Shown: one piece after another, positions 1 through 64,000 of the stretch | Layout of the letters: the number at the start of each line of letters is the position of its first letter | How positions within the stretch are numbered: the stretch's first letter is position 1 | Assembly: GCF_016862935.1 (NCBI RefSeq) | Contig: NZ_BONX01000008.1 | Span: 62,001-126,000 of the forward strand | Length of the DNA: 64,000 nt | Reading direction: 5' to 3' | Origin: Plantactinospora mayteni | GTDB taxonomy: Bacteria; Actinomycetota; Actinomycetes; Mycobacteriales; Micromonosporaceae | Made by a program: the position numbers and the translations under genes | The notes under the pieces: model-generated | Told to the model about the DNA's origin: nothing | The model's input: the letters and a program-made list of their open reading frames with translations, nothing else | The model's database searches: none

Positions 1-1707
1 GCACTCGTCCTCGGCTGCCTGTTGGCCGTCGCCGGCGGCTGGCTCGGACTACGCGGCTGGCAGGCCGCTGGACACCTGGAGAACGCCGCCAGCCTGGCCC
101 GGGAGCTGAGCCAGCAGGTGCTGGACGGCCAGACCGGGCAGGCACGCCGGACCCTGGAGGCGCTGCAACAGCAGACCGCCGCCGCCCGGTCGCGTACCGG
201 TGACGTCGGCTGGCGGGCCGCCGGCTCCGCCCCGTACGCCGGCCGGAACATGTCGGCGGTCCACGAGCTGGCGGTCGGCGTCGACGATCTCTCCCGGCGG
301 GCCTTCCCGGCCCTGGTCGAGCTGAACCCCCAGACGCTGCTGCCCAGCTCCGGACGGCTCGACCTGGCCGCCCTGCGCGGCGCGATGCCCGCGCTCGCCG
401 AGGCGGACAGCGCGGTACGCGAGGTCCGGGACCGGATCCTCACGGTGCCGACCACCGGACTGGTGCCCACGGTCCGGGACGCGGTGTCGCAGTTGCGTGC
501 CGAGCTGGACCGGCTGGCCGAGGTGACCTCCGCCGTCCGGCGCAGCGGCGCTCTGCTGCCCACCCTGCTCGGCGGCAACGGCACCCGGACCTACCTGGCG
601 GTCTTCCAGAACCTCGCCGAGCCCCGGGCGACCGGCGGGATCTTCGGCGCCTACGCCGTCATCCAGGCCGGCAAGGGCGAGGTGAAGCTGGTCAAGCAGG
701 GCCCGGCCACCGACCTGGACGCCTACGGCAAGCCACCGCTGCCGCTGAGCAAGGAACTGCGCGCCCTCTACACCGACCTGCCCGGGATCTATCCGGCGGA
801 CGTGAACCTCACCCCGCACTTCCCGACCGCGGCCACCCTGATCAGGGAGATGTACCGGCGGGCCGGTGGAGGCACCGTCGACGGCGTACTCGCCACCGAC
901 CCGGTGGCGCTCTCCTACCTGCTCAAGGCCATCGGGCCGGTACCGGTGCCGGGGCATCCGACCCTCACCGCGCCCACGGTGGTGCGTACCCTGCTGTCGG
1001 ACACGTACCGCCGGCTCGGCAAGCCGGCCCAGCAGGACAACTACTTCGCCGCGTCGGCCCGGGCGGTCTTCGACGCACTGCTGAAGCGTCCGGTGAACCC
1101 CCGCGCGGTGGCGCAGGCGGTCAACACGGCCGTCGCCGAGCGCCGGATCCTGTTCTGGAGCGCGCACGAGAGCGAGCAGCGGGAACTCGTCGAGACCCGG
1201 CTCGCCGGGGCGCTGCCGGAGCAGGAGTCGGTGCACAACGTCGGCGTCTTCCTCAACGACGGCAGCGGCGCGAAGCTCGGCTACTACCTGCACCGCTCGG
1301 CCGAGCTGACCGTCGGCGACTGCAAGGCGGACGGCAGCCGCGAACTCCACCTCCGGCTCACGCTGCGCTCGTCCGCACCCTCCTCCGGGCTCACCGCGTC
1401 GGTACGCGGCCTTGCGATGTCCGGAGACCCGTACACCGCCCGGGTCCTGGTCTCGGTCTTCAGCCCGGTACGCGGCTCACCGCTCGGCGCCCGGCTGGAC
1501 GGCAAGGCGAAGCCGATGGGCGGCGGCGTCGAGCGGGGCCGCCGGGTCGGGGTACTGGCCGTCGACATCGGCCCTGGCCAGACCCGCGTACTGGAGGTGG
1601 GTCTGCTGACCCCGCCGAAGGCCAGTGGTGCGGTCGAGCTGTGGCTCACTCCCGGCCCGACCCCGTGGACCGCCCGTGTCAGTTCCGCACCCGCGTGTGG
1701 CCAGTAG
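1..1707 (+). CDS. DUF4012 domain protein, 5' end missing
   Basis: The frame is open from base 1, so the start lies upstream and 568 codons are visible. The visible N-terminus (residues 1-17) is a hydrophobic helix, which suggests a membrane-anchored protein with an external domain. The body has the DUF4012 pattern: a helical region followed by a conserved core containing FQNLAEPRATGGIFGAYAV and a later VGVFLNDGSGAKLGYYL segment. The function of DUF4012 is not established; its members are often found near envelope and surface-polysaccharide genes. An LPXTG surface protein follows 69 bp downstream, which supports a cell-surface role, but this is inference. The annotated TTG at position 22 would cut into the helix and is unlikely to be the true start. 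Confidence 0.8.
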   Translation, partial: ALVLGCLLAVAGGWLGLRGWQAAGHLENAASLARELSQQVLDGQTGQARRTLEALQQQTAAARSRTGDVGWRAAGSAPYAGRNMSAVHELAVGVDDLSRRAFPALVELNPQTLLPSSGRLDLAALRGAMPALAEADSAVREVRDRILTVPTTGLVPTVRDAVSQLRAELDRLAEVTSAVRRSGALLPTLLGGNGTRTYLAVFQNLAEPRATGGIFGAYAVIQAGKGEVKLVKQGPATDLDAYGKPPLPLSKELRALYTDLPGIYPADVNLTPHFPTAATLIREMYRRAGGGTVDGVLATDPVALSYLLKAIGPVPVPGHPTLTAPTVVRTLLSDTYRRLGKPAQQDNYFAASARAVFDALLKRPVNPRAVAQAVNTAVAERRILFWSAHESEQRELVETRLAGALPEQESVHNVGVFLNDGSGAKLGYYLHRSAELTVGDCKADGSRELHLRLTLRSSAPSSGLTASVRGLAMSGDPYTARVLVSVFSPVRGSPLGARLDGKAKPMGGGVERGRRVGVLAVDIGPGQTRVLEVGLLTPPKASGAVELWLTPGPTPWTARVSSAPACGQ

Positions 1708-1776
1708 GCCGGCACGTCAGAACAAGTCATGCGATCCGTTGTGAACGTCATGCGATCAGTAGAGAGAGGAACCATC

Positions 1777-2406
1777 ATGCGGCTATCCCGCATCATCGGC
1801 TCGGCCGTGGCGACGCTCGCCACGGTGGGCGCGTTCGCCGTCGCGGGGTCGCCCGCACAGGCCCAGCAACTACCACAACCACCGTACCCACCACAGCCAC
1901 CGGCGCTCACGGTCAGCGACCCGACCGTGGGAGTGAACCAGACGTTCACCGTCTTCGGCTCCGGGTACGGCGGCAACGAACTCGTCCGACTCGTCTTCCG
2001 GCGTACCCCGCTCGCGCTCGGCGCCGAGGCGGCGGTGCAGGACTCCGGCGGGGTCGGCGCGATGCTGCCGATCGCGCAGCAGGCGCCGACGGTGCACCGG
2101 GACCCGACCACGCTCACCGTCCAGGCGAACGTGACCGGGGAGTTCTCGGTCCGGGTCCGGTTCGGCCGAACCGGCACCATCACCATCACCGGTACCGGGC
2201 TCACCACCGGTCGGGTGGCGAGCACCACGGTCGGCGTCGTCCTGGCGCAGCCACCGCTGCCGGTCACCGGTAGCGAGACCGGTCCGCAGATCGCGCTCGG
2301 CACCATGCTGCTGATCGCCGGCGTGCTGCTGGTACTGGTGGCGGTCGCGTGGCGGACCAAGAGCCGCCGCCGGGGCCGGTCGCGGGAGCTGACCTCGGTC
2401 GGCTGA
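1777..2406 (+). CDS. LPXTG-anchored secreted surface protein
   Basis: This 209-residue protein has a signal peptide (residues 1-28, ending near SPAQAQ), a proline/glutamine-rich linker, an Ig-like beta domain beginning near TVSDPTVGVNQTF, and a C-terminal sortase signal. The sortase signal is LPVTG at 161-165, a hydrophobic helix at about 172-192 and a tail rich in Arg and Lys. Class E or F sortases of actinobacteria are expected to cut between Thr and Gly and link the protein to the wall; no sortase gene is in this window. ATG 1777 is chosen over ATG 1729 because a purine-rich ribosome site (agagagagga, 1761-1770) precedes it and the signal peptide begins there. A strong terminator follows. 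Confidence 0.85.
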   Translation: MRLSRIIGSAVATLATVGAFAVAGSPAQAQQLPQPPYPPQPPALTVSDPTVGVNQTFTVFGSGYGGNELVRLVFRRTPLALGAEAAVQDSGGVGAMLPIAQQAPTVHRDPTTLTVQANVTGEFSVRVRFGRTGTITITGTGLTTGRVASTTVGVVLAQPPLPVTGSETGPQIALGTMLLIAGVLLVLVAVAWRTKSRRRGRSRELTSVG

Positions 2407-2447
2407 CCATCGAGCGGGCAGCGAACGCTGCTCCGCACGTCGCAGGA

Positions 2448-2483
2448 GCGCCTGCCGGACGAGTCTTCGCGTCCGGCAGGCGC
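2448..2483 (+). terminator. Intrinsic terminator after the LPXTG gene
   Basis: A perfect 14-bp inverted repeat (gcgcctgccggacg, 2448-2461, pairing with 2470-2483) encloses an 8-base loop and is followed by cttcgt. It lies between the LPXTG gene and the convergent MerR gene, so it probably serves both strands. The T-tract is weak, as is usual in high-GC actinobacteria. Confidence 0.8.
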
Positions 2484-2574
2484 CTTCGTCTCCGCCGGGA
2501 TCTCCCACGTCGAGGCCGGCGGCTACGACCTCGACGTCGGCCGGCCGGGCGCTCTCCGCCGGCCCTGCGGCGCG

Positions 2575-3027
2575 TCAGGAGTCGAGTTGGCAGCCGGGGC
2601 CCTGCACCAGCCGTTGGAAGTTGGGGCACCGCAGGAAGTCTTCCGCCGGACAGTCGAGCGCGTGGTCGAGCAGGTCCCGGGCGGCGGTGGCGGTGGCGAT
2701 CCGGCGGTCCAACTCGTCGCGGTGCCGCTGGAGCACGGCCCGGCGGGCGGCACCGTTGTCCGCGCCGAGCATCAGCCGAAGTTCGTCGAGGCCGAAGCCG
2801 ACCGCGCGGCCCTGCATGATGATCGCCACCCGGGTGAACTCCGCGCTGGTGTAGCGGCGTCGGCCGTTGACCCGGCGGTCCGGCCGGAGCAGGCCGACCG
2901 ACTCCCAGTGCCGCAGCACGTGGGTGGCCAGTCCGAAGCGCGCGGCCAACTCGCCGATCGTGAACTCGCGGGTCTGCGAACTGGCCGCCGTGGCGGCACT
3001 CACCGCCGGTGCAGGACTTGACTTCAT
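2575..3027 (-). CDS. MerR-family transcriptional regulator
   Basis: This 150-residue protein has an N-terminal winged helix-turn-helix of MerR type (about residues 22-90), containing TIGELAARFGL, the HWESVGLL turn and the RRYTSAE wing. A helical dimerisation region follows, then a short tail with two cysteines (LDCPAEDFLRCPNF) that could sense a metal or thiol. MerR proteins usually twist a suboptimal promoter. ATG 3027 is preferred over ATG 3057 and TTG 3063: a TAATGT -10-like element sits 4 bases upstream, which suggests a leaderless mRNA, and the longer form would overlap the divergent methyltransferase. The effector is unknown; the adjacent divergent gene is the natural target. Confidence 0.85.
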   Translation of the reverse strand: MKSSPAPAVSAATAASSQTREFTIGELAARFGLATHVLRHWESVGLLRPDRRVNGRRRYTSAEFTRVAIIMQGRAVGFGLDELRLMLGADNGAARRAVLQRHRDELDRRIATATAARDLLDHALDCPAEDFLRCPNFQRLVQGPGCQLDS

Positions 3028-3030
3028 GTT

Positions 3031-3041
3031 GACATTAAGAT
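3031..3041. promoter_or_regulatory. Overlapping divergent promoter of merR-like gene and methyltransferase
   Basis: The plus strand carries TAAGAT (3036-3041) and the minus strand TAATGT (3036-3031), so the two -10-like elements overlap between the divergent genes. TTGACA (3029-3034) and TTGACT (3018-3023) lie beside them. A MerR protein binding here could control both directions. Confidence 0.4.
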
Positions 3042-3055
3042 GCAGAGTGGGTGCC

Positions 3056-3610
3056 ATGGTCAAGCGAGAGAGCGCCCGCCAGGCCTGGGACCGGCGCGCG
3101 GCGGGCTACGACAGGGCGGGCGACCGGATGGAGCGGCTGACGATCGGGGACAGCCGCGACTGGGTCTGCGTCCGGGCCCGGGGCCGGACCCTGGAGGTTG
3201 GGGTCGGCACCGGCCGAAACCTTTCCCGGTACGACGAGGACGTCGAACTGGTCGGCATCGACCTCAGCCCGAACATGCTGGCAGCGGCCCGCCACCAGGC
3301 CGAGGTGCTGGGCCGGCCGGTCGAGTTGCGGGTGGGCGAGGCCGAGCGTCTGCCCTTCCCCGACGCCTCCTTCGACACCGTGGTCTGCACCCTGGCGGTC
3401 TGTGCGGTCGCCGACCGGGACGCGACGCTCGCCGAGATGCGCCGGGTACTCCGCCCCGGCGGCCGGCTGCTGCTGCTCGACCACGCCGAGCGGCGGTGGC
3501 TGCGGGGGCGCCCTGCCGACCTCGCCCTGCGGCTCGGGTTCGTGGCCGAGGCCCGGGACCGGCTCCGGCTCGGCCTGATCGAGCGGCTCGCCGCGCGGAA
3601 GCCGGCCTGA
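3056..3610 (+). CDS. Class I SAM-dependent methyltransferase (UbiE-like)
   Basis: This 184-residue protein carries the methyltransferase 11 fold. Motif I is TLEVGVGTGRN (about residues 44-54), the acidic strand-2 end is GIDLSPNML, motif II/III is ASFDTVVCTLAVCAV, and the post-motif is RVLRPGGRLLLLDH. The length is typical of a stand-alone small-molecule methyltransferase and no substrate can be named. ATG 3056 sits in the palindrome CCATGG shared with a possible MerR start on the other strand. The two genes are divergent, so the MerR protein is a likely regulator. Confidence 0.85.
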   Translation: MVKRESARQAWDRRAAGYDRAGDRMERLTIGDSRDWVCVRARGRTLEVGVGTGRNLSRYDEDVELVGIDLSPNMLAAARHQAEVLGRPVELRVGEAERLPFPDASFDTVVCTLAVCAVADRDATLAEMRRVLRPGGRLLLLDHAERRWLRGRPADLALRLGFVAEARDRLRLGLIERLAARKPA

Positions 3611-3633
3611 CGACCCCGAGCCCCCGACAGCCC

Positions 3634-3687
3634 CTGACGGCTTGCCGGACCCTGACAGCTTGCCGGATCCTGACGGCTTACCGGACC
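3634..3687. repeat. 18-bp tandem repeat, three copies
   Basis: Three near-identical 18-bp units (ctgacggcttgccggacc at 3634-3651, with one or two changes in 3652-3669 and 3670-3687) lie just after the methyltransferase stop. They encode nothing recognisable and lie 17 bp from an unrelated 25-bp repeat. Confidence 0.9.
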
Positions 3688-3703
3688 CTGCTGCCCTCTG
3701 CGG

Positions 3704-3778
3704 GTGGGCGCTCGGGGGTCAACTGCTGGTGGGCGCTCGACGGTCAACTGCTTGTGGGCGCTCGGCGGTCAGCGCACC
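3704..3778. repeat. 25-bp tandem repeat, three copies, overlapping a stop codon
   Basis: Units at 3704-3728, 3729-3753 and 3754-3778 share gtgggcgctcg and cggtca cores. The third unit contains the stop codon and last codons of the minus-strand dehydrogenase (3769-4725), so expansion may have begun from that gene's 3' end. Confidence 0.9.
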
Positions 3779-4725
3779 TCCAGCAGCGTCTTGCCCAGCG
3801 TGCGGCGGGACTGGATGGCCGCATGCGCGTCGGCCGCCCGGTCCAGCGGAAACCGCTGCCCGATCACCGGACGCAGCCGCCCCGCCGCCGCCTCGGTCAG
3901 CGCACGGCGGGTCAGTTCCCGCAACTGTTCCGGCGATCGTGACAGCGACCGGACGACCGTCGCCCCCCGTTCCTTCGCGACCTCGTCCGGAACCTCTGTC
4001 CAGCTACCGCTGGCCAGCCCGAAGCTGACCATCCGGCCGCCCCGATCGAGCAGCTCGAACGCCGACCGGCCCACCGCGCCACCCACCCCGTCGAAGACGA
4101 CGTCGACCCCGCCGACCCCGGCCCGGACCCGGTCCGGCCAGTCGGGCGCCGAGTAGTCGACCGCGAGGTCGGCGCCGAGATCCCGGGCCAGCTCCACCTT
4201 CCGGTCACCGCCGGCCACCGCGACCACGGTGGCACCAGCCGTACCGGCCAGTTGCACCAGCAGGCTGCCGACGCCGCCCGCCGCGGCCTCGACCAGTACC
4301 CGCTCCCCGGGGCGTACCTCCGCGGTCTCCAGCATCAGCAGCGCGGTACGGCCGTCCGCCAGCAGTGCCACCGCGCTGTCCAGCGGCAGCCCGTCCGGCA
4401 CCTCGAGCAGGCCGTCGGCGTCCACCGCCACGCGTTCGGCGTACCCGCCCGATCCGCCGGTGCTGGTGACCACCCGCCGGCCGGACAGCGCCGGGCCGAC
4501 TCCCGGACCCAGTTCGGCGACCACCCCGCCGACGCCGTTGCCGGGAATGGTCGGCAGCCGCACCGGGAACGGGCCCGTGCCGGCCCGGAGCTGGGTCTCC
4601 ACGAAGGTGATGTTGACGAACTCGACGGCGACCACCGCCTGCCCCGGACCGGCGACCGGGTCGGGCGTCTCCGCCGCCACCAGCCGCTCCGGCCCGCCGA
4701 ACTCCCGCAACCACACCGCCCGCAT
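3769..4725 (-). CDS. Zinc-independent MDR / quinone oxidoreductase-like protein
   Basis: This 318-residue medium-chain dehydrogenase/reductase has the GroES-like N-terminal domain (residues 1-120) and a Rossmann domain with the nucleotide loop AAAGGVGSL (147-155) and DVVFDGVGG. The cysteine and histidine ligands of zinc alcohol dehydrogenases are absent, which places it with the quinone oxidoreductase (QOR, NADPH:quinone) subgroup. ATG 4725 follows a good ribosome site (gggaggggc) and is preferred to the GTG one codon earlier. Its stop lies in a 25-bp tandem repeat. The substrate is unknown; a flavin (LLM) oxidoreductase gene lies upstream on the same strand, separated by repeats. Confidence 0.88.
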   Translation of the reverse strand: MRAVWLREFGGPERLVAAETPDPVAGPGQAVVAVEFVNITFVETQLRAGTGPFPVRLPTIPGNGVGGVVAELGPGVGPALSGRRVVTSTGGSGGYAERVAVDADGLLEVPDGLPLDSAVALLADGRTALLMLETAEVRPGERVLVEAAAGGVGSLLVQLAGTAGATVVAVAGGDRKVELARDLGADLAVDYSAPDWPDRVRAGVGGVDVVFDGVGGAVGRSAFELLDRGGRMVSFGLASGSWTEVPDEVAKERGATVVRSLSRSPEQLRELTRRALTEAAAGRLRPVIGQRFPLDRAADAHAAIQSRRTLGKTLLEVR

Positions 4726-4816
4726 CACAGCCCCTCCCGGCCCGCCGGCACCTCCGCCGACCCTCCGCCGGGCCAGTCAACAACCTCGACCGCAGTCGAG
4801 GTCAACCCCGGCGTTC

Positions 4817-4905
4817 TCGCACCGCCGACCCGGATTGCACCGCCGGCCCGGATCGCGTCGCTGGCCGGGATTGCGTCGCTGGCCAGGATCGTGCCGCTGC
4901 GGCAC
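4817..4905. repeat. 18-bp degenerate tandem repeat, five copies
   Basis: Five consecutive 18-bp units, typified by ttgcgtcgctggccagga, run from 4817 to about 4905 and end 2 bp before the stop codon of the LLM gene. Together with flanking sequence they fill the gap between the MDR and LLM genes. Confidence 0.85.
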
Positions 4906-4907
4906 AG

Positions 4908-5774
4908 TCAGGCCAGGGCCGCGCGGACCGCCGGCACCACCTCTTCGGCGAAGATCCGGGACTGCCGTTCCCGGTCACCGCTCGGCCAGAAGACGAAGGT
5001 GTTCATCCGCTGCTCGGTGTAGAGCCTGGTCAACGTCTCGACCCAGCGCCGGACCGGTCCGTGGAACGGGTCCCGGTCCTCCGGGCCGATCAGCCCCATC
5101 ACGTTGTAGAGCCGGACGATCCGCCCGGGATCCCGCCCCGCCGCCCGGGCCGCCTCGTCGATGACGGCGTTGAGTTCGGTCACCCGCTCCGGCGGCACGT
5201 ACGGCGCCGAGACCGACCAGCCGTCGGCCTTGGCACCGACCAGCCGGACCGCCTTCGGGCCGACCACACCCAGCCAGAGCCCGATCTCGTGCGCGGGCCG
5301 GGGCCCGGGGCGCAGACCCTCCAGGGTGTAGTGCCGGCCCTGGTACTCGTACGGCTCGCCGGCCCAGGACGCCCGGATCACGTCGATCGCCTCCACCAGG
5401 GCGGCCCGGGCGGTGCCCCGGTCGCGGCGCGGGCCACCCATGCCGGCGATGGCGTCGACGAACCCGCCCGCGCCCAGCCCCAGCTCGAACCGGCCGCCAC
5501 TGATCACGTCGATGCTGGCCGCCTGCTTGGCCAGCATCGCGGGCGGGCGCAGCGGCAGGTTCGCCACGTTCGGAAACAGGTGCACCCGACTGGTCCGGCC
5601 GGCCAGCCAGGTCAGCACCGTGAAGGTGTCGAAGAACCCGTCGTTGTACGGGTGGTCCTGCACACCGACGTACTCGATGCCACTGTTGTCGGCGATCGCG
5701 GCGATCCGTTCGGCGATGGCCAGTCCACCGACGTTCGGGTCCACGTTGAGGCCGAATCTCACCGGCTGATCCAT
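4908..5774 (-). CDS. LLM-class (F420-dependent-like) oxidoreductase
   Basis: This 288-residue luciferase-like TIM-barrel protein opens VRFGLNVDPN and has the family blocks EYVGVQDHPY, FPNVANLPLRPP and ISGGRFELGLGAGG (cofactor phosphate region). These features match actinobacterial LLM oxidoreductases, many of which use F420; whether this one uses F420 or FMN cannot be settled here. ATG 5774 begins the conserved strand; the longer upstream reading has unrelated basic sequence. It is divergent from the pirin gene, with 82 bp between them. Confidence 0.87.
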   Translation of the reverse strand: MDQPVRFGLNVDPNVGGLAIAERIAAIADNSGIEYVGVQDHPYNDGFFDTFTVLTWLAGRTSRVHLFPNVANLPLRPPAMLAKQAASIDVISGGRFELGLGAGGFVDAIAGMGGPRRDRGTARAALVEAIDVIRASWAGEPYEYQGRHYTLEGLRPGPRPAHEIGLWLGVVGPKAVRLVGAKADGWSVSAPYVPPERVTELNAVIDEAARAAGRDPGRIVRLYNVMGLIGPEDRDPFHGPVRRWVETLTRLYTEQRMNTFVFWPSGDRERQSRIFAEEVVPAVRAALA

Positions 5775-5844
5775 GTCCGCCAGTCTGGCACCCGGGCGGC
5801 GCCGACGGGTCGGGTAGCCGCCCCGGCACCCCTGGTCGGCGGCG

Positions 5845-5850
5845 TAGGCT
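5845..5850 (+). promoter_or_regulatory. -10 element for leaderless pirin gene
   Basis: TAGGCT fits the actinobacterial TANNNT consensus and ends 6 bases before the GTG start at 5857, with no ribosome site between. This is the spacing of a leaderless transcript. No clear -35 is visible. Confidence 0.5.
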
Positions 5851-5856
5851 CGACCG

Positions 5857-6840
5857 GTGAGCATCACCGAGCCGATGCCGGGGGAGACCCTGCCGCCGGG
5901 CACCGGGGCGGGCGCGGACACCGAGCCGACCAACCTGCTGCTGCCCGGCCACGACGTGCCGCTGGGCCGCTACACCACCGTGCGCCGGTTGCTGCCGCAG
6001 CGCCGGCTCCGCACCGTCGGCGCCTGGTGCTTCGTCGACCACTTCGGTCCAGACGACGTGGCCGACCGGCCCGGCATGGGGATCGGGCCGCATCCGCACA
6101 CCGGCCTACAGACGGTGACCTGGCTGGTGCACGGCGAGATCCGGCACCTGGACAGCCTCGGCAACGACCAGCTCATCCGGCCCGGTCAGCTCAACGTGAT
6201 GACCTCCGGCTACGGCATCGCGCACTCGGAGTACTCGCCGCCGGAGCATCCGCCGACCCTGCACGGCCTGCAACTGTGGGTGGCGCTGCCCGACGGGGCC
6301 CGGTCCGGCCCGCCCGGCTTCGCCCACCACGCCGAGCTTCCGGTGCTGACCGAGCCGGACTACTCGGTGACCGTACTCGTCGGCGAGCTGGCCGGGGTCC
6401 GCTCCCCGGCGGTGGTGCACTCGCCGCTGCTCGGCGCGCAGCTCTGGCTCCCCGACGGTGGCCCGGCCCGGTTGCCGCTGACCGCCGGCTTCGAGCACGG
6501 CCTGCTGGTGATGTCCGGGGCTGCCGAGGTCGGCGGGGTCGGGCTGACCCCGGGTTCGTTGCTCTACCTCGGCGCCGGTCGTCCCGAGCTGGTGGTGCGG
6601 GCGAGCGGCCCGACCCGGCTGATGCTGCTCGGCGGCGAGCCGTTCGACGAGTCGCTGGTGATGTGGTGGAATTTCGTCGGCCGTTCGCACGAGGAGATCG
6701 CCGAGGCCCGTGCGGACTGGGCGGCCGGTAGCCTCCGGTTCGGCCGGGTGCGGGGCGACGACTCCGATCCGTTGCCGGCTCCGCCGATGCCGACCACCCG
6801 GCTGAAGAGCCGCGACCGGCACGGCCAGTCCGTCGGCTGA
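5857..6840 (+). CDS. Pirin family protein
   Basis: This 327-residue bicupin has the pirin metal site in its N-terminal cupin: GPHPHTG (His79, His81) and IAHSE (His123, Glu125), matching the four ligands of human pirin. The second cupin (from about residue 165) lacks a full ligand set, as is usual. Pirins are iron proteins with reported quercetinase activity or roles as redox-sensing partners; the role here is unknown. The GTG start is supported by the TAGGCT element 6 bases upstream. The protein is somewhat longer than the ordinary 230-290 residues owing to N- and C-terminal extensions. Confidence 0.9.
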   Translation: MSITEPMPGETLPPGTGAGADTEPTNLLLPGHDVPLGRYTTVRRLLPQRRLRTVGAWCFVDHFGPDDVADRPGMGIGPHPHTGLQTVTWLVHGEIRHLDSLGNDQLIRPGQLNVMTSGYGIAHSEYSPPEHPPTLHGLQLWVALPDGARSGPPGFAHHAELPVLTEPDYSVTVLVGELAGVRSPAVVHSPLLGAQLWLPDGGPARLPLTAGFEHGLLVMSGAAEVGGVGLTPGSLLYLGAGRPELVVRASGPTRLMLLGGEPFDESLVMWWNFVGRSHEEIAEARADWAAGSLRFGRVRGDDSDPLPAPPMPTTRLKSRDRHGQSVG

Positions 6841-6862
6841 CGGCCCGCCCGTCGCAGCAGAT

Positions 6863-6942
6863 GGCGGGAAACCCGCCGTGGCAGTGGCGGGACACCCGCA
6901 GCAGATGGCGGGAGACCCGCGGTCGGCGGTGGCGGAAACCCG
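6863..6942. repeat. Tandem array of small stem-loops
   Basis: Four units spaced 21-24 bp each contain a tiny hairpin. The arms are ggcggg/cccgcc around a 3-base loop (aaa, aca, aga, aaa) at 6863-6877, 6886-6899, 6907-6920 and 6931-6942. They follow the pirin stop and may act as a terminator or mRNA stabiliser. Arms are kept while loops vary. Confidence 0.85.
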
Positions 6943-6988
6943 TGGCCCCGGCCAGCTTTGGCCCGATCCGTCGTGGGTAGTCGCCGGC

Positions 6989-7654
6989 ATGGCGACGACT
7001 GCGACGACGAGCGTCGAGGACCGCAAGCGGCTCGTCCGCCGGCTGGTGGCACGCAGCCGCGGCTTTGCCGAGGAGTACGGCTTCCAGGTCACCAACAATC
7101 CGGCGAGCCTGTTCCAGGTGCTCTGCCTGGCGATCCTGTTGCGCCGCACCGGCGACGTCCGGCGGGCGGTCGAGCCGGCCCGGGCGCTACGGGACGCGGG
7201 CTGGGAGAGCCCGGCCCGGATGGCCCGGGCCCGCACGGAGGCGCGGGCGGCGGTGCTGCGCGAGCATGGCCGGAGTGCCGACGCCGACCGGTTGGCCGGC
7301 ACCCTGGGTGAGCTGGCCGAGGCGCTCGTCGCGCGCTACCGGGGAGACCTGCGCCGGCTGCGGGCCGCCGCGAGACACGCGCCGGCCCGGGAGCGGGCCT
7401 TGCTCGCCGAGCTGCCGGGGGTGGACGCCGAGGTGGTCGAGCTGTTCCTCCGCGAGGTGCAGGCGCTGTGGGCGGAGACGGCGCCGGTCGCCGACCGTCG
7501 GGCCCTCGCCGCCGCCCGCCGGCTCGGACTCGGGCGCTCGGCGGCCGACCTGGCCACCCTGGCCGGCGGCGGGGAGTCGGAGAAACTGGCCTGGTTGGTG
7601 GGTACCCTGGCCAGGATCGATCTGGAGGACAGATACCACGAAATCGCCCGTTGA
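6989..7654 (+). CDS. Endonuclease III-like HhH-GPD fold protein, probably degenerate
   Basis: This 221-residue all-helical protein resembles the helix-hairpin-helix glycosylase fold. A NNPASLFQVL segment near residue 36 matches the start of the Nth core, and LPGV (142-145) sits at the hairpin, followed by VADRRALAAARRLG where Nth has its VDTH block. The catalytic lysine expected just after LPGVG is not present (the sequence is LPGVDAEVV) and there are no C-terminal iron-sulfur cysteines. It may bind DNA without base excision, or act as a monofunctional glycosylase through the Asp at 169. ATG 6989 is the first start giving the conserved N-terminus. Confidence 0.65.
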   Translation: MATTATTSVEDRKRLVRRLVARSRGFAEEYGFQVTNNPASLFQVLCLAILLRRTGDVRRAVEPARALRDAGWESPARMARARTEARAAVLREHGRSADADRLAGTLGELAEALVARYRGDLRRLRAAARHAPARERALLAELPGVDAEVVELFLREVQALWAETAPVADRRALAAARRLGLGRSAADLATLAGGGESEKLAWLVGTLARIDLEDRYHEIAR

Positions 7655-7923
7655 GCGGCGAAACAGCGTGGTTTCACACACAGTTTCCCGGATTTCTGGC
7701 CGAACGGTCCATCCCGGATCATAGGATGGGTGCGCGGCGTCAGCCAGCCCGGTTCGGGCCGGCCGCCGCGATCCGGTGAGCGGGTCCGGTTCGGACGTGT
7801 GGCCTCACCGGGGCACTGGCGGACGTGGCGCCCGGGACACGCGCGCGAGCGCGGACGTAACGGGCGCCCCGTCCGGTGCCTTTCCCCCGCCCTCCCATCC
7901 ATCCCTCCCTTCGGGACGGTCGG

Positions 7924-8574
7924 TCAGTGGGCCAGCCCGGCCAGCAGGTTGATGGTCGCGGCGATGATGACCGCGCCGAAGAGGTACGACAGCAGGGAGT
8001 GCCCGAGCACGGCGGTCCGCATCGTCTTCGTGGTCAGGTCGGTGTCGGAGACCTGGAAGGTCATCCCGACGGTGAACGACATGTACGCGAAGTCGGTGTA
8101 CTTGGGCGGGGCCTTCTCGTGGAAGTTCACCCCGCCGTCGTCGCCGGTGTAGTAGAGCCGGGCGTAGCGGGCGGCGTAGACGGCGTGCACGACCGTCCAG
8201 GAGAGCAGCACGCTGACGATGCCGAGTCCGATGTGCAGTTCCGGGTCGATGCCGGGGACCCTCTTGGCGGTGGCGAGCAGGATGCCGATCGCCAGCAGGC
8301 TGGCCAGTCCGGCCACGAGCAGCACCGCGTCGCGTGCCGCGCGGCTCGGGTCCTCGCGGACGGCCAGCTCGGCGGTCTGCTCTGCGTCCCGGTACCACAG
8401 CACCCGCCACGCCCAGACCAGATAGGTCACCGCCGCGGCGTCCCAGCCGATCAGGGGGCCCAGCAGCGGCGACATCACGAAGGTGGCCGGTACGCCGACA
8501 CAGATTCCGACCACCAGGATGACGGCCATCTGGACCGAGGCCTTGGGCGGGTCGTACCAGGGGTTGTGCCGCAT
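7924..8574 (-). CDS. DUF1345 membrane protein
   Basis: This 216-residue protein has about five transmembrane helices and the family blocks DAAAVTYLVWAWR, WTVVHAVYAARYARLYY, YTDFAYMSFTVGMTFQVSD and a final HSLLSYLFGAVIIA. DUF1345 proteins are inner-membrane proteins of unknown function, about 210-220 residues long, so this copy is full length. It lies 15 bp downstream of the DUF2795 gene on the same strand, so they are probably co-transcribed. The 269-bp gap downstream (7655-7923) shows no gene. Confidence 0.9.
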   Translation of the reverse strand: MRHNPWYDPPKASVQMAVILVVGICVGVPATFVMSPLLGPLIGWDAAAVTYLVWAWRVLWYRDAEQTAELAVREDPSRAARDAVLLVAGLASLLAIGILLATAKRVPGIDPELHIGLGIVSVLLSWTVVHAVYAARYARLYYTGDDGGVNFHEKAPPKYTDFAYMSFTVGMTFQVSDTDLTTKTMRTAVLGHSLLSYLFGAVIIAATINLLAGLAH

Positions 8575-8589
8575 CTGCGGAACAGGAGG

Positions 8590-8862
8590 TCAGATCTGGC
8601 GCATGTGCCGGGCGACCCGCTGGTGCGTGCGGTCGCGGGCCTTGGCGGCCAGTTCCGCCGGGCTGGCGTCCGGGGCCAGGTCGGTCTTGGCGGACCGGGC
8701 CACCTCTTCGGTGTTGTGGTAGTCCACCGGAGGCATCCCGCGCAGCGCCTGGAGTACCTCGCGTGGCGCACCCGCGCGCTCGGCCTCCCGGACGATGTCC
8801 TCCTTGGGCGCCGGGAAGTCCATCGACTCCAGGTACCGCAGTACGTCCGCGTTGGTCACCAT
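8590..8862 (-). CDS. DUF2795 domain protein
   Basis: This 90-residue soluble protein has a DUF2795 core (residues 1-55: VLRYLESMDFPAPKEDIVREAE, given here only as family evidence in the segments VLRYLESMDFP and PREVLQALRGMP), ending in an Arg/His-rich helix. DUF2795 is a small helical domain common in actinobacteria and of unknown role. ATG 8862 has a clear ribosome site (gaggag) 8 bases upstream; longer readings run into unrelated sequence. It is the first gene of a two-gene unit with DUF1345. Confidence 0.87.
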   Translation of the reverse strand: MVTNADVLRYLESMDFPAPKEDIVREAERAGAPREVLQALRGMPPVDYHNTEEVARSAKTDLAPDASPAELAAKARDRTHQRVARHMRQI

Positions 8863-8971
8863 GGGATCCGCTCCTCGCCGGTTGTCTGGTTCACCGGCCG
8901 GCCGGATACCCGTTGTGCGCACCCTCACGCCTGCCCCGCCGGGTCGATCACCGGCCGGTATCCTCGGCCGA

Positions 8972-9160
8972 ATGCCCGACGCTCCTGTCCGGTACCGCTC
9001 CGGCGACGAGGACAGCGCCCGGTGGACCGGTTTCCCGTTCCGCCCGGGTGACATCGTGATCAGCACCCGCTCCAAGAGCGGCACCACCTGGATGCAGATG
9101 ATCTGCGCGCTGCTGGTCTTCCAGCGGCCCGAGCTGCCGGCGCCGCTGGCCGAGCCGTCA
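8972..9160 (+). pseudogene. Sulfotransferase, 5' fragment only
   Basis: The first 63 codons from ATG 8972 read as a PAPS-dependent sulfotransferase N-terminus: a strand FRPGDIVISTRSKSGTTWMQ whose KSGTTW is the 5'-phosphosulfate-binding loop, then a helix MQMICALLVFQRPELPAPLAE. Family members run to roughly 270-300 residues. After about 9160 the similarity stops and the frame runs antisense through the neighbouring CoA-transferase gene to 9604, so about three quarters of the gene is gone. A deletion that joined this stub to the 3' end of the CoA-transferase is the simplest explanation. Confidence 0.75.
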
Positions 9161-9198
9161 GTCGGGCCGCCGGGTTGTCGGTTGCCGGGATTGTCGGC

Positions 9199-10395
9199 TC
9201 AGGCGACGGTGCCGGCGGTTCGGAGTTGGCTGATCCGGTCGGCGTCGAGGCCGATTTCGGCCAGCAGTTCGTCGGTGTGCTCGCCGGGCTGTGGCGGCGG
9301 CCGGCGGATCGCCCCCGGCGTACGGCTGAACCGGGGTGCCGGGGCCGGCTGCTCGGCTCCGGCGTGCACGACGAAGACCTCCCGGGCGGCGAGGTGTGGG
9401 TGCCGGGGCGCCTCCCGCCAGTCGAGTACCGGCACCGCGCAGGCGTCGGTGTGCTCCAGCAGCGCGGCCCACTCGTCCCGGGTACGGGTGCGGAAGAGTC
9501 GGGCCCAGGCTCGGTGCAGGGCCGGCCAGTTCGCCGGATCGGTCCGGTCCAGCGCCTCGTCGGGGGGCAGCGGAAAGCCGGTCAACCGGACCAGTTCGGC
9601 GTAGAACTGCGGTTCCACCGCGCCCACCGCCAGGTGTTTCCCGTCAGCGCACTCGTAGGTGTCGTAGAACGGGGCGCCGCCGTCGAAGATGTTCACCCCA
9701 CGGTCGTCGCCCCACCGGCCCATCCCGCGCATCGAGTGGATCATCGTGGCGAGCAGCGACACCCCGTCCACCATGGCCGCGTCGACCACCTGCCCGGTGC
9801 CGCCGCCCCGGATGTCGAAGAGCGCGCAGACCACGCCGAGGGCCAGCAGCATTCCGCCGCCGCCGAAGTCGCCGACCAGGTTCATCGGCGGTACCGGCCG
9901 CTCGCCGGACCGGCCGATGCCGTGCAGTACGCCGGTCAGCGCAAGATAGTCGATGTCGTGCCCGGCGTACCGGGCGTTCGGGCCGTCCTGCCCCCAGCCG
10001 GTCATCCGGCCGTAGACCAGTCGGGGGTTCACCGCCAGGCAGTCGTCCGGGCCCAGCCCGAGCCGCTCGGTGACGCCCGGCCGGAAACCCTCGACCAGCA
10101 CGTCGGCGGAGCGGACCAGGTCGAGTACCACCTGCCGGCCGGCCGGCGCCTTGAGGTCGACGGCGAGCGACCGGCGGCCCCGGTTCAGCAGGTCGGGATG
10201 GGGGGTGCCGAACCGTTCCGGCCGGACCTCGCCGACCCGGTCCGGCCGGACCTCGCCGACCCGGTCCACCCGGACCACGTCGGCGCCCAGGTCGGCGAGG
10301 ACCATCGCGGCGAAGGGGGCGGGGCCGATGCCGGCCAGTTCGACGATCCGGACGCCGGTGAGCGGGCCGGCCCCGGCCGGCCGGGGTGTGATCAT
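9199..10395 (-). CDS. CaiB/BaiF CoA-transferase, alpha-methylacyl-CoA racemase type
   Basis: This 398-residue protein has the family III CoA-transferase fold. Racemase residues are recognisable by spacing: His146 (AGHDIDY), Asp176 (NLVGDFGGG) and Glu261 (GAVEPQFY). This equals the mycobacterial racemase set His126/Asp156/Glu241 shifted uniformly by 20. It therefore probably epimerises 2-methylacyl-CoA esters in branched-chain fatty acid breakdown, rather than transferring CoA. ATG 10395 is supported by TATCGT 6 bases upstream (leaderless). Residues 45-60 contain an 8-residue duplication (RVGEVRPD) caused by a 24-bp tandem repeat. Confidence 0.88.
   Translation of the reverse strand: MITPRPAGAGPLTGVRIVELAGIGPAPFAAMVLADLGADVVRVDRVGEVRPDRVGEVRPERFGTPHPDLLNRGRRSLAVDLKAPAGRQVVLDLVRSADVLVEGFRPGVTERLGLGPDDCLAVNPRLVYGRMTGWGQDGPNARYAGHDIDYLALTGVLHGIGRSGERPVPPMNLVGDFGGGGMLLALGVVCALFDIRGGGTGQVVDAAMVDGVSLLATMIHSMRGMGRWGDDRGVNIFDGGAPFYDTYECADGKHLAVGAVEPQFYAELVRLTGFPLPPDEALDRTDPANWPALHRAWARLFRTRTRDEWAALLEHTDACAVPVLDWREAPRHPHLAAREVFVVHAGAEQPAPAPRFSRTPGAIRRPPPQPGEHTDELLAEIGLDADRISQLRTAGTVA
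10217..10264. repeat. 24-bp exact tandem duplication inside the racemase gene
   Basis: Units 10217-10240 and 10241-10264 are identical and in frame, adding eight residues (DRVGEVRP) near residue 50. The uniform offset of 20 in the downstream catalytic residues relative to the mycobacterial enzyme would include this insertion. Confidence 0.9.
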
Positions 10396-10401
10396 CCCTG
10401 C

Positions 10402-10407
10402 ACGATA
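10402..10407 (-). promoter_or_regulatory. -10 element for leaderless racemase gene
   Basis: Read on the minus strand, TATCGT lies 6 bases upstream of ATG 10395, with no ribosome site between them. It fits TANNNT and supports that start. Confidence 0.5.
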
Positions 10408-10540
10408 GGACACCGCGCCCCACCCAGGTCCATACGGTGCCGTCACCCGCCCGCCACGCCCCGCTAGGCACGGCCCGCTCGTGAGGATCCGGTCGGCGCG
10501 GCGCGGCGCGTGGTTGCTGTCGATCGGTTGCGACAGGGCT

Positions 10541-10546
10541 TATCGT
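10541..10546 (+). promoter_or_regulatory. -10 element for leaderless glycosyltransferase gene
   Basis: TATCGT lies 6 bases before GTG 10553, the same hexamer and spacing as the divergent racemase promoter. It favours GTG 10553 over the upstream GTG 10481. Confidence 0.5.
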
Positions 10547-10552
10547 CACGGG

Positions 10553-12403
10553 GTGGAACGGGTCGATCACTGGCGGTTGTTCGGTGCTCCGCGACCCGGT
10601 CGGGCCGAACGGTTCGGTCGCCTCGTCGGCCTGCGTGTGCTGCGGATCCCGGGCGTACGCCGGGTGCTGGTCGTCGCCGGTTCGACCGACCGGCTCCGGG
10701 ACCTGCTGGTCCGGCCCGTCTCGCTGCACCCGACCAGGCGGGCGGTGATCGTGGTGGCGTACTGGCGGGCGCCCCGGCGGGGCTGGTCGAACGGCATCGG
10801 GCCGCTGGATCACCTGTGCCGGCATCGGGTGGCGTTGCCCGGCCGGGGGCGGGGGACCGCCGTCGTCACCGTCCGGCTGTCCCGGCCGGCGCAACTGCGC
10901 GAGGTGCTGCGGGCGGCGCTGGACGCGCTGGTGCCGGGGCGGCCGTTGCCGGCACCGGCCGGACCGAGCCTGACCAGCCACGGGACGCTGCCGGCGTACC
11001 TGTCGGCGGGCGGGACGGTGCTGCTCGGCGAGCTGGTCGGCAGCCCCGACATCCGGGCCCACGACGTACTGCTGCGCGGGGCGACCGGCGGCGGCGGGGT
11101 GCGGGCGGGCACACCGGCGTACGCGGTCGAGTGGCAGGCCACCCAGCACGGGATCCAGACGCCGGACGGCACCCCGGCCGTGCTGGTCGACGCGTGTCGG
11201 GTCAACCCGCGCGGCCGGCGGCCCGACTGCTACCAGCCGGACGCTCCCCGGGTACGCCTCGACTTCGTCCCGGCCGCGCGCCACCCCGGCGCCGGGGCGT
11301 ACCCGCTGGACGGCCCCGGAGTGACCGCGCCGGTGCTCGGCACGTTGCGCCGGACCGGCGTGGTCGACTGCCCGGAGCTCCCCGACGCCGAGCCGCTGGC
11401 GGTGGCGGCGCTGCTGGTCCAGATCGCGATGACCGGTGCGGTGCTCGCCGTCCCGGCGCTGCCGGAGCGGGTCGCCGGGCTGATCGCGCCGGAGTTGCGG
11501 GCCCTGCTGACCGCCCCGGTACCCGACGGCGGCGGGCTGGCCCTGGAGGCGCGCAGCGTCCGGCAGCGGCGGGCGGCGCTGCGCGGGCACGCCACCGCGT
11601 TCGCCCTGCCCCGGCTCGCCTCGGCGGTGTTCCCGCAGCTCGGCCCGGTACCGTCGGTCAGCGCGATCCTGTCGACCCGGCGCCCCGAACGGCTGCCGGA
11701 GGCGGTCCGGATGCTGGTCGCGCAGACCTACCCGGAGCTGGAGATCGTGCTCTGCCTGCACGGCGTCGAGCTGCCGGAACCGGTCCGGGCCACGCTGGCC
11801 GACTCCGGCCGCCCGTACGAGATCGTCCGGGTGCCGGGTGCCGCCAGTTTCGGTGCGGCGCTCGGTGCCGCGACCCGGCGGGCCCGGGGCAGCCTGGTCA
11901 GCAAGTTCGACGACGACGACAGCTACGCCGCCGAACACGTCTGGGACCTGGTGCTGGCCCGGCACTACTCCGGGGCGACCCTGGTGGGCAAGGGGTCCGA
12001 GTTCGTGCACCTGGAGACCCGGGGCGTGACGCTGCGCCGGCCGTCCGGCACCGCCGAGTCCGACTGCCAGGTGGTGGCCGGCGGCACGATCCTGATCGCC
12101 CGGGGCGACCTGGAGGCGGTCGGCGGCTGGCGGCCGGTACCCCGGTCCGTCGACCTAGGACTGTTGGACCGGGTACGCCGGAACGGCGGCGACATCTACC
12201 GGACCCACCCGCTCGGTTACGTCTACCACCGGCGGGCCACCGGGCACACCTGGGACCCGGGCGAGGACTACTTCCTCGACACCGCCTCCGCGTACTGGCC
12301 CGGACTGCCTGCCGAGGTGCTGGGCGAGGTCGACGTACCGCCCGGACGGCCGGCCCCGGACCAGCGGAGCGGATCGGCGAACGCCCGACCCGACCGGTCC
12401 TGA
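10553..12403 (+). CDS. Family 2 glycosyltransferase with a large N-terminal region
   Basis: The C-terminal half (about residues 365-590 of 616) is a GT-A glycosyltransferase: SVSAILSTRRPERLPEAV, then AQTYPELEIVLCLHG and the metal/nucleotide motif FDDDDSY (Asp453-456), then an acceptor region with GGWRPVPRSVDLGLLDRV. It resembles family 2 enzymes but has no transmembrane helix. The N-terminal 360 residues are not recognisable; they contain several blocks rich in Gly and Val and could be a second, diverged domain. The start at GTG 10553 is chosen from the -10 position; GTG 10481 would add 24 residues. Confidence 0.75.
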   Translation: MERVDHWRLFGAPRPGRAERFGRLVGLRVLRIPGVRRVLVVAGSTDRLRDLLVRPVSLHPTRRAVIVVAYWRAPRRGWSNGIGPLDHLCRHRVALPGRGRGTAVVTVRLSRPAQLREVLRAALDALVPGRPLPAPAGPSLTSHGTLPAYLSAGGTVLLGELVGSPDIRAHDVLLRGATGGGGVRAGTPAYAVEWQATQHGIQTPDGTPAVLVDACRVNPRGRRPDCYQPDAPRVRLDFVPAARHPGAGAYPLDGPGVTAPVLGTLRRTGVVDCPELPDAEPLAVAALLVQIAMTGAVLAVPALPERVAGLIAPELRALLTAPVPDGGGLALEARSVRQRRAALRGHATAFALPRLASAVFPQLGPVPSVSAILSTRRPERLPEAVRMLVAQTYPELEIVLCLHGVELPEPVRATLADSGRPYEIVRVPGAASFGAALGAATRRARGSLVSKFDDDDSYAAEHVWDLVLARHYSGATLVGKGSEFVHLETRGVTLRRPSGTAESDCQVVAGGTILIARGDLEAVGGWRPVPRSVDLGLLDRVRRNGGDIYRTHPLGYVYHRRATGHTWDPGEDYFLDTASAYWPGLPAEVLGEVDVPPGRPAPDQRSGSANARPDRS

Positions 12404-12487
12404 CGGCGGCCCCGCCCGCTGCCCCGGGGCCAGCCGGATATCCCCGGTTGGAACCTGTGGTGCGGCGGGAGGTGGTAGGACTAGCGG

Positions 12488-13087
12488 GTGGGCATCGTGT
12501 CACCAGGCTTCCAGGGCCGGCGCCGGCCGTCCGGGCCGAACCTGCCGCCGGGGCAGTATCTGACCGAGGACTGGCCCGTGCTCTCCGCCGGCCCCACCCC
12601 CCGGGTGCCGCTGACGGACTGGGAGTTCGTGATCACTACCGAGTCCGGCTCCGAGGTCCGGTGGAGCTGGGACGAGATGTGGGCGCTGCCCAACGAGACG
12701 CCGACGGTGGACATCCACTGCGTGACGCACTGGTCGAAGCTCGGCACCAACTGGCAGGGCGTCTCCCTGGACACCCTGCTCGACGGCGTCGACACCACGG
12801 CCGACTACGCGCTGGTGCACTCGTACGGCGGCTACACCACCAACCTGCCGCTGCATGACCTGCGCGACGGCCGGGCCTGGGTGGTGCACCGGTACGACGG
12901 TGCCGACCTGCCCGCCGAGCACGGTGGCCCGGCCCGGCTGCTGGTGCCGCACCTGTATTTCTGGAAGTCCGCCAAGTGGGTACGCGGCATCCGCCTCGGC
13001 CTGACCGACGAGCCCGGTTTCTGGGAGACCGCCGGCTATCACGATTACGGTGACCCATGGCGCGAACAGCGGTACCAGGGAGACTGA
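12488..13087 (+). CDS. Sulfite oxidase-like molybdopterin oxidoreductase
   Basis: This 199-residue protein is a single oxidoreductase molybdopterin-binding domain (PF00174). Cys78 in DIHCVTHWSK is the expected protein ligand to molybdenum, and the C-terminal half has LVPHLYFWKSAKWVRGI, typical of this small family. There is no signal peptide or dimerisation domain, so it is a minimal cytoplasmic form rather than a full sulfite oxidase or Tat-exported MsrP. The next gene, a flavin reductase, starts within its stop codon, so the reductase is the probable electron donor. The physiological substrate is unknown. Confidence 0.87.
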   Translation: MGIVSPGFQGRRRPSGPNLPPGQYLTEDWPVLSAGPTPRVPLTDWEFVITTESGSEVRWSWDEMWALPNETPTVDIHCVTHWSKLGTNWQGVSLDTLLDGVDTTADYALVHSYGGYTTNLPLHDLRDGRAWVVHRYDGADLPAEHGGPARLLVPHLYFWKSAKWVRGIRLGLTDEPGFWETAGYHDYGDPWREQRYQGD

Positions 13088-13818
13088 TGAAGCGGACCGG
13101 CTGGTGGGTCGCCCGGCTGGTCGACCGCCGGGACGAGACCGCCACCTCCGCCACGCTGGTGCTGGAGGTGCCGGACTGGCCGGGGCACCTGCCCGGGCAG
13201 CACGTCGACCTGCGGCTGACAGCCGAGGACGGCTACCAGGCGGCGCGCAGCTACTCGGTCTCCGCGCCGGCCGACGGCAACCGGGTCGAGGTCACCGTCC
13301 AGCGGGTACCGGACGGCGAGGTCTCGCCGTACCTGCTGGAAGGGCTCTCGGTCGGCGACCAGATCGAGGTGCGCGGCCCGGTCGGCGGCTACTTCGTCTG
13401 GCGGGCGACTGACCCCGCGCCGGTGCTGCTGGTCGGCGGCGGCTCGGGCGTCGCGCCGCTGATGGCGATGATCCGGGCCCGCCGGGAGGCCGACAGCCGG
13501 GTACCGTTCCGGCTGATCTACTCGGTCCGCTCGGAGCGGGACGTCTACTTCGCCGACGAACTGCGCCGGCGTGCCCGGGACGACCGGGGTCTCGACGTCG
13601 CCTACGTCTACACCCGCGAGGTGCCGGAAGGGCTATCCGCCCAGGCACACCGGGTCGCGGTCGCCGACGTCAACACCCACGGCTGGCCGGCACAGCTCGA
13701 ACCGGTCAACTTCGTCTGCGGTCCGACCGGTTTCGTCGAGGCGGTCTCCGACATCCTGGTCGCGCTCGGGCACGAGCCCCGGCGGATCAAGACCGAACGG
13801 TTCGGTCCGACCGGCTGA
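13087..13818 (+). CDS. FAD/NAD(P)-binding ferredoxin reductase-type protein
   Basis: This 243-residue protein has the ferredoxin-reductase fold: the FAD-binding beta barrel with RSYS (54-57) and the NAD(P) domain with VGGGSGVAP (116-124) and CGPTGF (211-216). It has no iron-sulfur domain, so electrons would pass from NAD(P)H via FAD to a separate acceptor. ATG 13087 overlaps the upstream molybdoenzyme stop by one base (TGATG), implying translational coupling and a functional pair. A DUF6510 gene follows 22 bp downstream. Confidence 0.9.
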   Translation: MKRTGWWVARLVDRRDETATSATLVLEVPDWPGHLPGQHVDLRLTAEDGYQAARSYSVSAPADGNRVEVTVQRVPDGEVSPYLLEGLSVGDQIEVRGPVGGYFVWRATDPAPVLLVGGGSGVAPLMAMIRARREADSRVPFRLIYSVRSERDVYFADELRRRARDDRGLDVAYVYTREVPEGLSAQAHRVAVADVNTHGWPAQLEPVNFVCGPTGFVEAVSDILVALGHEPRRIKTERFGPTG

Positions 13819-13840
13819 ACGCGACTTCCTGGAGGACGAG

Positions 13841-14167
13841 ATGACCGAGCAGCTTCGACCCGACCAGGGGCGGATGGACTACCTGGACGGCAACGTACTG
13901 GCGGGGCCGATGCGGGACGTGTTCGCGGTGGACCTGACCACGGCGACCGGCCGGTGCGCCTCCTGCGGCCAGACCAGCCCGATGGCCGGGTTGCGGGTCT
14001 ACTCGAACGCACCCGGGGTGGTCGCCCGCTGTCCGGCCTGCGAGGAAGTGATGCTCCGGCTGGTACGTACCCCGACCAGCGCCTGGCTGGACCTGCGCGG
14101 CTCGACCTTCGTGCAGATCCCGATGCCGGCCGAGCCGGCCATGATGCCCGGCCCGACCGCGATGTAG
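13841..14167 (+). CDS. DUF6510 zinc-ribbon protein
   Basis: This 108-residue protein has two CxxC pairs (Cys39-Cys42 and Cys64-Cys67), a classic small zinc-ribbon layout, and the surrounding GRCASCGQTSPMAGL and RCPACEEVMLRLVRTP blocks of DUF6510. ATG 13841 follows a strong ribosome site (ggagga at 13831). It is the third gene of the molybdoenzyme-reductase operon. Repeated association with these two genes in actinobacteria, as I recall it, suggests a role as an accessory or electron-transfer subunit, though zinc ribbons do not carry electrons unless they bind iron. Confidence 0.8.
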   Translation: MTEQLRPDQGRMDYLDGNVLAGPMRDVFAVDLTTATGRCASCGQTSPMAGLRVYSNAPGVVARCPACEEVMLRLVRTPTSAWLDLRGSTFVQIPMPAEPAMMPGPTAM

Positions 14168-14255
14168 CCGCCGCCGAGCCCCGCCCCGGGTGTAGCCGCC
14201 GCTCGGCCCGACCGCGCTCGGCCGGCGTCCGGACCAGCGGGACAAACCGGATGCG

Positions 14256-15011
14256 GTGACGATCATCGGCTGGCACACTCGGCCGGTGCTTCCCGTCGAC
14301 GATCCCGCCAGCCACCGTTACGCCCGGATGCGCTGGAACACGCCGCTGTCGGAGGAACACGCCGACCTGCTGCTGGGGCGGCTCGACATCCCGGCCGGTG
14401 GGTCCGTGCTCGACCTCGGCTGCGGCTGGGGCGAGTTGCTGCTGCGGGCCGTCGCCGGTGGCGACCCGGCGCTCGGCGTCGGCGTGGACACCGACGCCGA
14501 CGCCCTGGACCGGGGCCGGCGGGCGGCGAAGGAGCGGGGCATCGGGCAGGTCAGCTTCGTACGCCAGGCGGCGGCCACCTGGCGCCAACCGGCCGACCGG
14601 GTGATCTGCCTCGGCTCGGCACACGCCCTCGGCGGGGCGGCGGCCGGGCTGGCGGTCCTCGCCGACCTGGTCCGGCCCGGTGGCCGGCTGCTCTTCGGCG
14701 ACGGCTTCTGGGAGCGGACGCCCTCGGCCGAGGCGGTCGAGATCTTCGGCGCCGACGTGCTCAGCCTGCCCGACCTGGTGGAGCTGATCCGTGGCACCGG
14801 CTGGCGGGTGCTGCACCTCTCCACCACCGACCAGCGCGAGTGGGACGACTTCGAGAGCACCTGGCGGGCCGGCCGCGAGGAGTGGCTGCTGGCGCACCCG
14901 GACGATCCCCGGGCTGCCGGCGTACGCGAGGAACTCGACGCCCGACTGCGGGAGTACGTGACCGTCTACCGTGGACTGCTGGGTCTCGGATATTTCGTGC
15001 TCGGCCGGTGA
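14256..15011 (+). CDS. Class I SAM-dependent methyltransferase
   Basis: This 251-residue protein has motif I VLDLGCGWGELL (51-62), a strand-2 acid in GVGVDTDADAL, and the later LVRPGGRLLFGDGFWE block. The substrate-binding region (residues 165-251) is helical and does not match a named small-molecule methyltransferase. GTG 14256 is used; its initiation context is weak, so an internal start near 14286 is possible. It follows the DUF6510 gene after 88 bp and is probably a separate unit. Confidence 0.8.
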   Translation: MTIIGWHTRPVLPVDDPASHRYARMRWNTPLSEEHADLLLGRLDIPAGGSVLDLGCGWGELLLRAVAGGDPALGVGVDTDADALDRGRRAAKERGIGQVSFVRQAAATWRQPADRVICLGSAHALGGAAAGLAVLADLVRPGGRLLFGDGFWERTPSAEAVEIFGADVLSLPDLVELIRGTGWRVLHLSTTDQREWDDFESTWRAGREEWLLAHPDDPRAAGVREELDARLREYVTVYRGLLGLGYFVLGR

Positions 15012-15207
15012 CCGGCGGACCGGTCTCGGCTGCTGTCCGGTGCCGGGCGGAAGCGGTGTGGACATGGGTGGCCCGGCATCATCCGGGAGTCGGGCCGGCG
15101 GTCGGGCCGCTACACTGGGGCGAACGCTTCCCCGTCGATGGCCCGTGTGCGCCGAGAAGCACACCTCGAATGATCGCCATTTCCTGCGGCGGAGTCGCCG
15201 TCCTCCG

Positions 15208-15726
15208 ATGAGCCCGGCGATCCGGGTCCGTCCCCGTCGTGAACTCGCCGCCGCCCGCCGTCGCCGGGCCCACCGCTGCTGGGGCCACCTCGTCGCGGCA
15301 CCCCTGTGGCCGATGCACCAGGCCAACCTCGGCACGCTACTGCGTACCTGTGACGCGGTTGGCGCCTGTCTGGCCGTACCGCCGTGGCGGTGGGTCGACG
15401 AGGCGCTGGCGCGCGGAAACACGCTGCGCCAGCCGAGTTGCGTACACCGGGTCGGTGATCCGGTGCGGTGGCTGGCGGCGGAGCGGGCGTCGGGTGCCCA
15501 GGTGCTCGGCGTCGAGTTGACCGACGAGGCGGTCCGGCTCGCCGACCTGCCGATGGCCCGGCGCCGTACCATCGTCGTGCTCGGGCACGAGGCGACCGGC
15601 ATCCCGGCGGAGGCGCTGGACAGCCTCGACGCGGCGGTGGAGATCCCGATGGTCGGCACTGGGCTGAGCCTGAACGTCGCCGTAGCCGGCTCTCTGGTCC
15701 TCTACAAGCTCGCCGGCCTGACCTGA
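15208..15726 (+). CDS. SpoU/TrmH-family RNA 2'-O-methyltransferase
   Basis: This 172-residue protein has the three knotted SPOUT motifs: NLGTLLRTCDAVG (residues 40-52, catalytic Asn and Arg), VVLGHEATGIPAE (motif 2) and the SAM-binding knot IPMVGTGLSLNVAVAGS near the end. The length fits the minimal TrmH/TrmL group without an N-terminal RNA-binding domain. ATG 15208 has no strong ribosome site; the open frame continues upstream to 14971 but without family similarity. The tRNA or rRNA target cannot be assigned. Confidence 0.87.
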   Translation: MSPAIRVRPRRELAAARRRRAHRCWGHLVAAPLWPMHQANLGTLLRTCDAVGACLAVPPWRWVDEALARGNTLRQPSCVHRVGDPVRWLAAERASGAQVLGVELTDEAVRLADLPMARRRTIVVLGHEATGIPAEALDSLDAAVEIPMVGTGLSLNVAVAGSLVLYKLAGLT

Positions 15727-15837
15727 CTGTGAGCATGGCGGGGTCGGTTCATCAGTGGTGAGCGCGGGCGGGCCCAGGACGGTGGCCAGCAACGCGGCGA
15801 CCAGGGCGGTGGCGAGGATGCGGGGACGGAGTCGCAT
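15337..15837 (-). CDS. Possible small secreted peptide (or decayed gene) antisense to the TrmH-like gene
   Basis: ATG 15837 has a good ribosome site (ggagg, 7 bases upstream) and opens with a convincing signal peptide: MRLRPR, then a hydrophobic run ILATALVAALLATVLG, then an Ala-rich cut region. Within about 45 codons the frame enters the opposite strand of the TrmH-like gene and continues to 15337 as low-complexity sequence. Either a short secreted peptide once ended near 15720, or this is the remnant of a larger secreted protein. The rest of the 334-bp gap 15727-16060 shows no other gene. Confidence 0.3.
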   Translation of the reverse strand: MRLRPRILATALVAALLATVLGPPALTTDEPTPPCSQSGQAGELVEDQRAGYGDVQAQPSADHRDLHRRVEAVQRLRRDAGRLVPEHDDGTAPGHRQVGEPDRLVGQLDAEHLGTRRPLRRQPPHRITDPVYATRLAQRVSARQRLVDPPPRRYGQTGANRVTGTQ

Positions 15838-16060
15838 CGTGCCTCCAATCGGGGTGGTTCGATGTGTGCCCCGGGGTGTGCGATTCCGGCCGCCCCGGCC
15901 GCTGTCGGTTCCCCGCCAGTCGTGGCGCGGCAGCGCCAAATCCCATGTGCGGGCGTAGCCGGAATATGCAGCGGTATCCGGAACGTGTCTGGAGGGCGCC
16001 GATGCGTGCCGGTTGCCGCCGGCATCTCCGCATCGGCGCCCTCCCGGCCGGGGGCGGATG

Positions 16061-16333
16061 TCAGGTCACGGGGGAGACGCGGACCCAGCCGAGGAACCGC
16101 CTGCTCAGCGCGTGTGCCTCCGGGGCGGTGCTCGGGTTGAGCGCGTGCAGGTCCCGGAACGCCGTCGCCAGCGAGGTGCCGAGGTGGATGGTCAGCGCGC
16201 TCGGCTGACCGGCGTACTCCCTGGTCAGGGCGAGCCGCGCGGGCCCACACGGCCACGGTTGCCCGTCGGTGCGGCAGAGCCAGAGTGGACGCAGCGGCGT
16301 GTGTGGGCCCGGGTGCGGCGCGGCGCCGGTCAT
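16061..16333 (-). CDS. Small conserved actinobacterial protein of an XRE/DUF397 locus
   Basis: This 90-residue protein contains RPLWLCRTDGQPWPCGPARLAL, a Cys-x8-Cys segment seen here in short form as WLCRTDG and PWPCGP, followed by a helical part ending SRRFLGWVR. Similar small proteins recur beside XRE/DUF5753 genes in Micromonosporaceae and are sometimes labelled flavin reductase, but no flavin fold is visible. ATG 16333 overlaps the stop of the upstream gene (ATGA), so the two are translationally coupled. Function unknown. Confidence 0.7.
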   Translation of the reverse strand: MTGAAPHPGPHTPLRPLWLCRTDGQPWPCGPARLALTREYAGQPSALTIHLGTSLATAFRDLHALNPSTAPEAHALSRRFLGWVRVSPVT

Positions 16334-16653
16334 CGGCCGCTCAGCTCGGCCCGCCGCCCGCGCCGCCGCTGGCCCGACCCGTACCCGGTCTCGGCGTCGA
16401 TCAGCGTCGGCGCGTTCAGACCGAACCGGCTGTTGTGGTTGCGGGGGAGCGGACGGGGTGGAGGTCCGCCGACCGACGCGAGCTGCGGCGGAGCGTCGGG
16501 CCTGCGCAGAACCAGGTGTACGAGCACCGAGCGCCCCCGGTCCGGGCAGCACCGCCAGCAGAGCCCGCACCGGCAGTACCGCCACCAGCGGCGCCAGTCC
16601 CGCCGGTGCCGTACGACCAGTGGTGTCGCGTCGGGCCGATCTCTCCTCGCCAT
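16330..16653 (-). CDS. Small Cys/Arg-rich conserved protein
   Basis: This 107-residue protein has an N-terminal cluster WRRWWRYCRCGLCWRCCPDR with six cysteines, which may bind a metal, then a Pro/Arg-rich tail. ATG 16653 has a strong ribosome site (aggagg) and its stop overlaps the next start by ATGA, so it is a real gene despite its odd composition. It is divergent from the XRE regulator, with 240 bp between the starts; that gap shows no further gene. Function unknown; co-occurrence with XRE-DUF397 suggests the same regulatory circuit. Confidence 0.65.
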   Translation of the reverse strand: MARRDRPDATPLVVRHRRDWRRWWRYCRCGLCWRCCPDRGRSVLVHLVLRRPDAPPQLASVGGPPPRPLPRNHNSRFGLNAPTLIDAETGYGSGQRRRGRRAELSGR

Positions 16654-16893
16654 CACGCCCTCCTCCTGCTCGGTCCCTCCGCTGGGTGGATGGGGGCCAC
16701 TCCGCTGCGGGGGAAGTGGAGTGACCCCCTCGGTTCCGCCCTGGCGGTCGGGCCGGTCCTGAGCGGTCCCGCTGATCACAGTCTGTTGTGGCATGCTTAC
16801 CGGCGACAGTGGACGGGCTGCATTTCGGAGCAGGAGGCGGACTTTCGAATCAGCCTGGAATCGCAGGAACGACCTTGGAAGGGCGTGGAAAGG

Positions 16894-17691
16894 GTGGGCA
16901 TCTCACCTTCGGAGTTTCTGCTCCGCGAACTGCGACGGCGCCGCACGTTCGCCGACGTGACCCAGGAAGCATTGGCCGCCAAATGTTTCTGCTCGAATTC
17001 GCAGATCTCCGCCATCGAGACCGGCACCACGCCGGTCACCATCAAACACCTGCGCCTGGTGGACAGTGCGCTGGAGACCGGCGGCTACTTCGAGAGGCTC
17101 TGGGAGGAACTGGTCAAGGACGACGCCGCGCCGGTCTGGCTGCGCGAATGGCTGGAGTACGAGCGGGATGCCCGCACGCTGCGCTGGTACGAGCCGGCCT
17201 TCGTCCCCGGCCTCTTCCAAACCGAGGCGTACGCTCGCGCGGCGCTTGCTATCGGCCGGCTGACTGCCGCTCAGGTCGAACAGCGAGTGGCGTCCCGGAT
17301 GGAGCGTCAGGCCATCCTCGACCGTGATTCCCCGCCGCAGATCTTCGTCGTGTTGGACGAGATGGTGGTCCGCCGTCTTTGTGGCAGCCGGCACGTGATG
17401 GCCGAGCAGGTGGAGCACCTGTTGAACCTGGCCGGGCGCCCGAACGTCACCCTGCATCTCGTGCCGACAACCCTTGGCCTCTACTCGGGGATGGCCGGCG
17501 GCTTCATCCTTGCGGACATGCCTGACAACAGCCGAGTCGGTTACGTGGATAACCAGCTCACGGCGCAGGTGGTCACTCGCGGCGAGGACGTTGCTAGCCT
17601 GGGTGTGTCGTGGGATGCCGTACAGGGCGAGGCACTTCCCCGTGCGCAGACCCTGGATCTCCTGAAGGAAGTGACCAAGTCATGGACGTGA
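16894..17691 (+). CDS. XRE-family regulator with DUF5753
   Basis: This 265-residue protein has an N-terminal helix-turn-helix (residues 8-55, with TQEALAAKCFCSNSQIS and AIETG) and a C-terminal DUF5753 domain (about 85-258, with WYEPAFVPGLFQTEAYARA and GGRPNVTLHLVP-like signature). Such proteins, as in the BldB/AbaA-type loci of streptomycetes, are paired with small DUF397 proteins and control development or antibiotic production. GTG 16894 starts the conserved GISPSEFLLREL; GTG 16885 is the alternative. Its 3' end overlaps the DUF397 gene by 10 bp. Confidence 0.92.
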   Translation: MGISPSEFLLRELRRRRTFADVTQEALAAKCFCSNSQISAIETGTTPVTIKHLRLVDSALETGGYFERLWEELVKDDAAPVWLREWLEYERDARTLRWYEPAFVPGLFQTEAYARAALAIGRLTAAQVEQRVASRMERQAILDRDSPPQIFVVLDEMVVRRLCGSRHVMAEQVEHLLNLAGRPNVTLHLVPTTLGLYSGMAGGFILADMPDNSRVGYVDNQLTAQVVTRGEDVASLGVSWDAVQGEALPRAQTLDLLKEVTKSWT

Positions 17692-17882
17692 CCAGCGCAC
17701 AGTGGCGGAAGTCGACCCGCTCGACCTCCAACGGCGGCGCGTGTGTGGAGGTGGCCGACAACCTCCCCGGCGTTGTCCTGGTTCGGGACACCAAGGATCG
17801 TGACGGCGGCACGCTGACCTTTGAACCGGCGGGCTGGCAGGCGTTCGTCGATCTCGCCAGGCGGATCAACCCGGTCGAGTAG
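17682..17882 (+). CDS. DUF397 domain protein
   Basis: This 66-residue protein is the DUF397 domain: AQWRKSTRSTSNGGACVEVA, then VLVRDTKDRDGGTL and FEPAGWQAFVDL. The motif W-R-K-S-T/S-x-S-x3-G-x-C-V-E is diagnostic. DUF397 partners of XRE/DUF5753 regulators act as small antagonists or co-factors in development (the WhiJ-type and AbaA systems are known examples). The ATG lies inside the last codons of the regulator gene, implying coupled translation. A strong terminator follows. Confidence 0.92.
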   Translation: MDVTSAQWRKSTRSTSNGGACVEVADNLPGVVLVRDTKDRDGGTLTFEPAGWQAFVDLARRINPVE

Positions 17883-17920
17883 CCGGTTCGACGCGGGCGT
17901 TCGATCGGCACCGATACGAG

Positions 17921-17973
17921 ACGGCCCATTGGCCCGCCTCCCGTACCTCCCAGGGCGGCGGGCCAATGGCCGT
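17921..17973 (+). terminator. Intrinsic terminator after DUF397
   Basis: An 18/17-bp inverted repeat (17921-17938 with 17957-17973, one bulged G) encloses an 18-base loop. The arms include cccattggcccgcc and ggcgggccaatgg. It separates the XRE-DUF397 unit from the isochorismatase-like gene. Confidence 0.75.
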
Positions 17974-18013
17974 ACGCATGTCGACCAGTCGTCGAACCAC
18001 GGCCGCGCGTTGT

Positions 18014-18019
18014 TAGGAT
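18014..18019 (+). promoter_or_regulatory. -10 element for leaderless isochorismatase-like gene
   Basis: TAGGAT fits TANNNT and ends 6 bases before GTG 18026, with no ribosome site. Confidence 0.5.
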
Positions 18020-18025
18020 CGCACG

Positions 18026-18562
18026 GTGAATGTGCCCCTTACGGAACCACCTGCCGCACGGCGCACGGCGCTGATCGTCGTGGATCTCATGCCGCGCATC
18101 GTCGAGCAGGACATGGGTCCGCACGACGGAGCCAGTGTGGTGAAACGGGCCGTACGCCTGTCCGCCGCGTTCCGCCAGGCGGGCGGCACGGTGGTCCTCG
18201 TGCGGGTCGAACGGCCGGGAGTCACCGAGCAGCCGCCGGGCAGCGGATTCGTCCCCGACATGCAGCCACAGGCGGGCGACATCACCGTCGTCAAGCGCAC
18301 GATCGGCGCGTTCTACGGCACCGGTCTGGTCGAGCAGTTGCGGCAGCGGGGAATCAAAACTGTGGTAATGGCTGGGCTGGCGACAACGATGGGAGTCGAA
18401 TCGACTGCTCGGGCCGCGTCCGACCACGGCTTCGAGTTGGTGTTCGCTTCCGACGCGATGAGCGGCGTGACAACCCTGGAACACAACCACGCCCTGACGG
18501 TTACCTTTCCACGGTTCGGTGAGGTTCTCACCACCGACGAGGTCCTGCGCCGGCTCGGCTGA
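18026..18562 (+). CDS. Isochorismatase-family (cysteine hydrolase fold) protein
   Basis: This 178-residue protein has the family fold with the Asp (Asp20, LIVVDLM) and Lys (Lys90, VVKRTIGAFYGT) of the catalytic triad. The usual nucleophilic Cys position reads AGLATTMGVEST, with Gly123 in its place. True isochorismatases also lack the Cys and hydrolyse a vinyl ether, whereas nicotinamidase-like amidases need it, so amide hydrolysis is unlikely. The substrate is unknown and no siderophore or phenazine genes lie nearby. The start follows a TAGGAT element and is probably leaderless. Confidence 0.87.
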   Translation: MNVPLTEPPAARRTALIVVDLMPRIVEQDMGPHDGASVVKRAVRLSAAFRQAGGTVVLVRVERPGVTEQPPGSGFVPDMQPQAGDITVVKRTIGAFYGTGLVEQLRQRGIKTVVMAGLATTMGVESTARAASDHGFELVFASDAMSGVTTLEHNHALTVTFPRFGEVLTTDEVLRRLG

Positions 18563-18608
18563 GCATCAACGGGGTGCCCGGCCGCGCCCGAACTCGCGAG
18601 CGACCCGA

Positions 18609-19475
18609 CTACGACCGGGTGGCGGTGAGCAGCAGCGGGGTACTGACCCCCTGGCCGGCGCTCAGGTCGGCGAGGAAGCCGCCCAGCCAGCCGAGCGTGT
18701 CGAGCGACCACTCGGCGAGCGTCCCGTGGAAGGTCGCCCGATGCCGGGACGGGCCGTTCCAGGATCTGTCGTCGAACGGCGGTGCCGTCGCCAACGGGTC
18801 GTGATCGGCCAGGGAGTACGACTCGCACTCGAACACGTCCTGCTCCAGCCCGCCGATCCGCTCCCGGATCAGCGGTGCCGCCGAGGTGATGGACGGCGCC
18901 CGGCCGCTGTCCAGGGTGACCCGGACCGGCGTACGCGACCGTGGGTCAGCGTCGCCGAACCAGCCGGCCGTGCGAAGCGACGGCATCCCGGCGTACTCCG
19001 GAGGCGACGACGAGGGGTCGAGGCCCTGCACCGGTAGCAACACCTGCACCGCCCGCAGGTCCAGGGCGCCGATCCGGGCCGCCACGTCACCGGCACAGCG
19101 CAGGAACGGCTGCACCGGCAGCGGCCGGTCGGCGGGCAGCGGCTCGACCCCGACCTGGAACCAGGCGACCAGGGACGCGTCGGGAGCGGCGAGCGGGTGG
19201 TCCTGCCCGGCGTCGTTCATGCCCCACAGGCCCGGCGCCCCGGTCGCCCGCTCCTTGATGCCTGCGTCGGTGATCAGGACGACCCCGCCCACGTCGTCGA
19301 GCCAGTCCATCGCGAGCGACCGGTCGTAGAACAGCGCATACGCGTCCCGGTCGCGGGCCGGGTCCCGCCACGGGTGCGGCGTCAACTCCCCGTAGAGTGC
19401 CGCGAACATGGTGCCCACCGGAGAGCGGGCACCGGGTGCCAGGCCGGGGCGGGCTTCCGTGCTGTCGCCGGTCAT
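18609..19475 (-). CDS. Unrecognised soluble protein downstream of an LLM oxidoreductase
   Basis: This 288-residue protein does not match a family I recognise. It has no signal peptide or membrane helix; the composition suggests an alpha/beta domain with segments DVGGVVLITDAGIKERA, VAWFQVGVEPLPADRP and an acidic patch DADPRSR. ATG 19475 begins 2 bp after the stop of the LLM gene, so the two form an operon and probably share a pathway. It may use or make the LLM enzyme's substrate; this is only an inference from position. Confidence 0.7.
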   Translation of the reverse strand: MTGDSTEARPGLAPGARSPVGTMFAALYGELTPHPWRDPARDRDAYALFYDRSLAMDWLDDVGGVVLITDAGIKERATGAPGLWGMNDAGQDHPLAAPDASLVAWFQVGVEPLPADRPLPVQPFLRCAGDVAARIGALDLRAVQVLLPVQGLDPSSSPPEYAGMPSLRTAGWFGDADPRSRTPVRVTLDSGRAPSITSAAPLIRERIGGLEQDVFECESYSLADHDPLATAPPFDDRSWNGPSRHRATFHGTLAEWSLDTLGWLGGFLADLSAGQGVSTPLLLTATRS

Positions 19476-19477
19476 AC

Positions 19478-20518
19478 CTACCCCGCCGGCTGTCCGGGCG
19501 CCGTCGTCGGGCGCCAGCCGAGGGCCGGGCCGAGCCGGGTCGCCATGTCGGTGAGGATCTGCACGTAGTCGTCGTGCGCGAAGGTGAACGGCAGCGCGAA
19601 GGCGACCTCGTCGACCTGCTGGAACGCGGGGTGCGCGTGCAGCCGCTCGGCGATCTCCGCAGAGCTGCCGACGAGGTCGGGCGCGAACATCATCCGGGCC
19701 GGCCCCTGCGGGGTGGCGGTGCGGGGGGCGCGCTTCCGGGCGTACTCCTGGTATTTCGTGCGTTGCTCCGGCGACGCGCTGTCGGTCGGGATCACGACGA
19801 GCCCCTGGGAGACCCGGGCCCGGTCGCCGTCGGGGTGGTGGGACCGGAAGGTACGGATGTGCGAGAGCTGGATCTCGGCGAAGTCCTCGGACTCCTCTGC
19901 CTTCACGACGCTGCTGGTCAGGAAGTTCATCCCGTGCTCGCCGGCCCATCGGGCGGAGCGCAGGCTCCCGCCGCCGTACCACATCCGCTGGCCGAGGCCC
20001 TCGGCGTGCGGCTGGACCCGGTCGGAGTAGACCTCGAAGCCCTCGACCCCGCCGAAGTCGGTGACCGCTTCGCCCCGGACGGCGTCGAGCAGCCGGCGTA
20101 CCCTCTCATAGCTGAAGTCCTCGACGTCGGCGGTCTCGGGATAGAGCGCCTGCTTCACCCGGTCGTAGTGCATCGGCGGGCCGATGCTGACGCCCGGGTT
20201 GAGTCGGCCCCCGGAGAGGATGTCGACGGTGGCCAGATCCTCGGCCAGGCGCAGCGGGTTCTCCCAACCGAGCGGGATGACGGCGGTGCCCAACTCGATC
20301 CGGCTGGTCCGCTGCGACGCCGCCGCCAGGACGGCGACCGGGGACGAGATTCCGTACTGGAGGTGGCGGTGCCGTACCCAGGCACTGTCGAAGCCCAGTC
20401 GCTCGCCGAGCGCGATGATGTCGAGGGTCGTCTCGTGGCCCCGGCGCGGATCGGCGCCGTCGAACAGCCCGATGGTGAGGAAGCCCAGCTTGCGTAGGGG
20501 CTTCGAGGTCGGCGGCAA
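19478..20518 (-). CDS. LLM-class flavin-dependent oxidoreductase
   Basis: This 346-residue luciferase-like protein has GFLTIGLFDGADPRRG at the N-terminus, WVRHRHLQYGISSPVAVLAA, the conserved GWENPLRLAEDLATVDILSGGR and PGVSIGPP blocks, and a substrate region with MWYGGGSLRSARWAGEHGMNFL. It belongs to the group with an FMN-type loop (YGGGS), so FMN rather than F420 is plausible. TTG 20518 is chosen because a strong ribosome site (ggaggagga) stands 5 bases upstream and the family strand begins there. It heads the two-gene unit with 18609-19475. Confidence 0.87.
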   Translation of the reverse strand: MPPTSKPLRKLGFLTIGLFDGADPRRGHETTLDIIALGERLGFDSAWVRHRHLQYGISSPVAVLAAASQRTSRIELGTAVIPLGWENPLRLAEDLATVDILSGGRLNPGVSIGPPMHYDRVKQALYPETADVEDFSYERVRRLLDAVRGEAVTDFGGVEGFEVYSDRVQPHAEGLGQRMWYGGGSLRSARWAGEHGMNFLTSSVVKAEESEDFAEIQLSHIRTFRSHHPDGDRARVSQGLVVIPTDSASPEQRTKYQEYARKRAPRTATPQGPARMMFAPDLVGSSAEIAERLHAHPAFQQVDEVAFALPFTFAHDDYVQILTDMATRLGPALGWRPTTAPGQPAG

Positions 20519-20651
20519 GGCTCCTCCTCCGGTCCCGCGCGGGTCACCTGGAGCGTCGACGTGACGGCGGGAGGCCGCCCGAACTCGGTTGCCCCGGTGC
20601 CCGCGCATCGGCGATGCTGCCGCAAGTCTGCCCCTTGATCAGGAGAGTGTA

Positions 20652-21587
20652 TTGCCCGTTCCGAAGATGCACGAAGACGAGATCGACATCTCGGCGGAGC
20701 TGGTCGCCCGGCTGCTAGCCGGGCAGTTCCCCGAGTGGGCGGACCTTCCCGTACGTCCCGTGACCGCGACCGGCACCGTCAACGCGCTGTTCCGGCTCGG
20801 GCCGGATCTGGTGGTGCGGCTGTGCCGGGTGCCGTGGGCGGCGGGCGAGGAGGTCGAGGAGCACCGCTGGCTACGGCGGTTGGCGCAGTACCTGCCGGTC
20901 GCCGTGCCGGCCCCGCTGGCGGTGGGGCAGCCCGCCGAGGGGTACCCGTGGACCTGGTCGGTGCTGCGCTGGCTCCCCGGCACCAACCCGGTCCCCGGGA
21001 AGCTCACCCTGGCGGACGACCTCGCCACCGACCTGGCCGGCCTCGTCCGGGCGTTCCGGTCCGTCCGGCTGCCGGACGGACCGGCGGCGTACCGGGGCGG
21101 GCCGTTGGCGGCACTGGACGTGCACACCCGGAACGCCATCGCCCAGTTGCGGGGGACCATCGACCCCGACGCGGCAACCGCCGCCTGGGACGACGCCCTG
21201 CACGCCCCGCCGTGGGCGGGCCCGCCGACCTGGGTGCACGCCGACCTGTTGCCGGGCAACCTGCTCACCGTGGACGGCCGGCTCAGCGCCGTCATCGACT
21301 TCGCCACCGTGGGCGTCGGCGACCCGGCCTGCGACCTGATCGTCGCCTGGAACCTGCTGCCCTCCGGTGCCCGGTACACGTTCCGGGCGGCGGTCGACGC
21401 CGACGACGCCACCTGGCGGCGGGCCCGGGGCCGGGCACTGTCGATCGCGCTCATCGCGCTGCCCTACTACCAGGACCGAGCACCGGGGTACGCGGCCGAG
21501 GCCCGGCACACCATCGACGAGGTTCTCGCCGATGCCGATGCCGATGCCGATGCCGATGCCGATGCCGATGCCGACACCCGACGCTGA
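20652..21587 (+). CDS. Aminoglycoside phosphotransferase-family protein
   Basis: This 311-residue kinase-fold protein has the catalytic block HADLLPGNLL (His196, Asp198, Asn203) and the metal block VIDFATVGVGDPACDL (Asp216) of the APH/choline-kinase family. The N-terminus has VRPVTATGTVNALFRLG, the nucleotide loop. APH members phosphorylate antibiotics, choline, homoserine or macrolides; this one gives no specific clue. TTG 20652 has a ribosome site (aggag, 20641) and ATG 20667 does not. The C-terminus is an Asp-Ala repeat made by a hexanucleotide microsatellite (21528-21575). Confidence 0.88.
   Translation: MPVPKMHEDEIDISAELVARLLAGQFPEWADLPVRPVTATGTVNALFRLGPDLVVRLCRVPWAAGEEVEEHRWLRRLAQYLPVAVPAPLAVGQPAEGYPWTWSVLRWLPGTNPVPGKLTLADDLATDLAGLVRAFRSVRLPDGPAAYRGGPLAALDVHTRNAIAQLRGTIDPDAATAAWDDALHAPPWAGPPTWVHADLLPGNLLTVDGRLSAVIDFATVGVGDPACDLIVAWNLLPSGARYTFRAAVDADDATWRRARGRALSIALIALPYYQDRAPGYAAEARHTIDEVLADADADADADADADADTRR
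21528..21575 (+). repeat. GCCGAT hexanucleotide microsatellite in a coding tail
   Basis: Seven perfect GCCGAT units and an eighth ending GAC encode an (Ala-Asp)n tail on the phosphotransferase. Slippage would change tail length by two residues per unit without a frameshift. Confidence 0.95.
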
Positions 21588-21703
21588 CGCCGACAGCGGT
21601 TCGGGCGCGTCGGGACGGTGATGCGGTCCAGCACGGGGCCAAGGTGCTCAGCTCGCCAGGCGTCGGGTGGGCTTAAGGCCCGCTGGCATGATGACGACGG
21701 GTG

Positions 21704-22030
21704 TTACTTCTCGTCCGTGCCGGGCTTCCCGCTGATGGACTCCTGATAGACGTCCGCGTAGGTGCGCGAGTCCTTGACCAGGTCGTCGCAGAAGGCGGCG
21801 ACGTCGTTGCCGATCAGTTCCAGAACCCCCTTACCGGCCGCGACGCCCTCCTCGAAGAAGTCGACGATCCCGGGGAGCAGGCCCCCGTCCGGCAGGTCGA
21901 TCGGTCCGACCTTGAACAGGTATTTCTGCATCTCCTGGTAGACGATCCGGTAGTCCGGCGGGAGCGCCTTGACCCGAGCCACGTGCGCCCGCCACTGCTT
22001 CTTGCCCTCGATGATGTCCTGGATGCCCAC
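21704..22030 (-). CDS. DUF1048 protein, second copy
   Basis: This 108-residue helical protein belongs to DUF1048: QDIIEGKKQWRAHVARVKALP, then DYRIVYQEMQKYLF and GIVDFFEEGVAAGKGVLE. DUF1048 proteins are usually encoded after PadR regulators and their structure is a small helical dimer of unknown function. It is the third gene of the PadR operon; its ATG lies 1 base after the stop of the first DUF1048 gene, so translation is coupled. Together with its neighbour it is a diverged tandem duplicate. A 116-bp gap to the phosphotransferase gene shows nothing. Confidence 0.87.
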   Translation of the reverse strand: MGIQDIIEGKKQWRAHVARVKALPPDYRIVYQEMQKYLFKVGPIDLPDGGLLPGIVDFFEEGVAAGKGVLELIGNDVAAFCDDLVKDSRTYADVYQESISGKPGTDEK

Positions 22031-22031
22031 G

Positions 22032-22388
22032 TCAGCCTCCCAGCCGGCTCAATTTCCTCGCGACGTTCCGGTTCAACTGCTCGCGCCACCGGTCGCGATA
22101 GGTGCGGGCCCCCGTGCCGCCGGCCAACGCCGTACAGAAGCCGGGGATGTCGTCGCCGAACACCTCGTGGATGCTCTGCCCGTCGGCCGATGCTTCTTCG
22201 AGCAGCCCGAGGGCGGCGTCGACGATCGGCATCAGGTTGCGGCCGGTGAGGCTCCCGTAGGGGAAGAGGTTGCTCTTGATCTGTTCCCACGCCGCCCGGT
22301 AGTCGGCCGGCAATGCCGCTGCCCGAGCTTCGAACGCCTTCCAATCCCTGGTGAGATCGCTGCCGGTGATGGTCTCCCAGAAGTTCAT
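22032..22388 (-). CDS. DUF1048 protein, first copy
   Basis: This 118-residue helical protein has the DUF1048 pattern WETITGSDLTRDWKAFEARA, LPADYRAAWEQIKSNLFPYG and IVDAALGLLEEASADGQSI. The second half (DDIPGFCTAL) shares the layout of the copy at 21704-22030, so the two genes are paralogous. ATG 22388 overlaps the PadR stop by ATGA. The pair may form a heterodimer or associate with the regulator; that is inference. Confidence 0.87.
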   Translation of the reverse strand: MNFWETITGSDLTRDWKAFEARAAALPADYRAAWEQIKSNLFPYGSLTGRNLMPIVDAALGLLEEASADGQSIHEVFGDDIPGFCTALAGGTGARTYRDRWREQLNRNVARKLSRLGG

Positions 22389-22711
22389 CTCCCACCCTCC
22401 CTGAGCCTGTCGATGCGCGATGAGACGTACTGCCATTTCGTCCAGAACGTCGCGAGTTCCTCGCGTCCGGCGTCGTTGAGCGCGTAGAACTTGCGCGGCG
22501 GGCCCACCTCGGACGGTCGTTTCGTCACCTGGACGAGTCCGTTCCGCTCCAGTCGCAGCAGGATGGTGTACACCGTCCCCTCGATGACGTCGGCGAAGCC
22601 GAGTTCGTTCAGTCGACGCGTGATGGCGTACCCGTAGGTCTCCTCGCCGCCGATGACTTCGAGCACGCAGCCCTCGAGCGTGCCCTTCAGCATCTCCGTC
22701 AGGCCGTCCAC
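22385..22711 (-). CDS. PadR-family transcriptional repressor
   Basis: This 108-residue PadR winged-helix protein has LKGTLEGCVLEVIGGEETYGYAI, the recognition region and LNELGFADVIEGTVYTILLRLERNGLV, and a C-terminal helical dimerisation part KFYALNDAGREEL. GTG 22711 follows a ribosome site (agagg) 8 bases upstream. It leads the PadR-DUF1048-DUF1048 operon, whose promoter region holds three 23-bp-spaced repeats and small palindromes that look like its own operator. The effector is unknown; PadR proteins sense phenolics, drugs or stress. Confidence 0.92.
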   Translation of the reverse strand: MDGLTEMLKGTLEGCVLEVIGGEETYGYAITRRLNELGFADVIEGTVYTILLRLERNGLVQVTKRPSEVGPPRKFYALNDAGREELATFWTKWQYVSSRIDRLREGGR

Positions 22712-22733
22712 TCGTGGCTCCTCTTCGATCTCT

Positions 22734-22802
22734 GGTACCTCGTACCACCGAGTACCGCTATATCGTAGCACCGAGTACCGCTATGCGGTAGTACCGAGTA
22801 CC
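22734..22802. promoter_or_regulatory. Iterated PadR operator region
   Basis: The decamer accgagtacc occurs three times at exactly 23-bp spacing (22747, 22770, 22793), and the first two copies extend to accgagtaccgctat. Perfect palindromes overlap: ggtac-ctc-gtacc (22734-22746) and taccgc-tat-gcggta (22776-22790). The site lies 22-90 bp upstream of the PadR start and between it and the divergent secreted-protein gene, so it may control both. Confidence 0.75.
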
Positions 22803-22916
22803 GGGTGGCGGGTCGAGTGGTTGCTCGGGCGTGGCATCGATGTCGGTGAAGCCGAATTGAAGTCGGTCCGGCATACGTTCTCGCCAGCGGAACCCATCCG
22901 AACAGGAGGATCCCTG

Positions 22917-23393
22917 ATGAGAACCCGAGCCATCGTGGGCGTACTGGCGGCCTCGCTCGTCGCGGTCTTCGCCACCGCGCCCCAGTCGGCCGCCGCGGCC
23001 ACCCCCGCACCCCGGACGGCGGCCGACTGCGAACGCGGCGCGAACGGCTTCCGCGACATCCCGGACACCCTGCGCGGCACCCAGGCCGTCGCGCCGGTGA
23101 CGCTGCCCGGCGGCCCGGTCGTCCGCCTCTACTACGGTACGGTCGCCGGGGCACAGCGCGGCTGGGCGATGATCGACGGAGGCACCTTCGCCCGCGACCG
23201 GGTGTGGCTGAACTGGAGCCTCGACGGCGGCGCCAACATCCACGTGCAGTGCGGCCCGTTCCTGGTCGACGCCACCGGCAGCACCAAGACCAGCGCGGCG
23301 AAGACCACCAGCGGCAACGCCAACTACCGGTTCCAGGCCTGCGGCCAGTCCTTCCCGTACGCGACGCCGTTCCAGTGCACCGCCTGGTGGTGA
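22917..23393 (+). CDS. Small secreted cysteine-containing protein
   Basis: This 158-residue protein has a signal peptide (residues 1-27, ending SAAAATP), then an extracellular domain of about 125 residues with four cysteines in the mature part (DCERGANG, VQCGPFL, QACGQSF, FQCTAW). This pattern suggests two disulfides and a compact beta fold. No family is recognised. ATG 22917 follows a strong ribosome site (aggagga). It is divergent from the PadR operon and may share its operator. Confidence 0.75.
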   Translation: MRTRAIVGVLAASLVAVFATAPQSAAAATPAPRTAADCERGANGFRDIPDTLRGTQAVAPVTLPGGPVVRLYYGTVAGAQRGWAMIDGGTFARDRVWLNWSLDGGANIHVQCGPFLVDATGSTKTSAAKTTSGNANYRFQACGQSFPYATPFQCTAWW

Positions 23394-23436
23394 CCGGTCC
23401 CGTCCCCGTCCCCGGGCACGTCACCGCCGAGCGGGA

Positions 23437-23473
23437 TCCCGCCCCGCCCGGGCACCAACCGGGCAGGGCGGGA
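23437..23473. terminator. Bidirectional terminator between secreted protein and M28 peptidase
   Basis: A 15-bp inverted repeat (23437-23451 with 23459-23473, one mismatch; arms tcccgccccgcccgg) encloses a 7-base loop in the 115-bp convergent gap. Confidence 0.75.
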
Positions 23474-23508
23474 CGGGCGACGGTGGTCGGTCGGCAGCCG
23501 CCCCGTAT

Positions 23509-24984
23509 TCAGCTACCGGGGCGGGGGAACGCCACCGGGCTGCGGTGCCCGGCGGTGTCGACGGCCCGTACGCCGAAGAAGACGTTGTCCTTGGAGAGGT
23601 CGATGGTGGTCGTGGTGACGTCGCCGACCGGGATCACGTGGGTCCACTCCGGTGCGGTGGTCTCCCGCCACACGACCTCGTAACCGGCCAGGTCCGGTTC
23701 GGTACCCCGGGTCCAGCGCAGTTCGGTGTCGTTGGTCAGGTTCGAGGTGACGATGGTGACGCCCTTGGGCGTACCGGGTGCCTGGGCCAGGGACCAGAGC
23801 GCCGCCGCGTTCACCCTGGCCACCCGGCTGATGTACTCGAAGTCGCAGAACTCGGGCAGGTCGCCGTACTGCTTCCCGTCGACCACCCGGACGTCCTGGT
23901 GCTGGTGCGCGAAGTCCTCGTTCGGCTCGGTGAACCGGCCGGCCGGGTAGCCCTGCTCCAGGAACGAGATGTGGTCGCTGCCGCGCAGGTAGCGGTCCCG
24001 GCGGTAGACCACCCGAACTCGCATCCCGGTGCTGTCGTTGTCCGCCACGTCGCTGACGTACCGGGCGAGTTGCCGGCTCGGCGAGTCGTTCTCGCCGCCG
24101 ACGGAGCGCCGGGTGTTCGCCTCGCCCGGCGTCTCGGCCGTCGGCACGCCCTCGGCGAAGAGCCGCAGCGTACGCCGGTCCCGGGTGCCGTCGTCCGCCG
24201 TCGAACTCCCGACGATGTCGTCGCTGAACATGCCCTGCACGTCGGCGTTCGCCGCCTTGTACTGCCGGGCCAGGTATCCCGAACCGTAGAGGCCCTGCTC
24301 CTCGCCGGCCACCGCGACGAAGACGATGGTGGCCTCGCTACGCCGGGTCGCCATGATCCGGGCGAGTTCCATCGCCACCGCCACCCCGGAGGCGTCGTCG
24401 TCGGCGCCCGGGGCGTCGCTGGTGGCGTCCATGACGTCGGTGCACCGGGAGTCGTAGTGACCGGTGACCACGTAGATCCGCTCCGGCGAGGTCTCGCCGC
24501 GCAGCGTGGCGACGACGTTGGTGATCCGGGTCGGCACCGGGATCCGGGAGGCCGGCTCCTGGATGTACGACTGGAGCTCCACCGTCATCCGTCCGTCGGA
24601 CCGGGCGGCGTAGCCCCGTAGCTGCTCGTAGATCCAGTCCCGGGCGGCGCCGATCCCCCGGGCCGGGTCGTCCTGGCTGGAGAGCGTGTGCCGGGTGCCG
24701 AACTCGGCGAGCCGGCGGACGATCGCCTCGATCCGGCGCTGGTCGATCTCGCGGAGCAGTTTCCGCAGCTCACGGTCGGGTGACTGGGGCCGGATCGGCC
24801 GACCGGGTCCGGACGGGCCGCCGCCGGTGGTGGTGGCGGAGGCGGCCGACGTGGTGGCGAGCGGTGCGGCGACCGTGGCGGCGGCCGCGGTGACGGTGGC
24901 GGCGGACAGGAACGTACGGCGGGTGGGCTTTGTGGGCCCGTCGCGTCGGGAGCCCTGGGATGTCATGACAGGCATCGTCATCAA
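23509..24984 (-). CDS. Secreted M28-family zinc metallopeptidase (Tat signal)
   Basis: This 491-residue protein has a twin-arginine signal (TRRTFLSAA, Arg22-Arg23) and an M28 aminopeptidase-like catalytic domain. The zinc and catalytic residues are visible in TGHYDSR (His176, Asp178), GADDDASG (Asp195-197), AVAGEEQGLYGS (catalytic Glu228, Glu229) and SDHISFLEQGYPA. The C-terminal 90 residues form a fibronectin-III-like beta domain (SNLTNDTELRWTRG). It probably trims peptides outside the cell. Several starts cluster at the 5' end (MMTMPVM); the one at 24984 is kept. Divergent from NDH-2. Confidence 0.88.
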   Translation of the reverse strand: MMTMPVMTSQGSRRDGPTKPTRRTFLSAATVTAAAATVAAPLATTSAASATTTGGGPSGPGRPIRPQSPDRELRKLLREIDQRRIEAIVRRLAEFGTRHTLSSQDDPARGIGAARDWIYEQLRGYAARSDGRMTVELQSYIQEPASRIPVPTRITNVVATLRGETSPERIYVVTGHYDSRCTDVMDATSDAPGADDDASGVAVAMELARIMATRRSEATIVFVAVAGEEQGLYGSGYLARQYKAANADVQGMFSDDIVGSSTADDGTRDRRTLRLFAEGVPTAETPGEANTRRSVGGENDSPSRQLARYVSDVADNDSTGMRVRVVYRRDRYLRGSDHISFLEQGYPAGRFTEPNEDFAHQHQDVRVVDGKQYGDLPEFCDFEYISRVARVNAAALWSLAQAPGTPKGVTIVTSNLTNDTELRWTRGTEPDLAGYEVVWRETTAPEWTHVIPVGDVTTTTIDLSKDNVFFGVRAVDTAGHRSPVAFPRPGS

Positions 24985-25162
24985 TGCGAGCTGCGGCTGT
25001 CAACGGGCATGATCGTTGCCCTCGGGGTGCGGGGATGCCGGGCGGGACATCTCCCCTGTCCGGTCTGCCGTCCTCCCGACCGGTCCCGTCCGTTCACCCC
25101 CGCCCCGCCGGGTACGCCCACTGGTGGGTTTGCCCGGCGGATGTGCGGGAACGGGCGTTCTC

Positions 25163-26461
25163 ATGACCAAACCGCGCGTTGTGATCGTCGGGGCCGGGTT
25201 CGCCGGCTACCACGCGGCGAAGAGCCTGTCCCGGATCGCCAACGGGCGGGCCGAGATCGTGCTGCTGAACCCGACCGACTTCTTCCTCTACCTCCCGTTG
25301 CTGCCCGAGGTGGCGGCCGGGATCCTGGAGCCGAGCCGGGTCTCGGTCTCCCTCGCCGGCACCCTGGACGGGGTCCGGGTGGTGATCGGCGAGGCGAAGC
25401 ACATCGACCTGACCGCGAAACGGGTCGACTACACCGGCGCCGAGGGCGACTCCGCGCAGCTCGACTACGACCGGCTGATCATCTCGGTCGGCAGCGTCAA
25501 CAAACTGCTGCCGATCCCCGGGGTCACCGAGCACGCGCACGGGTTCCGGGGGCTGCCCGAGGCGCTCTACCTGCACGACCACGTGGTCTGCCAGATCGAG
25601 CTGGCCGAGGCGACCGACGACCCGGCGGAGCGGGACGCCCGGACCACCTTCGTGGTGGTCGGCGCCGGCTACACCGGTACGGAGGTGGCCGCGCACGGCC
25701 AGCTCTTCACCGACGCGCTCGCCGCCCAGCACCCCCGGCTCGACGTACGGCCGCGCTGGATGCTGCTCGACCTCGCCGAGCGGGTACTGCCGGAACTCGA
25801 CCAGCGGATGTCGGAGACCGCCCGCCGGGTACTCGACGCCCGGGGCGTGGACGTCCGGATGGGCACCACGGTCAAGGAAGCGACGGCCGACGGGGTGAAG
25901 CTCAGCGACGGCGAGTACGTGCCGACGCGCTCGCTGATCTGGTGCGTCGGCGTCCGCCCCGACCCGCTCGTCGCCGATCTGGGACTGCCGACCGAGAAGG
26001 GGCGGCTGGTGGTCGACGAGTTCCTCAACGTGCCCGGCTTCCCCGACGTCTACGCCTGCGGGGACGCCGCCGCCGTACCCGACCTGACCCGGCCGGGCCA
26101 GTCGACGGCGATGACCGCCCAGCACGCCCAGCGGCAGGGGAAACTGGCCGCGCACAACGTCGCCGCCTCGTACGGGCAGGGCAGGCGGCGGCCGTACCGG
26201 CACCACGACCTCGGGTTCGTGGTGGATCTCGGTGGCACCGACGCGGCGGCGAACCCGGTGCACGTGCCGCTGTCCGGGTTGCCGGCCAAGGCGGTCACCC
26301 GGGGGTACCACCTGATCGCCATGCCGGCGAACCGGGCTCGGGTCAGCGCCGACTGGCTGCTGGACGCGGCGTTCACCCGACAGGCGATCCAGCTCGGGCT
26401 GGTGCCGGCGAACGCCGTACCCCTGGAGAGCGCCTCCCCGGAACTGCCGGCCCGACGGTAG
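25163..26461 (+). CDS. NAD(P)/FAD oxidoreductase, type II NADH dehydrogenase-like
   Basis: This 432-residue pyridine nucleotide-disulfide-type flavoprotein has two Rossmann motifs: the FAD site VVIVGAGFAGYHAAK (6-20) and the NADH site VVVGAGYTGTEVA (about 165-178), plus GDAAAVPDL near the flavin and a C-terminal AVTRGYHL-like membrane-proximal helix. This is the architecture of NDH-2, which passes electrons from NADH to quinone without pumping protons. No redox-active CxxC pair is present, which rules out disulfide reductases. ATG 25163 begins the Rossmann strand directly. Confidence 0.85.
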   Translation: MTKPRVVIVGAGFAGYHAAKSLSRIANGRAEIVLLNPTDFFLYLPLLPEVAAGILEPSRVSVSLAGTLDGVRVVIGEAKHIDLTAKRVDYTGAEGDSAQLDYDRLIISVGSVNKLLPIPGVTEHAHGFRGLPEALYLHDHVVCQIELAEATDDPAERDARTTFVVVGAGYTGTEVAAHGQLFTDALAAQHPRLDVRPRWMLLDLAERVLPELDQRMSETARRVLDARGVDVRMGTTVKEATADGVKLSDGEYVPTRSLIWCVGVRPDPLVADLGLPTEKGRLVVDEFLNVPGFPDVYACGDAAAVPDLTRPGQSTAMTAQHAQRQGKLAAHNVAASYGQGRRRPYRHHDLGFVVDLGGTDAAANPVHVPLSGLPAKAVTRGYHLIAMPANRARVSADWLLDAAFTRQAIQLGLVPANAVPLESASPELPARR

Positions 26462-26576
26462 CGGCGGCGAGCGAGCCCGACGGGGATCGGGCCGAGTGGT
26501 GGGCCGCCTCCCGGGCGCGCCGGGTCTCCTCGTGCCAGCCGACGGCGTTCGCCGACCAGCTTCGCCAGCGGCGGGG

Positions 26577-27599
26577 TCACGGGCCGAAGCGGGGCCCCGG
26601 CGACCGTTCCGGCGGCGGGGCGGCCATCCCGGCACCGACCTCGTCGATCGCGTCGTCGATCTGGTGCGCGAGCGCCACGTCCAGCGCGGTCACCGCGTCC
26701 AGTGACCGGGTCCGGACGGTGAGTACCGCCGTCTGCGGCGACTCGCGGCCGACCGTCGGCCCCCGGCCGGTCTCCGGGCGCAGCCGGGCCAGCCGGCCGA
26801 GCACCCGGTCCAGGTTCTCCGGCGGCAGTTCGATGCTGCGGGTCAGCCTGCGGCGGTCGCCGGACCAGTAGGGGAGGGTCGCCAGCGCGTCCCGGAGTTC
26901 GTCGTCGGTCAGCGCGGCGGTGGCGCCGGCCGGGTCGACCAGCCCGCCGCCGGCCGGTGGCGGGCCGAGCAGGTCCCGCAGCTCCGGCGGCAGGTTCAGC
27001 GAGTCGATCAGCCCGCTGTCCTGTGCGGCGAGTGCGCTGAGGGTCGCCTGCGCCTGGTAGCGGGCCTGTTCCGGGCTGCGGTGGGTCAGCCGGGCCACCT
27101 CGTCGAGGAAGCCGGCCAGGTCGCGGCGCCGGTTCCCGGCGGCCAGCGAGCCGTCGTCGTGCAACTGGTTCGGTACGGCGTCCAGCAGCCGCTCCCGGTC
27201 GTCGCTGTCCAGCGCCCGGGCCAGCGCCACCACGGTGGCTCCGGCGGCGGCGCGGGCCTGTTCGAAGTCGACCCCGGCCCGGCGCCCGATGTCGGAGACG
27301 AGATCCCGGTACGCGATCACGGCGACGTCGGTCGTCGTCGTGCCGACCAACTCGTCCGGGGTCGGGGTGGGCCGCTCGACCGGATTCGGCGGCGGGGTGC
27401 CCGGACCGCCCCGCTCGGCGTTCGGCTTGCGGCGCCCGGCCGACGCGGGACCGTCCCGGCGGCCCCGGTCGAGGCTCTCCAGTTGCTTGTCCGCGCCGAG
27501 GGTGGCGCCGACCTCGCTCGGCCGCCGGCCCCGCTGACGGGCCTGCCGGGCCAGGGTACGGCGCCGCTGGTTGTCGCCCTCCGTCTGCTTCCCGCTCAT
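26577..27599 (-). CDS. DUF2267 / pterin-4a-carbinolamine dehydratase-like fusion
   Basis: This 340-residue protein has three parts. Residues 1-75 are a basic, low-complexity segment. About 90-225 is a DUF2267 domain (DFEQARAAAGATVVALA, SDDRERLLDAVPNQLH, LTHRSPEQARYQAQATLSAL). About 240-340 resembles the pterin-4a-carbinolamine dehydratase (PCD/DCoH) fold (LTDDELRDALATLPYWSGDRRRLTR, and HQIDDAI near the end), with WSGDRR near the usual start. The His-His-His triad of active PCD is not clearly conserved, so this domain may be regulatory. ATG 27599 follows gaggag. Function unknown. Confidence 0.8.
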   Translation of the reverse strand: MSGKQTEGDNQRRRTLARQARQRGRRPSEVGATLGADKQLESLDRGRRDGPASAGRRKPNAERGGPGTPPPNPVERPTPTPDELVGTTTTDVAVIAYRDLVSDIGRRAGVDFEQARAAAGATVVALARALDSDDRERLLDAVPNQLHDDGSLAAGNRRRDLAGFLDEVARLTHRSPEQARYQAQATLSALAAQDSGLIDSLNLPPELRDLLGPPPAGGGLVDPAGATAALTDDELRDALATLPYWSGDRRRLTRSIELPPENLDRVLGRLARLRPETGRGPTVGRESPQTAVLTVRTRSLDAVTALDVALAHQIDDAIDEVGAGMAAPPPERSPGPRFGP

Positions 27600-27892
27600 G
27601 CCGTCTCCTCGCTGCGCTCGTCGTCGTGAGCCCCCGAGTCGTACGATCCGGGCCCACCTCGGCTCGCTCCGCGTGTCGCCCACCGCCGGGCCGACTCCGG
27701 CCACGTGCGCCGGCCGACCGTACGCCCGTGGCGCGATCAACCGCCTTCCCGAGCCGGCATCGGCGAAACGCGCCGGGATCGTGGCCCCGGACGACGGACA
27801 GCTCATCCGACCGGGGTGAGGAGTCCTCACCCGGCCGGCATCGATGATCGGGTCGGCCCGTGAGACCCGCGTGCCGCCGGAGGAGGGTCACC

Positions 27893-28204
27893 ATGAAGCG
27901 GATCGTCGAGATCGTCCCCGCCCGGCCCGGTTGGTACGCCCGCTGGCGGCTCGCCCCGGACACCACCCGTTGCTATCCGGTGTCGCTCTGGGCGCTGCTG
28001 GAGGAGACCGACGAGGGCGGTCGGGAGGTGATCGGGGTGGACGCCGTCGGCCAGTGGCCCGGCTCGGAGGAGAACGAGACGGGCGGCGAGTTCGTCCGCT
28101 ACCTGTTCCAGCCGCCGGACAGCGGCGCACCCGAGGACGCCGCCCGGCCCGACGAGTTGGGCGTCGAGCCGACCCGCCAGCCGGCCCGACTGAAGGCCGT
28201 CTGA
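27893..28204 (+). CDS. Conserved small protein of unknown function
   Basis: This 103-residue soluble protein opens RIVEIVPARPGWYARW and has a beta-rich core (VSLWALLEETDEGGREVIGVDAVGQW) and an acidic tail. Its arrangement suggests a small beta domain; no family name is recognised. ATG 27893 has a strong ribosome site (ggaggagg, 27879-27886). It is divergent from the DUF2267 fusion with a 293-bp gap (27600-27892) in which I see only an AT-poor stretch and no gene. Confidence 0.7.
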   Translation: MKRIVEIVPARPGWYARWRLAPDTTRCYPVSLWALLEETDEGGREVIGVDAVGQWPGSEENETGGEFVRYLFQPPDSGAPEDAARPDELGVEPTRQPARLKAV

Positions 28205-28243
28205 GCGTCACCCTCCGGCTGCCTGTCTGGCGGGCAGCCAAGC

Positions 28244-28306
28244 GGCTCGACGCATCGAGTGGCTCGACGCATGTGTGGCTCGACGCATCGAGCGGTTCGA
28301 CGGCGT
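28244..28306. repeat. 17-bp tandem repeat, four copies
   Basis: The 12-mer ggctcgacgcat begins at 28244, 28261 and 28278 exactly, and a degenerate copy ggttcgacggcg at 28295, giving a 17-bp period. It lies between the small protein gene and the convergent aldo-keto reductase. Confidence 0.88.
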
Positions 28307-28360
28307 CGGCCCGGTTCGGTGGCGGGCCGAGTAGACCGGCCGGCGGCGGGACGCGTTCGT

Positions 28361-29209
28361 TCAGAGGAGTTCGAGGGGACGGGGGCCGCCGGGTGCCGGA
28401 AAGGACTGGTCGAGTTCGGCGAGGTCCTGCTCGGTGAGGGTCAGCTCGACGGCCGCCCGGTTCTGCTGGACGTGCGCGGGACTGCTCGCCTTGGTCACCG
28501 TGCAGACACCGTGCTGACCGAGCAGCCAGGCCAGTCCCACCTGCCCGGGCGTGGCGTCGTGCCGCTCTGCGACCCTGGCCAGCGCCGGGTGCCCGAGCAT
28601 CCGGCCCCGCTCCAGCGGCGAGTACGCCATGATCGGCAGGCCGGCGGCGCGGCAGCGGGGCAGGAGGTCCCACTCGGCGCCCCGACGGGTCAGGTTGTAG
28701 GGGATCTGGTCCGTCTCCACGGCGGTACCGCCCGGGATGGCGGCCAGTTCGACCACCTCGGGTACGTCGAAGTTGCTCACCCCCCAGTGCCGGATCAGTC
28801 CCTGGGTGATCAGGCTGGTGAACGCCTCGACCGTCTCCGGCAGCGGTGCGTCGCCGCGCTGGTGCAGCAGGTACAGGTCGATCCGGTCGGTGCCGAGCCG
28901 TTCCAGGCTGCGCGCGCAGGCGTCGGCGGTACCGGTGACCGTGGCGTGTTCCGAGGAGACCTTGCTGACCAGGAAGACCTCCTCGCGCCGGTCGCCGAGC
29001 GCCTCCCGGACCAGTTCCTCGGCGCCGCCGTCGGCGTACACCTCGGCGGTGTCGACCAGGGTGAGGCCGGCGTCCACTCCGGTGCGGAGGGAGGCGATCT
29101 CGTCGTCCCGCCGTCGTGGGTCCTCGGCCATTCCCCAGGTGCCCTGGCCGAGCGCGGGAATCACCTCGCCGGACGGAAGTGTGACCGTGGGGACGCCCCG
29201 CTCCGCCAT
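28361..29209 (-). CDS. Aldo/keto reductase
   Basis: This 282-residue TIM-barrel protein has the catalytic tetrad Asp53, Tyr58, Lys83 and His116 (LVDTAEVY, VSKVSS, YLLHQRG), the WGVSNFDVPEVVEL substrate block and the C-terminal TVTKASSPAHVQQN cofactor phosphate loop. It should be an NADPH-dependent reductase of aldehydes or ketones; the substrate is not predictable. ATG 29209 follows aaggggag. Start and length are typical. The gene precedes a STAS gene, divergently, across a 224-bp gap that holds an inverted repeat. Confidence 0.92.
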   Translation of the reverse strand: MAERGVPTVTLPSGEVIPALGQGTWGMAEDPRRRDDEIASLRTGVDAGLTLVDTAEVYADGGAEELVREALGDRREEVFLVSKVSSEHATVTGTADACARSLERLGTDRIDLYLLHQRGDAPLPETVEAFTSLITQGLIRHWGVSNFDVPEVVELAAIPGGTAVETDQIPYNLTRRGAEWDLLPRCRAAGLPIMAYSPLERGRMLGHPALARVAERHDATPGQVGLAWLLGQHGVCTVTKASSPAHVQQNRAAVELTLTEQDLAELDQSFPAPGGPRPLELL

Positions 29210-29385
29210 CCGTTCTCCCCTTCCCGACCAGGCCGTACCCGGTTGCCCGCCGGTGGGCGCCTTCCCCCGGCCGTCCCCGGCAAACCGACCTCGCCGGGGC
29301 GGTGGGCGGGGGAGGTCGGCGGCCGGACCGCTGGACCGGTACCCTCGGGCCGCACCGGGCCTCGAGGTAGCTCTAGCCCATGCGT

Positions 29386-29407
29386 ATACTTGCCTGACTG
29401 CAAGTAT
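29386..29407. promoter_or_regulatory. Perfect 8-bp inverted repeat upstream of the STAS gene
   Basis: atacttgc (29386-29393) and gcaagtat (29400-29407) are separated by six bases, a typical operator for a dimeric MarR- or HxlR-type repressor. TATACT (29385-29390) inside the left arm is an excellent -10 match. It lies 27 bp upstream of the STAS start. Confidence 0.7.
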
Positions 29408-29433
29408 CGGCTGCCGAGCGTACGGAGGCGGGT

Positions 29434-29778
29434 GTGGGTTTCTCCGTCAGGCATGTGGTGCACTCCAAACTGGTGCGCCTCCACCTGGTGGGCGAACTGG
29501 ACGTCACCGCCGCGCCGAAGCTCGGCGCGGAGATCGACCGGTTGGTCGACGACGGGCAGCACCGCCTGCTGGTCGACCTCGCGGAGCTGACCTTCTGCGA
29601 CTCCAGTGGTCTGGCGGCGTTCGTCCGGGGCGACGACCGGGCGGGCGCGGTGGGCGGCTGGCTCCGGTTGACCGGTGCGACCGGGCGGGTCGAGCGGGTG
29701 TTGCGGATCAGCGGCCTGGACGACTTGCTCCGTTATGACCGGGAACAGCATGACCCGGCCGCATTGGGTGACCGTTGA
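29434..29778 (+). CDS. STAS-domain anti-anti-sigma-like protein
   Basis: This 114-residue protein has the STAS fold, with ELDVTAAPKL and the phosphoacceptor loop TFCDSSGL (Ser57/Ser58), followed by LLRYDREQH. Phosphorylation of the loop serine by a serine kinase controls release of a sigma factor in the family (SpoIIAA/RsbV). No anti-sigma or RsbW-like gene lies beside it. GTG 29434 follows ggagg. An inverted repeat 27 bp upstream suggests regulated transcription. Confidence 0.88.
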   Translation: MGFSVRHVVHSKLVRLHLVGELDVTAAPKLGAEIDRLVDDGQHRLLVDLAELTFCDSSGLAAFVRGDDRAGAVGGWLRLTGATGRVERVLRISGLDDLLRYDREQHDPAALGDR

Positions 29779-29891
29779 TCCGTTAGAGTTCGCACTTCGC
29801 GCCGACGGTCGACAGCTTGCCGGAGACCACACCCTAGGCTGGTGACGCGGGTCGCCGTCGCACCATCCCAACGACCAGAGGCGGGTATGCC

Positions 29892-30338
29892 GTGGACGCA
29901 GCCGAGCCGACCCCTGTACGCATCCTGGTCGTCGACGACGACCCGGGCGACGTACTGATGATCGAGGAGGCGTTGGCCGACTCGGAGGTACCCAAGGCGA
30001 TCGACGTGGTGGGCGACGGCCAGGAGGCGATGGAGTTCCTGCGCCAGGAGGGGCGGCACCGCGAGGCTCCCCGGCCGGACATGATCCTGCTGGACCTGAA
30101 CATGCCCCGGATGGACGGTCGGCAGGTGCTCAACAAGGTCAAGAGCGACGACCGGCTGCGGACCATCCCGATCGTCGTGTTGACCACGTCCAACGCCGAC
30201 ACGGACATCCTCGGCAGCTACAACCTGCGGGCCAACGCGTACGTCACCAAGCCGATCGACCTCGACGACTTCAACGACGTGATCCGGCGGATCGACGAGT
30301 TCTTCGGGCAGATCGTGGTGCTGCCGAAACAGCCCTGA
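29892..30338 (+). CDS. CheY/Rcp1-like single-domain response regulator
   Basis: This 148-residue receiver has VVDDDPGD (Asp15-17), the phosphoacceptor Asp68 in LLDLNMPRMDG, Thr98-Thr99 in VVLTTSN and Lys120 in YVTKPIDL. It has no output domain and resembles Rcp1-type receivers that partner bacteriophytochromes and other sensor kinases. No kinase gene is adjacent. GTG 29892 is the first in-frame start of the conserved core. The tail (FFGQIVVLPK) is typical of the subgroup. Confidence 0.9.
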   Translation: MDAAEPTPVRILVVDDDPGDVLMIEEALADSEVPKAIDVVGDGQEAMEFLRQEGRHREAPRPDMILLDLNMPRMDGRQVLNKVKSDDRLRTIPIVVLTTSNADTDILGSYNLRANAYVTKPIDLDDFNDVIRRIDEFFGQIVVLPKQP

Positions 30339-30439
30339 GCGGGCCGAATGCTGAAGAATTTTCCGGATCCGCCTCGGTGGCCCTGCCGATTGACCAGGAT
30401 TTCAGGTGGTAGGTGACATCGGCTTCCTGGGGGCGAAGC

Positions 30440-30949
30440 ATGGAGTTCTCCGTCGTGCAAACAGGCTATGACCAGCAGCAGGTCGACCGCTGCCTGGAAG
30501 ATCTGGGTGAGCGGCTGGCCCGGTTGGCGGTGCGGACGGACGCCGCCGCACGAACGAATCCCGAACTGGCCCGGCTGCAGGCCGAGATCACCCGGCTCGG
30601 CGAGTTGCTGACCGTGCGACCGGTCTCCGCCGACCGGTCCGGCTCGGCCGCCCGCCAGGTCCTGCTTACCGCCGAGCGGGAGGCGGCCGAGATCCTGGCC
30701 CAGGCCCGGGCCGACCTCGCGGCCGCCCGCGAGGAGGCCCGCCAGGTACGCGACCAGGTCTACGCCGAGGCGGTGCAGGCCCGGCGGGACTTCGAGGCGG
30801 CGCTGCACGTGCGGCGGATCCGCGCCGAGCGGGCCGACGAGATCCTGCGGGACGTCGCCGTCCCGGGAGAACAGCGACTGGCCGCCGACCGGATGGCGGC
30901 CGACCGGATGGCGACGCCGGGCGACGCCCTGGCGGCCCCGGCCTCCTGA
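30440..30949 (+). CDS. DivIVA-domain coiled-coil protein
   Basis: This 169-residue protein has an N-terminal DivIVA-like motif FSVVQTGYDQQQVDRCLEDL, then a long predicted coiled coil (about residues 55-140) of Ala/Arg/Glu-rich heptads such as AAREEARQVRDQV. The C-terminus is a short repeat RMAADRMA. DivIVA and GpsB proteins mark poles or septa and recruit wall enzymes; this is a short form without the long tail of actinobacterial Wag31. ATG 30440 begins the motif. Confidence 0.8.
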   Translation: MEFSVVQTGYDQQQVDRCLEDLGERLARLAVRTDAAARTNPELARLQAEITRLGELLTVRPVSADRSGSAARQVLLTAEREAAEILAQARADLAAAREEARQVRDQVYAEAVQARRDFEAALHVRRIRAERADEILRDVAVPGEQRLAADRMAADRMATPGDALAAPAS

Positions 30950-30987
30950 GCCGGTCCCGCCGTCGCGGCGGGATTCGAGTCGCGTCA

Positions 30988-31039
30988 CCGAGCCGCACTG
31001 CCGAGCCGCACTGCCGAGCCGCACTGCCGAGCCGCACTG
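30988..31039. repeat. 13-bp tandem repeat, four exact copies
   Basis: ccgagccgcactg is repeated four times without change (30988-31000, 31001-31013, 31014-31026, 31027-31039) between the DivIVA-like gene and the DUF4178 operon. Confidence 0.95.
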
Positions 31040-31160
31040 GCCGGCAGTCGTTCGGCGGTGCCCGGCCGGTCTGCCGGGTCCATTTTTGATCACGCCACTG
31101 TCGGTGGCGTGCGTGGTCTTGTTACCGTCGGCGCCCAACGGATCGAGAGGAGCGCGGGCG

Positions 31161-31829
31161 GTGGACGGGGCGACGGCGTACCTGGTGGCGGCGGCGGGGT
31201 TTCTGATCGCGGCGGCGGGCGTACTGGTGGCGGTGGTCGCGCTGCGTACCGCCCGGAGGCGGGCCGCCAGGCCGGCCGGGACACCGGTACGCGATCCGTT
31301 CCGGGCCACCGACGACGACGCCGACGCGCTGCGCGGCGATCCGCGTACCCTCAAGCCCGGCGACCTGGTGGAGATCCGGCACACCTCGTACGGGGTACGC
31401 GGCACGCTGCGGTTCACCGAGGGCGCCTGGGGCTGGGCGGAGCACCTGCTCGACGACGCGCACGGCGGCAAGCTCTGGCTCTCGGTCGAGGAGGACCCCG
31501 ACCTGGAACTGGTGCTCTGGACCGCGCTGCCGGACGCCGAGGTCGACCCTGGCCCGGCCGAACTGGAGGTCGGCGGCCGGCGGTACCGGCGTGACGAGTC
31601 GGGGCGGGCCACCTTCACCTCGGCCGGCAGCACCGGACTGCACCCGACCGGCACGGTCCGCTACCACGACTACGTCGCCGCCGACGGCTCCCTGCTCTCC
31701 TTCGAGGCGTACGGGGAGAGCGGGAAGTGGGAGGTCGGTACGGGGGAGCGGCTGCACCGGGCCGAGGTGCTGATCTATCCACAGGCGACGGACGGCGCCG
31801 ACGACCCGGCGGCGGGGCGGATCGGCTGA
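31161..31829 (+). CDS. DUF4178 protein with N-terminal helix
   Basis: This 222-residue protein opens with one transmembrane helix (about residues 10-30) and continues with the DUF4178 domain: LKPGDLVEIRHTSYGVRGTLRF, LWLSVEEDPDLELVLWT and YHDYVAADGSLLSFEAYGESGKW. The domain is a beta-rich module of unknown function. GTG 31161 has an aggag site. It starts a six-gene operon with DUF2617, DUF4247, DUF350 and a spermidine synthase-like protein, so a link to membrane polyamine metabolism is proposed. Confidence 0.88.
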   Translation: MDGATAYLVAAAGFLIAAAGVLVAVVALRTARRRAARPAGTPVRDPFRATDDDADALRGDPRTLKPGDLVEIRHTSYGVRGTLRFTEGAWGWAEHLLDDAHGGKLWLSVEEDPDLELVLWTALPDAEVDPGPAELEVGGRRYRRDESGRATFTSAGSTGLHPTGTVRYHDYVAADGSLLSFEAYGESGKWEVGTGERLHRAEVLIYPQATDGADDPAAGRIG

Positions 31830-31832
31830 ACG

Positions 31833-32366
31833 ATGCTGGTCACCCTGGACACCGCCTACGAGGACACCACCGCCGCCGAGCTGAGCCTCGCGCTCGACAC
31901 CCCGGAACAACCCGCGCTGCACCTGCTCGACCTCGGTCCGCTGACCCGCCTCGGCCGACCCGGGACCCGGCTCCAGCTCCGGCTGCTCGGCGCCTCCCAC
32001 CAGGTGGTGCTGGAAGGTGCCGGTGGCGGCCTGATCGAGACGGTGGCCTGCCTGCCCGGCCGGCGCCCCGAACTGCCGGCGACCCTGGCCGACCCGGCCA
32101 CCGGCTACCGGTTCACCGCCCGGGTGCGGCGGCTGCCGGCGGTGCGGATGTCGGCCCGGACGGCCCGGCTGCGGCGCGACCTCGCCGACGACCCGTACGC
32201 CCTGGTCGGGGTCTTTCCCGGTGGGCCGGACGCGATTACCGCGCTGCGGGTGGCGTACCGGGCGGACCCGGGTGACGGGACGGGCGGGATCGGGTGGCGC
32301 ACCTGGCACGCGTACCCGCAGAGCGGCGAGCTGGTCGAGACGGAGACGGTGGTGACGGCGGTATGA
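31833..32366 (+). CDS. DUF2617 protein
   Basis: This 177-residue soluble protein has the DUF2617 pattern TLDTAYEDTTAAELSLALD, LQLRLLGASHQVVLEG, TVACLPGRRPELPATL and the ending VGWRTWHAYPQSGELVETE. DUF2617 is a small beta domain of unknown role, usually found beside DUF4178 and DUF4247 in actinobacteria. It starts 3 bp after the DUF4178 stop and its own stop overlaps the next start by ATGA, so translation is coupled. Confidence 0.87.
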   Translation: MLVTLDTAYEDTTAAELSLALDTPEQPALHLLDLGPLTRLGRPGTRLQLRLLGASHQVVLEGAGGGLIETVACLPGRRPELPATLADPATGYRFTARVRRLPAVRMSARTARLRRDLADDPYALVGVFPGGPDAITALRVAYRADPGDGTGGIGWRTWHAYPQSGELVETETVVTAV

Positions 32367-32788
32367 AGTACCGTGGCTGGTTCGTGATCGGCGGCGCGTT
32401 CGCGCTGGTGGGCGCCCTGCTCGCCGTCTTCGCCATCTTCCACGGCAACTTCTCCCCGCGCGGCTACGTGCAGGACCGGTACGCCCGGGCGGCGGCCCAG
32501 GACATCGGCGGGGACGCGACCGCGTACCGCTCGGACAAGGCGCCGAGCGTGGTGGCGGACGAGATCACCAGGGCCTGGCAGCCGGCCGACCGGTACGTCG
32601 ACGCCAGCGGCGTCTACCTGCGCTACGACGAGGACTCGGTGGTGATCCTGCCGCTGGCCGCCGGCTCGCTGATCCTGCTCGAACGGGTGGTCACCGCGTA
32701 TCCCCGCTACTCCGGCACGGTCGGCAACGCCTGGGGCTGGGGTCGCGGCAGTTCGGTCCGGGGCGGCGGCCCCGGCGCCGGCAAGTAA
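32363..32788 (+). CDS. DUF4247 protein, membrane-anchored
   Basis: This 141-residue protein has one N-terminal transmembrane helix (about residues 5-27, WFVIGGAFALVGALLAVFAIF) and a DUF4247 domain (VADEITRAWQPADRYVDASG, VYLRYDEDSVVILPL), ending in a Gly/Ser-rich tail. The topology suggests an extracytoplasmic domain. ATG 32363 overlaps the DUF2617 stop (ATGA). Confidence 0.87.
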   Translation: MKYRGWFVIGGAFALVGALLAVFAIFHGNFSPRGYVQDRYARAAAQDIGGDATAYRSDKAPSVVADEITRAWQPADRYVDASGVYLRYDEDSVVILPLAAGSLILLERVVTAYPRYSGTVGNAWGWGRGSSVRGGGPGAGK

Positions 32789-32842
32789 CCGTTCCGCTCG
32801 CTCCACCATCACCCCCACCTCCTCATCCCTCCGGAGCCTGAT

Positions 32843-33268
32843 GTGTTGACGACCCTCGCCACCGACCTGCTGGCCACCCTCGCCTACGGGGTGGTCGGGC
32901 TGCTGCTGATGGCCGTCGGCTACCTGCTGGTCGACGTGGCCACCCCGGGCCGGTTGCACGAGCTGATCTGGGCCGACCGCAACCGCAACGCCGCCCTGCT
33001 GCTCGCCTCGAACCTGGCCGGGGTGGGCGTCATCGTGACCACGGCGATCGTGGTCAGCCACGACGGCCTCGTCGAAGGGCTGGTGAGCTGCGCCGCGTAC
33101 GGGCTGTTGGGGCTGCTGATCATGGCTGGCGCGTTCATGCTGCTGGACCTGGCCACCCCGGGACAGCTCGGCGAGATCCTGGTCGACCCCGAGCCGCACC
33201 CGGCGGTCTGGGTGTCGGCCGTGGTGCACCTGGCCACCGGCGCCGTGATCGCGGCGGCGATAAGCTGA
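32843..33268 (+). CDS. DUF350 membrane protein
   Basis: This 141-residue protein has four transmembrane helices in two similar halves: GLLLMAVGYLLVDVATPGRL and GLLIMAGAFMLLDLATPGQL. This internal duplication with the DxATPG motif is typical of DUF350 (YjfL) proteins. DUF350 proteins are linked by gene neighbourhood with polyamine and glutathionylspermidine genes in other bacteria. The GTG at 32843 is followed two bases later by an out-of-frame ATG. The next gene starts on its stop codon. Confidence 0.88.
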   Translation: MLTTLATDLLATLAYGVVGLLLMAVGYLLVDVATPGRLHELIWADRNRNAALLLASNLAGVGVIVTTAIVVSHDGLVEGLVSCAAYGLLGLLIMAGAFMLLDLATPGQLGEILVDPEPHPAVWVSAVVHLATGAVIAAAIS

Positions 33269-34122
33269 TGGCCGTCGGCGGGAACGGGAGCGGCGCGCGG
33301 CGCGGGAACGCGCGCCGGGCCCCCGCCGAGCGGGCGAGGGCGGCCCAGGGGACCGCCCGGCGACTCAAGATCATCCTGGGCGTCGTGCTGAGCCTGGCCT
33401 TCGCGGGGTTCATCCTCTACGGGGTACTGCTCCCCGACGGCGAGAGCACCGTGGTCCCGCTGCCCGCACCCGCCGAGCGGACCGACACCGTCACGCTGCT
33501 CCAGCGGGCGTACACGACCCAGCAGATCTGCTACGGCTGGCGGCTGCGTACCGGCGGAGCGGCGTTCGACACCGCACCGGTCAGCGTCGGCTCCAACCTC
33601 GGCGACAGCCTCGCGGCGGAGAGCGATCCGGCCCGCTGCCCCCGCTGGGTGGAGATCGACGCGGTGGTCTGGTACACCTCGGCCAGCAGCGAGGCGAGTG
33701 ACAGCGCCTCCTACCGGGTCAGCAGCTCTCCCGACCTGGCTCAGATCGACTTCGACCGGGGTCTGGCCCGGCTCGGCGTCGACCCCGACCAGTTCGTCGA
33801 CGATCCCGGCTGGGCGGTCTGCCAGGCGGCGGTGCTGCTGCCGCTGCTGGTCTCGGAGAACGGTGCCGGTTCGGCGACCCGGGCAGTGGTCGCGCCGGCC
33901 GCCGGGGCGGTGCCACCGGAACTGCCCGATCCCGGAAACGACTTCTGGCGCGACCGCTGGCCCCTGCTGCTCGGCGCCACCGGCATCCTGCTGCTCACCG
34001 CCCTCTTCCTGGCAATCGGCCGGTACGAGCGGCGGCACCAGCGGCCCGCACCGGCCGGGTCCGGCGCCGGGCCGACCGAGGACGCTGCCGGCGTACCCGG
34101 GAATGGGGGTCGCAGCCGGTGA
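33268..34122 (+). CDS. Unknown bitopic membrane protein of the DUF350 operon
   Basis: This 284-residue protein has a basic N-terminal tail, a transmembrane helix at about residues 34-56 (IILGVVLSLAFAGFILYGVLL), an extracytoplasmic domain of about 180 residues (with Cys in QQICYGW, ARCPRW and VCQAAV) and a second helix at about 230-252 (LLLGATGILLLTALFLAIG) before a basic tail. No domain is recognised. Its ATG overlaps the DUF350 stop and its stop overlaps the next GTG, so it is fully embedded in the operon. Confidence 0.75.
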   Translation: MAVGGNGSGARRGNARRAPAERARAAQGTARRLKIILGVVLSLAFAGFILYGVLLPDGESTVVPLPAPAERTDTVTLLQRAYTTQQICYGWRLRTGGAAFDTAPVSVGSNLGDSLAAESDPARCPRWVEIDAVVWYTSASSEASDSASYRVSSSPDLAQIDFDRGLARLGVDPDQFVDDPGWAVCQAAVLLPLLVSENGAGSATRAVVAPAAGAVPPELPDPGNDFWRDRWPLLLGATGILLLTALFLAIGRYERRHQRPAPAGSGAGPTEDAAGVPGNGGRSR

Positions 34123-35765
34123 CCGTGACCTCGGCCGACCGGCCGGCACCCGACGGTGTGCCCGCCGGGCCGCCCGACGCGGCAGGGCCCGGACCGGAGC
34201 CGGCCGCGCCGGCCAGCGGCCCGCGGCGGCGGGCGGCCCGGGCGGGGGTGCTCGGCGCGGTCTTCGTCTGCGCCGCCTGCGGCCTGGTCTACGAACTCGC
34301 CCTGGTGGCGCTCGGCAGCTACCTGATCGGGGACACCGTCGGCCAGGCGTCGATCGTGCTCGGCGTGATGGTCTTCGCGATGGGCATCGGGGCGCTGGTC
34401 GCCAAGCCGTTCCAGCACCGGGCCGCCGCCGCGTTCGCGGTCGTCGAACTCGCCCTCGCGCTCTTCGGCGGGCTCTCGGTGCTCGGCCTCTACGCCGCTT
34501 TCGCCTGGCTCGACCTCTACGCGCCGGCCCTGGTCGGCACCGCCCTGCTGCTCGGGCTGCTGATCGGGGCCGAGATTCCGCTGCTGATGGTGCTGTTGCA
34601 GCGGATCCGCGAACAGTCCGCCGGCAGCGCGGTCGCCGACCTCTTCGCGGCCGACTACGTCGGCGCGCTGCTCGGCGGCCTCGCCTTCCCGTTCCTGCTG
34701 ATGCCCTTCTTCGGCCAGCTTCGCGGGGTCCTGGTGGTCGGGGTGGTGAACGCGTTGGCCGGGCTGGCCCTGGTCGGCACGGTCTTCCGGCGGGAGCTGA
34801 CCGCCCGGGTCCGGGTCGCGCTGGCCGCCGGCACCGTCGCGGTCGGCCTCGTCCTCGGGTACGCCTACCTGACCGCCGCCGACTTCGAGGTGACCGCCCG
34901 CCAGCAGCTCTTCCGGGACCCGGTGGTGCACGCCGAGCGCAGCCCGTACCAGGAGATCGTGCTGACCCGGTCGGTGCCACTCGTCGCGCAGGGGGTCACC
35001 GACCTGCGGCTCTATCTCAACGGGGACCTCCAGTTCAGCTCGGTCGACGAGTACCGCTACCACGAGGCACTGGTGCACCCGGCACTGGCCGGCAGCCGGG
35101 GATCGGTACTGGTCCTCGGCGGCGGCGACGGGCTGGCCGTACGGGAACTGCTGCGCTATCCCGACGTCGGCGCGGTGACCGTGGTGGAGCTGGATCCGGC
35201 GGTGATCCGGCTGGCCCGGACCGAGCCGCAGCTGCGGGCGCTGAACCGGGACGCCTTCACCGATCCCCGGGTCACGGTGGTCAACGCCGACGCGTTCGGC
35301 TGGCTGCGCGGCCAGCCGGCCCGGTTCGACGCGGTGGTGGTGGACCTGCCGGACCCGGACGAGACGGCCACCGCGAAGCTCTACTCGGTGGAGTTCTACT
35401 CGCTGGTGAGGGCAGTGGTCGCCGAGCGGGGACGGGTGGTGGTCCAGGCCGGTTCGCCGTACTTCGCGCCCCGCTCGTACTGGTGCGTGGAGGCGTCGCT
35501 GCGGGCGGCCGGCTTCGGCACCGTGCCGTACCACGTCGACGTGCCCTCGTTCGGCGACTGGGGGTTCCTGCTCGCCGCACCCGGACCGGCGGCTCCGGCA
35601 CTGGGGCTGCCGGCCGACGTACCCGCGCTGCGCTACCTGGACGCCGGGACACTGCGGGCCGGCACGAACTTCCCGCCGGACCGGCAGCGGCTGGACCTGC
35701 CGCCGTCCACCCTGCTGCACCCCCGGGTGCTGGAGTACGCCCGCGCGGAGTGGCGCCGCTACTGA
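34119..35765 (+). CDS. Membrane-embedded spermidine synthase-like (polyamine aminopropyltransferase) protein
   Basis: This 548-residue protein has about seven transmembrane helices (residues 45-255) fused to a spermidine-synthase domain. The domain shows SPYQEI (polyamine site), LNGDLQFSSVDEYRYHEALVHP-type block, VLVLGGGDG (334-338, SAM/dcSAM site), VVELDP and DLPDPDETATAKLYS with the catalytic Asp. Substrate could be decarboxylated SAM plus putrescine, or another acceptor, at the membrane face. No SAM decarboxylase gene is in the operon, so the aminopropyl donor must come from elsewhere if that is the chemistry. Confidence 0.9.
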   Translation: MTVTSADRPAPDGVPAGPPDAAGPGPEPAAPASGPRRRAARAGVLGAVFVCAACGLVYELALVALGSYLIGDTVGQASIVLGVMVFAMGIGALVAKPFQHRAAAAFAVVELALALFGGLSVLGLYAAFAWLDLYAPALVGTALLLGLLIGAEIPLLMVLLQRIREQSAGSAVADLFAADYVGALLGGLAFPFLLMPFFGQLRGVLVVGVVNALAGLALVGTVFRRELTARVRVALAAGTVAVGLVLGYAYLTAADFEVTARQQLFRDPVVHAERSPYQEIVLTRSVPLVAQGVTDLRLYLNGDLQFSSVDEYRYHEALVHPALAGSRGSVLVLGGGDGLAVRELLRYPDVGAVTVVELDPAVIRLARTEPQLRALNRDAFTDPRVTVVNADAFGWLRGQPARFDAVVVDLPDPDETATAKLYSVEFYSLVRAVVAERGRVVVQAGSPYFAPRSYWCVEASLRAAGFGTVPYHVDVPSFGDWGFLLAAPGPAAPALGLPADVPALRYLDAGTLRAGTNFPPDRQRLDLPPSTLLHPRVLEYARAEWRRY

Positions 35766-35791
35766 GCCGCCCCGCCGTACCGGGGTGCCGC

Positions 35792-36664
35792 TCAGACCAG
35801 CGCGCCGACCACGGTGCCGGCCCGCTCCTCGTGCTGGGCGTACGCGTCGGGGAACGCGGAGACCTGCACCGCCTGGGCGGCGGCGGTCACGCTCATCTCC
35901 TGCCAGCCGGGGATCTCGAGCAGGGCCGCGTAGAACTGCTCGGCCGCGTACGCCGGGCGCATCAGGTCCGCGACGGTGCCCCAACCGGAGCTGGGCCGCT
36001 GCTGGAACAGCCCGACCGAGTCGTGGTCGTAGCCGACACCCTGGTTCGGATAGTCCAGCGACTCCGGCAGTACGCCGCTGGCCAGGTTGTAGAGGTTGCT
36101 CTCCTGCATGGCGGTGGCGATCGCGACCACCAGGCCCCGGCGCGGGAGGTCCATCTTCACCCCGACCTGGACGATGGTGTGCGCGTTGTCCATCTGCGCC
36201 TGGGTGAGCCCGGCGACCGGGGTCGGCTTGCTCGGCTTCTTGGTCACCCGGGCGACCTTGGTCTTGGCCAGCGACGGCCGGGCGGTCGGGGTGGGCGTGG
36301 CGGACGGGGCGCCGGTCGGGGTCGGCGGCGGGGTCGGTACCGGGGCTCGTTCGGTGGCCCGGGACGCGGGTTGGCGGTCGGCGCTGGCGGCGCGCTCGGC
36401 CAGCAGGCTGGCCGAGGCCGGGTCGGTCGGTGTGGTCGCCGCCCGCGACTCGACGAAGACCACCGCGCCGAGGCAGCAGGCCACCGCGGCGACCGAACCG
36501 ACCCGGACCGGGCCCGACGAGAGCAGTGCGCGGGTCCGGCGCAGCCGGCGTGGCGCTCCGGCCCGGTGGCGGCCGTTTAGCTGGTCGATGGAGCCGGCAT
36601 CAGCCGAACGGTCAGCCTGCGCTCCGTTGTCCTGTCCGCGATCAATCGGTTCCCTGTGAGGCAC
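35792..36664 (-). CDS. Membrane-anchored lysozyme/transglycosylase-like protein
   Basis: This 290-residue protein has a basic N-terminus, one transmembrane helix (about residues 52-75), a Pro/Thr-rich spacer (residues 108-135) and a C-terminal 120-residue helical domain with AIATAMQESNLYN, where Glu may be the catalytic acid, and a GVGYDHDSVGLFQQRPSSGWGTV block that is common in actinobacterial secreted lysozyme-like proteins. It probably cleaves or binds peptidoglycan outside the membrane. GTG 36664 is used and several starts are possible. Convergent with the spermidine synthase gene, with a 26-bp gap. Confidence 0.75.
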   Translation of the reverse strand: MPHREPIDRGQDNGAQADRSADAGSIDQLNGRHRAGAPRRLRRTRALLSSGPVRVGSVAAVACCLGAVVFVESRAATTPTDPASASLLAERAASADRQPASRATERAPVPTPPPTPTGAPSATPTPTARPSLAKTKVARVTKKPSKPTPVAGLTQAQMDNAHTIVQVGVKMDLPRRGLVVAIATAMQESNLYNLASGVLPESLDYPNQGVGYDHDSVGLFQQRPSSGWGTVADLMRPAYAAEQFYAALLEIPGWQEMSVTAAAQAVQVSAFPDAYAQHEERAGTVVGALV

Positions 36665-36892
36665 CCGCCGAGGTTAGGTAACGCCGAGCTGAATGGGGCG
36701 GGTCGGATGGGTGGCCTGCGCCACACTTTTGCCTGGTCAACCGGGCAGTCGTCGGCACCGGCGGCGGTCAGTGGCGGGACCGGACAGATGCGGCATGTCC
36801 GTCTTGTCGAGTGGGCCGGGCCGGCCGGGCACGCTTCCCCGCCGAGACCCGGGTCGACCTCGAAGATCGTCCGGTTCGGTCGTTCGGTCCAG

Positions 36893-37078
36893 TTCCGCTG
36901 GCCCGGTCGGTCCCATCCGGAGCTGGACCGAATGGTCGAGCGGCCCGCTCCTCCTTCCGCTGGCCCGGTCGGGCGTGGTCTGGCGCTGGACCGAATGGTC
37001 GAGCGGCCCGCTCTGCTTCCGCTGGTCCGGTCGGGCCCGGTCTGGCGCTGGACCGAATGGTCGAGCGGCCGGCTCTGC
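36893..37078. repeat. 62-bp tandem repeat, three copies
   Basis: Units starting at 36893, 36955 and 37017 begin ttccgctggcccggtcgg and contain ctggaccgaatggtcgagcgg (36923, 36986, 37048). They fill most of the 449-bp gap 36665-37113, which otherwise shows no gene. The repeats precede the EEP-family gene and could carry promoter or RNA-structure elements. Confidence 0.88.
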
Positions 37079-37113
37079 GGTCGTCGGGTCCTGAGCACAC
37101 CGGCTCCGATACG

Positions 37114-38070
37114 ATGCTCTCGGTGGCGGAGAGCAAGATCAAGCCTGCGGGTGGCGGGCCGGCTGGGCGGGGGCGACGCCGCGGCATGCTGATCCTGGTC
37201 GCTGGCGCACTGCTGACCGCGCTGATGGCCGGTCACCGGTTGATCCCCAACGTGCGAGGGCTGGGCAGCCTGGTCGACAGCGGCGCTCCCTTCCTCGGCC
37301 TCGGCATTCCGCTGCTCGTGCTCGCCGCCGCGCTGCGCCGGTCCCGGATCGCGCTGGCCGGGGCGCTGGTGCCGGCGGTGCTCTGGGCGGTGCTCTTCGG
37401 CACCGCATGGCTGCCCGGCGGCGGTGGCGGGTCGGTGCGGCTACGGGTGGCCAGCCAGAACCTGCGGGCCGGCAACCCCGACCCGGCCAGCACGCTGGCC
37501 GGGCTGGCCGACACCGACGCCGACCTGATCGGGTTGCAGGAGGTTTCCGGCGACACCCGCGTGCCGGCGGCCGGTGCGCTGGCCGAGCGGTATCCGTACC
37601 GGGCGGCCGTCTCCACGGTCGCGCTCTGGAGCAGGTTCCCGATCCGCGAGGACGTCGGCGTCGACACCGGGCTGGCCTGGACCCGGGCGCTGCGGGCGGT
37701 GGTGGCGGCGCCCGGCGGCGACGTGGTCGTCTACGTCGTACATCTCGGCTCCGCCCGGGCCGGGGACACCGGCACCCGGGACCGTACGGTGAGCGCGCTC
37801 GCCACCCAGATCCGGCAGGACCCGGCGGAGCGGCTGATCGTGCTCGGCGACCTGAACACCGCCACCACCGACCGCATGATCGAGCCGCTGACCGCACTGC
37901 TCAACGACGCCCAGGCGGACGCCGGTCGGGGACCGGGCTTCACCTGGCCGGCCGCCCTGCCGGTGACCCGGCCCGACCACGTGCTGTACCGGGGGCTCAC
38001 CGCGGCGTACGCCGGGGTCGTCCGTACCCCGGCCAGCGACCACCGGGCCGTGACCGCCGGCTTCCGGTAG
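37114..38070 (+). CDS. Membrane-anchored endonuclease/exonuclease/phosphatase (EEP) family protein
   Basis: This 318-residue protein has three N-terminal hydrophobic helices (about residues 25-42, 58-74, 82-97) and an EEP domain with ASQNLRAGN, IGLQEVSG (Glu metal ligand), YVVHLGS, LGDLNTATTD and PASDHRAV. It belongs to the membrane-linked EEP group whose members cleave phosphodiesters, including lipid or nucleotide targets. Substrate is unknown. The ATG at 37114 begins the only in-frame hydrophobic start; the frame is open further upstream through the repeats. Confidence 0.85.
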   Translation: MLSVAESKIKPAGGGPAGRGRRRGMLILVAGALLTALMAGHRLIPNVRGLGSLVDSGAPFLGLGIPLLVLAAALRRSRIALAGALVPAVLWAVLFGTAWLPGGGGGSVRLRVASQNLRAGNPDPASTLAGLADTDADLIGLQEVSGDTRVPAAGALAERYPYRAAVSTVALWSRFPIREDVGVDTGLAWTRALRAVVAAPGGDVVVYVVHLGSARAGDTGTRDRTVSALATQIRQDPAERLIVLGDLNTATTDRMIEPLTALLNDAQADAGRGPGFTWPAALPVTRPDHVLYRGLTAAYAGVVRTPASDHRAVTAGFR

Positions 38071-38102
38071 CGCCGGCTTCCGGTAGCGCCGGCTTCCGGT
38101 AG
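38055..38102. repeat. 16-bp tandem repeat across the EEP stop codon, three exact copies
   Basis: cgccggcttccggtag occurs at 38055-38070, 38071-38086 and 38087-38102. The first unit contains the last codons and the TAG stop, so each repeat carries a stop in the same frame. Confidence 0.95.
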
Positions 38103-38156
38103 CGCCGCTAGGTAACGGCTCCGCGACCAGGCTCTGCGCGTCCGGGATGGGGCGGG

Positions 38157-38579
38157 TCAGCGGCGGCCGGGTTCGGCCGGGCCGACGGTGAGGGTGTGCC
38201 GGCCGCCGTCGCTGGAGAACGGCCAGAGCTGGTCGGCGTACCGGGCCAGGTCGGTGAGCTGGTCGCGGTTCAGGCCGACCGAGGCGATGCTGGCCCGTAC
38301 GTCGGCCCGGTAGAGCCCGTCGGCGTCCCGGGCGAGCCGGGCCTGGGCCCGGACCTGGACGGTGTGCGCCTCGTCGGTGATGCCGGTGGCCGCCTCGACC
38401 GCCGCGTGGTGCAGGCAGGAGGCGAACGCCGCCGCGAGCAACTGCTCGGGGGCGAGCCCGGTGCAGTGCGGCGCCAGCGGCGAGGCCAGGGTGGTGGAGA
38501 GTTCACCGTCGTCGGTATGCAACTGACCCCCCTCGGCCGTCGCGGTGGCCTCGTGCACCCAGGCTTCCGATTCCGGCAT
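38157..38579 (-). CDS. OsmC/Ohr-family peroxidase-like protein
   Basis: This 140-residue protein has the OsmC fold with two candidate cysteines: Cys in PHCTGLAPEQL and Cys in FASCLHHAAVEAA, the usual catalytic pair of OsmC/Ohr peroxidases. The second block FASCLHHA is a family signature. It should reduce organic hydroperoxides with a dithiol partner. ATG 38579 follows a G-rich site; the longer ORF adds a Gly/Pro-rich tail. It is convergent with the EEP gene. Confidence 0.87.
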   Translation of the reverse strand: MPESEAWVHEATATAEGGQLHTDDGELSTTLASPLAPHCTGLAPEQLLAAAFASCLHHAAVEAATGITDEAHTVQVRAQARLARDADGLYRADVRASIASVGLNRDQLTDLARYADQLWPFSSDGGRHTLTVGPAEPGRR

Positions 38580-38673
38580 CCCGCACCCCCCGTGTGGCTC
38601 CCCGGCGGGGCTACCCGGCACGACCGCCGGGAAACCCGCAGCTCAGCCGCGCCCGGCGAACCGCGCCCCGCTG

Positions 38674-38733
38674 ACCGGCTGCACGGTGACCGGCTACACG
38701 GTGACCCGCTGCACGGCGAACCGCTGCACCGTG
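38674..38733. repeat. 15-bp tandem repeat upstream of kdp, four copies
   Basis: Units accggctgcacggtg (38674-38688), then 38689-38703, 38704-38718 and 38719-38733 with 1-3 changes each. They lie in the 335-bp gap 38580-38914 between the OsmC-like gene and the kdp operon, which holds no other gene I can see. A KdpE site must also lie here but is not obvious. Confidence 0.88.
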
Positions 38734-38914
38734 AACCGCGCCGTCGCTATCCGGACGAGCAGGCCCACGGCCGACTTCGTCAAGATCACGTCAAGAAGCG
38801 CCCCGGCCGCGTAGCCGAAGCGTCAGAACCGATCACCCCGCCCCGACCTGTGCGTTTACCTGGATCAGGCGGCCGAGAACGGTCGCCTCGATCGCGTGCT
38901 GGAAAGGACGTTCG

Positions 38915-38998
38915 GTGATCGACGTCGTGTTCGTGCTGCTGACGCTGGGGCTCTTCGCGGCCCTGGCCCTGCTGGCCCGGGCGGTGGAGCGGCTGTGA
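38915..38998 (+). CDS. 27-residue membrane peptide upstream of kdpF
   Basis: GTG 38915 encodes a 27-residue peptide that is almost one transmembrane helix (IDVVFVLLTLGLFAALALL), with a final ARAVERL. A ribosome site (ggaaaggacg, 38901-38910) precedes it and its TGA overlaps the kdpF GTG (GTGA at 38995-38998), so its translation is coupled to kdpF. It resembles KdpF in size and topology and may be a second small subunit or regulator of the Kdp complex. Too short for most gene callers. Confidence 0.65.
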   Translation: MIDVVFVLLTLGLFAALALLARAVERL

Positions 38999-39084
38999 GC
39001 CTGGTCAATCTGATCGGCCTGGTACTGGCGGCCGGGCTGGCCGTCTTCCTGTTGTTCGCACTCCTGTTCCCGGAGCGTTTCTAG
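38995..39084 (+). CDS. kdpF: Potassium-transporting ATPase subunit KdpF
   Basis: This 29-residue peptide has one transmembrane helix and the KdpF pattern: a start SLVNLIGLVLAAGLAV and an end FALLFPERF. KdpF stabilises the KdpFABC complex. The GTG start overlaps the preceding peptide, and the stop is immediately followed by the kdpA ATG at 39085, one of the clearest translational couplings in the window. Confidence 0.9.
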   Translation: MSLVNLIGLVLAAGLAVFLLFALLFPERF

Positions 39085-40740
39085 ATGAGTACGACGACCG
39101 CGGGCATCATCCTCGTCGCCTCGCTCGCCGTGGTGCTGACAGCCGTCTACAAGCCCTTCGGCGACTACCTCTACCGGGTGGTCGCCGGCACCCGGCACTC
39201 CCGGGTCGAGCGGGGCATCTACCGGCTGATCGGCGTCGACGCCAAGGCCGAGCAGTCCTGGGGCACGTACGCCCGCAGCGTACTGGCGTTCTCGCTGATC
39301 TCCCTGCTCTTCCTCTACGCCTTCCTGCGGTTGCAGGACAGGCTCTGGCTCTCGCTCGGCTTCGACGCCGTACCGGACCACATCGCCTGGAACACCGCGG
39401 TCAGCTTCGTGACGAACACGAACTGGCAGGCGTACTCCGGTGAGTCGACCATGGGGCACCTGGTGCAGATGGCCGGGCTGGCCGTACAGAACTTCGTCTC
39501 CGCCGCCGTCGGCATCGCGGTGGCGGTGGCCCTGGTCCGGGGCTTCGCCCGGAGCCGCACCGACCAACTCGGCAACTTCTGGGTCGACCTGGTCCGGATC
39601 GCCCTGCGGGTGCTGCTGCCGATCGCGGTACTCGGCACGATCGTGCTGATGATCGGCGGGGTGGTGCAGAACCTCTCTGGCGGCACCGACGTGACCACGG
39701 TGGCCGGCGGTACCCAGACCATCACCGGCGGCCCGGTCGCCTCCCAAGAGGTGATCAAGGAACTCGGCACCAACGGCGGCGGCTTCTACAACGCCAACAG
39801 CTCGCACCCGTTCGAGAACCCGACCACCTGGACCAACTGGTTCGAGCTGCTGCTGATCCTGGTGATCCCGTTCAGCCTGCCCCGGGTCTTCGGCCGGATG
39901 GTCGGGCAGAACCGGCAGGGCTACGCGATCGTCGCGGTGATGGCGATCCTGGCGATCGTCAGCGTCACCCTGACCAACGTCTTCGAGTTGACCGGCGACG
40001 GTGCGGTGCCGCAGGCGGTCGGGGCGGCGATGGAGGGCAAGGAGGCCCGGTTCGGGGTCTCCAACTCGGCGACCTTCGCCGCCGTCACCACGCTCACCTC
40101 GACCGGTGCGGTGAACTCGTTCCACGACTCGTTCACCCCGCTCGGCGGCATGATGCCGCTGGTCAACATGATGCTCGGCGAGGTCGCCCCGGGCGGTGTC
40201 GGCGCCGGCCTGTACGGGATGCTGATCCTCGCCGTGATCACGGTCTTCGTGGCCGGCCTGATGGTGGGGCGCACCCCGGAGTACGTCGGCAAGAAGATCG
40301 GTGCCCGGGAGATCAAGTTCGCCTCGCTGTACTTCCTGATCACCCCGATGCTGGTGCTGATCGGCACGGCGGCGGCCTTCGCCACCGGCAACAACTCGAC
40401 GGCCCTGAACGTCGGCCCACACGGCCTGACCGAGGTGCTGTACGCCTTCACCTCGGCGAGCAACAACAACGGCTCGGCGTTCGCCGGCATCACCGTGAAC
40501 ACGCCGTGGTGGGACACCGCCCTCGGGCTCTGCATGCTGCTCGGCCGGTTCCTGCCGATCATCTTCGTGCTCGGCCTGGCCGGCGCGCTGGCCCGGCAGA
40601 GGCCGGTACCCGCCTCCGCCGGAACGCTGCCGACGCACCGGCCGCTCTTCGTCGGGATGCTCGCCGGCGTGACGGTGATCCTGGTGGCGCTGACCTTCCT
40701 GCCCGCGCTGGCGCTCGGCCCACTGGCCGAAGGGCTGTGA
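39085..40740 (+). CDS. kdpA: Potassium-transporting ATPase subunit KdpA
   Basis: This 551-residue membrane protein is the channel-like subunit. The four pore-loop signatures are visible: [49 protein letters not shown] and the [10 protein letters not shown] loop. These form the selectivity filter. Length is standard (about 557 in E. coli). It selects K+ from outside and passes it to KdpB. Its gene is followed by kdpB after 41 bp. Confidence 0.97.
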
Positions 40741-40781
40741 GCGCGGTGAGAGTCCTGAACGACATGGTGAGGAAAGGGAAA

Positions 40782-43010
40782 ATGACTGTCAGCCCGGTGG
40801 TGCCCGCCCCCTCCGGTGGGCTGCCCTCCTCCGGCCCCGCGAGCGGTGGCCGGGTCGGCGGTGGGCTGTTGGATCCTCGGCAGCTCGTCCGCGCGCTGCC
40901 GGACGCGTTCCGCAAGCTCAACCCGGTGACACTGTGGCGCAACCCGGTGATGTTGATCGTGGAGGTCGGCGCGGTCTTCACCACCGGGCTGGCCGTCGCC
41001 GACCCGACCGGCTTCGCCTGGGCGATCACGGTCTGGCTCTGGCTGACCGTGCTCTTCGCCAACCTGGCCGAGGCGGTCGCCGAGGGCCGGGGCAAGGCGC
41101 AGGCGGCGACGCTGCGGCAGGCGAAGCGGGACACCGTGGCGACCCGGCTGACCGGCTGGTCGCCGGGGGCCCGGCCGGGCGCCTACCGCGAGGAGGCGGT
41201 CGCCGCCGCCGAGCTGCGGCACGGCGACGTCGTACTGGTCGAGGCCGGACAGGTCATCCCCGGTGACGGCGACGTGGTCGAGGGGATCGCCAGCGTGGAC
41301 GAGTCGGCGATCACCGGCGAGTCCGCCCCGGTGATCCGGGAGTCCGGCGGTGACCGCAGCGCGGTGACCGGCGGGACCAAGGTGCTCTCGGACCGGATCG
41401 TCGTGCGGATCACCCAGCAGCCGGGGCAGAGCTTCATCGACCGGATGATCGGCCTGGTCGAAGGGGCGAACCGGCAGAAGACCCCGAACGAGATCGCGCT
41501 GAACATCCTGCTCGCGGCGCTGACCGTCATCTTCCTGATGGCGGTGGTCACGCTCCAGCCGTTGGCGATCTTCTCCAAGGGCTTCCAGGGCGCGGCGCCG
41601 GACACCGCGGCGATCAACTCCGACGGGGTCACCGGGATCGTGCTGGTCTCCCTGCTGGTCTGCCTGATCCCGACCACCATCGGCGCACTGCTCTCCGCGA
41701 TCGGCATCGCCGGGATGGACCGGCTGGTCCAGCGCAACGTGCTGGCGATGAGCGGCCGGGCGGTCGAGGCCGCCGGTGACGTCAACACGCTGCTGCTGGA
41801 CAAGACCGGCACCATCACGCTCGGCAACCGGCAGGCGGCGGAGTTCGTCCCGGTCGACGGGGTCACCGCCGAGCAGGTCGCGGACGCGGCCCAGCTCGCC
41901 AGCCTGGCCGACGAGACCCCGGAGGGGCGCTCGGTGGTGGTGCTGGCGAAGAACGCGTACGGTCTGCGCGAACGCTCCGGCCTGGCCGGCAGCGACTTCG
42001 GCGCCGGCAGGTCCGGCGAGGATCGCAACGTGCCGTTCACGGCGCAGACCCGGATGTCCGGGGTCGACCTGGCCCCGGAGGCAACCGTGGACGGCGGGCC
42101 CAGCGGGGCGGCCCGACGGGTCCGCAAGGGCGCCGCCGCAGCCGTGATGAAGTGGGTACGGGACAACGGCGGGCACCCGACCGACCAGGTCGGGGACATC
42201 GTCGACGGCATCAGCGGCGGTGGCGGTACTCCGCTGGTGGTGGCCGAGCACCTCGACGGCGAACCGGCCCGTACCCTCGGGGTGATCCACCTCAAGGACG
42301 TGGTCAAGTCCGGCATGCGGGAGCGGTTCGACGAGATGCGCCGGATGGGCATCCGGACCGTGATGATCACCGGTGACAACCCGCGTACCGCGAAGGCGAT
42401 CGCGGACGAGGCCGGGGTGGACGACTTTCTGGCCGAGGCCACCCCGGAGGACAAGCTCGCGCTGATCAGGCGGGAGCAGGAGGGCGGCCGGCTGGTCGCG
42501 ATGACCGGGGACGGCACCAACGACGCACCGGCGCTGGCCCAGGCCGACGTCGGGGTGGCGATGAACACCGGCACTACGGCGGCCAAAGAGGCCGGCAACA
42601 TGGTCGACCTCGACTCCGACCCGACCAAACTGATCGAGATCGTGGAGATCGGCAAGCAGTTGCTGATCACCCGGGGTGCGTTGACGACCTTCTCGATCGC
42701 CAACGACATCGCCAAGTACTTCGCGATCATCCCGGCCATGTTCGCCGGGATCTATCCCAGCCTGGACGCGCTGAACATCATGCGGCTGTCCAGCCCGGAA
42801 TCGGCGATCCTCGCGGCGGTGGTGTTCAACGCGATCGTCATCGTGGTGCTGATCCCGCTCGCCCTGCGCGGGGTCCGCTACCGGCCCAGCAGCGCCAGCA
42901 CACTGCTGACCCGCAACCTCTGGCTCTACGGTCTCGGCGGCATCGTCGCACCCTTCGTCGGCATCAAAATCCTCGACCTTCTCATCTCGCTCATCCCAGG
43001 GATCTCGTGA
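40782..43010 (+). CDS. kdpB: Potassium-transporting ATPase subunit KdpB
   Basis: This 742-residue P-type ATPase subunit has ITGESAPV (actuator), DKTGTITLG (phosphorylated Asp340), [25 protein letters not shown] and the IPTTIG segment of the K+-binding helix. E. coli KdpB is about 682 residues; the extra length is a Pro/Ser/Gly-rich N-terminus and a longer nucleotide domain. ATG 40782 is chosen because gaggaaaggga lies just upstream; GTG 40746 and ATG 40764 are alternatives. The stop overlaps kdpC. Confidence 0.97.
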
Positions 43011-43915
43011 TGCGCCTACCCACCTGGCTCGCCCAACACCTGGCCGCGTTCCGGGCGGTGCTGGTTTTCACCGCGCTGCTCGGGCTGTCCTACCCACTGG
43101 TCATGGTCGGAGTCGGGCAGCTACCCGGCCTGCACGACCGGACCGAGGGCTCGCTGGTCCGCACCGCCGACGGCACCGTCGTCGGCAGCGAACTGATCGG
43201 CCAGTCCTTCACCGACGCGGCCGGCAACCCCGTCCCGCGCTACTTCCAGAGCCGTCCGTCGGCGGCCGGCGACGGCTACGACCCCACCGCCACCGCCGCC
43301 AGCAACCTGGGGCCGGAGAGCGTCGAGGACACCCTGCCGGTGCCCGGCGCGGTCGACTCCGAAGGGAACCCGGACGAGGGTACCCAGAGCCTGCTGACCC
43401 AGGTCTGCACCCGCAGCAAGGCGGCGGGTGAACTCGACGGGGTGGACGGCCGGCGGCCGTTCTGCACCCCGGACGGGGTCGGTGCGGTGCTGCGGGTCTT
43501 CCACCGCGACGGCCTGACCGGCCCGGTGACCCGGGCGGTCAGCGTCAACCAGGCGTGCCCGGCCACCCCGTTCGTCGGCACCTTCGGCAGGGTGCCGGTG
43601 GAGTGCGCCGTACCCGGGCAGGACTACTCCGGCGGGCTGATCACCCCGATCCGGGGCGAGGCACCCGCCGAGCCGGCGGTACCGGCCGACGCGGTCACCG
43701 CCAGCGGCAGCGGCCTCGACCCGCACATCAGCCCGGCGTACGCGGCGATCCAACTGAACCGGGTCGCCCGGGAGCGGCGCACCAGCCCGGACGAGGTACG
43801 CCGGCTGGTCGAGGAGCACACCGACGGGCGGGGACTCGGCTTCCTCGGCGAGCCCCGGGTCAACGTACTGGCACTCAACCTCGCCCTGGACCGCGAGTTG
43901 CCGGCCGGCGGCTGA
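43010..43915 (+). CDS. kdpC: Potassium-transporting ATPase subunit KdpC, long form
   Basis: This 301-residue protein has the single N-terminal helix (residues 10-32), the GQSFTDAAGNPVPRYFQSRPSA block and the C-terminal VTASGSGLDPHISPAYAAIQLNRVA signature of KdpC, here given in parts because of length limits. E. coli KdpC is about 190 residues. The extra 100 lie between SNLGPES and the C-terminal block and include four cysteines (QVCTRS, PFCTPD, QACPATP, VECAVPG), probably extracytoplasmic disulfides. ATG 43010 overlaps the kdpB stop by one base. Confidence 0.93.
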   Translation: MRLPTWLAQHLAAFRAVLVFTALLGLSYPLVMVGVGQLPGLHDRTEGSLVRTADGTVVGSELIGQSFTDAAGNPVPRYFQSRPSAAGDGYDPTATAASNLGPESVEDTLPVPGAVDSEGNPDEGTQSLLTQVCTRSKAAGELDGVDGRRPFCTPDGVGAVLRVFHRDGLTGPVTRAVSVNQACPATPFVGTFGRVPVECAVPGQDYSGGLITPIRGEAPAEPAVPADAVTASGSGLDPHISPAYAAIQLNRVARERRTSPDEVRRLVEEHTDGRGLGFLGEPRVNVLALNLALDRELPAGG

Positions 43916-43957
43916 TCGGCACCGGGCGGCTCCGAGAGATAAGGCAGGATCGGCAGC

Positions 43958-46498
43958 GTGGCACGCGGGCAACTGCGCATCTACCTCGGGGCCGCCCCGG
44001 GGGTCGGCAAGACGTACGCGATGTTGGAAGAGGCGCACCGCCGGGCGGCGCGCGGTACGGACGTGGTCGTGGGTCTGGTCGAGACCCACGGCCGCCGGCA
44101 CACCGCCGCGATGCTCGGCGACCTGCCCGCGATCCCCCGCCGGACGGTGCACTACCGGGACAGCGAGTTCACCGAGATGGACGTCGACGCTGTCCTGGCC
44201 CGCCGGCCCGAGGTCGCGGTGGTGGACGAGCTGGCCCACACGAACGTGCCCGGGTCGCGCAACGGCAAGCGCTGGCAGGACATCCAGGAACTGCTGGACG
44301 CCGGCATCGACGTACTCTCCACCGTCAACGTGCAGCACCTGGAGTCGCTCAACGACGTCGTCGAGCAGATCACCGGAGTGACCCAGCAGGAGACCGTGCC
44401 GGACGGCGTCGTACGCGGCGCCGAGCAGGTCGAGCTGGTCGACATGACCCCGGAGGCGCTGCGCCGGCGGATGGCGCACGGCAACGTCTACCACCCGGAC
44501 AGGGTCGACGCGGCGCTGGCCAACTACTTCCGGATCGGCAACCTGACCGCGCTGCGCGAACTCGCCCTGCTCTGGCTCGCCGACAAGGTCGAGGACCAGC
44601 TCGACCGGTACCGGGCCGACCAGGGCATCGCCGCCACCTGGGAGACCCGGGAACGGGTGGTGGTCGGGCTGACCGGCGGGCCGGAGGGGGACACGCTGAT
44701 CCGCCGGGCGGCCCGGATCGCGGCCCGGGGCAGGGGGGCCGAACTGATGGCGATCCACGTCGCCCGCAGCGACGGGCTGCGCGGCGCCGACCCGACCACC
44801 CTGGAGCGGCAGCGGACGCTGGTGGAGCGGCTGGGCGGCACCTACCACCAGGCGATCGGGGTCGACATCCCGACCGCACTGCTCGACTTCGCCCGAGGGG
44901 TCAACGCCACCCAGATCGTGCTCGGGGCCAGCCGGCGGGGGCGGTTCGCCCAGATCCTGTCCCGAGGCGTCGGGGCCACCACCACCGCGCTGTCCGGGCC
45001 GATCGACGTACACCTGGTCACGCACGAGCAGGCCGGCCTGGGCCGGCTGGTGGCGCCGACGGCGGCGCTGTCCCGGCGGCGCCGTCTGATCGGCCACGGC
45101 CTGACCGTCATCGGCATCCCGCTGCTGACGTACCTGCTCTGGCTGCTCGCCGACGATCTGTCGCTGACCAGCGACATCCTGCTCTTCCTCGCCGCCGTGA
45201 TCGGCATCGCCCTGGTGGGTGGCTGGTGGCCGGCGCTGCTCGCCGCCGCGCTCAGCTCGTTGCTGATCAACTATTTCTTCACCCCGCCGATCCACGAGTT
45301 CACCATCGCCGAGACCGAGAACCTGCTGGCGCTGGTGGTCTTCCTACTGGTCGCGGCTGCGGTCAGCGGGGTGGTGGACCTGGCCGCCCGGCGTACCCGG
45401 CAGGCGGCCCGGGCCAGCGCGGAGGCCCAACTGCTCGGCGCGGTCGCCGGCAGTGTGGTCCGGGGTGCCCGGCCGTTGACGGCACTGCTGGAACGGTTGC
45501 TCGAGACGTTCGGACTCGCCTCGGTGACCCTGCTGGAACGCGCCCCGGACGCGCCGGAGCACCCGGACCAGCAGCGCGACCCGCGCGCCTGGCGGGTCGC
45601 CGCCAACGTCGGCGCCGAGGCGTGCGGCACCCCCGCCGCCGGGGACGCCGAGGTGGCCGCCGACGACGACCTACGCCTGGTGCTGCGTGGACGCGTGCTG
45701 CCGGCGGCCGACCGGCGCATCGTGCAGGCGTTCGCCGCGCAGGCCGCGGTGGCGCTCCGGCAGGAACGGCTGGCCGAGGAGGCGGCCGCGGCCAAGCCGA
45801 TCGCCGAGGCGGACCGGCTGCGTACCGCACTGCTGGCGGCGGTCAGCCACGACCTGCGTACCCCGCTCGCCTCGGCGAAGGCGGCGGTGACCAGCCTGCG
45901 CAGCGCCGACGTCGAGTTCGACCCGGGCGACCGGGAGGAGTTGCTGGCCACCGCCGAGGAGTCGCTGGACCGGCTCAGCCGCCTGGTGGCCAACCTGCTG
46001 GACATGAGCCGGCTCCAGGCCGGGGCGCTGGGGCTGCGCCCGGCGCTGCTCGGCCTGGAGGACGTGGTGCCGTCGGCCCTGGACGAACTGGGCGAACCGG
46101 CCCGCCGGGTCCGGGTCAGCCTGCCCGCGCACCTGCCGGCGGTCCGCTCCGACCCCGGCCTGCTGGAACGGGTACTGGTCAACCTGGTCGCCAACGCGCT
46201 CCGGTTCAGCCCGGCGGACCGGCCACCGGCGGTCACCGCCAGCGAGCACGGCGGCTTCGTCGAACTCCGGGTGGTGGACCAGGGCCCAGGGCTGCCCCGG
46301 GAGCAGTGGGAACGGGCCTTCCTGCCGTTCCAGCGGCAGGGCGACCGGGACAACCACGCCGGGATCGGGCTGGGACTGGCGCTGTCCCGAGGGCTGGCCG
46401 AGGCGATGGGTGGCAACCTGGAGCCGGAGGAGACCCCGGGCGGCGGACTGACCATGGTGCTGCGGCTGCCCGTGGCGGACGAGGAGGGGGTCGGGTGA
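43958..46498 (+). CDS. kdpD: Sensor histidine kinase KdpD
   Basis: This 846-residue protein has the KdpD N-terminal domain with GAAPGVGKTYAML (Walker A, 11-23) and DELAHTNVPGSRNGKRWQD, a USP-like domain, four transmembrane helices (about residues 382-475), a GAF-like region, and the kinase core with SHDLRTPLAS (His631), the N box LVNLVANALRFSP and GIGLGLALSRG. It senses low K+ or turgor and phosphorylates KdpE. GTG 43958 follows gataaggcaggat, which suggests little or no leader. Confidence 0.95.
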   Translation: MARGQLRIYLGAAPGVGKTYAMLEEAHRRAARGTDVVVGLVETHGRRHTAAMLGDLPAIPRRTVHYRDSEFTEMDVDAVLARRPEVAVVDELAHTNVPGSRNGKRWQDIQELLDAGIDVLSTVNVQHLESLNDVVEQITGVTQQETVPDGVVRGAEQVELVDMTPEALRRRMAHGNVYHPDRVDAALANYFRIGNLTALRELALLWLADKVEDQLDRYRADQGIAATWETRERVVVGLTGGPEGDTLIRRAARIAARGRGAELMAIHVARSDGLRGADPTTLERQRTLVERLGGTYHQAIGVDIPTALLDFARGVNATQIVLGASRRGRFAQILSRGVGATTTALSGPIDVHLVTHEQAGLGRLVAPTAALSRRRRLIGHGLTVIGIPLLTYLLWLLADDLSLTSDILLFLAAVIGIALVGGWWPALLAAALSSLLINYFFTPPIHEFTIAETENLLALVVFLLVAAAVSGVVDLAARRTRQAARASAEAQLLGAVAGSVVRGARPLTALLERLLETFGLASVTLLERAPDAPEHPDQQRDPRAWRVAANVGAEACGTPAAGDAEVAADDDLRLVLRGRVLPAADRRIVQAFAAQAAVALRQERLAEEAAAAKPIAEADRLRTALLAAVSHDLRTPLASAKAAVTSLRSADVEFDPGDREELLATAEESLDRLSRLVANLLDMSRLQAGALGLRPALLGLEDVVPSALDELGEPARRVRVSLPAHLPAVRSDPGLLERVLVNLVANALRFSPADRPPAVTASEHGGFVELRVVDQGPGLPREQWERAFLPFQRQGDRDNHAGIGLGLALSRGLAEAMGGNLEPEETPGGGLTMVLRLPVADEEGVG

Positions 46499-47175
46499 CC
46501 CGGGTACTGGTGGTGGACGACGAGCCGCAGATCCTCCGCGCGCTGCGGATCAACCTGCGGGCGCGGCGGTACGACGTCGAGGTCGCCGGGGACGGTGCGG
46601 GGGCGCTGCGTCTGGCGGCCAGCCACCGTCCGGACATCGTGGTGCTCGACCTCGGGCTGCCGGACATGGACGGGGTGCAGGTGATCCGGGGGCTGCGCGG
46701 CTGGACCAACGTGCCGATCATCGTGCTCTCCGGCCGGGCCGGCAGCCAGGACAAGGTGGCGGCGCTGGACGCCGGTGCCGACGACTACGTCACCAAGCCG
46801 TTCGGGGTGGACGAGTTGCTGGCCCGGGTCCGCGCGGTGACCCGGCGGGCCGCCGGAGCGGGGGAGGAGGTGCCGGCGGTGGAGATCGGCCGGCACACCG
46901 TGGACCTCACCGCACACGCGGTACGCACCGGCGACGGTGCCGAGGTCCGGCTCACCCCGACCGAATGGCACCTGCTGGAGATCCTGGTACGCAACCCGGG
47001 CCGGCTGGTCAGCCAGCGCCAACTGCTGCACGACGTCTGGGGCCCGAAGTACCAGTCGGAGACGAACTACCTGCGGCAGTACATGGCCCAGTTGCGCCGG
47101 AAGCTGGAGGACGACCCGTCCCGGCCTCGGCACCTGCTGACCGAACCGGGAATGGGCTACCGCTTCCAGCCGTGA
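46495..47175 (+). CDS. kdpE: Response regulator KdpE
   Basis: This 226-residue OmpR-type regulator has a receiver (VLVVDDEPQ, Asp52 in VVLDLGLPDMDG, Lys101 in YVTKPFG) and a C-terminal winged helix with LTPTEWHLLEILVRNPGRLVS and LRQYMAQLRRKLEDDP. GTG 46495 overlaps the kdpD stop by four bases (GTGA). It should bind upstream of kdpF in response to KdpD. Convergent with the EamA transporter gene, 16 bp away. Confidence 0.95.
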   Translation: MTRVLVVDDEPQILRALRINLRARRYDVEVAGDGAGALRLAASHRPDIVVLDLGLPDMDGVQVIRGLRGWTNVPIIVLSGRAGSQDKVAALDAGADDYVTKPFGVDELLARVRAVTRRAAGAGEEVPAVEIGRHTVDLTAHAVRTGDGAEVRLTPTEWHLLEILVRNPGRLVSQRQLLHDVWGPKYQSETNYLRQYMAQLRRKLEDDPSRPRHLLTEPGMGYRFQP

Positions 47176-47191
47176 CCGGGCCGGTCTCCGC

Positions 47192-48226
47192 TCATGCCGG
47201 CGGGGTGGGGGTGCGGCGTTTCCGGGGGCCGGCGGAGCGGGGTGGCTGGGCGCGCATGTGGTCGCGCACGAGGTCGACGGAGTCGGCCGGTTCGTGGCCG
47301 TGTCGGTGACCGGGCATGCTGGCCGCGTCTGTCCCGGTCGGATCGGGCGTCGTCGCCGTGCCGGCGTCCCGGTCGGCGGGGGTACGCACCACCAGGGCCA
47401 GTCCGACCAGTACGACCACACCGGCCGCGATCTCCGTACCGGTGATCGGCTCGTCGAGCAGCAGGGCGGCGGCGGCCAGCCCGAAGATCGGCACCAGCAG
47501 GCTGAACGGGGCGACCCGGGCCACCGAGTACGTGCCGATCAGCCGGTTCCAGATGCCCCAGCCCACCAGCGTCGAGAGGTACCCGACGTAGCCGACCGCC
47601 AGCACGGCACTCCAGGACATCCCGGTGATCGCGTCGAACACCACCCGTGGCCCGTCCACCACCCCGGCCAGGCCGAGCAGCGGCAGCGGCGGTACCAGGC
47701 TGGACCAGACCAGCAGCGACAGTGGCCGGGTCTCGCCGCTGGCCCGTACCACCACGTTCGCCAGTGCCCAACTGACGGCGGCGGCCAGGGTGAGCGCGAA
47801 GCCGATCGCGGTGGCGTGCCCGCCCGCACCGACCGCGAGCAGGGCGATCCCGGCCGAGCCGGTGAGCACCCCGGCGAGCTGCGTACCGCTCGGCCGCTCG
47901 CCGAGGAAGGCGGTGGCCAGCATCACCGAGACCAGCGCCTGGGCCTGCAACACCAGCGAGGCGAGCCCGGGCGGCATCCCGGCGTCGATGGCGACGAAGA
48001 GGGCGCCGAACTTGAGGACGCCGAGGACCAGACCGTAGCCGAGCACGTAGCGGAACCGGGCGGTCGGCCGGGGGACCAGGAAGACCAGCGGCAGCGCGGC
48101 GGCGACGAACCGCAGCGCGGTCAGCACCAGCGGCGGCAGGTCGCGGAGGCCGACCTCGATGACGACGAAGTTGACCCCCCAGAGGGCGGCGACCAGGACC
48201 GCCTGCATGCGGTGCGGAAATCTCAT
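47192..48226 (-). CDS. EamA-family transporter
   Basis: This 344-residue protein has ten transmembrane helices in two EamA repeats: the first opens MQAVLVAALWGVNFVVIEVG and the second includes ALTLAAAVSWALANVVVRASGE. A C-terminal basic tail follows. Such proteins export amino acids or other metabolites (RhtA/YdcZ group). ATG 48226 starts the first helix. It is divergent from a LysR-type regulator that probably controls it. Confidence 0.88.
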   Translation of the reverse strand: MRFPHRMQAVLVAALWGVNFVVIEVGLRDLPPLVLTALRFVAAALPLVFLVPRPTARFRYVLGYGLVLGVLKFGALFVAIDAGMPPGLASLVLQAQALVSVMLATAFLGERPSGTQLAGVLTGSAGIALLAVGAGGHATAIGFALTLAAAVSWALANVVVRASGETRPLSLLVWSSLVPPLPLLGLAGVVDGPRVVFDAITGMSWSAVLAVGYVGYLSTLVGWGIWNRLIGTYSVARVAPFSLLVPIFGLAAAALLLDEPITGTEIAAGVVVLVGLALVVRTPADRDAGTATTPDPTGTDAASMPGHRHGHEPADSVDLVRDHMRAQPPRSAGPRKRRTPTPPA

Positions 48227-48252
48227 GGCGTCCACGCTGCCGGCCAGCTCGT

Positions 48253-48292
48253 TTAAGGTCCAGTTCAAGATTCTTAACCGGCGTTGTAGCGT
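48253..48292. promoter_or_regulatory. LysR-type operator and leaderless promoter
   Basis: In the 72-bp divergent gap, ttaag (48253-48257) and cttaa (48273-48277) form an interrupted inverted repeat. For the LysR gene, TTCAAG (48264-48269) and TAGCGT (48287-48292) form -35 and -10 elements 17 bp apart; the -10 ends 6 bases before ATG 48299. The operator overlaps the -35. Confidence 0.6.
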
Positions 48293-48298
48293 GACTAC

Positions 48299-49267
48299 AT
48301 GGACCTGGATGTCCGGCGCCTGCGGGTGCTGCACGAGGTGGCGCTGCGCGGCGGGGTGACCGCTGCCGCCGCCGCGCTGCACGTCACCCCGTCGGCGGTC
48401 TCCCAGCAGCTCGCCCAGCTCGCCCGGGAGGCGGGCTATCCGCTGGTCGAACGCTCCGGCCGGGGCGTGGTGCTGACCTCCGCCGGGCAGGTGCTCGCCG
48501 GGCACGCGGAGCGGATCCTCGGCGCCGTCGAGCAGGCGGTCACCGGGCTGGCCGTCGCGCACCAGCGGGTAGCCGGGACCGTCCGGGTCGGCTCGTTCCC
48601 GTCCGCCGCCGGTGCCCTGGTCGCCCCGGCCGCCGCCCGGGCGATGGCCGCATACCCCGACCTGGACGTACGCGTCAGCGAGGCCGAGGACGAGCAGAGC
48701 CGGTTGGACCTGCGCTCCGCCGTACTGGACATCGCGGTCCTCCAGGAATACGACCACGTGCCCGGGATCGCCACCGCCGAACTGGACCGGCACCCGATCG
48801 CCACCGACCCGATGCACCTGATCACCCCGGTCGACTGGGGCCGGCACACCGGACTGCTCGCCGACCTCGCTGACCTACCCTGGGTGGCCAGCGCCGCACA
48901 CACCCCGTGCGGCCGGTCCACCCTGCACGCCTGCCACCTGGCCGGTTTCGAGCCGGACATCCGGCACCGGGCGATCGACTTCGCGCTCACCCTGGACCTG
49001 GTGGCGGCCGGGCTCGGCGCCGCGCTGGTGCCGGGGATGGCGCTCCGGAACGTACCGGCCGGGGTGCACGTCGAGCCGCTGGTCCGGCCGGTCACCGGTC
49101 GCCGGATCTTCGCGGTCACCCGCCCGCGCGGCGACGGCCCCGTCCATCCGGCGATCGCCGCCGTACTGGACGCGCTGGCCCAACTGCGCCGTCCGGCGCG
49201 GCAACCCGCCGGGAGCCCTCCGATCCCGCACCCGGGCTCGGTCCCGGTGTCGCTGACCAACGGCTGA
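48299..49267 (+). CDS. LysR-family transcriptional regulator
   Basis: This 322-residue protein has an N-terminal helix-turn-helix (DVRRLRVLHEVALRGGVTAA and LHVTPSAVSQQLAQLAREAG) and a LysR effector domain (about residues 90-290) with GTVRVGSFPSAAGALVAPAA. It is divergent from the EamA transporter and probably regulates it. The ATG is preceded by TAGCGT at leaderless spacing. The final 25 residues form a Pro-rich tail unusual in the family. Confidence 0.92.
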   Translation: MDLDVRRLRVLHEVALRGGVTAAAAALHVTPSAVSQQLAQLAREAGYPLVERSGRGVVLTSAGQVLAGHAERILGAVEQAVTGLAVAHQRVAGTVRVGSFPSAAGALVAPAAARAMAAYPDLDVRVSEAEDEQSRLDLRSAVLDIAVLQEYDHVPGIATAELDRHPIATDPMHLITPVDWGRHTGLLADLADLPWVASAAHTPCGRSTLHACHLAGFEPDIRHRAIDFALTLDLVAAGLGAALVPGMALRNVPAGVHVEPLVRPVTGRRIFAVTRPRGDGPVHPAIAAVLDALAQLRRPARQPAGSPPIPHPGSVPVSLTNG

Positions 49268-49285
49268 GCTGGCCGCTGGCAACAC

Positions 49286-49609
49286 TCATCGCATGGCGTA
49301 GAACCAACTGCCCTCGTGGTCGCGGTCGACCGTCTCCTGCGACTGGGCCGTGGTGCCGAGCCCCGCCAACTGGGCCGGCGTGAAGCCCGTCTGTCGCAGG
49401 ACCTGCCGGACCTCGTCGATCGCCGGGTCCGGGGTACCCAACGCCGCTCGCTGGGCGTCGGTCCGGGTGCAGAGCCAGACCGCGAAGTGGTCGAATTCGG
49501 GAAACGTGCCGACGTACTCGATCCGCTCGACCCCACGGTCGGCGAAGTGTGCGAGGAGTTTGGGGCTGGCCAGGTCGAGCAGGCGCCACCTCGGGTCTTC
49601 CGAACTCAT
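49286..49609 (-). CDS. Conserved small protein of unknown function
   Basis: This 107-residue soluble alpha/beta protein has ASPKLLAHFADRGVERIEYVG and FDHFAVWLCTRTDAQRAALG, followed by a helix VRQVLRQTGFTPAQLAGLG. No family is recognised. A ribosome site (ggag) precedes ATG 49609. It lies between the LysR and HAD-like genes, convergent with LysR. Confidence 0.6.
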   Translation of the reverse strand: MSSEDPRWRLLDLASPKLLAHFADRGVERIEYVGTFPEFDHFAVWLCTRTDAQRAALGTPDPAIDEVRQVLRQTGFTPAQLAGLGTTAQSQETVDRDHEGSWFYAMR

Positions 49610-49698
49610 CCGTCACTCCGATCAGGACTGTCGAGGACGGCTCCGGTGCACGCCGCTCCGCGCCACGGGGCCGGAGCCGTCGGTGTGGGCGGTGCTGG

Positions 49699-50289
49699 TC
49701 ACGGCCGGCCGGTGGCCGGGACGGGGATCGACTCCCGGAGCAGGGTGGCGAGTGCCGTCCAGGTGTCGGCCACCGTCGCCCAGTCCGGAACGCTCCCGTC
49801 CGGCGGCCGGTCGTCGGTCCCACCCAGGAACAGGTAGCGGTGCTCGACCGTCTCCAGGTGGGCCAGTACGTCGAGCCGGTCGTCGACGAAGTGGGTGATG
49901 CCGAGGCGCTGGCAGACCGGCGCCTTGTCCCGGCGCTCCCGGACGACGTGCAGGTTGCCGGCGGGGATGCCGGTACGGTCGAAGAACTCGTGGTGCGCCA
50001 GCCAGGCCCGGGTGTTCGCGGCCACCTTGGGACCGGCCTTCGAGACCAGGTGTACCCGCCCGGCGAACGGTGCGGCGGTCAACGCGGTGAGGGCCTCGAA
50101 GACTCCCGCCACCGCCGGGGTCAGCAACGGCTGGCCGCCGAAGAACGAGGTGTCCTCGTCCCGCCCGGCGAGCGTCACCAGCACACCGCCGACGTCGACG
50201 CCGAGCGTCGGTCGTCGCTGCCAGCCCGGCCCTCGGTACGGTGCGGGTTGCTGTCCCGGTCGGCGCTGTCCGATCCGCTGCCGTGCCAC
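49699..50289 (-). CDS. HAD-superfamily-like protein
   Basis: This 196-residue protein starts LGVDVGGVLVTLAGRDED, matching motif I DxDG/V of HAD hydrolases (the second Asp is replaced by Gly-Gly, so catalysis is uncertain), followed by HLVSKAG and a later FVDDRLDVLAHL (motif IV-like DDxxD). GTG 50289 follows ggaggt. The family hydrolyses phosphates; this variant may act on a different group. Preceded by the phospholipase D gene on the same strand. Confidence 0.7.
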   Translation of the reverse strand: MARQRIGQRRPGQQPAPYRGPGWQRRPTLGVDVGGVLVTLAGRDEDTSFFGGQPLLTPAVAGVFEALTALTAAPFAGRVHLVSKAGPKVAANTRAWLAHHEFFDRTGIPAGNLHVVRERRDKAPVCQRLGITHFVDDRLDVLAHLETVEHRYLFLGGTDDRPPDGSVPDWATVADTWTALATLLRESIPVPATGRP

Positions 50290-50358
50290 ATCGACCTCCG
50301 ACCTGCCGCCCCTGCTCGAGGGACGAGCGGTGGCGCCCGCCGCCATCCCACGACCACG

Positions 50359-51528
50359 CTAACGGCGCCGATCAAGCCGTTCCCCGAGGAAGCGCTGGCC
50401 GGCGAGTTCGATCCGTTCGATCTCGGTACGGAAGAAGCCGGCGATCTCGGCGCACCGGTCGAGGTCGGTTGGGCCGCCCTCCCGGCGGGGCAGGTCCGGA
50501 TAGGGGCTGCCGAGCACGAAGATGTTCTCGTCGTTGTACTGGTTGGCCGGCGCCGTGTAGTTGAACGAACCGGCGATCACCACCGCCTCGTCGATCACCA
50601 TCAGCTTGTGGTGCAGCTTGCCGAAGGCCGGTGACCGGATCGGGGCGTAGAGCGCGATGTTGGCCCGGTCGAGGTCGTGGGTGGCGGCCCACTTCTGCAC
50701 CCCCTGGCCGGGGTCCACCGCCCCGCTGACGGTGCGCCCGGCGGCGGCCAGCGCGATCATCGCGTCGTCGATGCCGGACGAGCCGGAGAAGGTGAAGATG
50801 GCGAAGTCGACCCGGGCGGTCGCCTTCAGCATCTGCTTCATGATCTCCAGCTCCGGCGTGTGGTCCGGCGCGAACAGCACCTTCACCGGCACCCCCGCCA
50901 CGTTGTACGCGTTCGGCACCCGGCCGTGCTCGCCGCGCCCGAACCGGCCCTGCCGGAGCCGGGCGAACTCGTCGGCGTACTCCTGGCAGATCCGGGCGTC
51001 GTGGAAGATCACGACGTGGTTCAGGTTGCGGTGGCAGTCGGTACCGGTGAAGTTCGCCGAGCCGGAGAGCACCGCCGCCCGCCCGGCAACCCGCTGCCGG
51101 TAGTCGCGGACCGCGAACTTCTGGTGGAAGATCGCCGGGTTGTAGTCGGCCTTGACGTCGACGTCGCAGCGCAGCAGGGCGGCCATGATCCGCCGGTTCG
51201 GCTCCAGGCTGCGGCTGCCGGGCTCCGGCTCCCACTGGACCCGGTGCCGGGCGTCCGCCTCCGGTTCGCCGGGCCGGGCGGTGACCCGGGGCAGTTTCGC
51301 CGTCCGCAGGTAGTCCTGCTCCAGCACCATCTGCACGCTGACGCCCCGGAACCGGGCGTCGAGGATCGCCTGGGCGATCGGCTCCGAGTCGAGTTCCTGG
51401 ACGGCGATGTCGAGGCTCTCCCTGGCGCCGGCGATGAAGTCGACCACCACCTGTTCGAGGTCGTCGGCCGCGCCGAGTTCCCGAGGGCCGACGTACGCCT
51501 CGATCTTCTTGCCGGCGAAGGTCGCCAT
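50359..51528 (-). CDS. Phospholipase D-like protein with two HKD motifs
   Basis: This 389-residue protein has two HKD motifs: HQKFAVRD (His135, Lys137, Asp142) and HHKLMVID (His306, Lys308, Asp313), each followed by a SGSANFTG/SFNYTAPAN block. It should hydrolyse or transfer phosphodiesters (phospholipid or nucleic acid). No signal peptide is seen, so a cytoplasmic role (nuclease- or cardiolipin-synthase-like) is possible. Intact catalytic pairs make an active enzyme likely. Confidence 0.9.
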   Translation of the reverse strand: MATFAGKKIEAYVGPRELGAADDLEQVVVDFIAGARESLDIAVQELDSEPIAQAILDARFRGVSVQMVLEQDYLRTAKLPRVTARPGEPEADARHRVQWEPEPGSRSLEPNRRIMAALLRCDVDVKADYNPAIFHQKFAVRDYRQRVAGRAAVLSGSANFTGTDCHRNLNHVVIFHDARICQEYADEFARLRQGRFGRGEHGRVPNAYNVAGVPVKVLFAPDHTPELEIMKQMLKATARVDFAIFTFSGSSGIDDAMIALAAAGRTVSGAVDPGQGVQKWAATHDLDRANIALYAPIRSPAFGKLHHKLMVIDEAVVIAGSFNYTAPANQYNDENIFVLGSPYPDLPRREGGPTDLDRCAEIAGFFRTEIERIELAGQRFLGERLDRRR

Positions 51529-51630
51529 GCGGGACAGGCTCGCATTCCGCGCCGCACGGCGGTGTCGCCTTGGCTACAAACCCGGCCCGCACCGGGCAGC
51601 CGTGCCCGTTCGGCTGGCAGGCTGGGGGCC

Positions 51631-52323
51631 GTGTATCGGGAGCGGATGTCCGGGCTGGCCGGCGCCGTCGTCTGGACGGTCACCCGGACCGCCGACGCCG
51701 GCCCGGGGCGGGTCCTGCCGGACGGCTGCATGGACCTGATCTGGTCGAGCCGGAGCGGTCTGCTGGTGGCCGGCCCGGACACGGTCGCCCAGGTCGCCGC
51801 CGGGCCGGCCGGTGAGCGGTACGTGGGACTCCGCTTCCCGCCCGGGACCGGTCCGGCGGTCTTCGGGCTGCCGGCACACGCGGTGCGGGACCAGCGGGTT
51901 CCGCTCGCCGCGCTCTGGCCAGGGCCGGAGGTGGCCGAGTTGGCCGAGCGGGTGGCGTCGGACGACCGGCCCGGCCGGGTGCTGGAGTCGATCGCCGCCG
52001 CCCGGCTCGCCGCCGACGGCGGCCCGGATCCGCTCGCCGCACCGCTGGCCGCCGGGCTCGCCGCCGGTCGCGATGTCGCCGGCACGGCCGACGCGTTCGG
52101 GCTCGGGACCCGGCAATTGCACCGGCGCAGCCTGGCACTGTTCGGTTACGGCCCCAAGACGCTGGCCCGGATCCTGCGGATGCGCCGCGCGCTGGCCATG
52201 GCCCGGTCCGGCACCCCGGCCGCCGAGGTCGCCGCCCGAATCGGGTACGCCGACCAGGCGCACCTGTCCCGCGAGGTCAAGAACCTGGCCGGGGTACCCC
52301 TCGGACGGCTTGTCGGCCGCTAG
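51631..52323 (+). CDS. AraC-type helix-turn-helix transcriptional regulator
   Basis: This 230-residue protein has an N-terminal beta domain (residues 1-110, with LPDGCMDLIWSSRSGLLVAGPDT) and a C-terminal AraC helix-turn-helix pair containing LGTRQLHRRSLALFGYGPKTLARILR and ARIGYADQAHLSREVKNLAG. It belongs to the DUF6597-type AraC group. GTG 51631 begins the family start; its stop overlaps the VOC gene stop at CTAG. It probably regulates the VOC gene or a nearby target. Confidence 0.88.
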   Translation: MYRERMSGLAGAVVWTVTRTADAGPGRVLPDGCMDLIWSSRSGLLVAGPDTVAQVAAGPAGERYVGLRFPPGTGPAVFGLPAHAVRDQRVPLAALWPGPEVAELAERVASDDRPGRVLESIAAARLAADGGPDPLAAPLAAGLAAGRDVAGTADAFGLGTRQLHRRSLALFGYGPKTLARILRMRRALAMARSGTPAAEVAARIGYADQAHLSREVKNLAGVPLGRLVGR

Positions 52324-52721
52324 CCGGCCGCCGGCTCCAGCGGGGCGTACAGGTCGACGCTGTTGCCGTCCGGGTCGAGCAGCACCGCGTACCGCTGGCC
52401 CCAGGGCGCGTCCCACGGCTTGAGATGCGTTCGGTGGCCGGCGGCGGTCATCTCGGCGTACACGCTGTCCACCTCGGCCGGATCGGCGCACCGGAAGGCG
52501 AGGCTCACCTGCGACCCGCCCGGCGGCGACCAGTCCGGCTCGAACGAGCGGACCATCTCGATGGTGTCCCACATCAGGCGCAGCCCGCCGGGCAGCGCGA
52601 ACTCCACGTGCGGCTCGGCGTCGGCACTGGCCGGGATGTCCAGCCCCAGCTTCCGGTAGAAGGCGAGAGATCGGGCCATGTCGGCCACGACCAGGCCGAA
52701 TGCGTCTAGTCTCGGTGTCAT
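52320..52721 (-). CDS. VOC-superfamily (glyoxalase/bleomycin-resistance) protein
   Basis: This 133-residue protein has a VOC fold: AFGLVVADMARSLAFYRKLGLDIP and HVEFALPGG, WDTIEMVRSFEPDWSP and the DPDGNSVDLYAP end. The Glu ligand in VEFAL and DPDGN are family features, but the first His ligand is not present (AFGLVVAD). Roles include drug binding, ring cleavage and isomerisation. The AraC and VOC genes converge and their stops overlap by the palindrome CTAG at 52320-52323. Confidence 0.87.
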   Translation of the reverse strand: MTPRLDAFGLVVADMARSLAFYRKLGLDIPASADAEPHVEFALPGGLRLMWDTIEMVRSFEPDWSPPGGSQVSLAFRCADPAEVDSVYAEMTAAGHRTHLKPWDAPWGQRYAVLLDPDGNSVDLYAPLEPAAG

Positions 52722-52987
52722 TCGGCCAGCGTAGGAACCGGTCGCGCCGGCGTCTTGAACGAATCGGACCTGCCGGATCGGCGTTCCGGGTGCCGATGCG
52801 GTCGGCGGATCATCGGCGTACGGTGTGTTTAACGGCATCCGACGTCCAGCTTTCCGCCACCTGACCGGTGGGTTGCGGATGGTCGGCCGCGTTGTCGTGC
52901 GCGCGGGTCAGGTCGTCGGGACAGGCGGCCGGACACGGCGCTCCTTTTTCGGGTACGGGGGCAGACAGAAAGGGAGGTGGCCGAGAG

Positions 52988-53137
52988 ATGAGAAGTCTGG
53001 CCTACCTGGATGCGGGATCGGGCAGCCTCATCGTGCAGGCCGTGGTCGGCGGCGTCGCCGGGGTCGCGGTGGCGGCGAAGCTCTACTGGCGCAGACTCAC
53101 CAGCCGGTTCCGCAAGCAGCCATCGAAGCAGGACTGA
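52988..53137 (+). CDS. Small membrane protein of an envelope cassette
   Basis: This 49-residue protein has one transmembrane helix (about residues 12-32, SLIVQAVVGGVAGVAVAAKLY) and a basic tail (WRRLTSRFRKQP). ATG 52988 follows gggaggtgg. Such short proteins recur before large methyltransferase and sulfatase-like genes in actinobacteria. It lies 16 bp before the methyltransferase gene and probably scaffolds or regulates it. The preceding gap (52722-52987) shows a run of T (ctttttcgg at 52943) but no further gene. Confidence 0.75.
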   Translation: MRSLAYLDAGSGSLIVQAVVGGVAGVAVAAKLYWRRLTSRFRKQPSKQD

Positions 53138-53153
53138 GGGCGGTCCACACCCG

Positions 53154-54644
53154 ATGGTCGCACCACCTCCCGTCCCGGCGACGTTCACCACCGCCCCCGA
53201 TTCCCCTCCCCGAGCCGATCCCGGCTCCTTCCGCGACCCGGCGAACCGGGTGTTCCACGCCGACGGTCAGGTCTTCCGCGGGCTCGGCCCGCAGGCCGCC
53301 GAGGACTGGCGGGCGCTCGCCGGAGCCGAGTTCTTCGGCCGGCTGCTCGCCGACGGCAAGATCTGCGGCACCGAGACAGCCGACCCGGAAACGCTGTCGG
53401 CGAACCCTGTCGGGCAGTGGGCGACCGTACTCCGGCACGAGCGCATCCCGTTCGTGTCGTACCCGTACGAGTGGTCGTTCGCGATGTTGCGTGACGCCGC
53501 GCTGCTGCACCTGGAGATCCTCCGTACGGCCGTACCGGCCGGTTTCACCACCAAGGACGGTTCGGCGTACAACCTCCAGTGGCGGGGCGCCGAGCCGGTC
53601 TTCATCGACATCGGTTCGTTCGAGCCGGCCCGGGACGGCGAGCCGTGGGCCGGCTACCGGCAGTTCTGCCAGACCCTGCTCTATCCGCTGCTGCTCCAGG
53701 CGCATCTTGGGCTGGACTTCCAGCCCTGGCTGCGGTCCCGGATCGACGGGATCGAGGCGGGCGAGCTGCGTAAGCTCTTCGGCGGTACCCGACGGTTCCG
53801 GGCCGGGGTGCTCAAGCACGTCCACCTGCACGACGCCATCCAGTCCCGGTACGCCGCCGCCAGTACCGGCACCGTCCGGGCGGAGTTGAAGGACGCCGGC
53901 TTCTCCCGGGAACTGGTCCTGGCCACCCTCGGCGCGTTGCGGAAGCTGGTCGGCCGGCTCGACTGGCAGCCCCCGGCCAGCCACTGGTCCGGCTACCGGG
54001 AGACCTGCACCTACTCGGACGCCGACCGGGAGGCCAAGGAACGGTTCGTGGCCGAGGCACTGGCCGAGGGGGACCGGTCCCGGCTGGTGCTCGACCTCGG
54101 GGCCAACGACGGCACATACTCACGACTCGCCGCCGGGTACGCCGACTACGTGGTCGCGGTGGAGAGCGACCCGGCCGTGGTCGACCAGCTCTACCGGCGG
54201 CTGCGGGCCGACGGCGAGCGTCGGGTGCTACCGCTGGTGATGGATCTGGCCGATCCGTCGCCGGGCGGCGGCTGGCGCGGGGTGGAGCGCGGGTCCTTCG
54301 CGGCCCGGGCCGAGGCGGACGTGGTGCTCGCGCTGGCCGTGGTGCACCACCTCGCCATCGGGCGCAACGTCCCGCTGCCGGAGGTCGTCGACTGGCTGGT
54401 CGGGCTCCTGACGACGGCGGGGGCCGGCGGCCGGCTGGTGGTCGAGTTCGTGCATCCCGACGACCCGATGGCGGCCCGGCTGCTGGCCAACAAGCCGGCC
54501 GGCCTCTTCCCGGACTACCGCCGGGAGGAGTTCGAGCGGCTGCTCGGGCAGCGGTGCACGATCGTCCGCCGGCTCGAACTGCCGTCCGGCACCCGCACCC
54601 TCTACCTCGGGACGCCGCGTGACCTCGGGACGCCGCGTGGCTGA
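53154..54644 (+). CDS. Large class I SAM-dependent methyltransferase with N-terminal domain
   Basis: This 496-residue protein has an N-terminal half (residues 20-290) of uncertain type, with RVFHADGQVFRGLGPQ and WRGAEPVFIDIGSFEPARDGEPWAGYRQFCQ, and a C-terminal methyltransferase domain with VLDLGANDGTYSRLA (312-326) and the later LVVEFVHPDD. The N-terminal part is common to this family. It lies between a small membrane protein and a membrane sulfatase-like gene, suggesting it modifies a wall or surface polymer. The C-terminus repeats LGTPRD. Confidence 0.8.
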   Translation: MVAPPPVPATFTTAPDSPPRADPGSFRDPANRVFHADGQVFRGLGPQAAEDWRALAGAEFFGRLLADGKICGTETADPETLSANPVGQWATVLRHERIPFVSYPYEWSFAMLRDAALLHLEILRTAVPAGFTTKDGSAYNLQWRGAEPVFIDIGSFEPARDGEPWAGYRQFCQTLLYPLLLQAHLGLDFQPWLRSRIDGIEAGELRKLFGGTRRFRAGVLKHVHLHDAIQSRYAAASTGTVRAELKDAGFSRELVLATLGALRKLVGRLDWQPPASHWSGYRETCTYSDADREAKERFVAEALAEGDRSRLVLDLGANDGTYSRLAAGYADYVVAVESDPAVVDQLYRRLRADGERRVLPLVMDLADPSPGGGWRGVERGSFAARAEADVVLALAVVHHLAIGRNVPLPEVVDWLVGLLTTAGAGGRLVVEFVHPDDPMAARLLANKPAGLFPDYRREEFERLLGQRCTIVRRLELPSGTRTLYLGTPRDLGTPRG

Positions 54645-56910
54645 GCCCGGCACCTCGGGCGAGCAGCAGCCGGAGACGACGGACCAGCCAGGGACGGCAG
54701 ACCGGCCGGGAACGACGACGGACCAGCCAGCGGCGGCGGACCAGGCAGCGACGGCAGACCGGCCGGAGACGGCGGCGGACCAGCCACCGGCGGCGGGGCA
54801 GTCGGGGACGGCGGACCAGCCAGGGACGGCGGAGCGATCGGGGCCGGCGGAGCGGTCGGCGGGCCGGGTCGAGTTGCGGGCCCTGGTGGAGATCGTGGCG
54901 CTCTGCGGGCTGGTGATCACCCAGCCGCTGCTGGACGTGACCGGGAAGAGCCCCGACTTCTTCCTCTTCCACGGTGCCGGCCGGCGGGACATCCTGCTGC
55001 TGGTGGCGGCGTACACGGTGGTGCCGCCGCTGGTGCTGTGGGGGACGGGTGCACTGCTCGGGCTGCTGGCCCGCCGGGTGGCGGGGCCGGCCCGGGGTCG
55101 GGCGGTCCGGACGGTACTGCACACGGTGACCCTGGGCCTGCTGCTCGCCGCGCTGGCGATCCAGGTGGGCAAGCACCTCACCCCGGTACGCGGAGTGCCG
55201 CTGGTCCTGCTCGCGGCCGTGCTCGGCGCCGCCGGGGCGTACGCGTACCGGCGCTGGCAGGTGACCGGCCAGGTGCTCCGGGTCGCCGCGGTCGGTCCAC
55301 TCGTCTTCGTACTGCTCTTCGTCTTCGCCTCGCCCGCCTCGGCCGTGGTGCTGCCGGGCGAGCGGTCCGGAGCCGGTGCGGGGGCCAGCCGGGGCGGGAA
55401 CACCCACCCGCCGGTGGTGATGCTGATCCTGGACGAGTTTCCGCTGACCTCCCTGCTGGACGGGACGGGTGCGATCGACGCCGGCCGCTATCCGAACTTC
55501 GCCCGGCTGGCCGGGGAGTCGACCTGGTACCGCAACGCGACCGGGGTGAGCGGCTACACCCCGTACGCGCTGCCGGCGATGTTGACCGGCCGCTATCCGA
55601 GCGAGCAGCAGGCGCCGCACCACTCGCGCTATCCGGACAACCTCTTCACGGCGTTCGGCGGGCCGTACCAGATCCAGGCGCAGGAGAGCATCACCCAGCT
55701 CTGCCCGCCGCGACTCTGCCCGGACCGGGCCGCCGGTTCCGCCCGGGGCGGCCTGCCGACGCTGCTGCGGGAGAGCGCCACCCTGCTGGAGCAGATCGTC
55801 TCGCCCTCCGAGACGGGACAGCGCGACCCGGAGGACTCCTACCGCGAGATCACCCGGCGCGAGGCCGGGGACGCCGACGAGCCGCCGCCGCCGACCGATC
55901 CGCAGTTCCGCTGGGGGGCGCTGGACGAGAACCAGCCGGCCCGGTTCGGCGACTTCCTCGGCACCCTCCGGCCGGCGACCCGGCCGACGCTGCACTTCCT
56001 GCACCTGCTGCTGCCGCACTCGCCGTGGAACTACCTGCCGTCCGGGATCCGCTACGGCTCCCCGGACGGGATGCCGAACGACGGGGACGGCTGGGTGGAA
56101 CTGGCCCACCGGCGGCACCTGCTGCAACTGGAGTACACCGACCGGCTGCTCGGCGAGACGTTGCGCCGGCTGGACGAGACCGGCCTCTACGACGACGCGC
56201 TGGTGGTGCTCACCGCGGACCACGGGGTCAGCTTCACCCCGGGGGTGCAGGGGCGCGGGCTCGGCGCGGTGGAGCGGGCGCCCGGCGAGGTGCTCTGGGT
56301 GCCGATGTTCGTGAAGGCGCCGGGGCAGCGGGCCGGCGTGGTCGACGACCGGAACTGGGAGCACGTCGACCTGCTGCCGACCGTCGCCGACCTGGCCGGG
56401 GTCGAGGTGCCGTGGCGTACCGACGGGGTCTCGGCGCTGCGTACCACCCGGGCGCCGGCGGACAAACGCTACTACGACCAGCCGGGGCAGCCGCGTACGG
56501 TGCCGGCCGGGGTCTTCGCCGACGTGGTCGCCGGGCGGGCCAGTCCGGTGCTTCCGGCGCAGCCCCGACCGGAGCTGATCGGTCGTTCCGTCGCCGAGCT
56601 TCCACTCGGTCCAGAGGCCGGCTCGGTGACCGTGCGGAACCGGTCCGACTTCGATCAGATCGACCAGGCGGGTGGCCGGCTACCGGCGCTGGTCTACGGC
56701 ACCGTGCCCGACTCGGTGCCGGACGGCACCCTGCTGGCGGTGGCGGTCAACGGCCGGATCGGTGCGGTGGCCCCGGTGGTGGCGCCGGACCCGGGTGGGC
56801 AGCGGTTCGGCGCCCTGGTGTCGGACGAGTCGCTCTTCCTGCCGGGCCGGAACACCGTGGACGTGTTCCAGGTCGCCGACACCGGCGCCCTGCACCCGCT
56901 GCGCGACTGA
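54619..56910 (+). CDS. Membrane sulfatase / phosphoglycerol transferase-like protein
   Basis: This 763-residue protein has an N-terminal low-complexity part (residues 15-80, TAD/ADQPGT repeats), about five transmembrane helices (residues 90-255), and an extracytoplasmic alkaline-phosphatase-fold domain with MLILDEFPLT (Asp272), GYTPYALPAML (Thr314 as nucleophile), and LTADHGVS (Asp534, His535). It resembles lipoteichoic acid synthase-type phosphoglycerol transferases or sulfatases. GTG 54619 overlaps the methyltransferase by 26 bp; GTG 54637 is an alternative. Its substrate is unknown. Confidence 0.85.
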   Translation: MTSGRRVAEPGTSGEQQPETTDQPGTADRPGTTTDQPAAADQAATADRPETAADQPPAAGQSGTADQPGTAERSGPAERSAGRVELRALVEIVALCGLVITQPLLDVTGKSPDFFLFHGAGRRDILLLVAAYTVVPPLVLWGTGALLGLLARRVAGPARGRAVRTVLHTVTLGLLLAALAIQVGKHLTPVRGVPLVLLAAVLGAAGAYAYRRWQVTGQVLRVAAVGPLVFVLLFVFASPASAVVLPGERSGAGAGASRGGNTHPPVVMLILDEFPLTSLLDGTGAIDAGRYPNFARLAGESTWYRNATGVSGYTPYALPAMLTGRYPSEQQAPHHSRYPDNLFTAFGGPYQIQAQESITQLCPPRLCPDRAAGSARGGLPTLLRESATLLEQIVSPSETGQRDPEDSYREITRREAGDADEPPPPTDPQFRWGALDENQPARFGDFLGTLRPATRPTLHFLHLLLPHSPWNYLPSGIRYGSPDGMPNDGDGWVELAHRRHLLQLEYTDRLLGETLRRLDETGLYDDALVVLTADHGVSFTPGVQGRGLGAVERAPGEVLWVPMFVKAPGQRAGVVDDRNWEHVDLLPTVADLAGVEVPWRTDGVSALRTTRAPADKRYYDQPGQPRTVPAGVFADVVAGRASPVLPAQPRPELIGRSVAELPLGPEAGSVTVRNRSDFDQIDQAGGRLPALVYGTVPDSVPDGTLLAVAVNGRIGAVAPVVAPDPGGQRFGALVSDESLFLPGRNTVDVFQVADTGALHPLRD

Positions 56911-57153
56911 CCCGGCCGGCCGCGCGGCGGCCACCCGTACCCGTGCGGCATTCCGCCGCCGCGCTGCCCTGCCGGCCCGGATCCGGCCCTGACCTGGGGC
57001 TCGGTCCGGCCGGCGCGGGCGTCGCCACGATCATTCGTTCGGGCCGCCCGACCTTCCAGGACTGACGGTCGTCCCCGGAGGCGGCCGGGCGGGATGTCGG
57101 TGCCGTGCCGGGCGGCTAGCAGGTTTCGGCCCGACCGCAAACGTGTGACCAGC

Positions 57154-57216
57154 GTGATCCATCACTCACCGGCCGACCACGCAAGGTTCTCGGCTACGGT
57201 GCACGTTTACCGTAAA
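57154..57216. promoter_or_regulatory. Palindromes in the citrate synthase promoter region
   Basis: Two small palindromes lie in the 353-bp gap 56911-57263: gtgat-cc-atcac (57154-57165) and tttac-c-gtaaa (57206-57216), 98 and 47 bp upstream of the gltA start. tgtga (57144-57148) beside the first resembles half of a CRP/GlxR site. The left part of the gap shows a hairpin (56914-56932) after the sulfatase gene and no gene. Confidence 0.4.
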
Positions 57217-57263
57217 AAGTGAAGGCAATTCAACGTAGATTCTGCCGGCGAAGCGAGGATCAC

Positions 57264-58547
57264 ATGACGGATGTCAAACTCGACCACCCGGGCGGCCAGC
57301 TGTCGATTCCGGTCAAGCCCGCGGTCGACGGCCCAGCCGGCATCGCCACGGGCAACCTGTTGAAGGAGACGGGGTACGTCACCTACGACCCCGGATTCGT
57401 CAACACCGCGGCCTGCTCCTCCGGGATCACCTACATCGACGGTGACGCGGGCATCCTGCGTTACCGGGGCTACCCGATCGAGCAGTTGGCCGAGAAGTCC
57501 TCCTTCCTGGAGGTGTCGTACCTGCTGATCTACGGCGAGCTGCCCACCAGTGCGCAGCTCACCGAGTTCGACGAGTGGATCCGGCGGCACTCGCTGCTGC
57601 ACGAGGAGATGCGGCGCTTCTTCGACGGTTTCCCCCGGGACGCGCACCCGATGGCCGTGCTCTCCTCGGCGGTGAGCGCCATCTCCACCTTCTACCAGGA
57701 CAGCCTCGACCCGTTCGACCGCGAGCACGTGGAGATCTCCACCGTGCGGCTGATGGCCAAGGTGCCGACGATCGCGTCGTACGCGTACAAGAAGTCGATC
57801 GGGCAGGCGATGCTCTACCCGGACAACTCGCTCGGGTACGTCGAGAACTTCCTCCGGATGACCTTCGGGGTGCCGGCGGAGGCGTACGAGGTCGACCCGG
57901 TCGTGGCCCGGGTGCTGGACATGCTCCTGGTGCTGCACGCCGACCACGAGCAGAACTGCTCCACCTCCACGGTCCGGCTGGTCGGTTCGAGCCAGGCGAA
58001 CCTCTTCGCCTCGGTCTCCGCCGGGGTGAACGCCCTGTTCGGTCCGCTGCACGGCGGCGCCAACCAGGCGGTGCTGGAGATGCTCGACGAGATCAGGGTC
58101 AGCGGCGGCGACGTGCCGGGCTTCGTCCGGCGGGTGAAGGACAAGGAGCCGGGCGTCAAGCTGATGGGCTTCGGTCACCGGGTCTACAAGAACTACGACC
58201 CCCGGGCCGCCATCGTGAAGCAGGCCGCCCAGGATGTGCTGGCCCGGATGAACAAGCCGGACCCGCTGCTGGACCTCGCGATGCAGTTGGAGGAGATCGC
58301 CCTCGCGGACGACTACTTCGTGTCTCGCAAGCTCTACCCGAACGTCGACTTCTACACCGGCCTGATCTACAAGGCGATGGGCTTCCCGACCAAGATGTTC
58401 ACCGTGCTCTTCGCGCTCGGCCGGCTGCCCGGCTGGATCGCGCAGTGGCGCGAGATGATCTCGGACCCGGAGACCAAGATCGGCCGCCCCCGGCAGCTCT
58501 ACACCGGCGCCGCCGAGCGGGACTACGTACCGGTCGAGAAGCGCTGA
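57264..58547 (+). CDS. gltA: Citrate synthase
   Basis: This 427-residue protein matches hexameric type II citrate synthase: DHPGGQLSIPVKPAVDGPAG at the N-terminus, GDAGILRYRGYPIEQLAE, the His in LHADHEQNCSTST, the catalytic block MGFGHRVYKNYDPRA and the C-terminal YTGAAERDYVPVEKR. It condenses oxaloacetate and acetyl-CoA in the TCA cycle. ATG 57264 follows gaggatca; GTG 57219 would add an unconserved 15 residues. A terminator with a T-run follows 33 bp after the stop. Confidence 0.97.
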   Translation: MTDVKLDHPGGQLSIPVKPAVDGPAGIATGNLLKETGYVTYDPGFVNTAACSSGITYIDGDAGILRYRGYPIEQLAEKSSFLEVSYLLIYGELPTSAQLTEFDEWIRRHSLLHEEMRRFFDGFPRDAHPMAVLSSAVSAISTFYQDSLDPFDREHVEISTVRLMAKVPTIASYAYKKSIGQAMLYPDNSLGYVENFLRMTFGVPAEAYEVDPVVARVLDMLLVLHADHEQNCSTSTVRLVGSSQANLFASVSAGVNALFGPLHGGANQAVLEMLDEIRVSGGDVPGFVRRVKDKEPGVKLMGFGHRVYKNYDPRAAIVKQAAQDVLARMNKPDPLLDLAMQLEEIALADDYFVSRKLYPNVDFYTGLIYKAMGFPTKMFTVLFALGRLPGWIAQWREMISDPETKIGRPRQLYTGAAERDYVPVEKR

Positions 58548-58579
58548 TCCCGCCCAGGCCGCCCAGGCCCGGTCGTTCA

Positions 58580-58614
58580 CCGGCCGTCGACGCGTCTCCC
58601 GCGTCGGCGGCCGG
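58580..58614 (+). terminator. Intrinsic terminator after gltA
   Basis: A 15-bp inverted repeat (ccggccgtcgacgcg with cgcgtcggcggccgg, one mismatch) encloses the loop tctcc and is followed by tttcgt. This is the clearest classical terminator in the window. Confidence 0.85.
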
Positions 58615-58747
58615 TTTCGTCGTGGGCCGCCCTGCGGCGGACGAAGTCCACTTTCCGTGTAATGGCTCTCGCGTTGGGTAGTCGGCGGTGGCCCACGTGC
58701 CCGACCGCGTCAAAGCGGTGCGAACCGCTGCGTAGAAGGAGCCTGTG

Positions 58748-59476
58748 ATGACCCATATGTCACGTTCGGCACAACCCAGCCATGACGGCGAGTTCGAATT
58801 CTGGCGCAATCACGCGCACATTTCCCTCCAGCCGGTGGCCGCGCCATCGATCCTGGGACTCTTCGGCTACTCGGCAGCCACCTTCGTCGTCGCCACGAAC
58901 CTCGCCGGCTGGTACGGCAGCATCGCCACCCAGACGTTCCTGTTCCCGTTCGCCGCCCTGCTGGGCGGGCTCGCGCAGTTCCTCGCCGGGATGTGGGCGT
59001 ACCGGGCACGTGACGGGCTGGCCACCGCCATGCACGGGATCTGGGGTGCCTTCTGGCTCTCCTACGGGCTCCTCTACCTGCTGATCGCGGTCGGGGTGCT
59101 GGTCCAGCCGACCCCGTTCGTGGCGATCGGCTACTGGTTCGCCGCACTCGCCGCGATCACCTGGTCCGGAGCGGTCGCCGCGCTGGCCGAGAACATCGGG
59201 CTGACCCTGGTGCTGGCGACCCTGGCCGCCGGAGCCACCTGCCTGGCCGTCGGCCAGATCGCCAACATCTCGCCCTGGCGTACCGCCGGTGCCTACATCC
59301 TGATCGCCTCCGCGGTGATCGGCTGGTACACCGCGACGGCGATGATGCTGGAGGGCACGTTCCGCCGGGTCATCCTGCCGATCGGCAAGATGCGCGGCCC
59401 GAACGTCCCGGGCCGGGAGCCGCGCCAGGTCATCCAGTTCATGGCCGGCGAGCCCGGCATCAAGGTCGGCCAGTAG
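58748..59476 (+). CDS. GPR1/FUN34/YaaH-family (acetate uptake transporter-like) protein
   Basis: This 242-residue protein has six transmembrane helices and the family blocks PAAPSILGLFGYS (the NPAPLGL signature, degenerate here), FLFPFAALLGGLAQFLAGMWAYRARDG, WLSYGLLYLL and INGYW-like ends. SatP-type proteins are acetate/succinate channels. It lies 200 bp after gltA, so acetate uptake and TCA flux may be linked; that is inference. ATG 58748 follows aaggag (58736). Confidence 0.87.
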   Translation: MTHMSRSAQPSHDGEFEFWRNHAHISLQPVAAPSILGLFGYSAATFVVATNLAGWYGSIATQTFLFPFAALLGGLAQFLAGMWAYRARDGLATAMHGIWGAFWLSYGLLYLLIAVGVLVQPTPFVAIGYWFAALAAITWSGAVAALAENIGLTLVLATLAAGATCLAVGQIANISPWRTAGAYILIASAVIGWYTATAMMLEGTFRRVILPIGKMRGPNVPGREPRQVIQFMAGEPGIKVGQ

Positions 59477-59514
59477 TCGACCGGCCGGCGGCGGAGCCGG
59501 CCCGACGCCCGTAC

Positions 59515-59548
59515 GGCCGGGGTCCGGACTGTCGTCCGGAACCCGGCC
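59515..59548 (+). terminator. Intrinsic terminator after the SatP-like gene
   Basis: A 14-bp inverted repeat (ggccggggtccgga with tccggaacccggcc, one mismatch) around a 6-base loop. The rest of the 305-bp gap 59477-59781 shows no gene. Confidence 0.8.
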
Positions 59549-59781
59549 GCTCCGGTTCCGTCCCCGGCGAGCCCGGGTTGACGTCCCTCCTGGTGAGCCG
59601 CACGGCCGTCGGGAACGCGGTCGAGGTGGCCGGGTTGCCCGATGGCGAGCCGCAGCGGGTTTGCCCGGCCGCCGGATGGCCGCCGCTGCCGCCCGGCACG
59701 TTCGACCCCACCCGGAGCGGGTACGCCCCAAATCCAGCCCCGGATTGGCCGCCAGGGCGCGATGGACGGTGCGGAGGCGTG

Positions 59782-60741
59782 ATGGACGGCGTCGGGAGGC
59801 AGTGGACGGTGGCGGTCCCGGTCACGCCGCGCCGTCAGTGGCTGCGGATCTTCCTGGTCGGCCTGGCACTCTGGCTCGCCACGGTGCTGGTCATCTTCCT
59901 CACCGGCAACCCGACCCTGCTGCCCACCCTGGTACTGCTCGGCAGCTTCCTGGTGCCGGTGACCTTCGTGGCCTGGGCGTTCCAGCGCCGGGACACCGGC
60001 GAGGTCACCGTCAGCCTGGTCTTCGGCACCTTCCTCGCCGGGGGCGTACTCGGGATCCTCGCCTCGGCCGTGCTGGAGTCGTACCTGCTGCGCCCGTCGG
60101 TGCTGCTCTTCCTCGGGGTGGGACTGATCGAGGAGGCCGCCAAGCTGGCCGCGTTGGCACTGCTGACCCGGGGACTGAGAGCCAAGACCATCCGGGACGG
60201 GATGATCCTCGGGGCGGCGGTCGGCTTCGGCTTCTCCGCGCTGGAGTCCGCCGGGTACGCCTTCATCGCGCTCTTCACCGTGCAGGGGCTGTCGGTGGTG
60301 CAGGTGGTGCAGACGGAGATCCTTCGCGGCCTGGTGGCACCGGTCGGGCACGGGCTGTGGACCGCCATCCTCGGCGGTGTGCTCTTCGCGCCGAGCGGCC
60401 GGGACCACTTCGTGGTCGGGCTGCGGCTGCTCTTCGCCTATCTGGGGGTGTCGATCCTGCACGCGCTCTGGGACGCCATGCACGTGATCGCGTTCTACCT
60501 GACCCTGTTCTTCACCGACGCGCGCGGCCTGCTCACCCTGGATGGTTCCCTGGGCCAGCCGACCCCGGTCCAGGCGGTGTTGATGCCGGCGCTGGAAGGG
60601 CTTGGGCTGGCGCTCGTCGCCGTGATCGGGGTCGTCTGGCTGGTGGTGCTGTGGCGGTCCGCCCGGCACGGACCGGGGCGACCGCCGAGCGGCTTGCGGG
60701 TACCGACCGGCTCGGGCAGGGCAGTGGCAGTGCGCCCCTGA
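59782..60741 (+). CDS. PrsW-family intramembrane metalloprotease
   Basis: This 319-residue protein has eight to nine transmembrane helices and the PrsW signatures: GVGLIEEAAKLAAL (Glu117-Glu118), GFGFSALESAGYAF and SILHALWDAMHV (His). PrsW cleaves membrane-bound anti-sigma factors in Bacillus; other members act on varied substrates. No sigma/anti-sigma pair lies nearby. ATG 59782 follows ggagg. The C-terminal 70 codons overlap, on the opposite strand, the EamA-like gene. Confidence 0.9.
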   Translation: MDGVGRQWTVAVPVTPRRQWLRIFLVGLALWLATVLVIFLTGNPTLLPTLVLLGSFLVPVTFVAWAFQRRDTGEVTVSLVFGTFLAGGVLGILASAVLESYLLRPSVLLFLGVGLIEEAAKLAALALLTRGLRAKTIRDGMILGAAVGFGFSALESAGYAFIALFTVQGLSVVQVVQTEILRGLVAPVGHGLWTAILGGVLFAPSGRDHFVVGLRLLFAYLGVSILHALWDAMHVIAFYLTLFFTDARGLLTLDGSLGQPTPVQAVLMPALEGLGLALVAVIGVVWLVVLWRSARHGPGRPPSGLRVPTGSGRAVAVRP

Positions 60742-61639
60742 GTCGCGTCGCGCCCCGACGGCCGGGCCGCGACCGGCGCCGACGCGGCGGGAGCTGGTCG
60801 GCCGCGGCGAGCCGCAGTACGCCCCAGGCGGCCAGGCCGGCCCCGGCCATCGCGGTGAGGCCGCCCCAGTAGCCGCCCGCGGTGCGCTCCCCGAGCAGCA
60901 GCATGGCGATGGCGGCCGAGGCGACCGGGTTGGCCAGCGTGACGGTGGCCAGCGGCGCGCCCAGCCCGGCGCCCCGGTAGGCGACCTGGGACAACAGCAG
61001 CCCGGCCGCGGCCATCCCGACCAGCGCCGCCGCCAGACCGACGGTGGAGAGCAGCGCGCCGCCGTCGGCGACGAGTCCGGAGACGAGCTGGGTGAGCGCG
61101 GAGGCCACCGCGAAGGCGATCCCCGCCGCGGTCGCGGTGAGCAGGCTGCGGGACAGCGCCGACCGGCTCGCCCGGCCGGCGAGTACCAGCGTGGCCACCA
61201 GCGCGGTCGCCACTCCGGCCAGCGCCCAGCCCTGCCCCGGGACGAGGGCGTGCTCGCCCGCTCCGGGCAGGGTCAGCGCGAGCAGGAGTACCAGACCGGC
61301 CACTGTGGCGGCGGCCCCGGACCACTGCCGGGCCGACGCCCGGCGGCCGATGGTGGCCGCCGCGATCGGCAGCGCGAGCACCAGGGTGAGTACGCCGAGC
61401 GGCTGCACCACCGAGAGCGGCCCGTACGCCAACGCGGCGACGTGCAGGGCGGCACCCGTGCCGTTGCCCGCCACCGACAGCCACCAGCCGGACCGGCGCA
61501 GGACGGTGCCGAGATAGCCCCGCCCTGCGTCCCCCGTCGGTCCGGCCTGGGTGGCGAGCCGTTCCTGTAGCACCGCCGCGCCCGCGTACGCCGCCGCCGA
61601 GGCCACCGACAAGACGATCGCCAGTACCAGTGCGATCAC
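60533..61639 (-). CDS. EamA/DMT-family transporter with basic C-terminal extension
   Basis: This 368-residue protein has about nine transmembrane helices in residues 1-270, with family segments GPLSVVQPLGVLTLVLALPI, PGQGWALAGVATALVATLVL and ATVTLANPVASAAIAMLLLGERT. The last ~85 residues are a basic Arg/Pro/Ala-rich tail (PPRRRRSRPGRRGA) that is antisense to the PrsW gene from 60533 to 60741, a 209-bp convergent overlap. The tail is likely not under selection as protein and may result from loss of an earlier stop. Family members export amino acids or small solutes. Confidence 0.75.
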   Translation of the reverse strand: MIALVLAIVLSVASAAAYAGAAVLQERLATQAGPTGDAGRGYLGTVLRRSGWWLSVAGNGTGAALHVAALAYGPLSVVQPLGVLTLVLALPIAAATIGRRASARQWSGAAATVAGLVLLLALTLPGAGEHALVPGQGWALAGVATALVATLVLAGRASRSALSRSLLTATAAGIAFAVASALTQLVSGLVADGGALLSTVGLAAALVGMAAAGLLLSQVAYRGAGLGAPLATVTLANPVASAAIAMLLLGERTAGGYWGGLTAMAGAGLAAWGVLRLAAADQLPPRRRRSRPGRRGATRLRGALPLPCPSRSVPASRSAVAPVRAGRTATAPPARRPRSRRRAPAQALPAPASTPPGPGSAGPGNHPG

Positions 61640-61907
61640 GGCCGGCCCCCGGGACCATGAATCGTCATGACCTCATGATCCTCCGTAACCGCGCTCCTGA
61701 CGTCCCCCCGTGGTGGGCATCACCTGTACGTCGCAAGGCGTAGAAGTACGCCGGTCGGTTCACCCGGAGGGGTGAGATCCTCCTCCCTGTGGCCGGTGCC
61801 GCTCCTGCCGAAGGACTGGTCCGGCCAGCCGGGGCGGCGGCGTCGCCTAAGCTGTCAGCCGGACTCGGATCGGAAGCGGTCGGCCCGGCGGGAGGGGAAC
61901 GGAGCGG

Positions 61908-62276
61908 ATGCACCGTACGGCGGTGAGGCTGTTCGTGCTGGCGGCGGTCGCCGAGGCGATCTCCTGGCTGGCACTGCTGGTCGGGATGGCGGTCAAGTAC
62001 GGGCCGCCCCGCAACGAGATCGGCGTGCAGATCTTCGGCCCGGTGCACGGTGGACTCTTCCTCGCGTACGTCGGGCTGGTCCTGCTGGTGGCCCGGCTCG
62101 GTCGGTGGCGCTGGCCGATCGTCGGCGTCGCGCTGGTCTGCGCGGTGCCGCCGTTCGCCACCCTCGGCTTCGAGCGCTGGGCCCGCCGTCGTGGCCTGTT
62201 GGCCGCCGGCGCGGTCACCGGTGCGGGGGAGCCGACCGGCGCCGAGCGGCCCCTGGAGGACGCGGCCCGACCCTGA
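61908..62276 (+). CDS. DUF3817 membrane protein
   Basis: This 122-residue protein has three transmembrane helices and the DUF3817 pattern: RLFVLAAVAEAISWLALLVGMAVKY, PVHGGLFLAYVGLVLLVARL and FATLGFERWARRRGLL. DUF3817 proteins are small integral membrane proteins of unknown function, about 90-130 residues. ATG 61908 follows ggaggggaacggag. Divergent from the EamA-like gene by 268 bp with no gene seen. Confidence 0.87.
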   Translation: MHRTAVRLFVLAAVAEAISWLALLVGMAVKYGPPRNEIGVQIFGPVHGGLFLAYVGLVLLVARLGRWRWPIVGVALVCAVPPFATLGFERWARRRGLLAAGAVTGAGEPTGAERPLEDAARP

Positions 62277-62392
62277 CCGCCGCGCCCGGCCGGGTGGCCG
62301 GGTTCCCGATCGGGGCCGGCAGTGGCGAACGGCAGCTTCGCCTGGCGGTCGACCAGGAGCTGTGCGGGCTGCTCGACCAGCGGCCGGAGCGC

Positions 62393-62454
62393 GGCCTAGC
62401 CTGCCAGCGCCAGCCAGCGGCCGGGGTGTGGCCTAGCCTGCCAGCGCCAGCCAG
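62393..62454. repeat. 25-bp direct repeat across a stop codon
   Basis: ggcctagcctgccagcgccag, extended to 25 bp, occurs at 62393-62417 and 62430-62454. The second copy holds the TAG stop (62433-62435) of the minus-strand gene. Confidence 0.92.
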
Positions 62455-62978
62455 GCGACGAGCGCGCCGATCAGCAGCAGGCCGACCGCGGCCTGGAGCA
62501 GCAGCGCCGGCCCGAGGTGCGACCAGAGGGTCGGGGTACGCGGCGTGAGCAGTTGACCGGTGGTGAGGTTGACGATCCGCTCCACCCGGGGCGCGAGCCC
62601 GGCGTCCTTCTGCGAGCGGACGGTCACCTGAACGTGGTCCGCCGGTTCCAGCGCGCTCTGCGGCAGGTGTCCGTGGATCTCCATCTCGCAGAGCACCCCG
62701 CTGCCGTCCCGCAGTCGCAGCGGGGTCACCAGGAACTCCGGCCCCTTGCGCAGTTCCTTCCACTTCCGCCTCGCGCCCGCGCCGGCACCGGCCCGGAGCA
62801 TCGAGGCGAACAGCGCGAGTACCACCCTGACCACCGCCGCGGTGCCGAGTACGGCGACCAGGACGGGCTGCCCGACCCGGACCTCCCGGGAGTAGCCCTC
62901 CATCAGCCGTACGACGTGACCGGTGATGACCGGTCCGGGGCGCCAGGCGACCCGTTCGGGAAACAGTTCACCGTCCAT
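62433..62978 (-). CDS. Unknown membrane protein
   Basis: This 181-residue protein has two hydrophobic helices (about residues 40-60, VLVAVLGTAAVVRVVLALFA, and about 158-180, ALLLQAAVGLLLIGALVAWLAL) around a soluble beta-rich part with EMEIHGHLPQSALEPADHVQVTVRS. This resembles OB- or beta-barrel-like domains, but no family is recognised. ATG 62978 is preferred over the upstream ATG at 63026, which lacks a ribosome site. Confidence 0.65.
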   Translation of the reverse strand: MDGELFPERVAWRPGPVITGHVVRLMEGYSREVRVGQPVLVAVLGTAAVVRVVLALFASMLRAGAGAGARRKWKELRKGPEFLVTPLRLRDGSGVLCEMEIHGHLPQSALEPADHVQVTVRSQKDAGLAPRVERIVNLTTGQLLTPRTPTLWSHLGPALLLQAAVGLLLIGALVAWLALAG

Positions 62979-63042
62979 GCGTTCACCACCGAGAGTCCGC
63001 TCCCGAGCACAAATTGTATCGATCATGGCGAATGAATCCGCA

Positions 63043-63082
63043 GTGAGTGAATCCGTTTCGCGTAACGTGACGATTCGCTCAC
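63043..63082. promoter_or_regulatory. Inverted repeat in the promoter region of the baeRF gene
   Basis: gtgagtgaatc (63043-63053) and gattcgctcac (63072-63082) form an 11-bp inverted repeat (one mismatch) with an 18-bp spacer, in an AT-richer stretch than the rest of the window. It lies 111 bp upstream of the final gene's start and may be an operator or a promoter-distal hairpin. Confidence 0.55.
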
Positions 63083-63193
63083 TCCTGGCTGCTGGTGGCG
63101 CTTCCGGACACCGGGTGGTTCGGGAGGAGCGCTCAGGTGACAAGCCGACCGGCGTGGGTAACCCCGGCACGACCTTGGAGAGGGGACGACCCA

Positions 63194-64000
63194 TGCAGCT
63201 GTCCTTCCTGCGTCCGATCTGTGCCCATCCTGGCCCGTGGACGTCGGTCTACCTGGACGCCTCGCGGGACACCCACGACGCCCATCCCGCGCTCGACCTG
63301 CGCTGGCGGGCCCTCCAGGAACGGCTGGCGGAACAGCGCACCGACCCACGGGACGTGGCGGCCCTGGACGCCGTGGTCCGGGGGCACGAGCCGATGGCCG
63401 GCGACTACGGCCTCGCCGCGTTCGCCACCGACGGCGAGGTGGTGCTCACCGAGTACCTCTCCGCGCCGCCGCGCAAGGACATCGCCGCGTACGGGCCGGT
63501 CGCGCACACCATGCCGCTGGTCGCGCAGCGCCGCGAGCAGGTGCCCTGGGTCCGGGTACTGGCCAGCCGCACCGGCGCGGACGTGGACGCGGTGAGCGCC
63601 GGTGGCGTACCCCGGCACGCGCACGTCAAGGGCGGCAACCAGTTTCCGCTCCGCCGGGTCCAGCAGGGCGGCTGGAACCACTCGCACTACCAGCGGGACG
63701 CGATCACGTCCTGGCGGCGCAACGCCGGAGACGCCGCCTCGGCCACCGCCGCACTGGCCGAACGGGTCGGCGCCGAGGTGATCGTGGTCGCCGGGGACAC
63801 CCGGGCCCGGCAGTTGCTCGCCGCACAACTGCCGGAGTTCTGGCAGGACCGGATGGTGCAGACCGACGCCGGTTTCCCGGCCGCCGGCGCCGACCAGTCC
63901 GCCCTGGACGACGTCACCGTGCAGGCCATCGCCGAGATCGCCGCCGCGCACACCGACGTGGCGATGGACAGGTTCGGCATGCAGCGCGACGTCGGCGCCG
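63194..64000 (+). CDS. baeRF/Rv2629-like (Vms1-type) protein, 3' end cut by window
   Basis: From ATG 63194 (after ggagagggg) 269 codons are visible and the frame is open at the edge. The sequence RPICAHPGPWTSVYLDASRDTHDAHPALDLRWRALQERL, cited here only by its parts YLDASRDTH and LRWRALQERL, is the N-terminal part of the bacterial archaeo-eukaryotic release factor (baeRF) family 2, like Mycobacterium Rv2629. These relate to eRF1 and Vms1, which release peptides from stalled ribosomes. The GGQ-type loop is not obvious in the visible part. Function in stress tolerance is suggested for Rv2629. Confidence 0.8.

What the first reader, a model, noticed from the sequence alone, without database searches (positions are those of the whole stretch)
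31161..35765. Six-gene membrane operon built around a spermidine synthase-like enzyme
DUF4178, DUF2617, DUF4247, DUF350, an unknown two-helix protein and a seven-helix membrane protein fused to a spermidine synthase domain are packed with mostly 0-4 bp gaps or overlaps. Four of these have no known biochemistry. The enzyme has intact SAM-fold and polyamine-type motifs but its membrane fusion, and the association with DUF350 (linked to glutathionylspermidine genes elsewhere), suggest polyamine or aminopropyl modification of a lipid or membrane component. There is no SAM decarboxylase in the operon.
Basis: partly seen in the sequence, partly recalled or inferred. Interest (0 to 1): 0.75.

Follow-up and report, generated by a model that had tools for sequence, protein, structure and literature searches.

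The report
Operon whose DUF2617 may replace SpeD
A known but unexplained membrane gene cluster of soil bacteria carries an enzyme that needs a special form of a cell chemical, its genome shows no usual gene for making that form, and an uncharacterised neighbour gene called DUF2617 is found mostly where the usual gene is missing, so it is a good candidate for the missing enzyme.

Summary
The six genes are real and at the stated coordinates. The operon type is published (Ravi 2024), so the cluster is not new. New here is how it varies with AdoMet decarboxylase (SpeD, PF02675). The fused spermidine-synthase domain keeps its catalytic motifs, but the genome has no PF02675 match. That is common: of 60 actinobacterial genomes with this fusion in two overlapping samples, 57 carry DUF2617 (54 of these without SpeD), the 3 lacking DUF2617 have SpeD, and none lacks both. 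In 80 named genomes, 13 of 13 without DUF2617 have SpeD, against 4 of 65 with it (2 undecided). On the tree, absence of DUF2617 needs three changes, each in a SpeD-bearing lineage. Outside the phylum, SpeD lies within 7 kb of the fusion in 5 of 7 loci opened. DUF2617 conserves Ser-His, Cys, Thr and His in the order of the split active site of human AdoMetDC, but no AdoMetDC appears among the best fold matches and no Pfam model links them. Best reading: DUF2617 supplies decarboxylated AdoMet to a membrane-anchored aminopropyltransferase with an unknown, probably non-polyamine acceptor. Complementing an E. coli speD mutant would test the first half.

The parts
31161..31829 (+). DUF4178 protein, N-terminal TM-like segment plus DUF4178 domain
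   Evidence: PF13785 E 3.8e-38; one TM-like segment; in 60 of 72 loci
31833..32366 (+). DUF2617: proposed source of decarboxylated AdoMet (SpeD replacement)
   Evidence: PF10936 E 4.4e-47; complementary to SpeD in distribution; AF2 model pLDDT 92.7
31995..32000 (+). DUF2617 S55-H56 of GASHQ; S55 is the proposed pyruvoyl precursor
   Evidence: invariant in 44 of 44; hhalign sets it opposite SpeD E-S-H, 9 columns, P 0.33, not significant
32049..32051 (+). DUF2617 C73 of ETVAC; proposed proton donor
   Evidence: invariant in 44 of 44; 18 residues after S55 here; the spacing is 14 in 50 of 101 copies, as in human AdoMetDC
32238..32240 (+). DUF2617 T136 of FPG..A.TAL; proposed counterpart of the processing Ser/Thr
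   Evidence: invariant in 44 of 44; lies in the C-half alignment with SpeD
32307..32309 (+). DUF2617 H159 of WRTWHAYPQ; proposed counterpart of SpeD HTYPE and human TIHITPE
   Evidence: invariant in 44 of 44; same alignment
32363..32788 (+). DUF4247 protein with N-terminal TM-like segment
   Evidence: PF14042 E 5.5e-20; 72 of 72 loci
32843..33268 (+). DUF350 (YjfL family), four TM-like segments
   Evidence: PF03994 E 6.4e-27; 72 of 72 loci
33268..34122 (+). fifth gene, no family; two TM-like segments around a soluble stretch
   Evidence: no Pfam or NCBIfam hit; homologue in 28 of 72 loci
34119..35765 (+). 7-TM domain fused to a spermidine-synthase-type aminopropyltransferase
   Evidence: NF002956 676 bits; best PDB sequence match thermospermine synthase, E 4.8e-32; GGGD and DLPDP motifs

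Best explanation
The operon encodes a membrane-anchored aminopropyltransferase system with its own donor supply. DUF2617 decarboxylates S-adenosylmethionine, possibly with a pyruvoyl group made from Ser55. The 7-TM/spermidine-synthase fusion then transfers the aminopropyl group to an acceptor at the membrane that is probably not an ordinary polyamine. DUF350, DUF4247, DUF4178 and the fifth protein form the membrane part. Shown: conserved operon, aminopropyltransferase motifs, no PF02675 match in the genome, complementary distribution of DUF2617 and SpeD, and SpeD close to the fusion in other phyla. Inferred: the activity of DUF2617, the pyruvoyl mechanism, the acceptor, and the roles of the membrane proteins.
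For: Class sample, 197 genomes: fusion over cut-off in 57; DUF2617 in 54, all inside those 57; the 3 without it (G075, G132, G109) have SpeD; SpeD in 6 of the 57; neither in 0. Phylum sample, 246 genomes, overlapping the first: fusion 18; DUF2617 over cut-off 16, all inside; the other 2 have SpeD; three genomes of other families (G354, G387, G466) have fusion plus DUF2617 and no SpeD. Named set of 80: DUF2617 absent 13 (10 checked genome-wide, 3 by locus only), SpeD in 13 of 13; DUF2617 present 65, SpeD in 4; 2 loci too short to tell, no SpeD. Tree: three changes; in three independent pairs SpeD goes the other way. The key motif residues are kept with and without DUF2617: GGGD Asp 95 of 95 scorable and 13 of 13; first Asp of DLPDP 92 of 94 and 13 of 13. 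SpeD within 7 kb of the fusion in 5 of 7 non-actinobacterial loci opened. Order of invariant residues Ser-Cys-Thr-His as in human AdoMetDC. C half against SpeD profile scores 24.6, above all 500 column shuffles, maximum 18.0.
Against: No AdoMetDC among the 50 Foldseek matches printed for DUF2617 or for its C half. No Pfam AdoMetDC hit in 44 members at E up to 10. hhalign probabilities are low: 20.8%, 5.3% full length with deeper alignments, 32.7% C half. Of five control alignments, DUF350 against SpeD scores 21.0 over 13 columns and the fusion against the C half 21.6, so 20.7 for full-length DUF2617 is weak. The N half with the proposed Ser and Cys aligns over 9 columns only (P 0.33), and the halves do not align to each other. 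Only three independent changes: the sign test cannot reach 0.05. Some genomes have both genes (3 of 57; 4 of 65). In Actinomycetota SpeD, where present, is not in this operon but elsewhere, in some beside or fused to a soluble SpeE. Haloferax volcanii has DUF2617 but no fusion over the cut-off.
Confidence: 0.5

Rival explanations
1. The fusion uses AdoMet itself and transfers an aminocarboxypropyl group; DUF2617 decarboxylates the product afterwards (as recalled for microcin C, MccD then MccE).
For: No PF02675 match in the genome; would also explain why DUF2617 and SpeD rarely occur together.
Against: The key aminopropyltransferase motif residues are kept with and without DUF2617, so the donor is probably the same; the GGGD Asp is, from recall, one that contacts the amine of dcAdoMet.
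Confidence: 0.12
2. DUF2617 is a scaffold or chaperone that stands in for the CesT/Tir-PspA pair of proteobacterial operons; its tie to SpeD is an accident of a few lineages.
For: Ravi 2024 describes DUF4247 plus DUF2617 as the replacement of that pair. Weak fold matches include EspG chaperones and SciW, and LpqN and DcrB. Only three independent changes.
Against: Invariant Asp, Ser, His, Gln, Glu, Cys, Thr and His look catalytic; none of the 60 sampled fusion genomes lacks both genes; Ravi too calls it an enzymatic domain.
Confidence: 0.3
3. The fusion is an ordinary spermidine synthase fed by an unknown AdoMet decarboxylase elsewhere in the genome.
For: Motifs and family of polyamine aminopropyltransferases.
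Against: Recalled abstract of Li 2019 (not held): such fusions did not restore spermidine to a SpdSyn mutant. An unknown decarboxylase would not explain the link with DUF2617.
Confidence: 0.08

Closest known systems
PSP-associated polyamine operons, DUF4247/DUF2617 variant (Ravi 2024, PMC11237479; passages read)
   Same: DUF4178, DUF350, 7TM-spermine synthase fusion, DUF4247, DUF2617 appear among these operons; aminopropylation of other substrates is suggested in general terms
   Different: The passages read do not connect DUF2617 with AdoMet decarboxylation or with the absence of SpeD, and do not mention a further two-TM gene like the window's fifth
MFS-SpdSyn with polyamine-independent AdoMetDC (Li 2019, Biochem J; seen as a citation, text not held, abstract recalled)
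   Same: Same kind of membrane/aminopropyltransferase fusion, with a dcAdoMet supplier
   Different: There the supplier is a true SpeD; here no SpeD is found and DUF2617 sits in the operon
AdoMet decarboxylase classes 1 and 2 (PF02675, PF01536)
   Same: Order and partly spacing of Ser, Cys, Thr/Ser, His; a short SpeD-like stretch in the C half
   Different: No family-level sequence match, no AdoMetDC among printed fold matches, mostly beta model with one helix, about 165 residues

Membership tests
PRK03612 / 7TM-spermidine synthase fusion | score over the curated cut-off along the full length | tested here: met
   676 bits against 472, residues 32-547
PRK03612 / 7TM-spermidine synthase fusion | aminopropyltransferase motifs GGGDG and D..DP intact (motif roles recalled) | tested here: met
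   present in the window sequence; GGGD Asp 95 of 95 and 13 of 13, first Asp of DLPDP 92 of 94 and 13 of 13
Spermidine synthase (makes spermidine) | activity on putrescine | not testable with these tools
   no bench work
PSP-associated operon, DUF4247/DUF2617 variant | DUF4178, DUF2617, DUF4247, DUF350 and fusion together | tested here: met
AdoMet decarboxylase (DUF2617) | match to PF02675 or PF01536 | tested here: not met
   44 members, E up to 10
AdoMet decarboxylase (DUF2617) | AdoMetDC fold | tested here: inconclusive
   no AdoMetDC in the 50 printed of 1171 and of 1111 Foldseek matches; the second aligner was not available
AdoMet decarboxylase (DUF2617) | pyruvoyl Ser, Cys, Ser/Thr and His in order (roles recalled) | tested here: met
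   S55, C73, T136, H159 invariant in 44 of 44; a pattern, not proof of homology
AdoMet decarboxylase (DUF2617) | self-cleavage and AdoMet decarboxylation | not testable with these tools
   needs bench work

The most novel reading that the evidence does not exclude
DUF2617 is an unrecognised AdoMet decarboxylase, a compact pyruvoyl enzyme with a split active site like the eukaryotic class 2 form, found in Actinomycetota and at least one haloarchaeon. It feeds a membrane aminopropyltransferase with a non-polyamine acceptor in bacteria that show no other gene for making decarboxylated AdoMet.
Probability: 0.42. Interest if true: 0.85.

Novelty: new variant of a known kind. Interest (0 to 1): 0.68.

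Why it matters
Of the 60 sampled actinobacterial genomes with this fusion, 54 show no PF02675 AdoMet decarboxylase, and neither does the control Corynebacterium glutamicum, so the enzyme annotated as polyamine aminopropyltransferase has no visible donor there. Naming one candidate gene, in the same operon, makes this testable with a standard complementation assay. If right, it gives a first biochemical role to DUF2617, explains part of a widespread orphan operon, and suggests that aminopropyl chemistry apart from polyamines is common in this phylum.

Tried and rejected
Tried and not helpful: DUF2617 against plasmids (none, then only chance-level matches, best E 5e-3); PDB sequence search with the DUF2617 profile (0 at E up to 10); viral fold library (nothing at E 0.001 or better); PF01536 in 197 genomes (0, but no control rang, so it shows little); second structural aligner (not available).

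Rejected: DUF2617 as a plain SpeD homologue by sequence or fold. A dead spermidine-synthase domain (by motifs). Genes that merely happen to be neighbours. A chance run of ORFs.

Results against my reading: the full-length hhalign score (20.7, above 300 of 300 column shuffles, maximum 18.7) is no better than the DUF350 control (21.0), and the fusion against the C half gives 21.6. Only three independent changes. The fusion copies with DUF2617 are a wider set and vary at other motif positions, e.g. the Q of QFSS is R in 15 of 96 and the E of VVE is D in 36 of 96, while the 13 without DUF2617 do not. SpeD-like genes in DUF2617-bearing genomes: in G026 (a named Streptomyces), G065 and G135 the Cys is missing; G213 has Ser for the His; G002 is weak, 56 bits; but G046 and G481 look intact. 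The Tritonibacter and Rhodovulum plasmids have no SpeD on the record; in Rhodovulum only part of the fusion was matched. The 80 named loci are the nearest 80 of 551 relatives, weighted to a few genera.
Full report
Observation. Pfam names five of them; the fifth gene has no family. NCBIfam places the last gene in PRK03612, polyamine aminopropyltransferase, over its full length. Gaps are 3, -4, 54, -1 and -4 bases, GC3 is 0.91-0.96, and the fusion has about seven TM-like segments. The nearest named relative is Plantactinospora endophytica, at 94% identity in the fusion.

The operon is conserved. Of 80 named loci fetched with the fusion protein (the nearest 80 of 551 relatives), 72 have at least 3.2 kb upstream. 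In these, DUF4247 and DUF350 are in 72, DUF2617 in 61, DUF4178 in 60 and the fifth gene in 28. DUF4178, DUF2617, DUF4247 and DUF350 keep one order; the fifth gene lies before the fusion in 23 loci and before DUF350 in 5. The 12 without DUF4178 are 10 Streptomyces and 2 Nocardia; the 11 without DUF2617 are 8 Nocardia and 3 Pseudonocardiaceae.

It is already in print. Ravi et al. 2024 (PMC11237479; passages read) describe a variant of PSP-associated polyamine operons in which DUF4247 and DUF2617 (their examples CCP45395.1 and CCP45394.1) replace a CesT/Tir-PspA pair. [quoted passage not shown] They also suggest aminopropylation of other substrates, citing Li et al. 2019, whose text is not held. 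From recall of its abstract: AdoMet decarboxylase genes co-occur with MFS-SpdSyn fusions, yet no spermidine is made and the fusion does not complement a SpdSyn mutant. Three papers of the held library contain the word DUF2617 (complete list); I read passages of two, which do not link it to AdoMet decarboxylation, and did not read the third (PMC9505326, an elephant serum proteomics paper). The listings of searches showed no such link either.

The donor problem. Aminopropyltransferases use decarboxylated AdoMet (general knowledge). The fusion keeps the key motifs: GGGD Asp 95 of 95 scorable copies with DUF2617 in the locus and 13 of 13 without; first Asp of DLPDP 92 of 94 and 13 of 13. Their role in binding dcAdoMet is recalled. 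Other motif positions vary more in the wider DUF2617-bearing set. The window's genome (9,841,081 bases, 123 contigs, 99.97% complete) has no PF02675 match, while the same search rings in 8 of 14 control genomes. It has two PF01564 matches, the window's and a weaker one on contig C46.

DUF2617 and SpeD complement each other. Class sample, 197 genomes: fusion over cut-off in 57; DUF2617 in 54, all among the 57; SpeD in 7, six of them among the 57. So 51 have DUF2617 only, 3 have both, 3 have SpeD only, none has neither. Phylum sample, 246 genomes overlapping the first: fusion 18; DUF2617 over cut-off 16, all among them (one further match below cut-off, in a genome without the fusion); SpeD 28, four of them among the 18. 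The two fusion genomes without DUF2617 have SpeD. Together 60 different fusion genomes: 54 with DUF2617 only, 3 with both, 3 with SpeD only, none with neither. Fisher p for SpeD against DUF2617 is 5.8e-4, without correction for kinship.

Named genomes, partly the same species as above. All 80 were searched for SpeD, 50 and 30. DUF2617 is absent in 13: ten confirmed over the whole genome, three Nocardia by locus only. All 13 have SpeD. DUF2617 is present in 65 (64 by locus, one by genome), of which 4 have SpeD. Two loci are too short to tell and their genomes have no SpeD. On the tree of the fusion protein (94 rows) the absence of DUF2617 needs three changes, and in three independent pairs SpeD goes the other way; three pairs cannot reach significance. 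None of the named loci has SpeD by its motif within the stretch fetched. In the three Pseudonocardiaceae SpeD lies beside a soluble SpeE-like gene and an ODC-like gene (the ODC-like label is my reading of the sequence). In four Nocardia it is in one frame with what looks like a SpeE, in another it stands apart (L174). Thus DUF2617 seems to be lost only where another source of dcAdoMet exists.

Outside the phylum. Of 19 plasmid records with a related gene I opened 7. A SpeD lies within 7 kb of the fusion in 5: Novosphingobium, Alteromonas, Ensifer, Gemmatirosa, and Burkholderia (there on the other strand). The Tritonibacter and Rhodovulum records hold none. No DUF2617 was found in the 7 loci (one stray match at E 0.008). 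DUF2617 also occurs in the controls Corynebacterium glutamicum and Haloferax volcanii, in which PF02675 does not ring. Corynebacterium has the fusion over cut-off; Haloferax matches only below it.

What DUF2617 looks like. In 44 sequences the invariant residues include D11, S55, H56, Q57, E69, C73, T136, W155, T157, H159. In 101 copies of at least 130 residues (some counted twice in overlapping loci) S-H and C, and T and H, can be read in all: by pattern in 93 and 90, by eye in the rest. Human AdoMetDC has S68 then C82 in its first half and S229 then H243 (TIHITPE) in its second, each 14 apart: letters checked, numbering and roles recalled. DUF2617 has S then C 14 apart in 50 of 101 copies and 18 in 37 (the window too), then T and H 14 to 40 apart. 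AlphaFold2 gives a confident mostly-beta model with one helix (pLDDT 92.7); the C half alone folds as beta-alpha-four-beta (pLDDT 92.6). hhalign finds the SpeD stretch F.P.GVT...HTYPE opposite FPG..A.TAL...WHAYPQ (P 0.0011, probability 20.8%, 31 columns). With deeper alignments the C half scores 24.6 over 49 columns (P 0.00047, probability 32.7%), above 500 of 500 column shuffles.

Against homology. Foldseek prints no AdoMetDC among its best 50 for the whole or the half; for the half they are Bet v 1-type proteins, DUF4468, DcrB and PsbP. Pfam shows no AdoMetDC match in 44 members. Two control comparisons score 21.0 and 21.6. So I do not file DUF2617 as a member of the AdoMetDC family. The claim is functional replacement; shared descent is an open side question.

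Verdict. The operon is real and known in outline. The distribution makes DUF2617 the best candidate for the missing donor enzyme of a membrane aminopropyltransferase. The activity, the acceptor and the roles of the membrane proteins are inferred, not shown.

Noticed in passing
G095, G153, G189: Three genomes of one genus code (g20) carry two fusion genes and two DUF2617 genes, each fusion with a DUF2617 gene within about 3 kb.
   Followed up: partly
L094, L096, L101, L102: SpeD-like proteins of a named Streptomyces (G026) and of G135 and G065 keep SASHLSIHTWPE but have AYG where active SpeD has TCG, so the catalytic Cys is gone; perhaps another decarboxylase.
   Followed up: no
L086, L087, L088, L090: Nocardia SpeD lies in one long frame with what looks like a soluble SpeE, suggesting a SpeD-SpeE fusion.
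   Followed up: no
L007:10055-10708 and L009:9347-10006: Two Micromonospora loci have a second DUF4178 gene downstream of the fusion.
   Followed up: no
window 35792-36664 (-): Convergent gene right after the operon; no Pfam or NCBIfam match.
   Followed up: partly
window 29434-30949: Upstream STAS protein, response regulator receiver protein and a weak DivIVA-like protein; a terminator-like stem lies between them and the operon.
   Followed up: no
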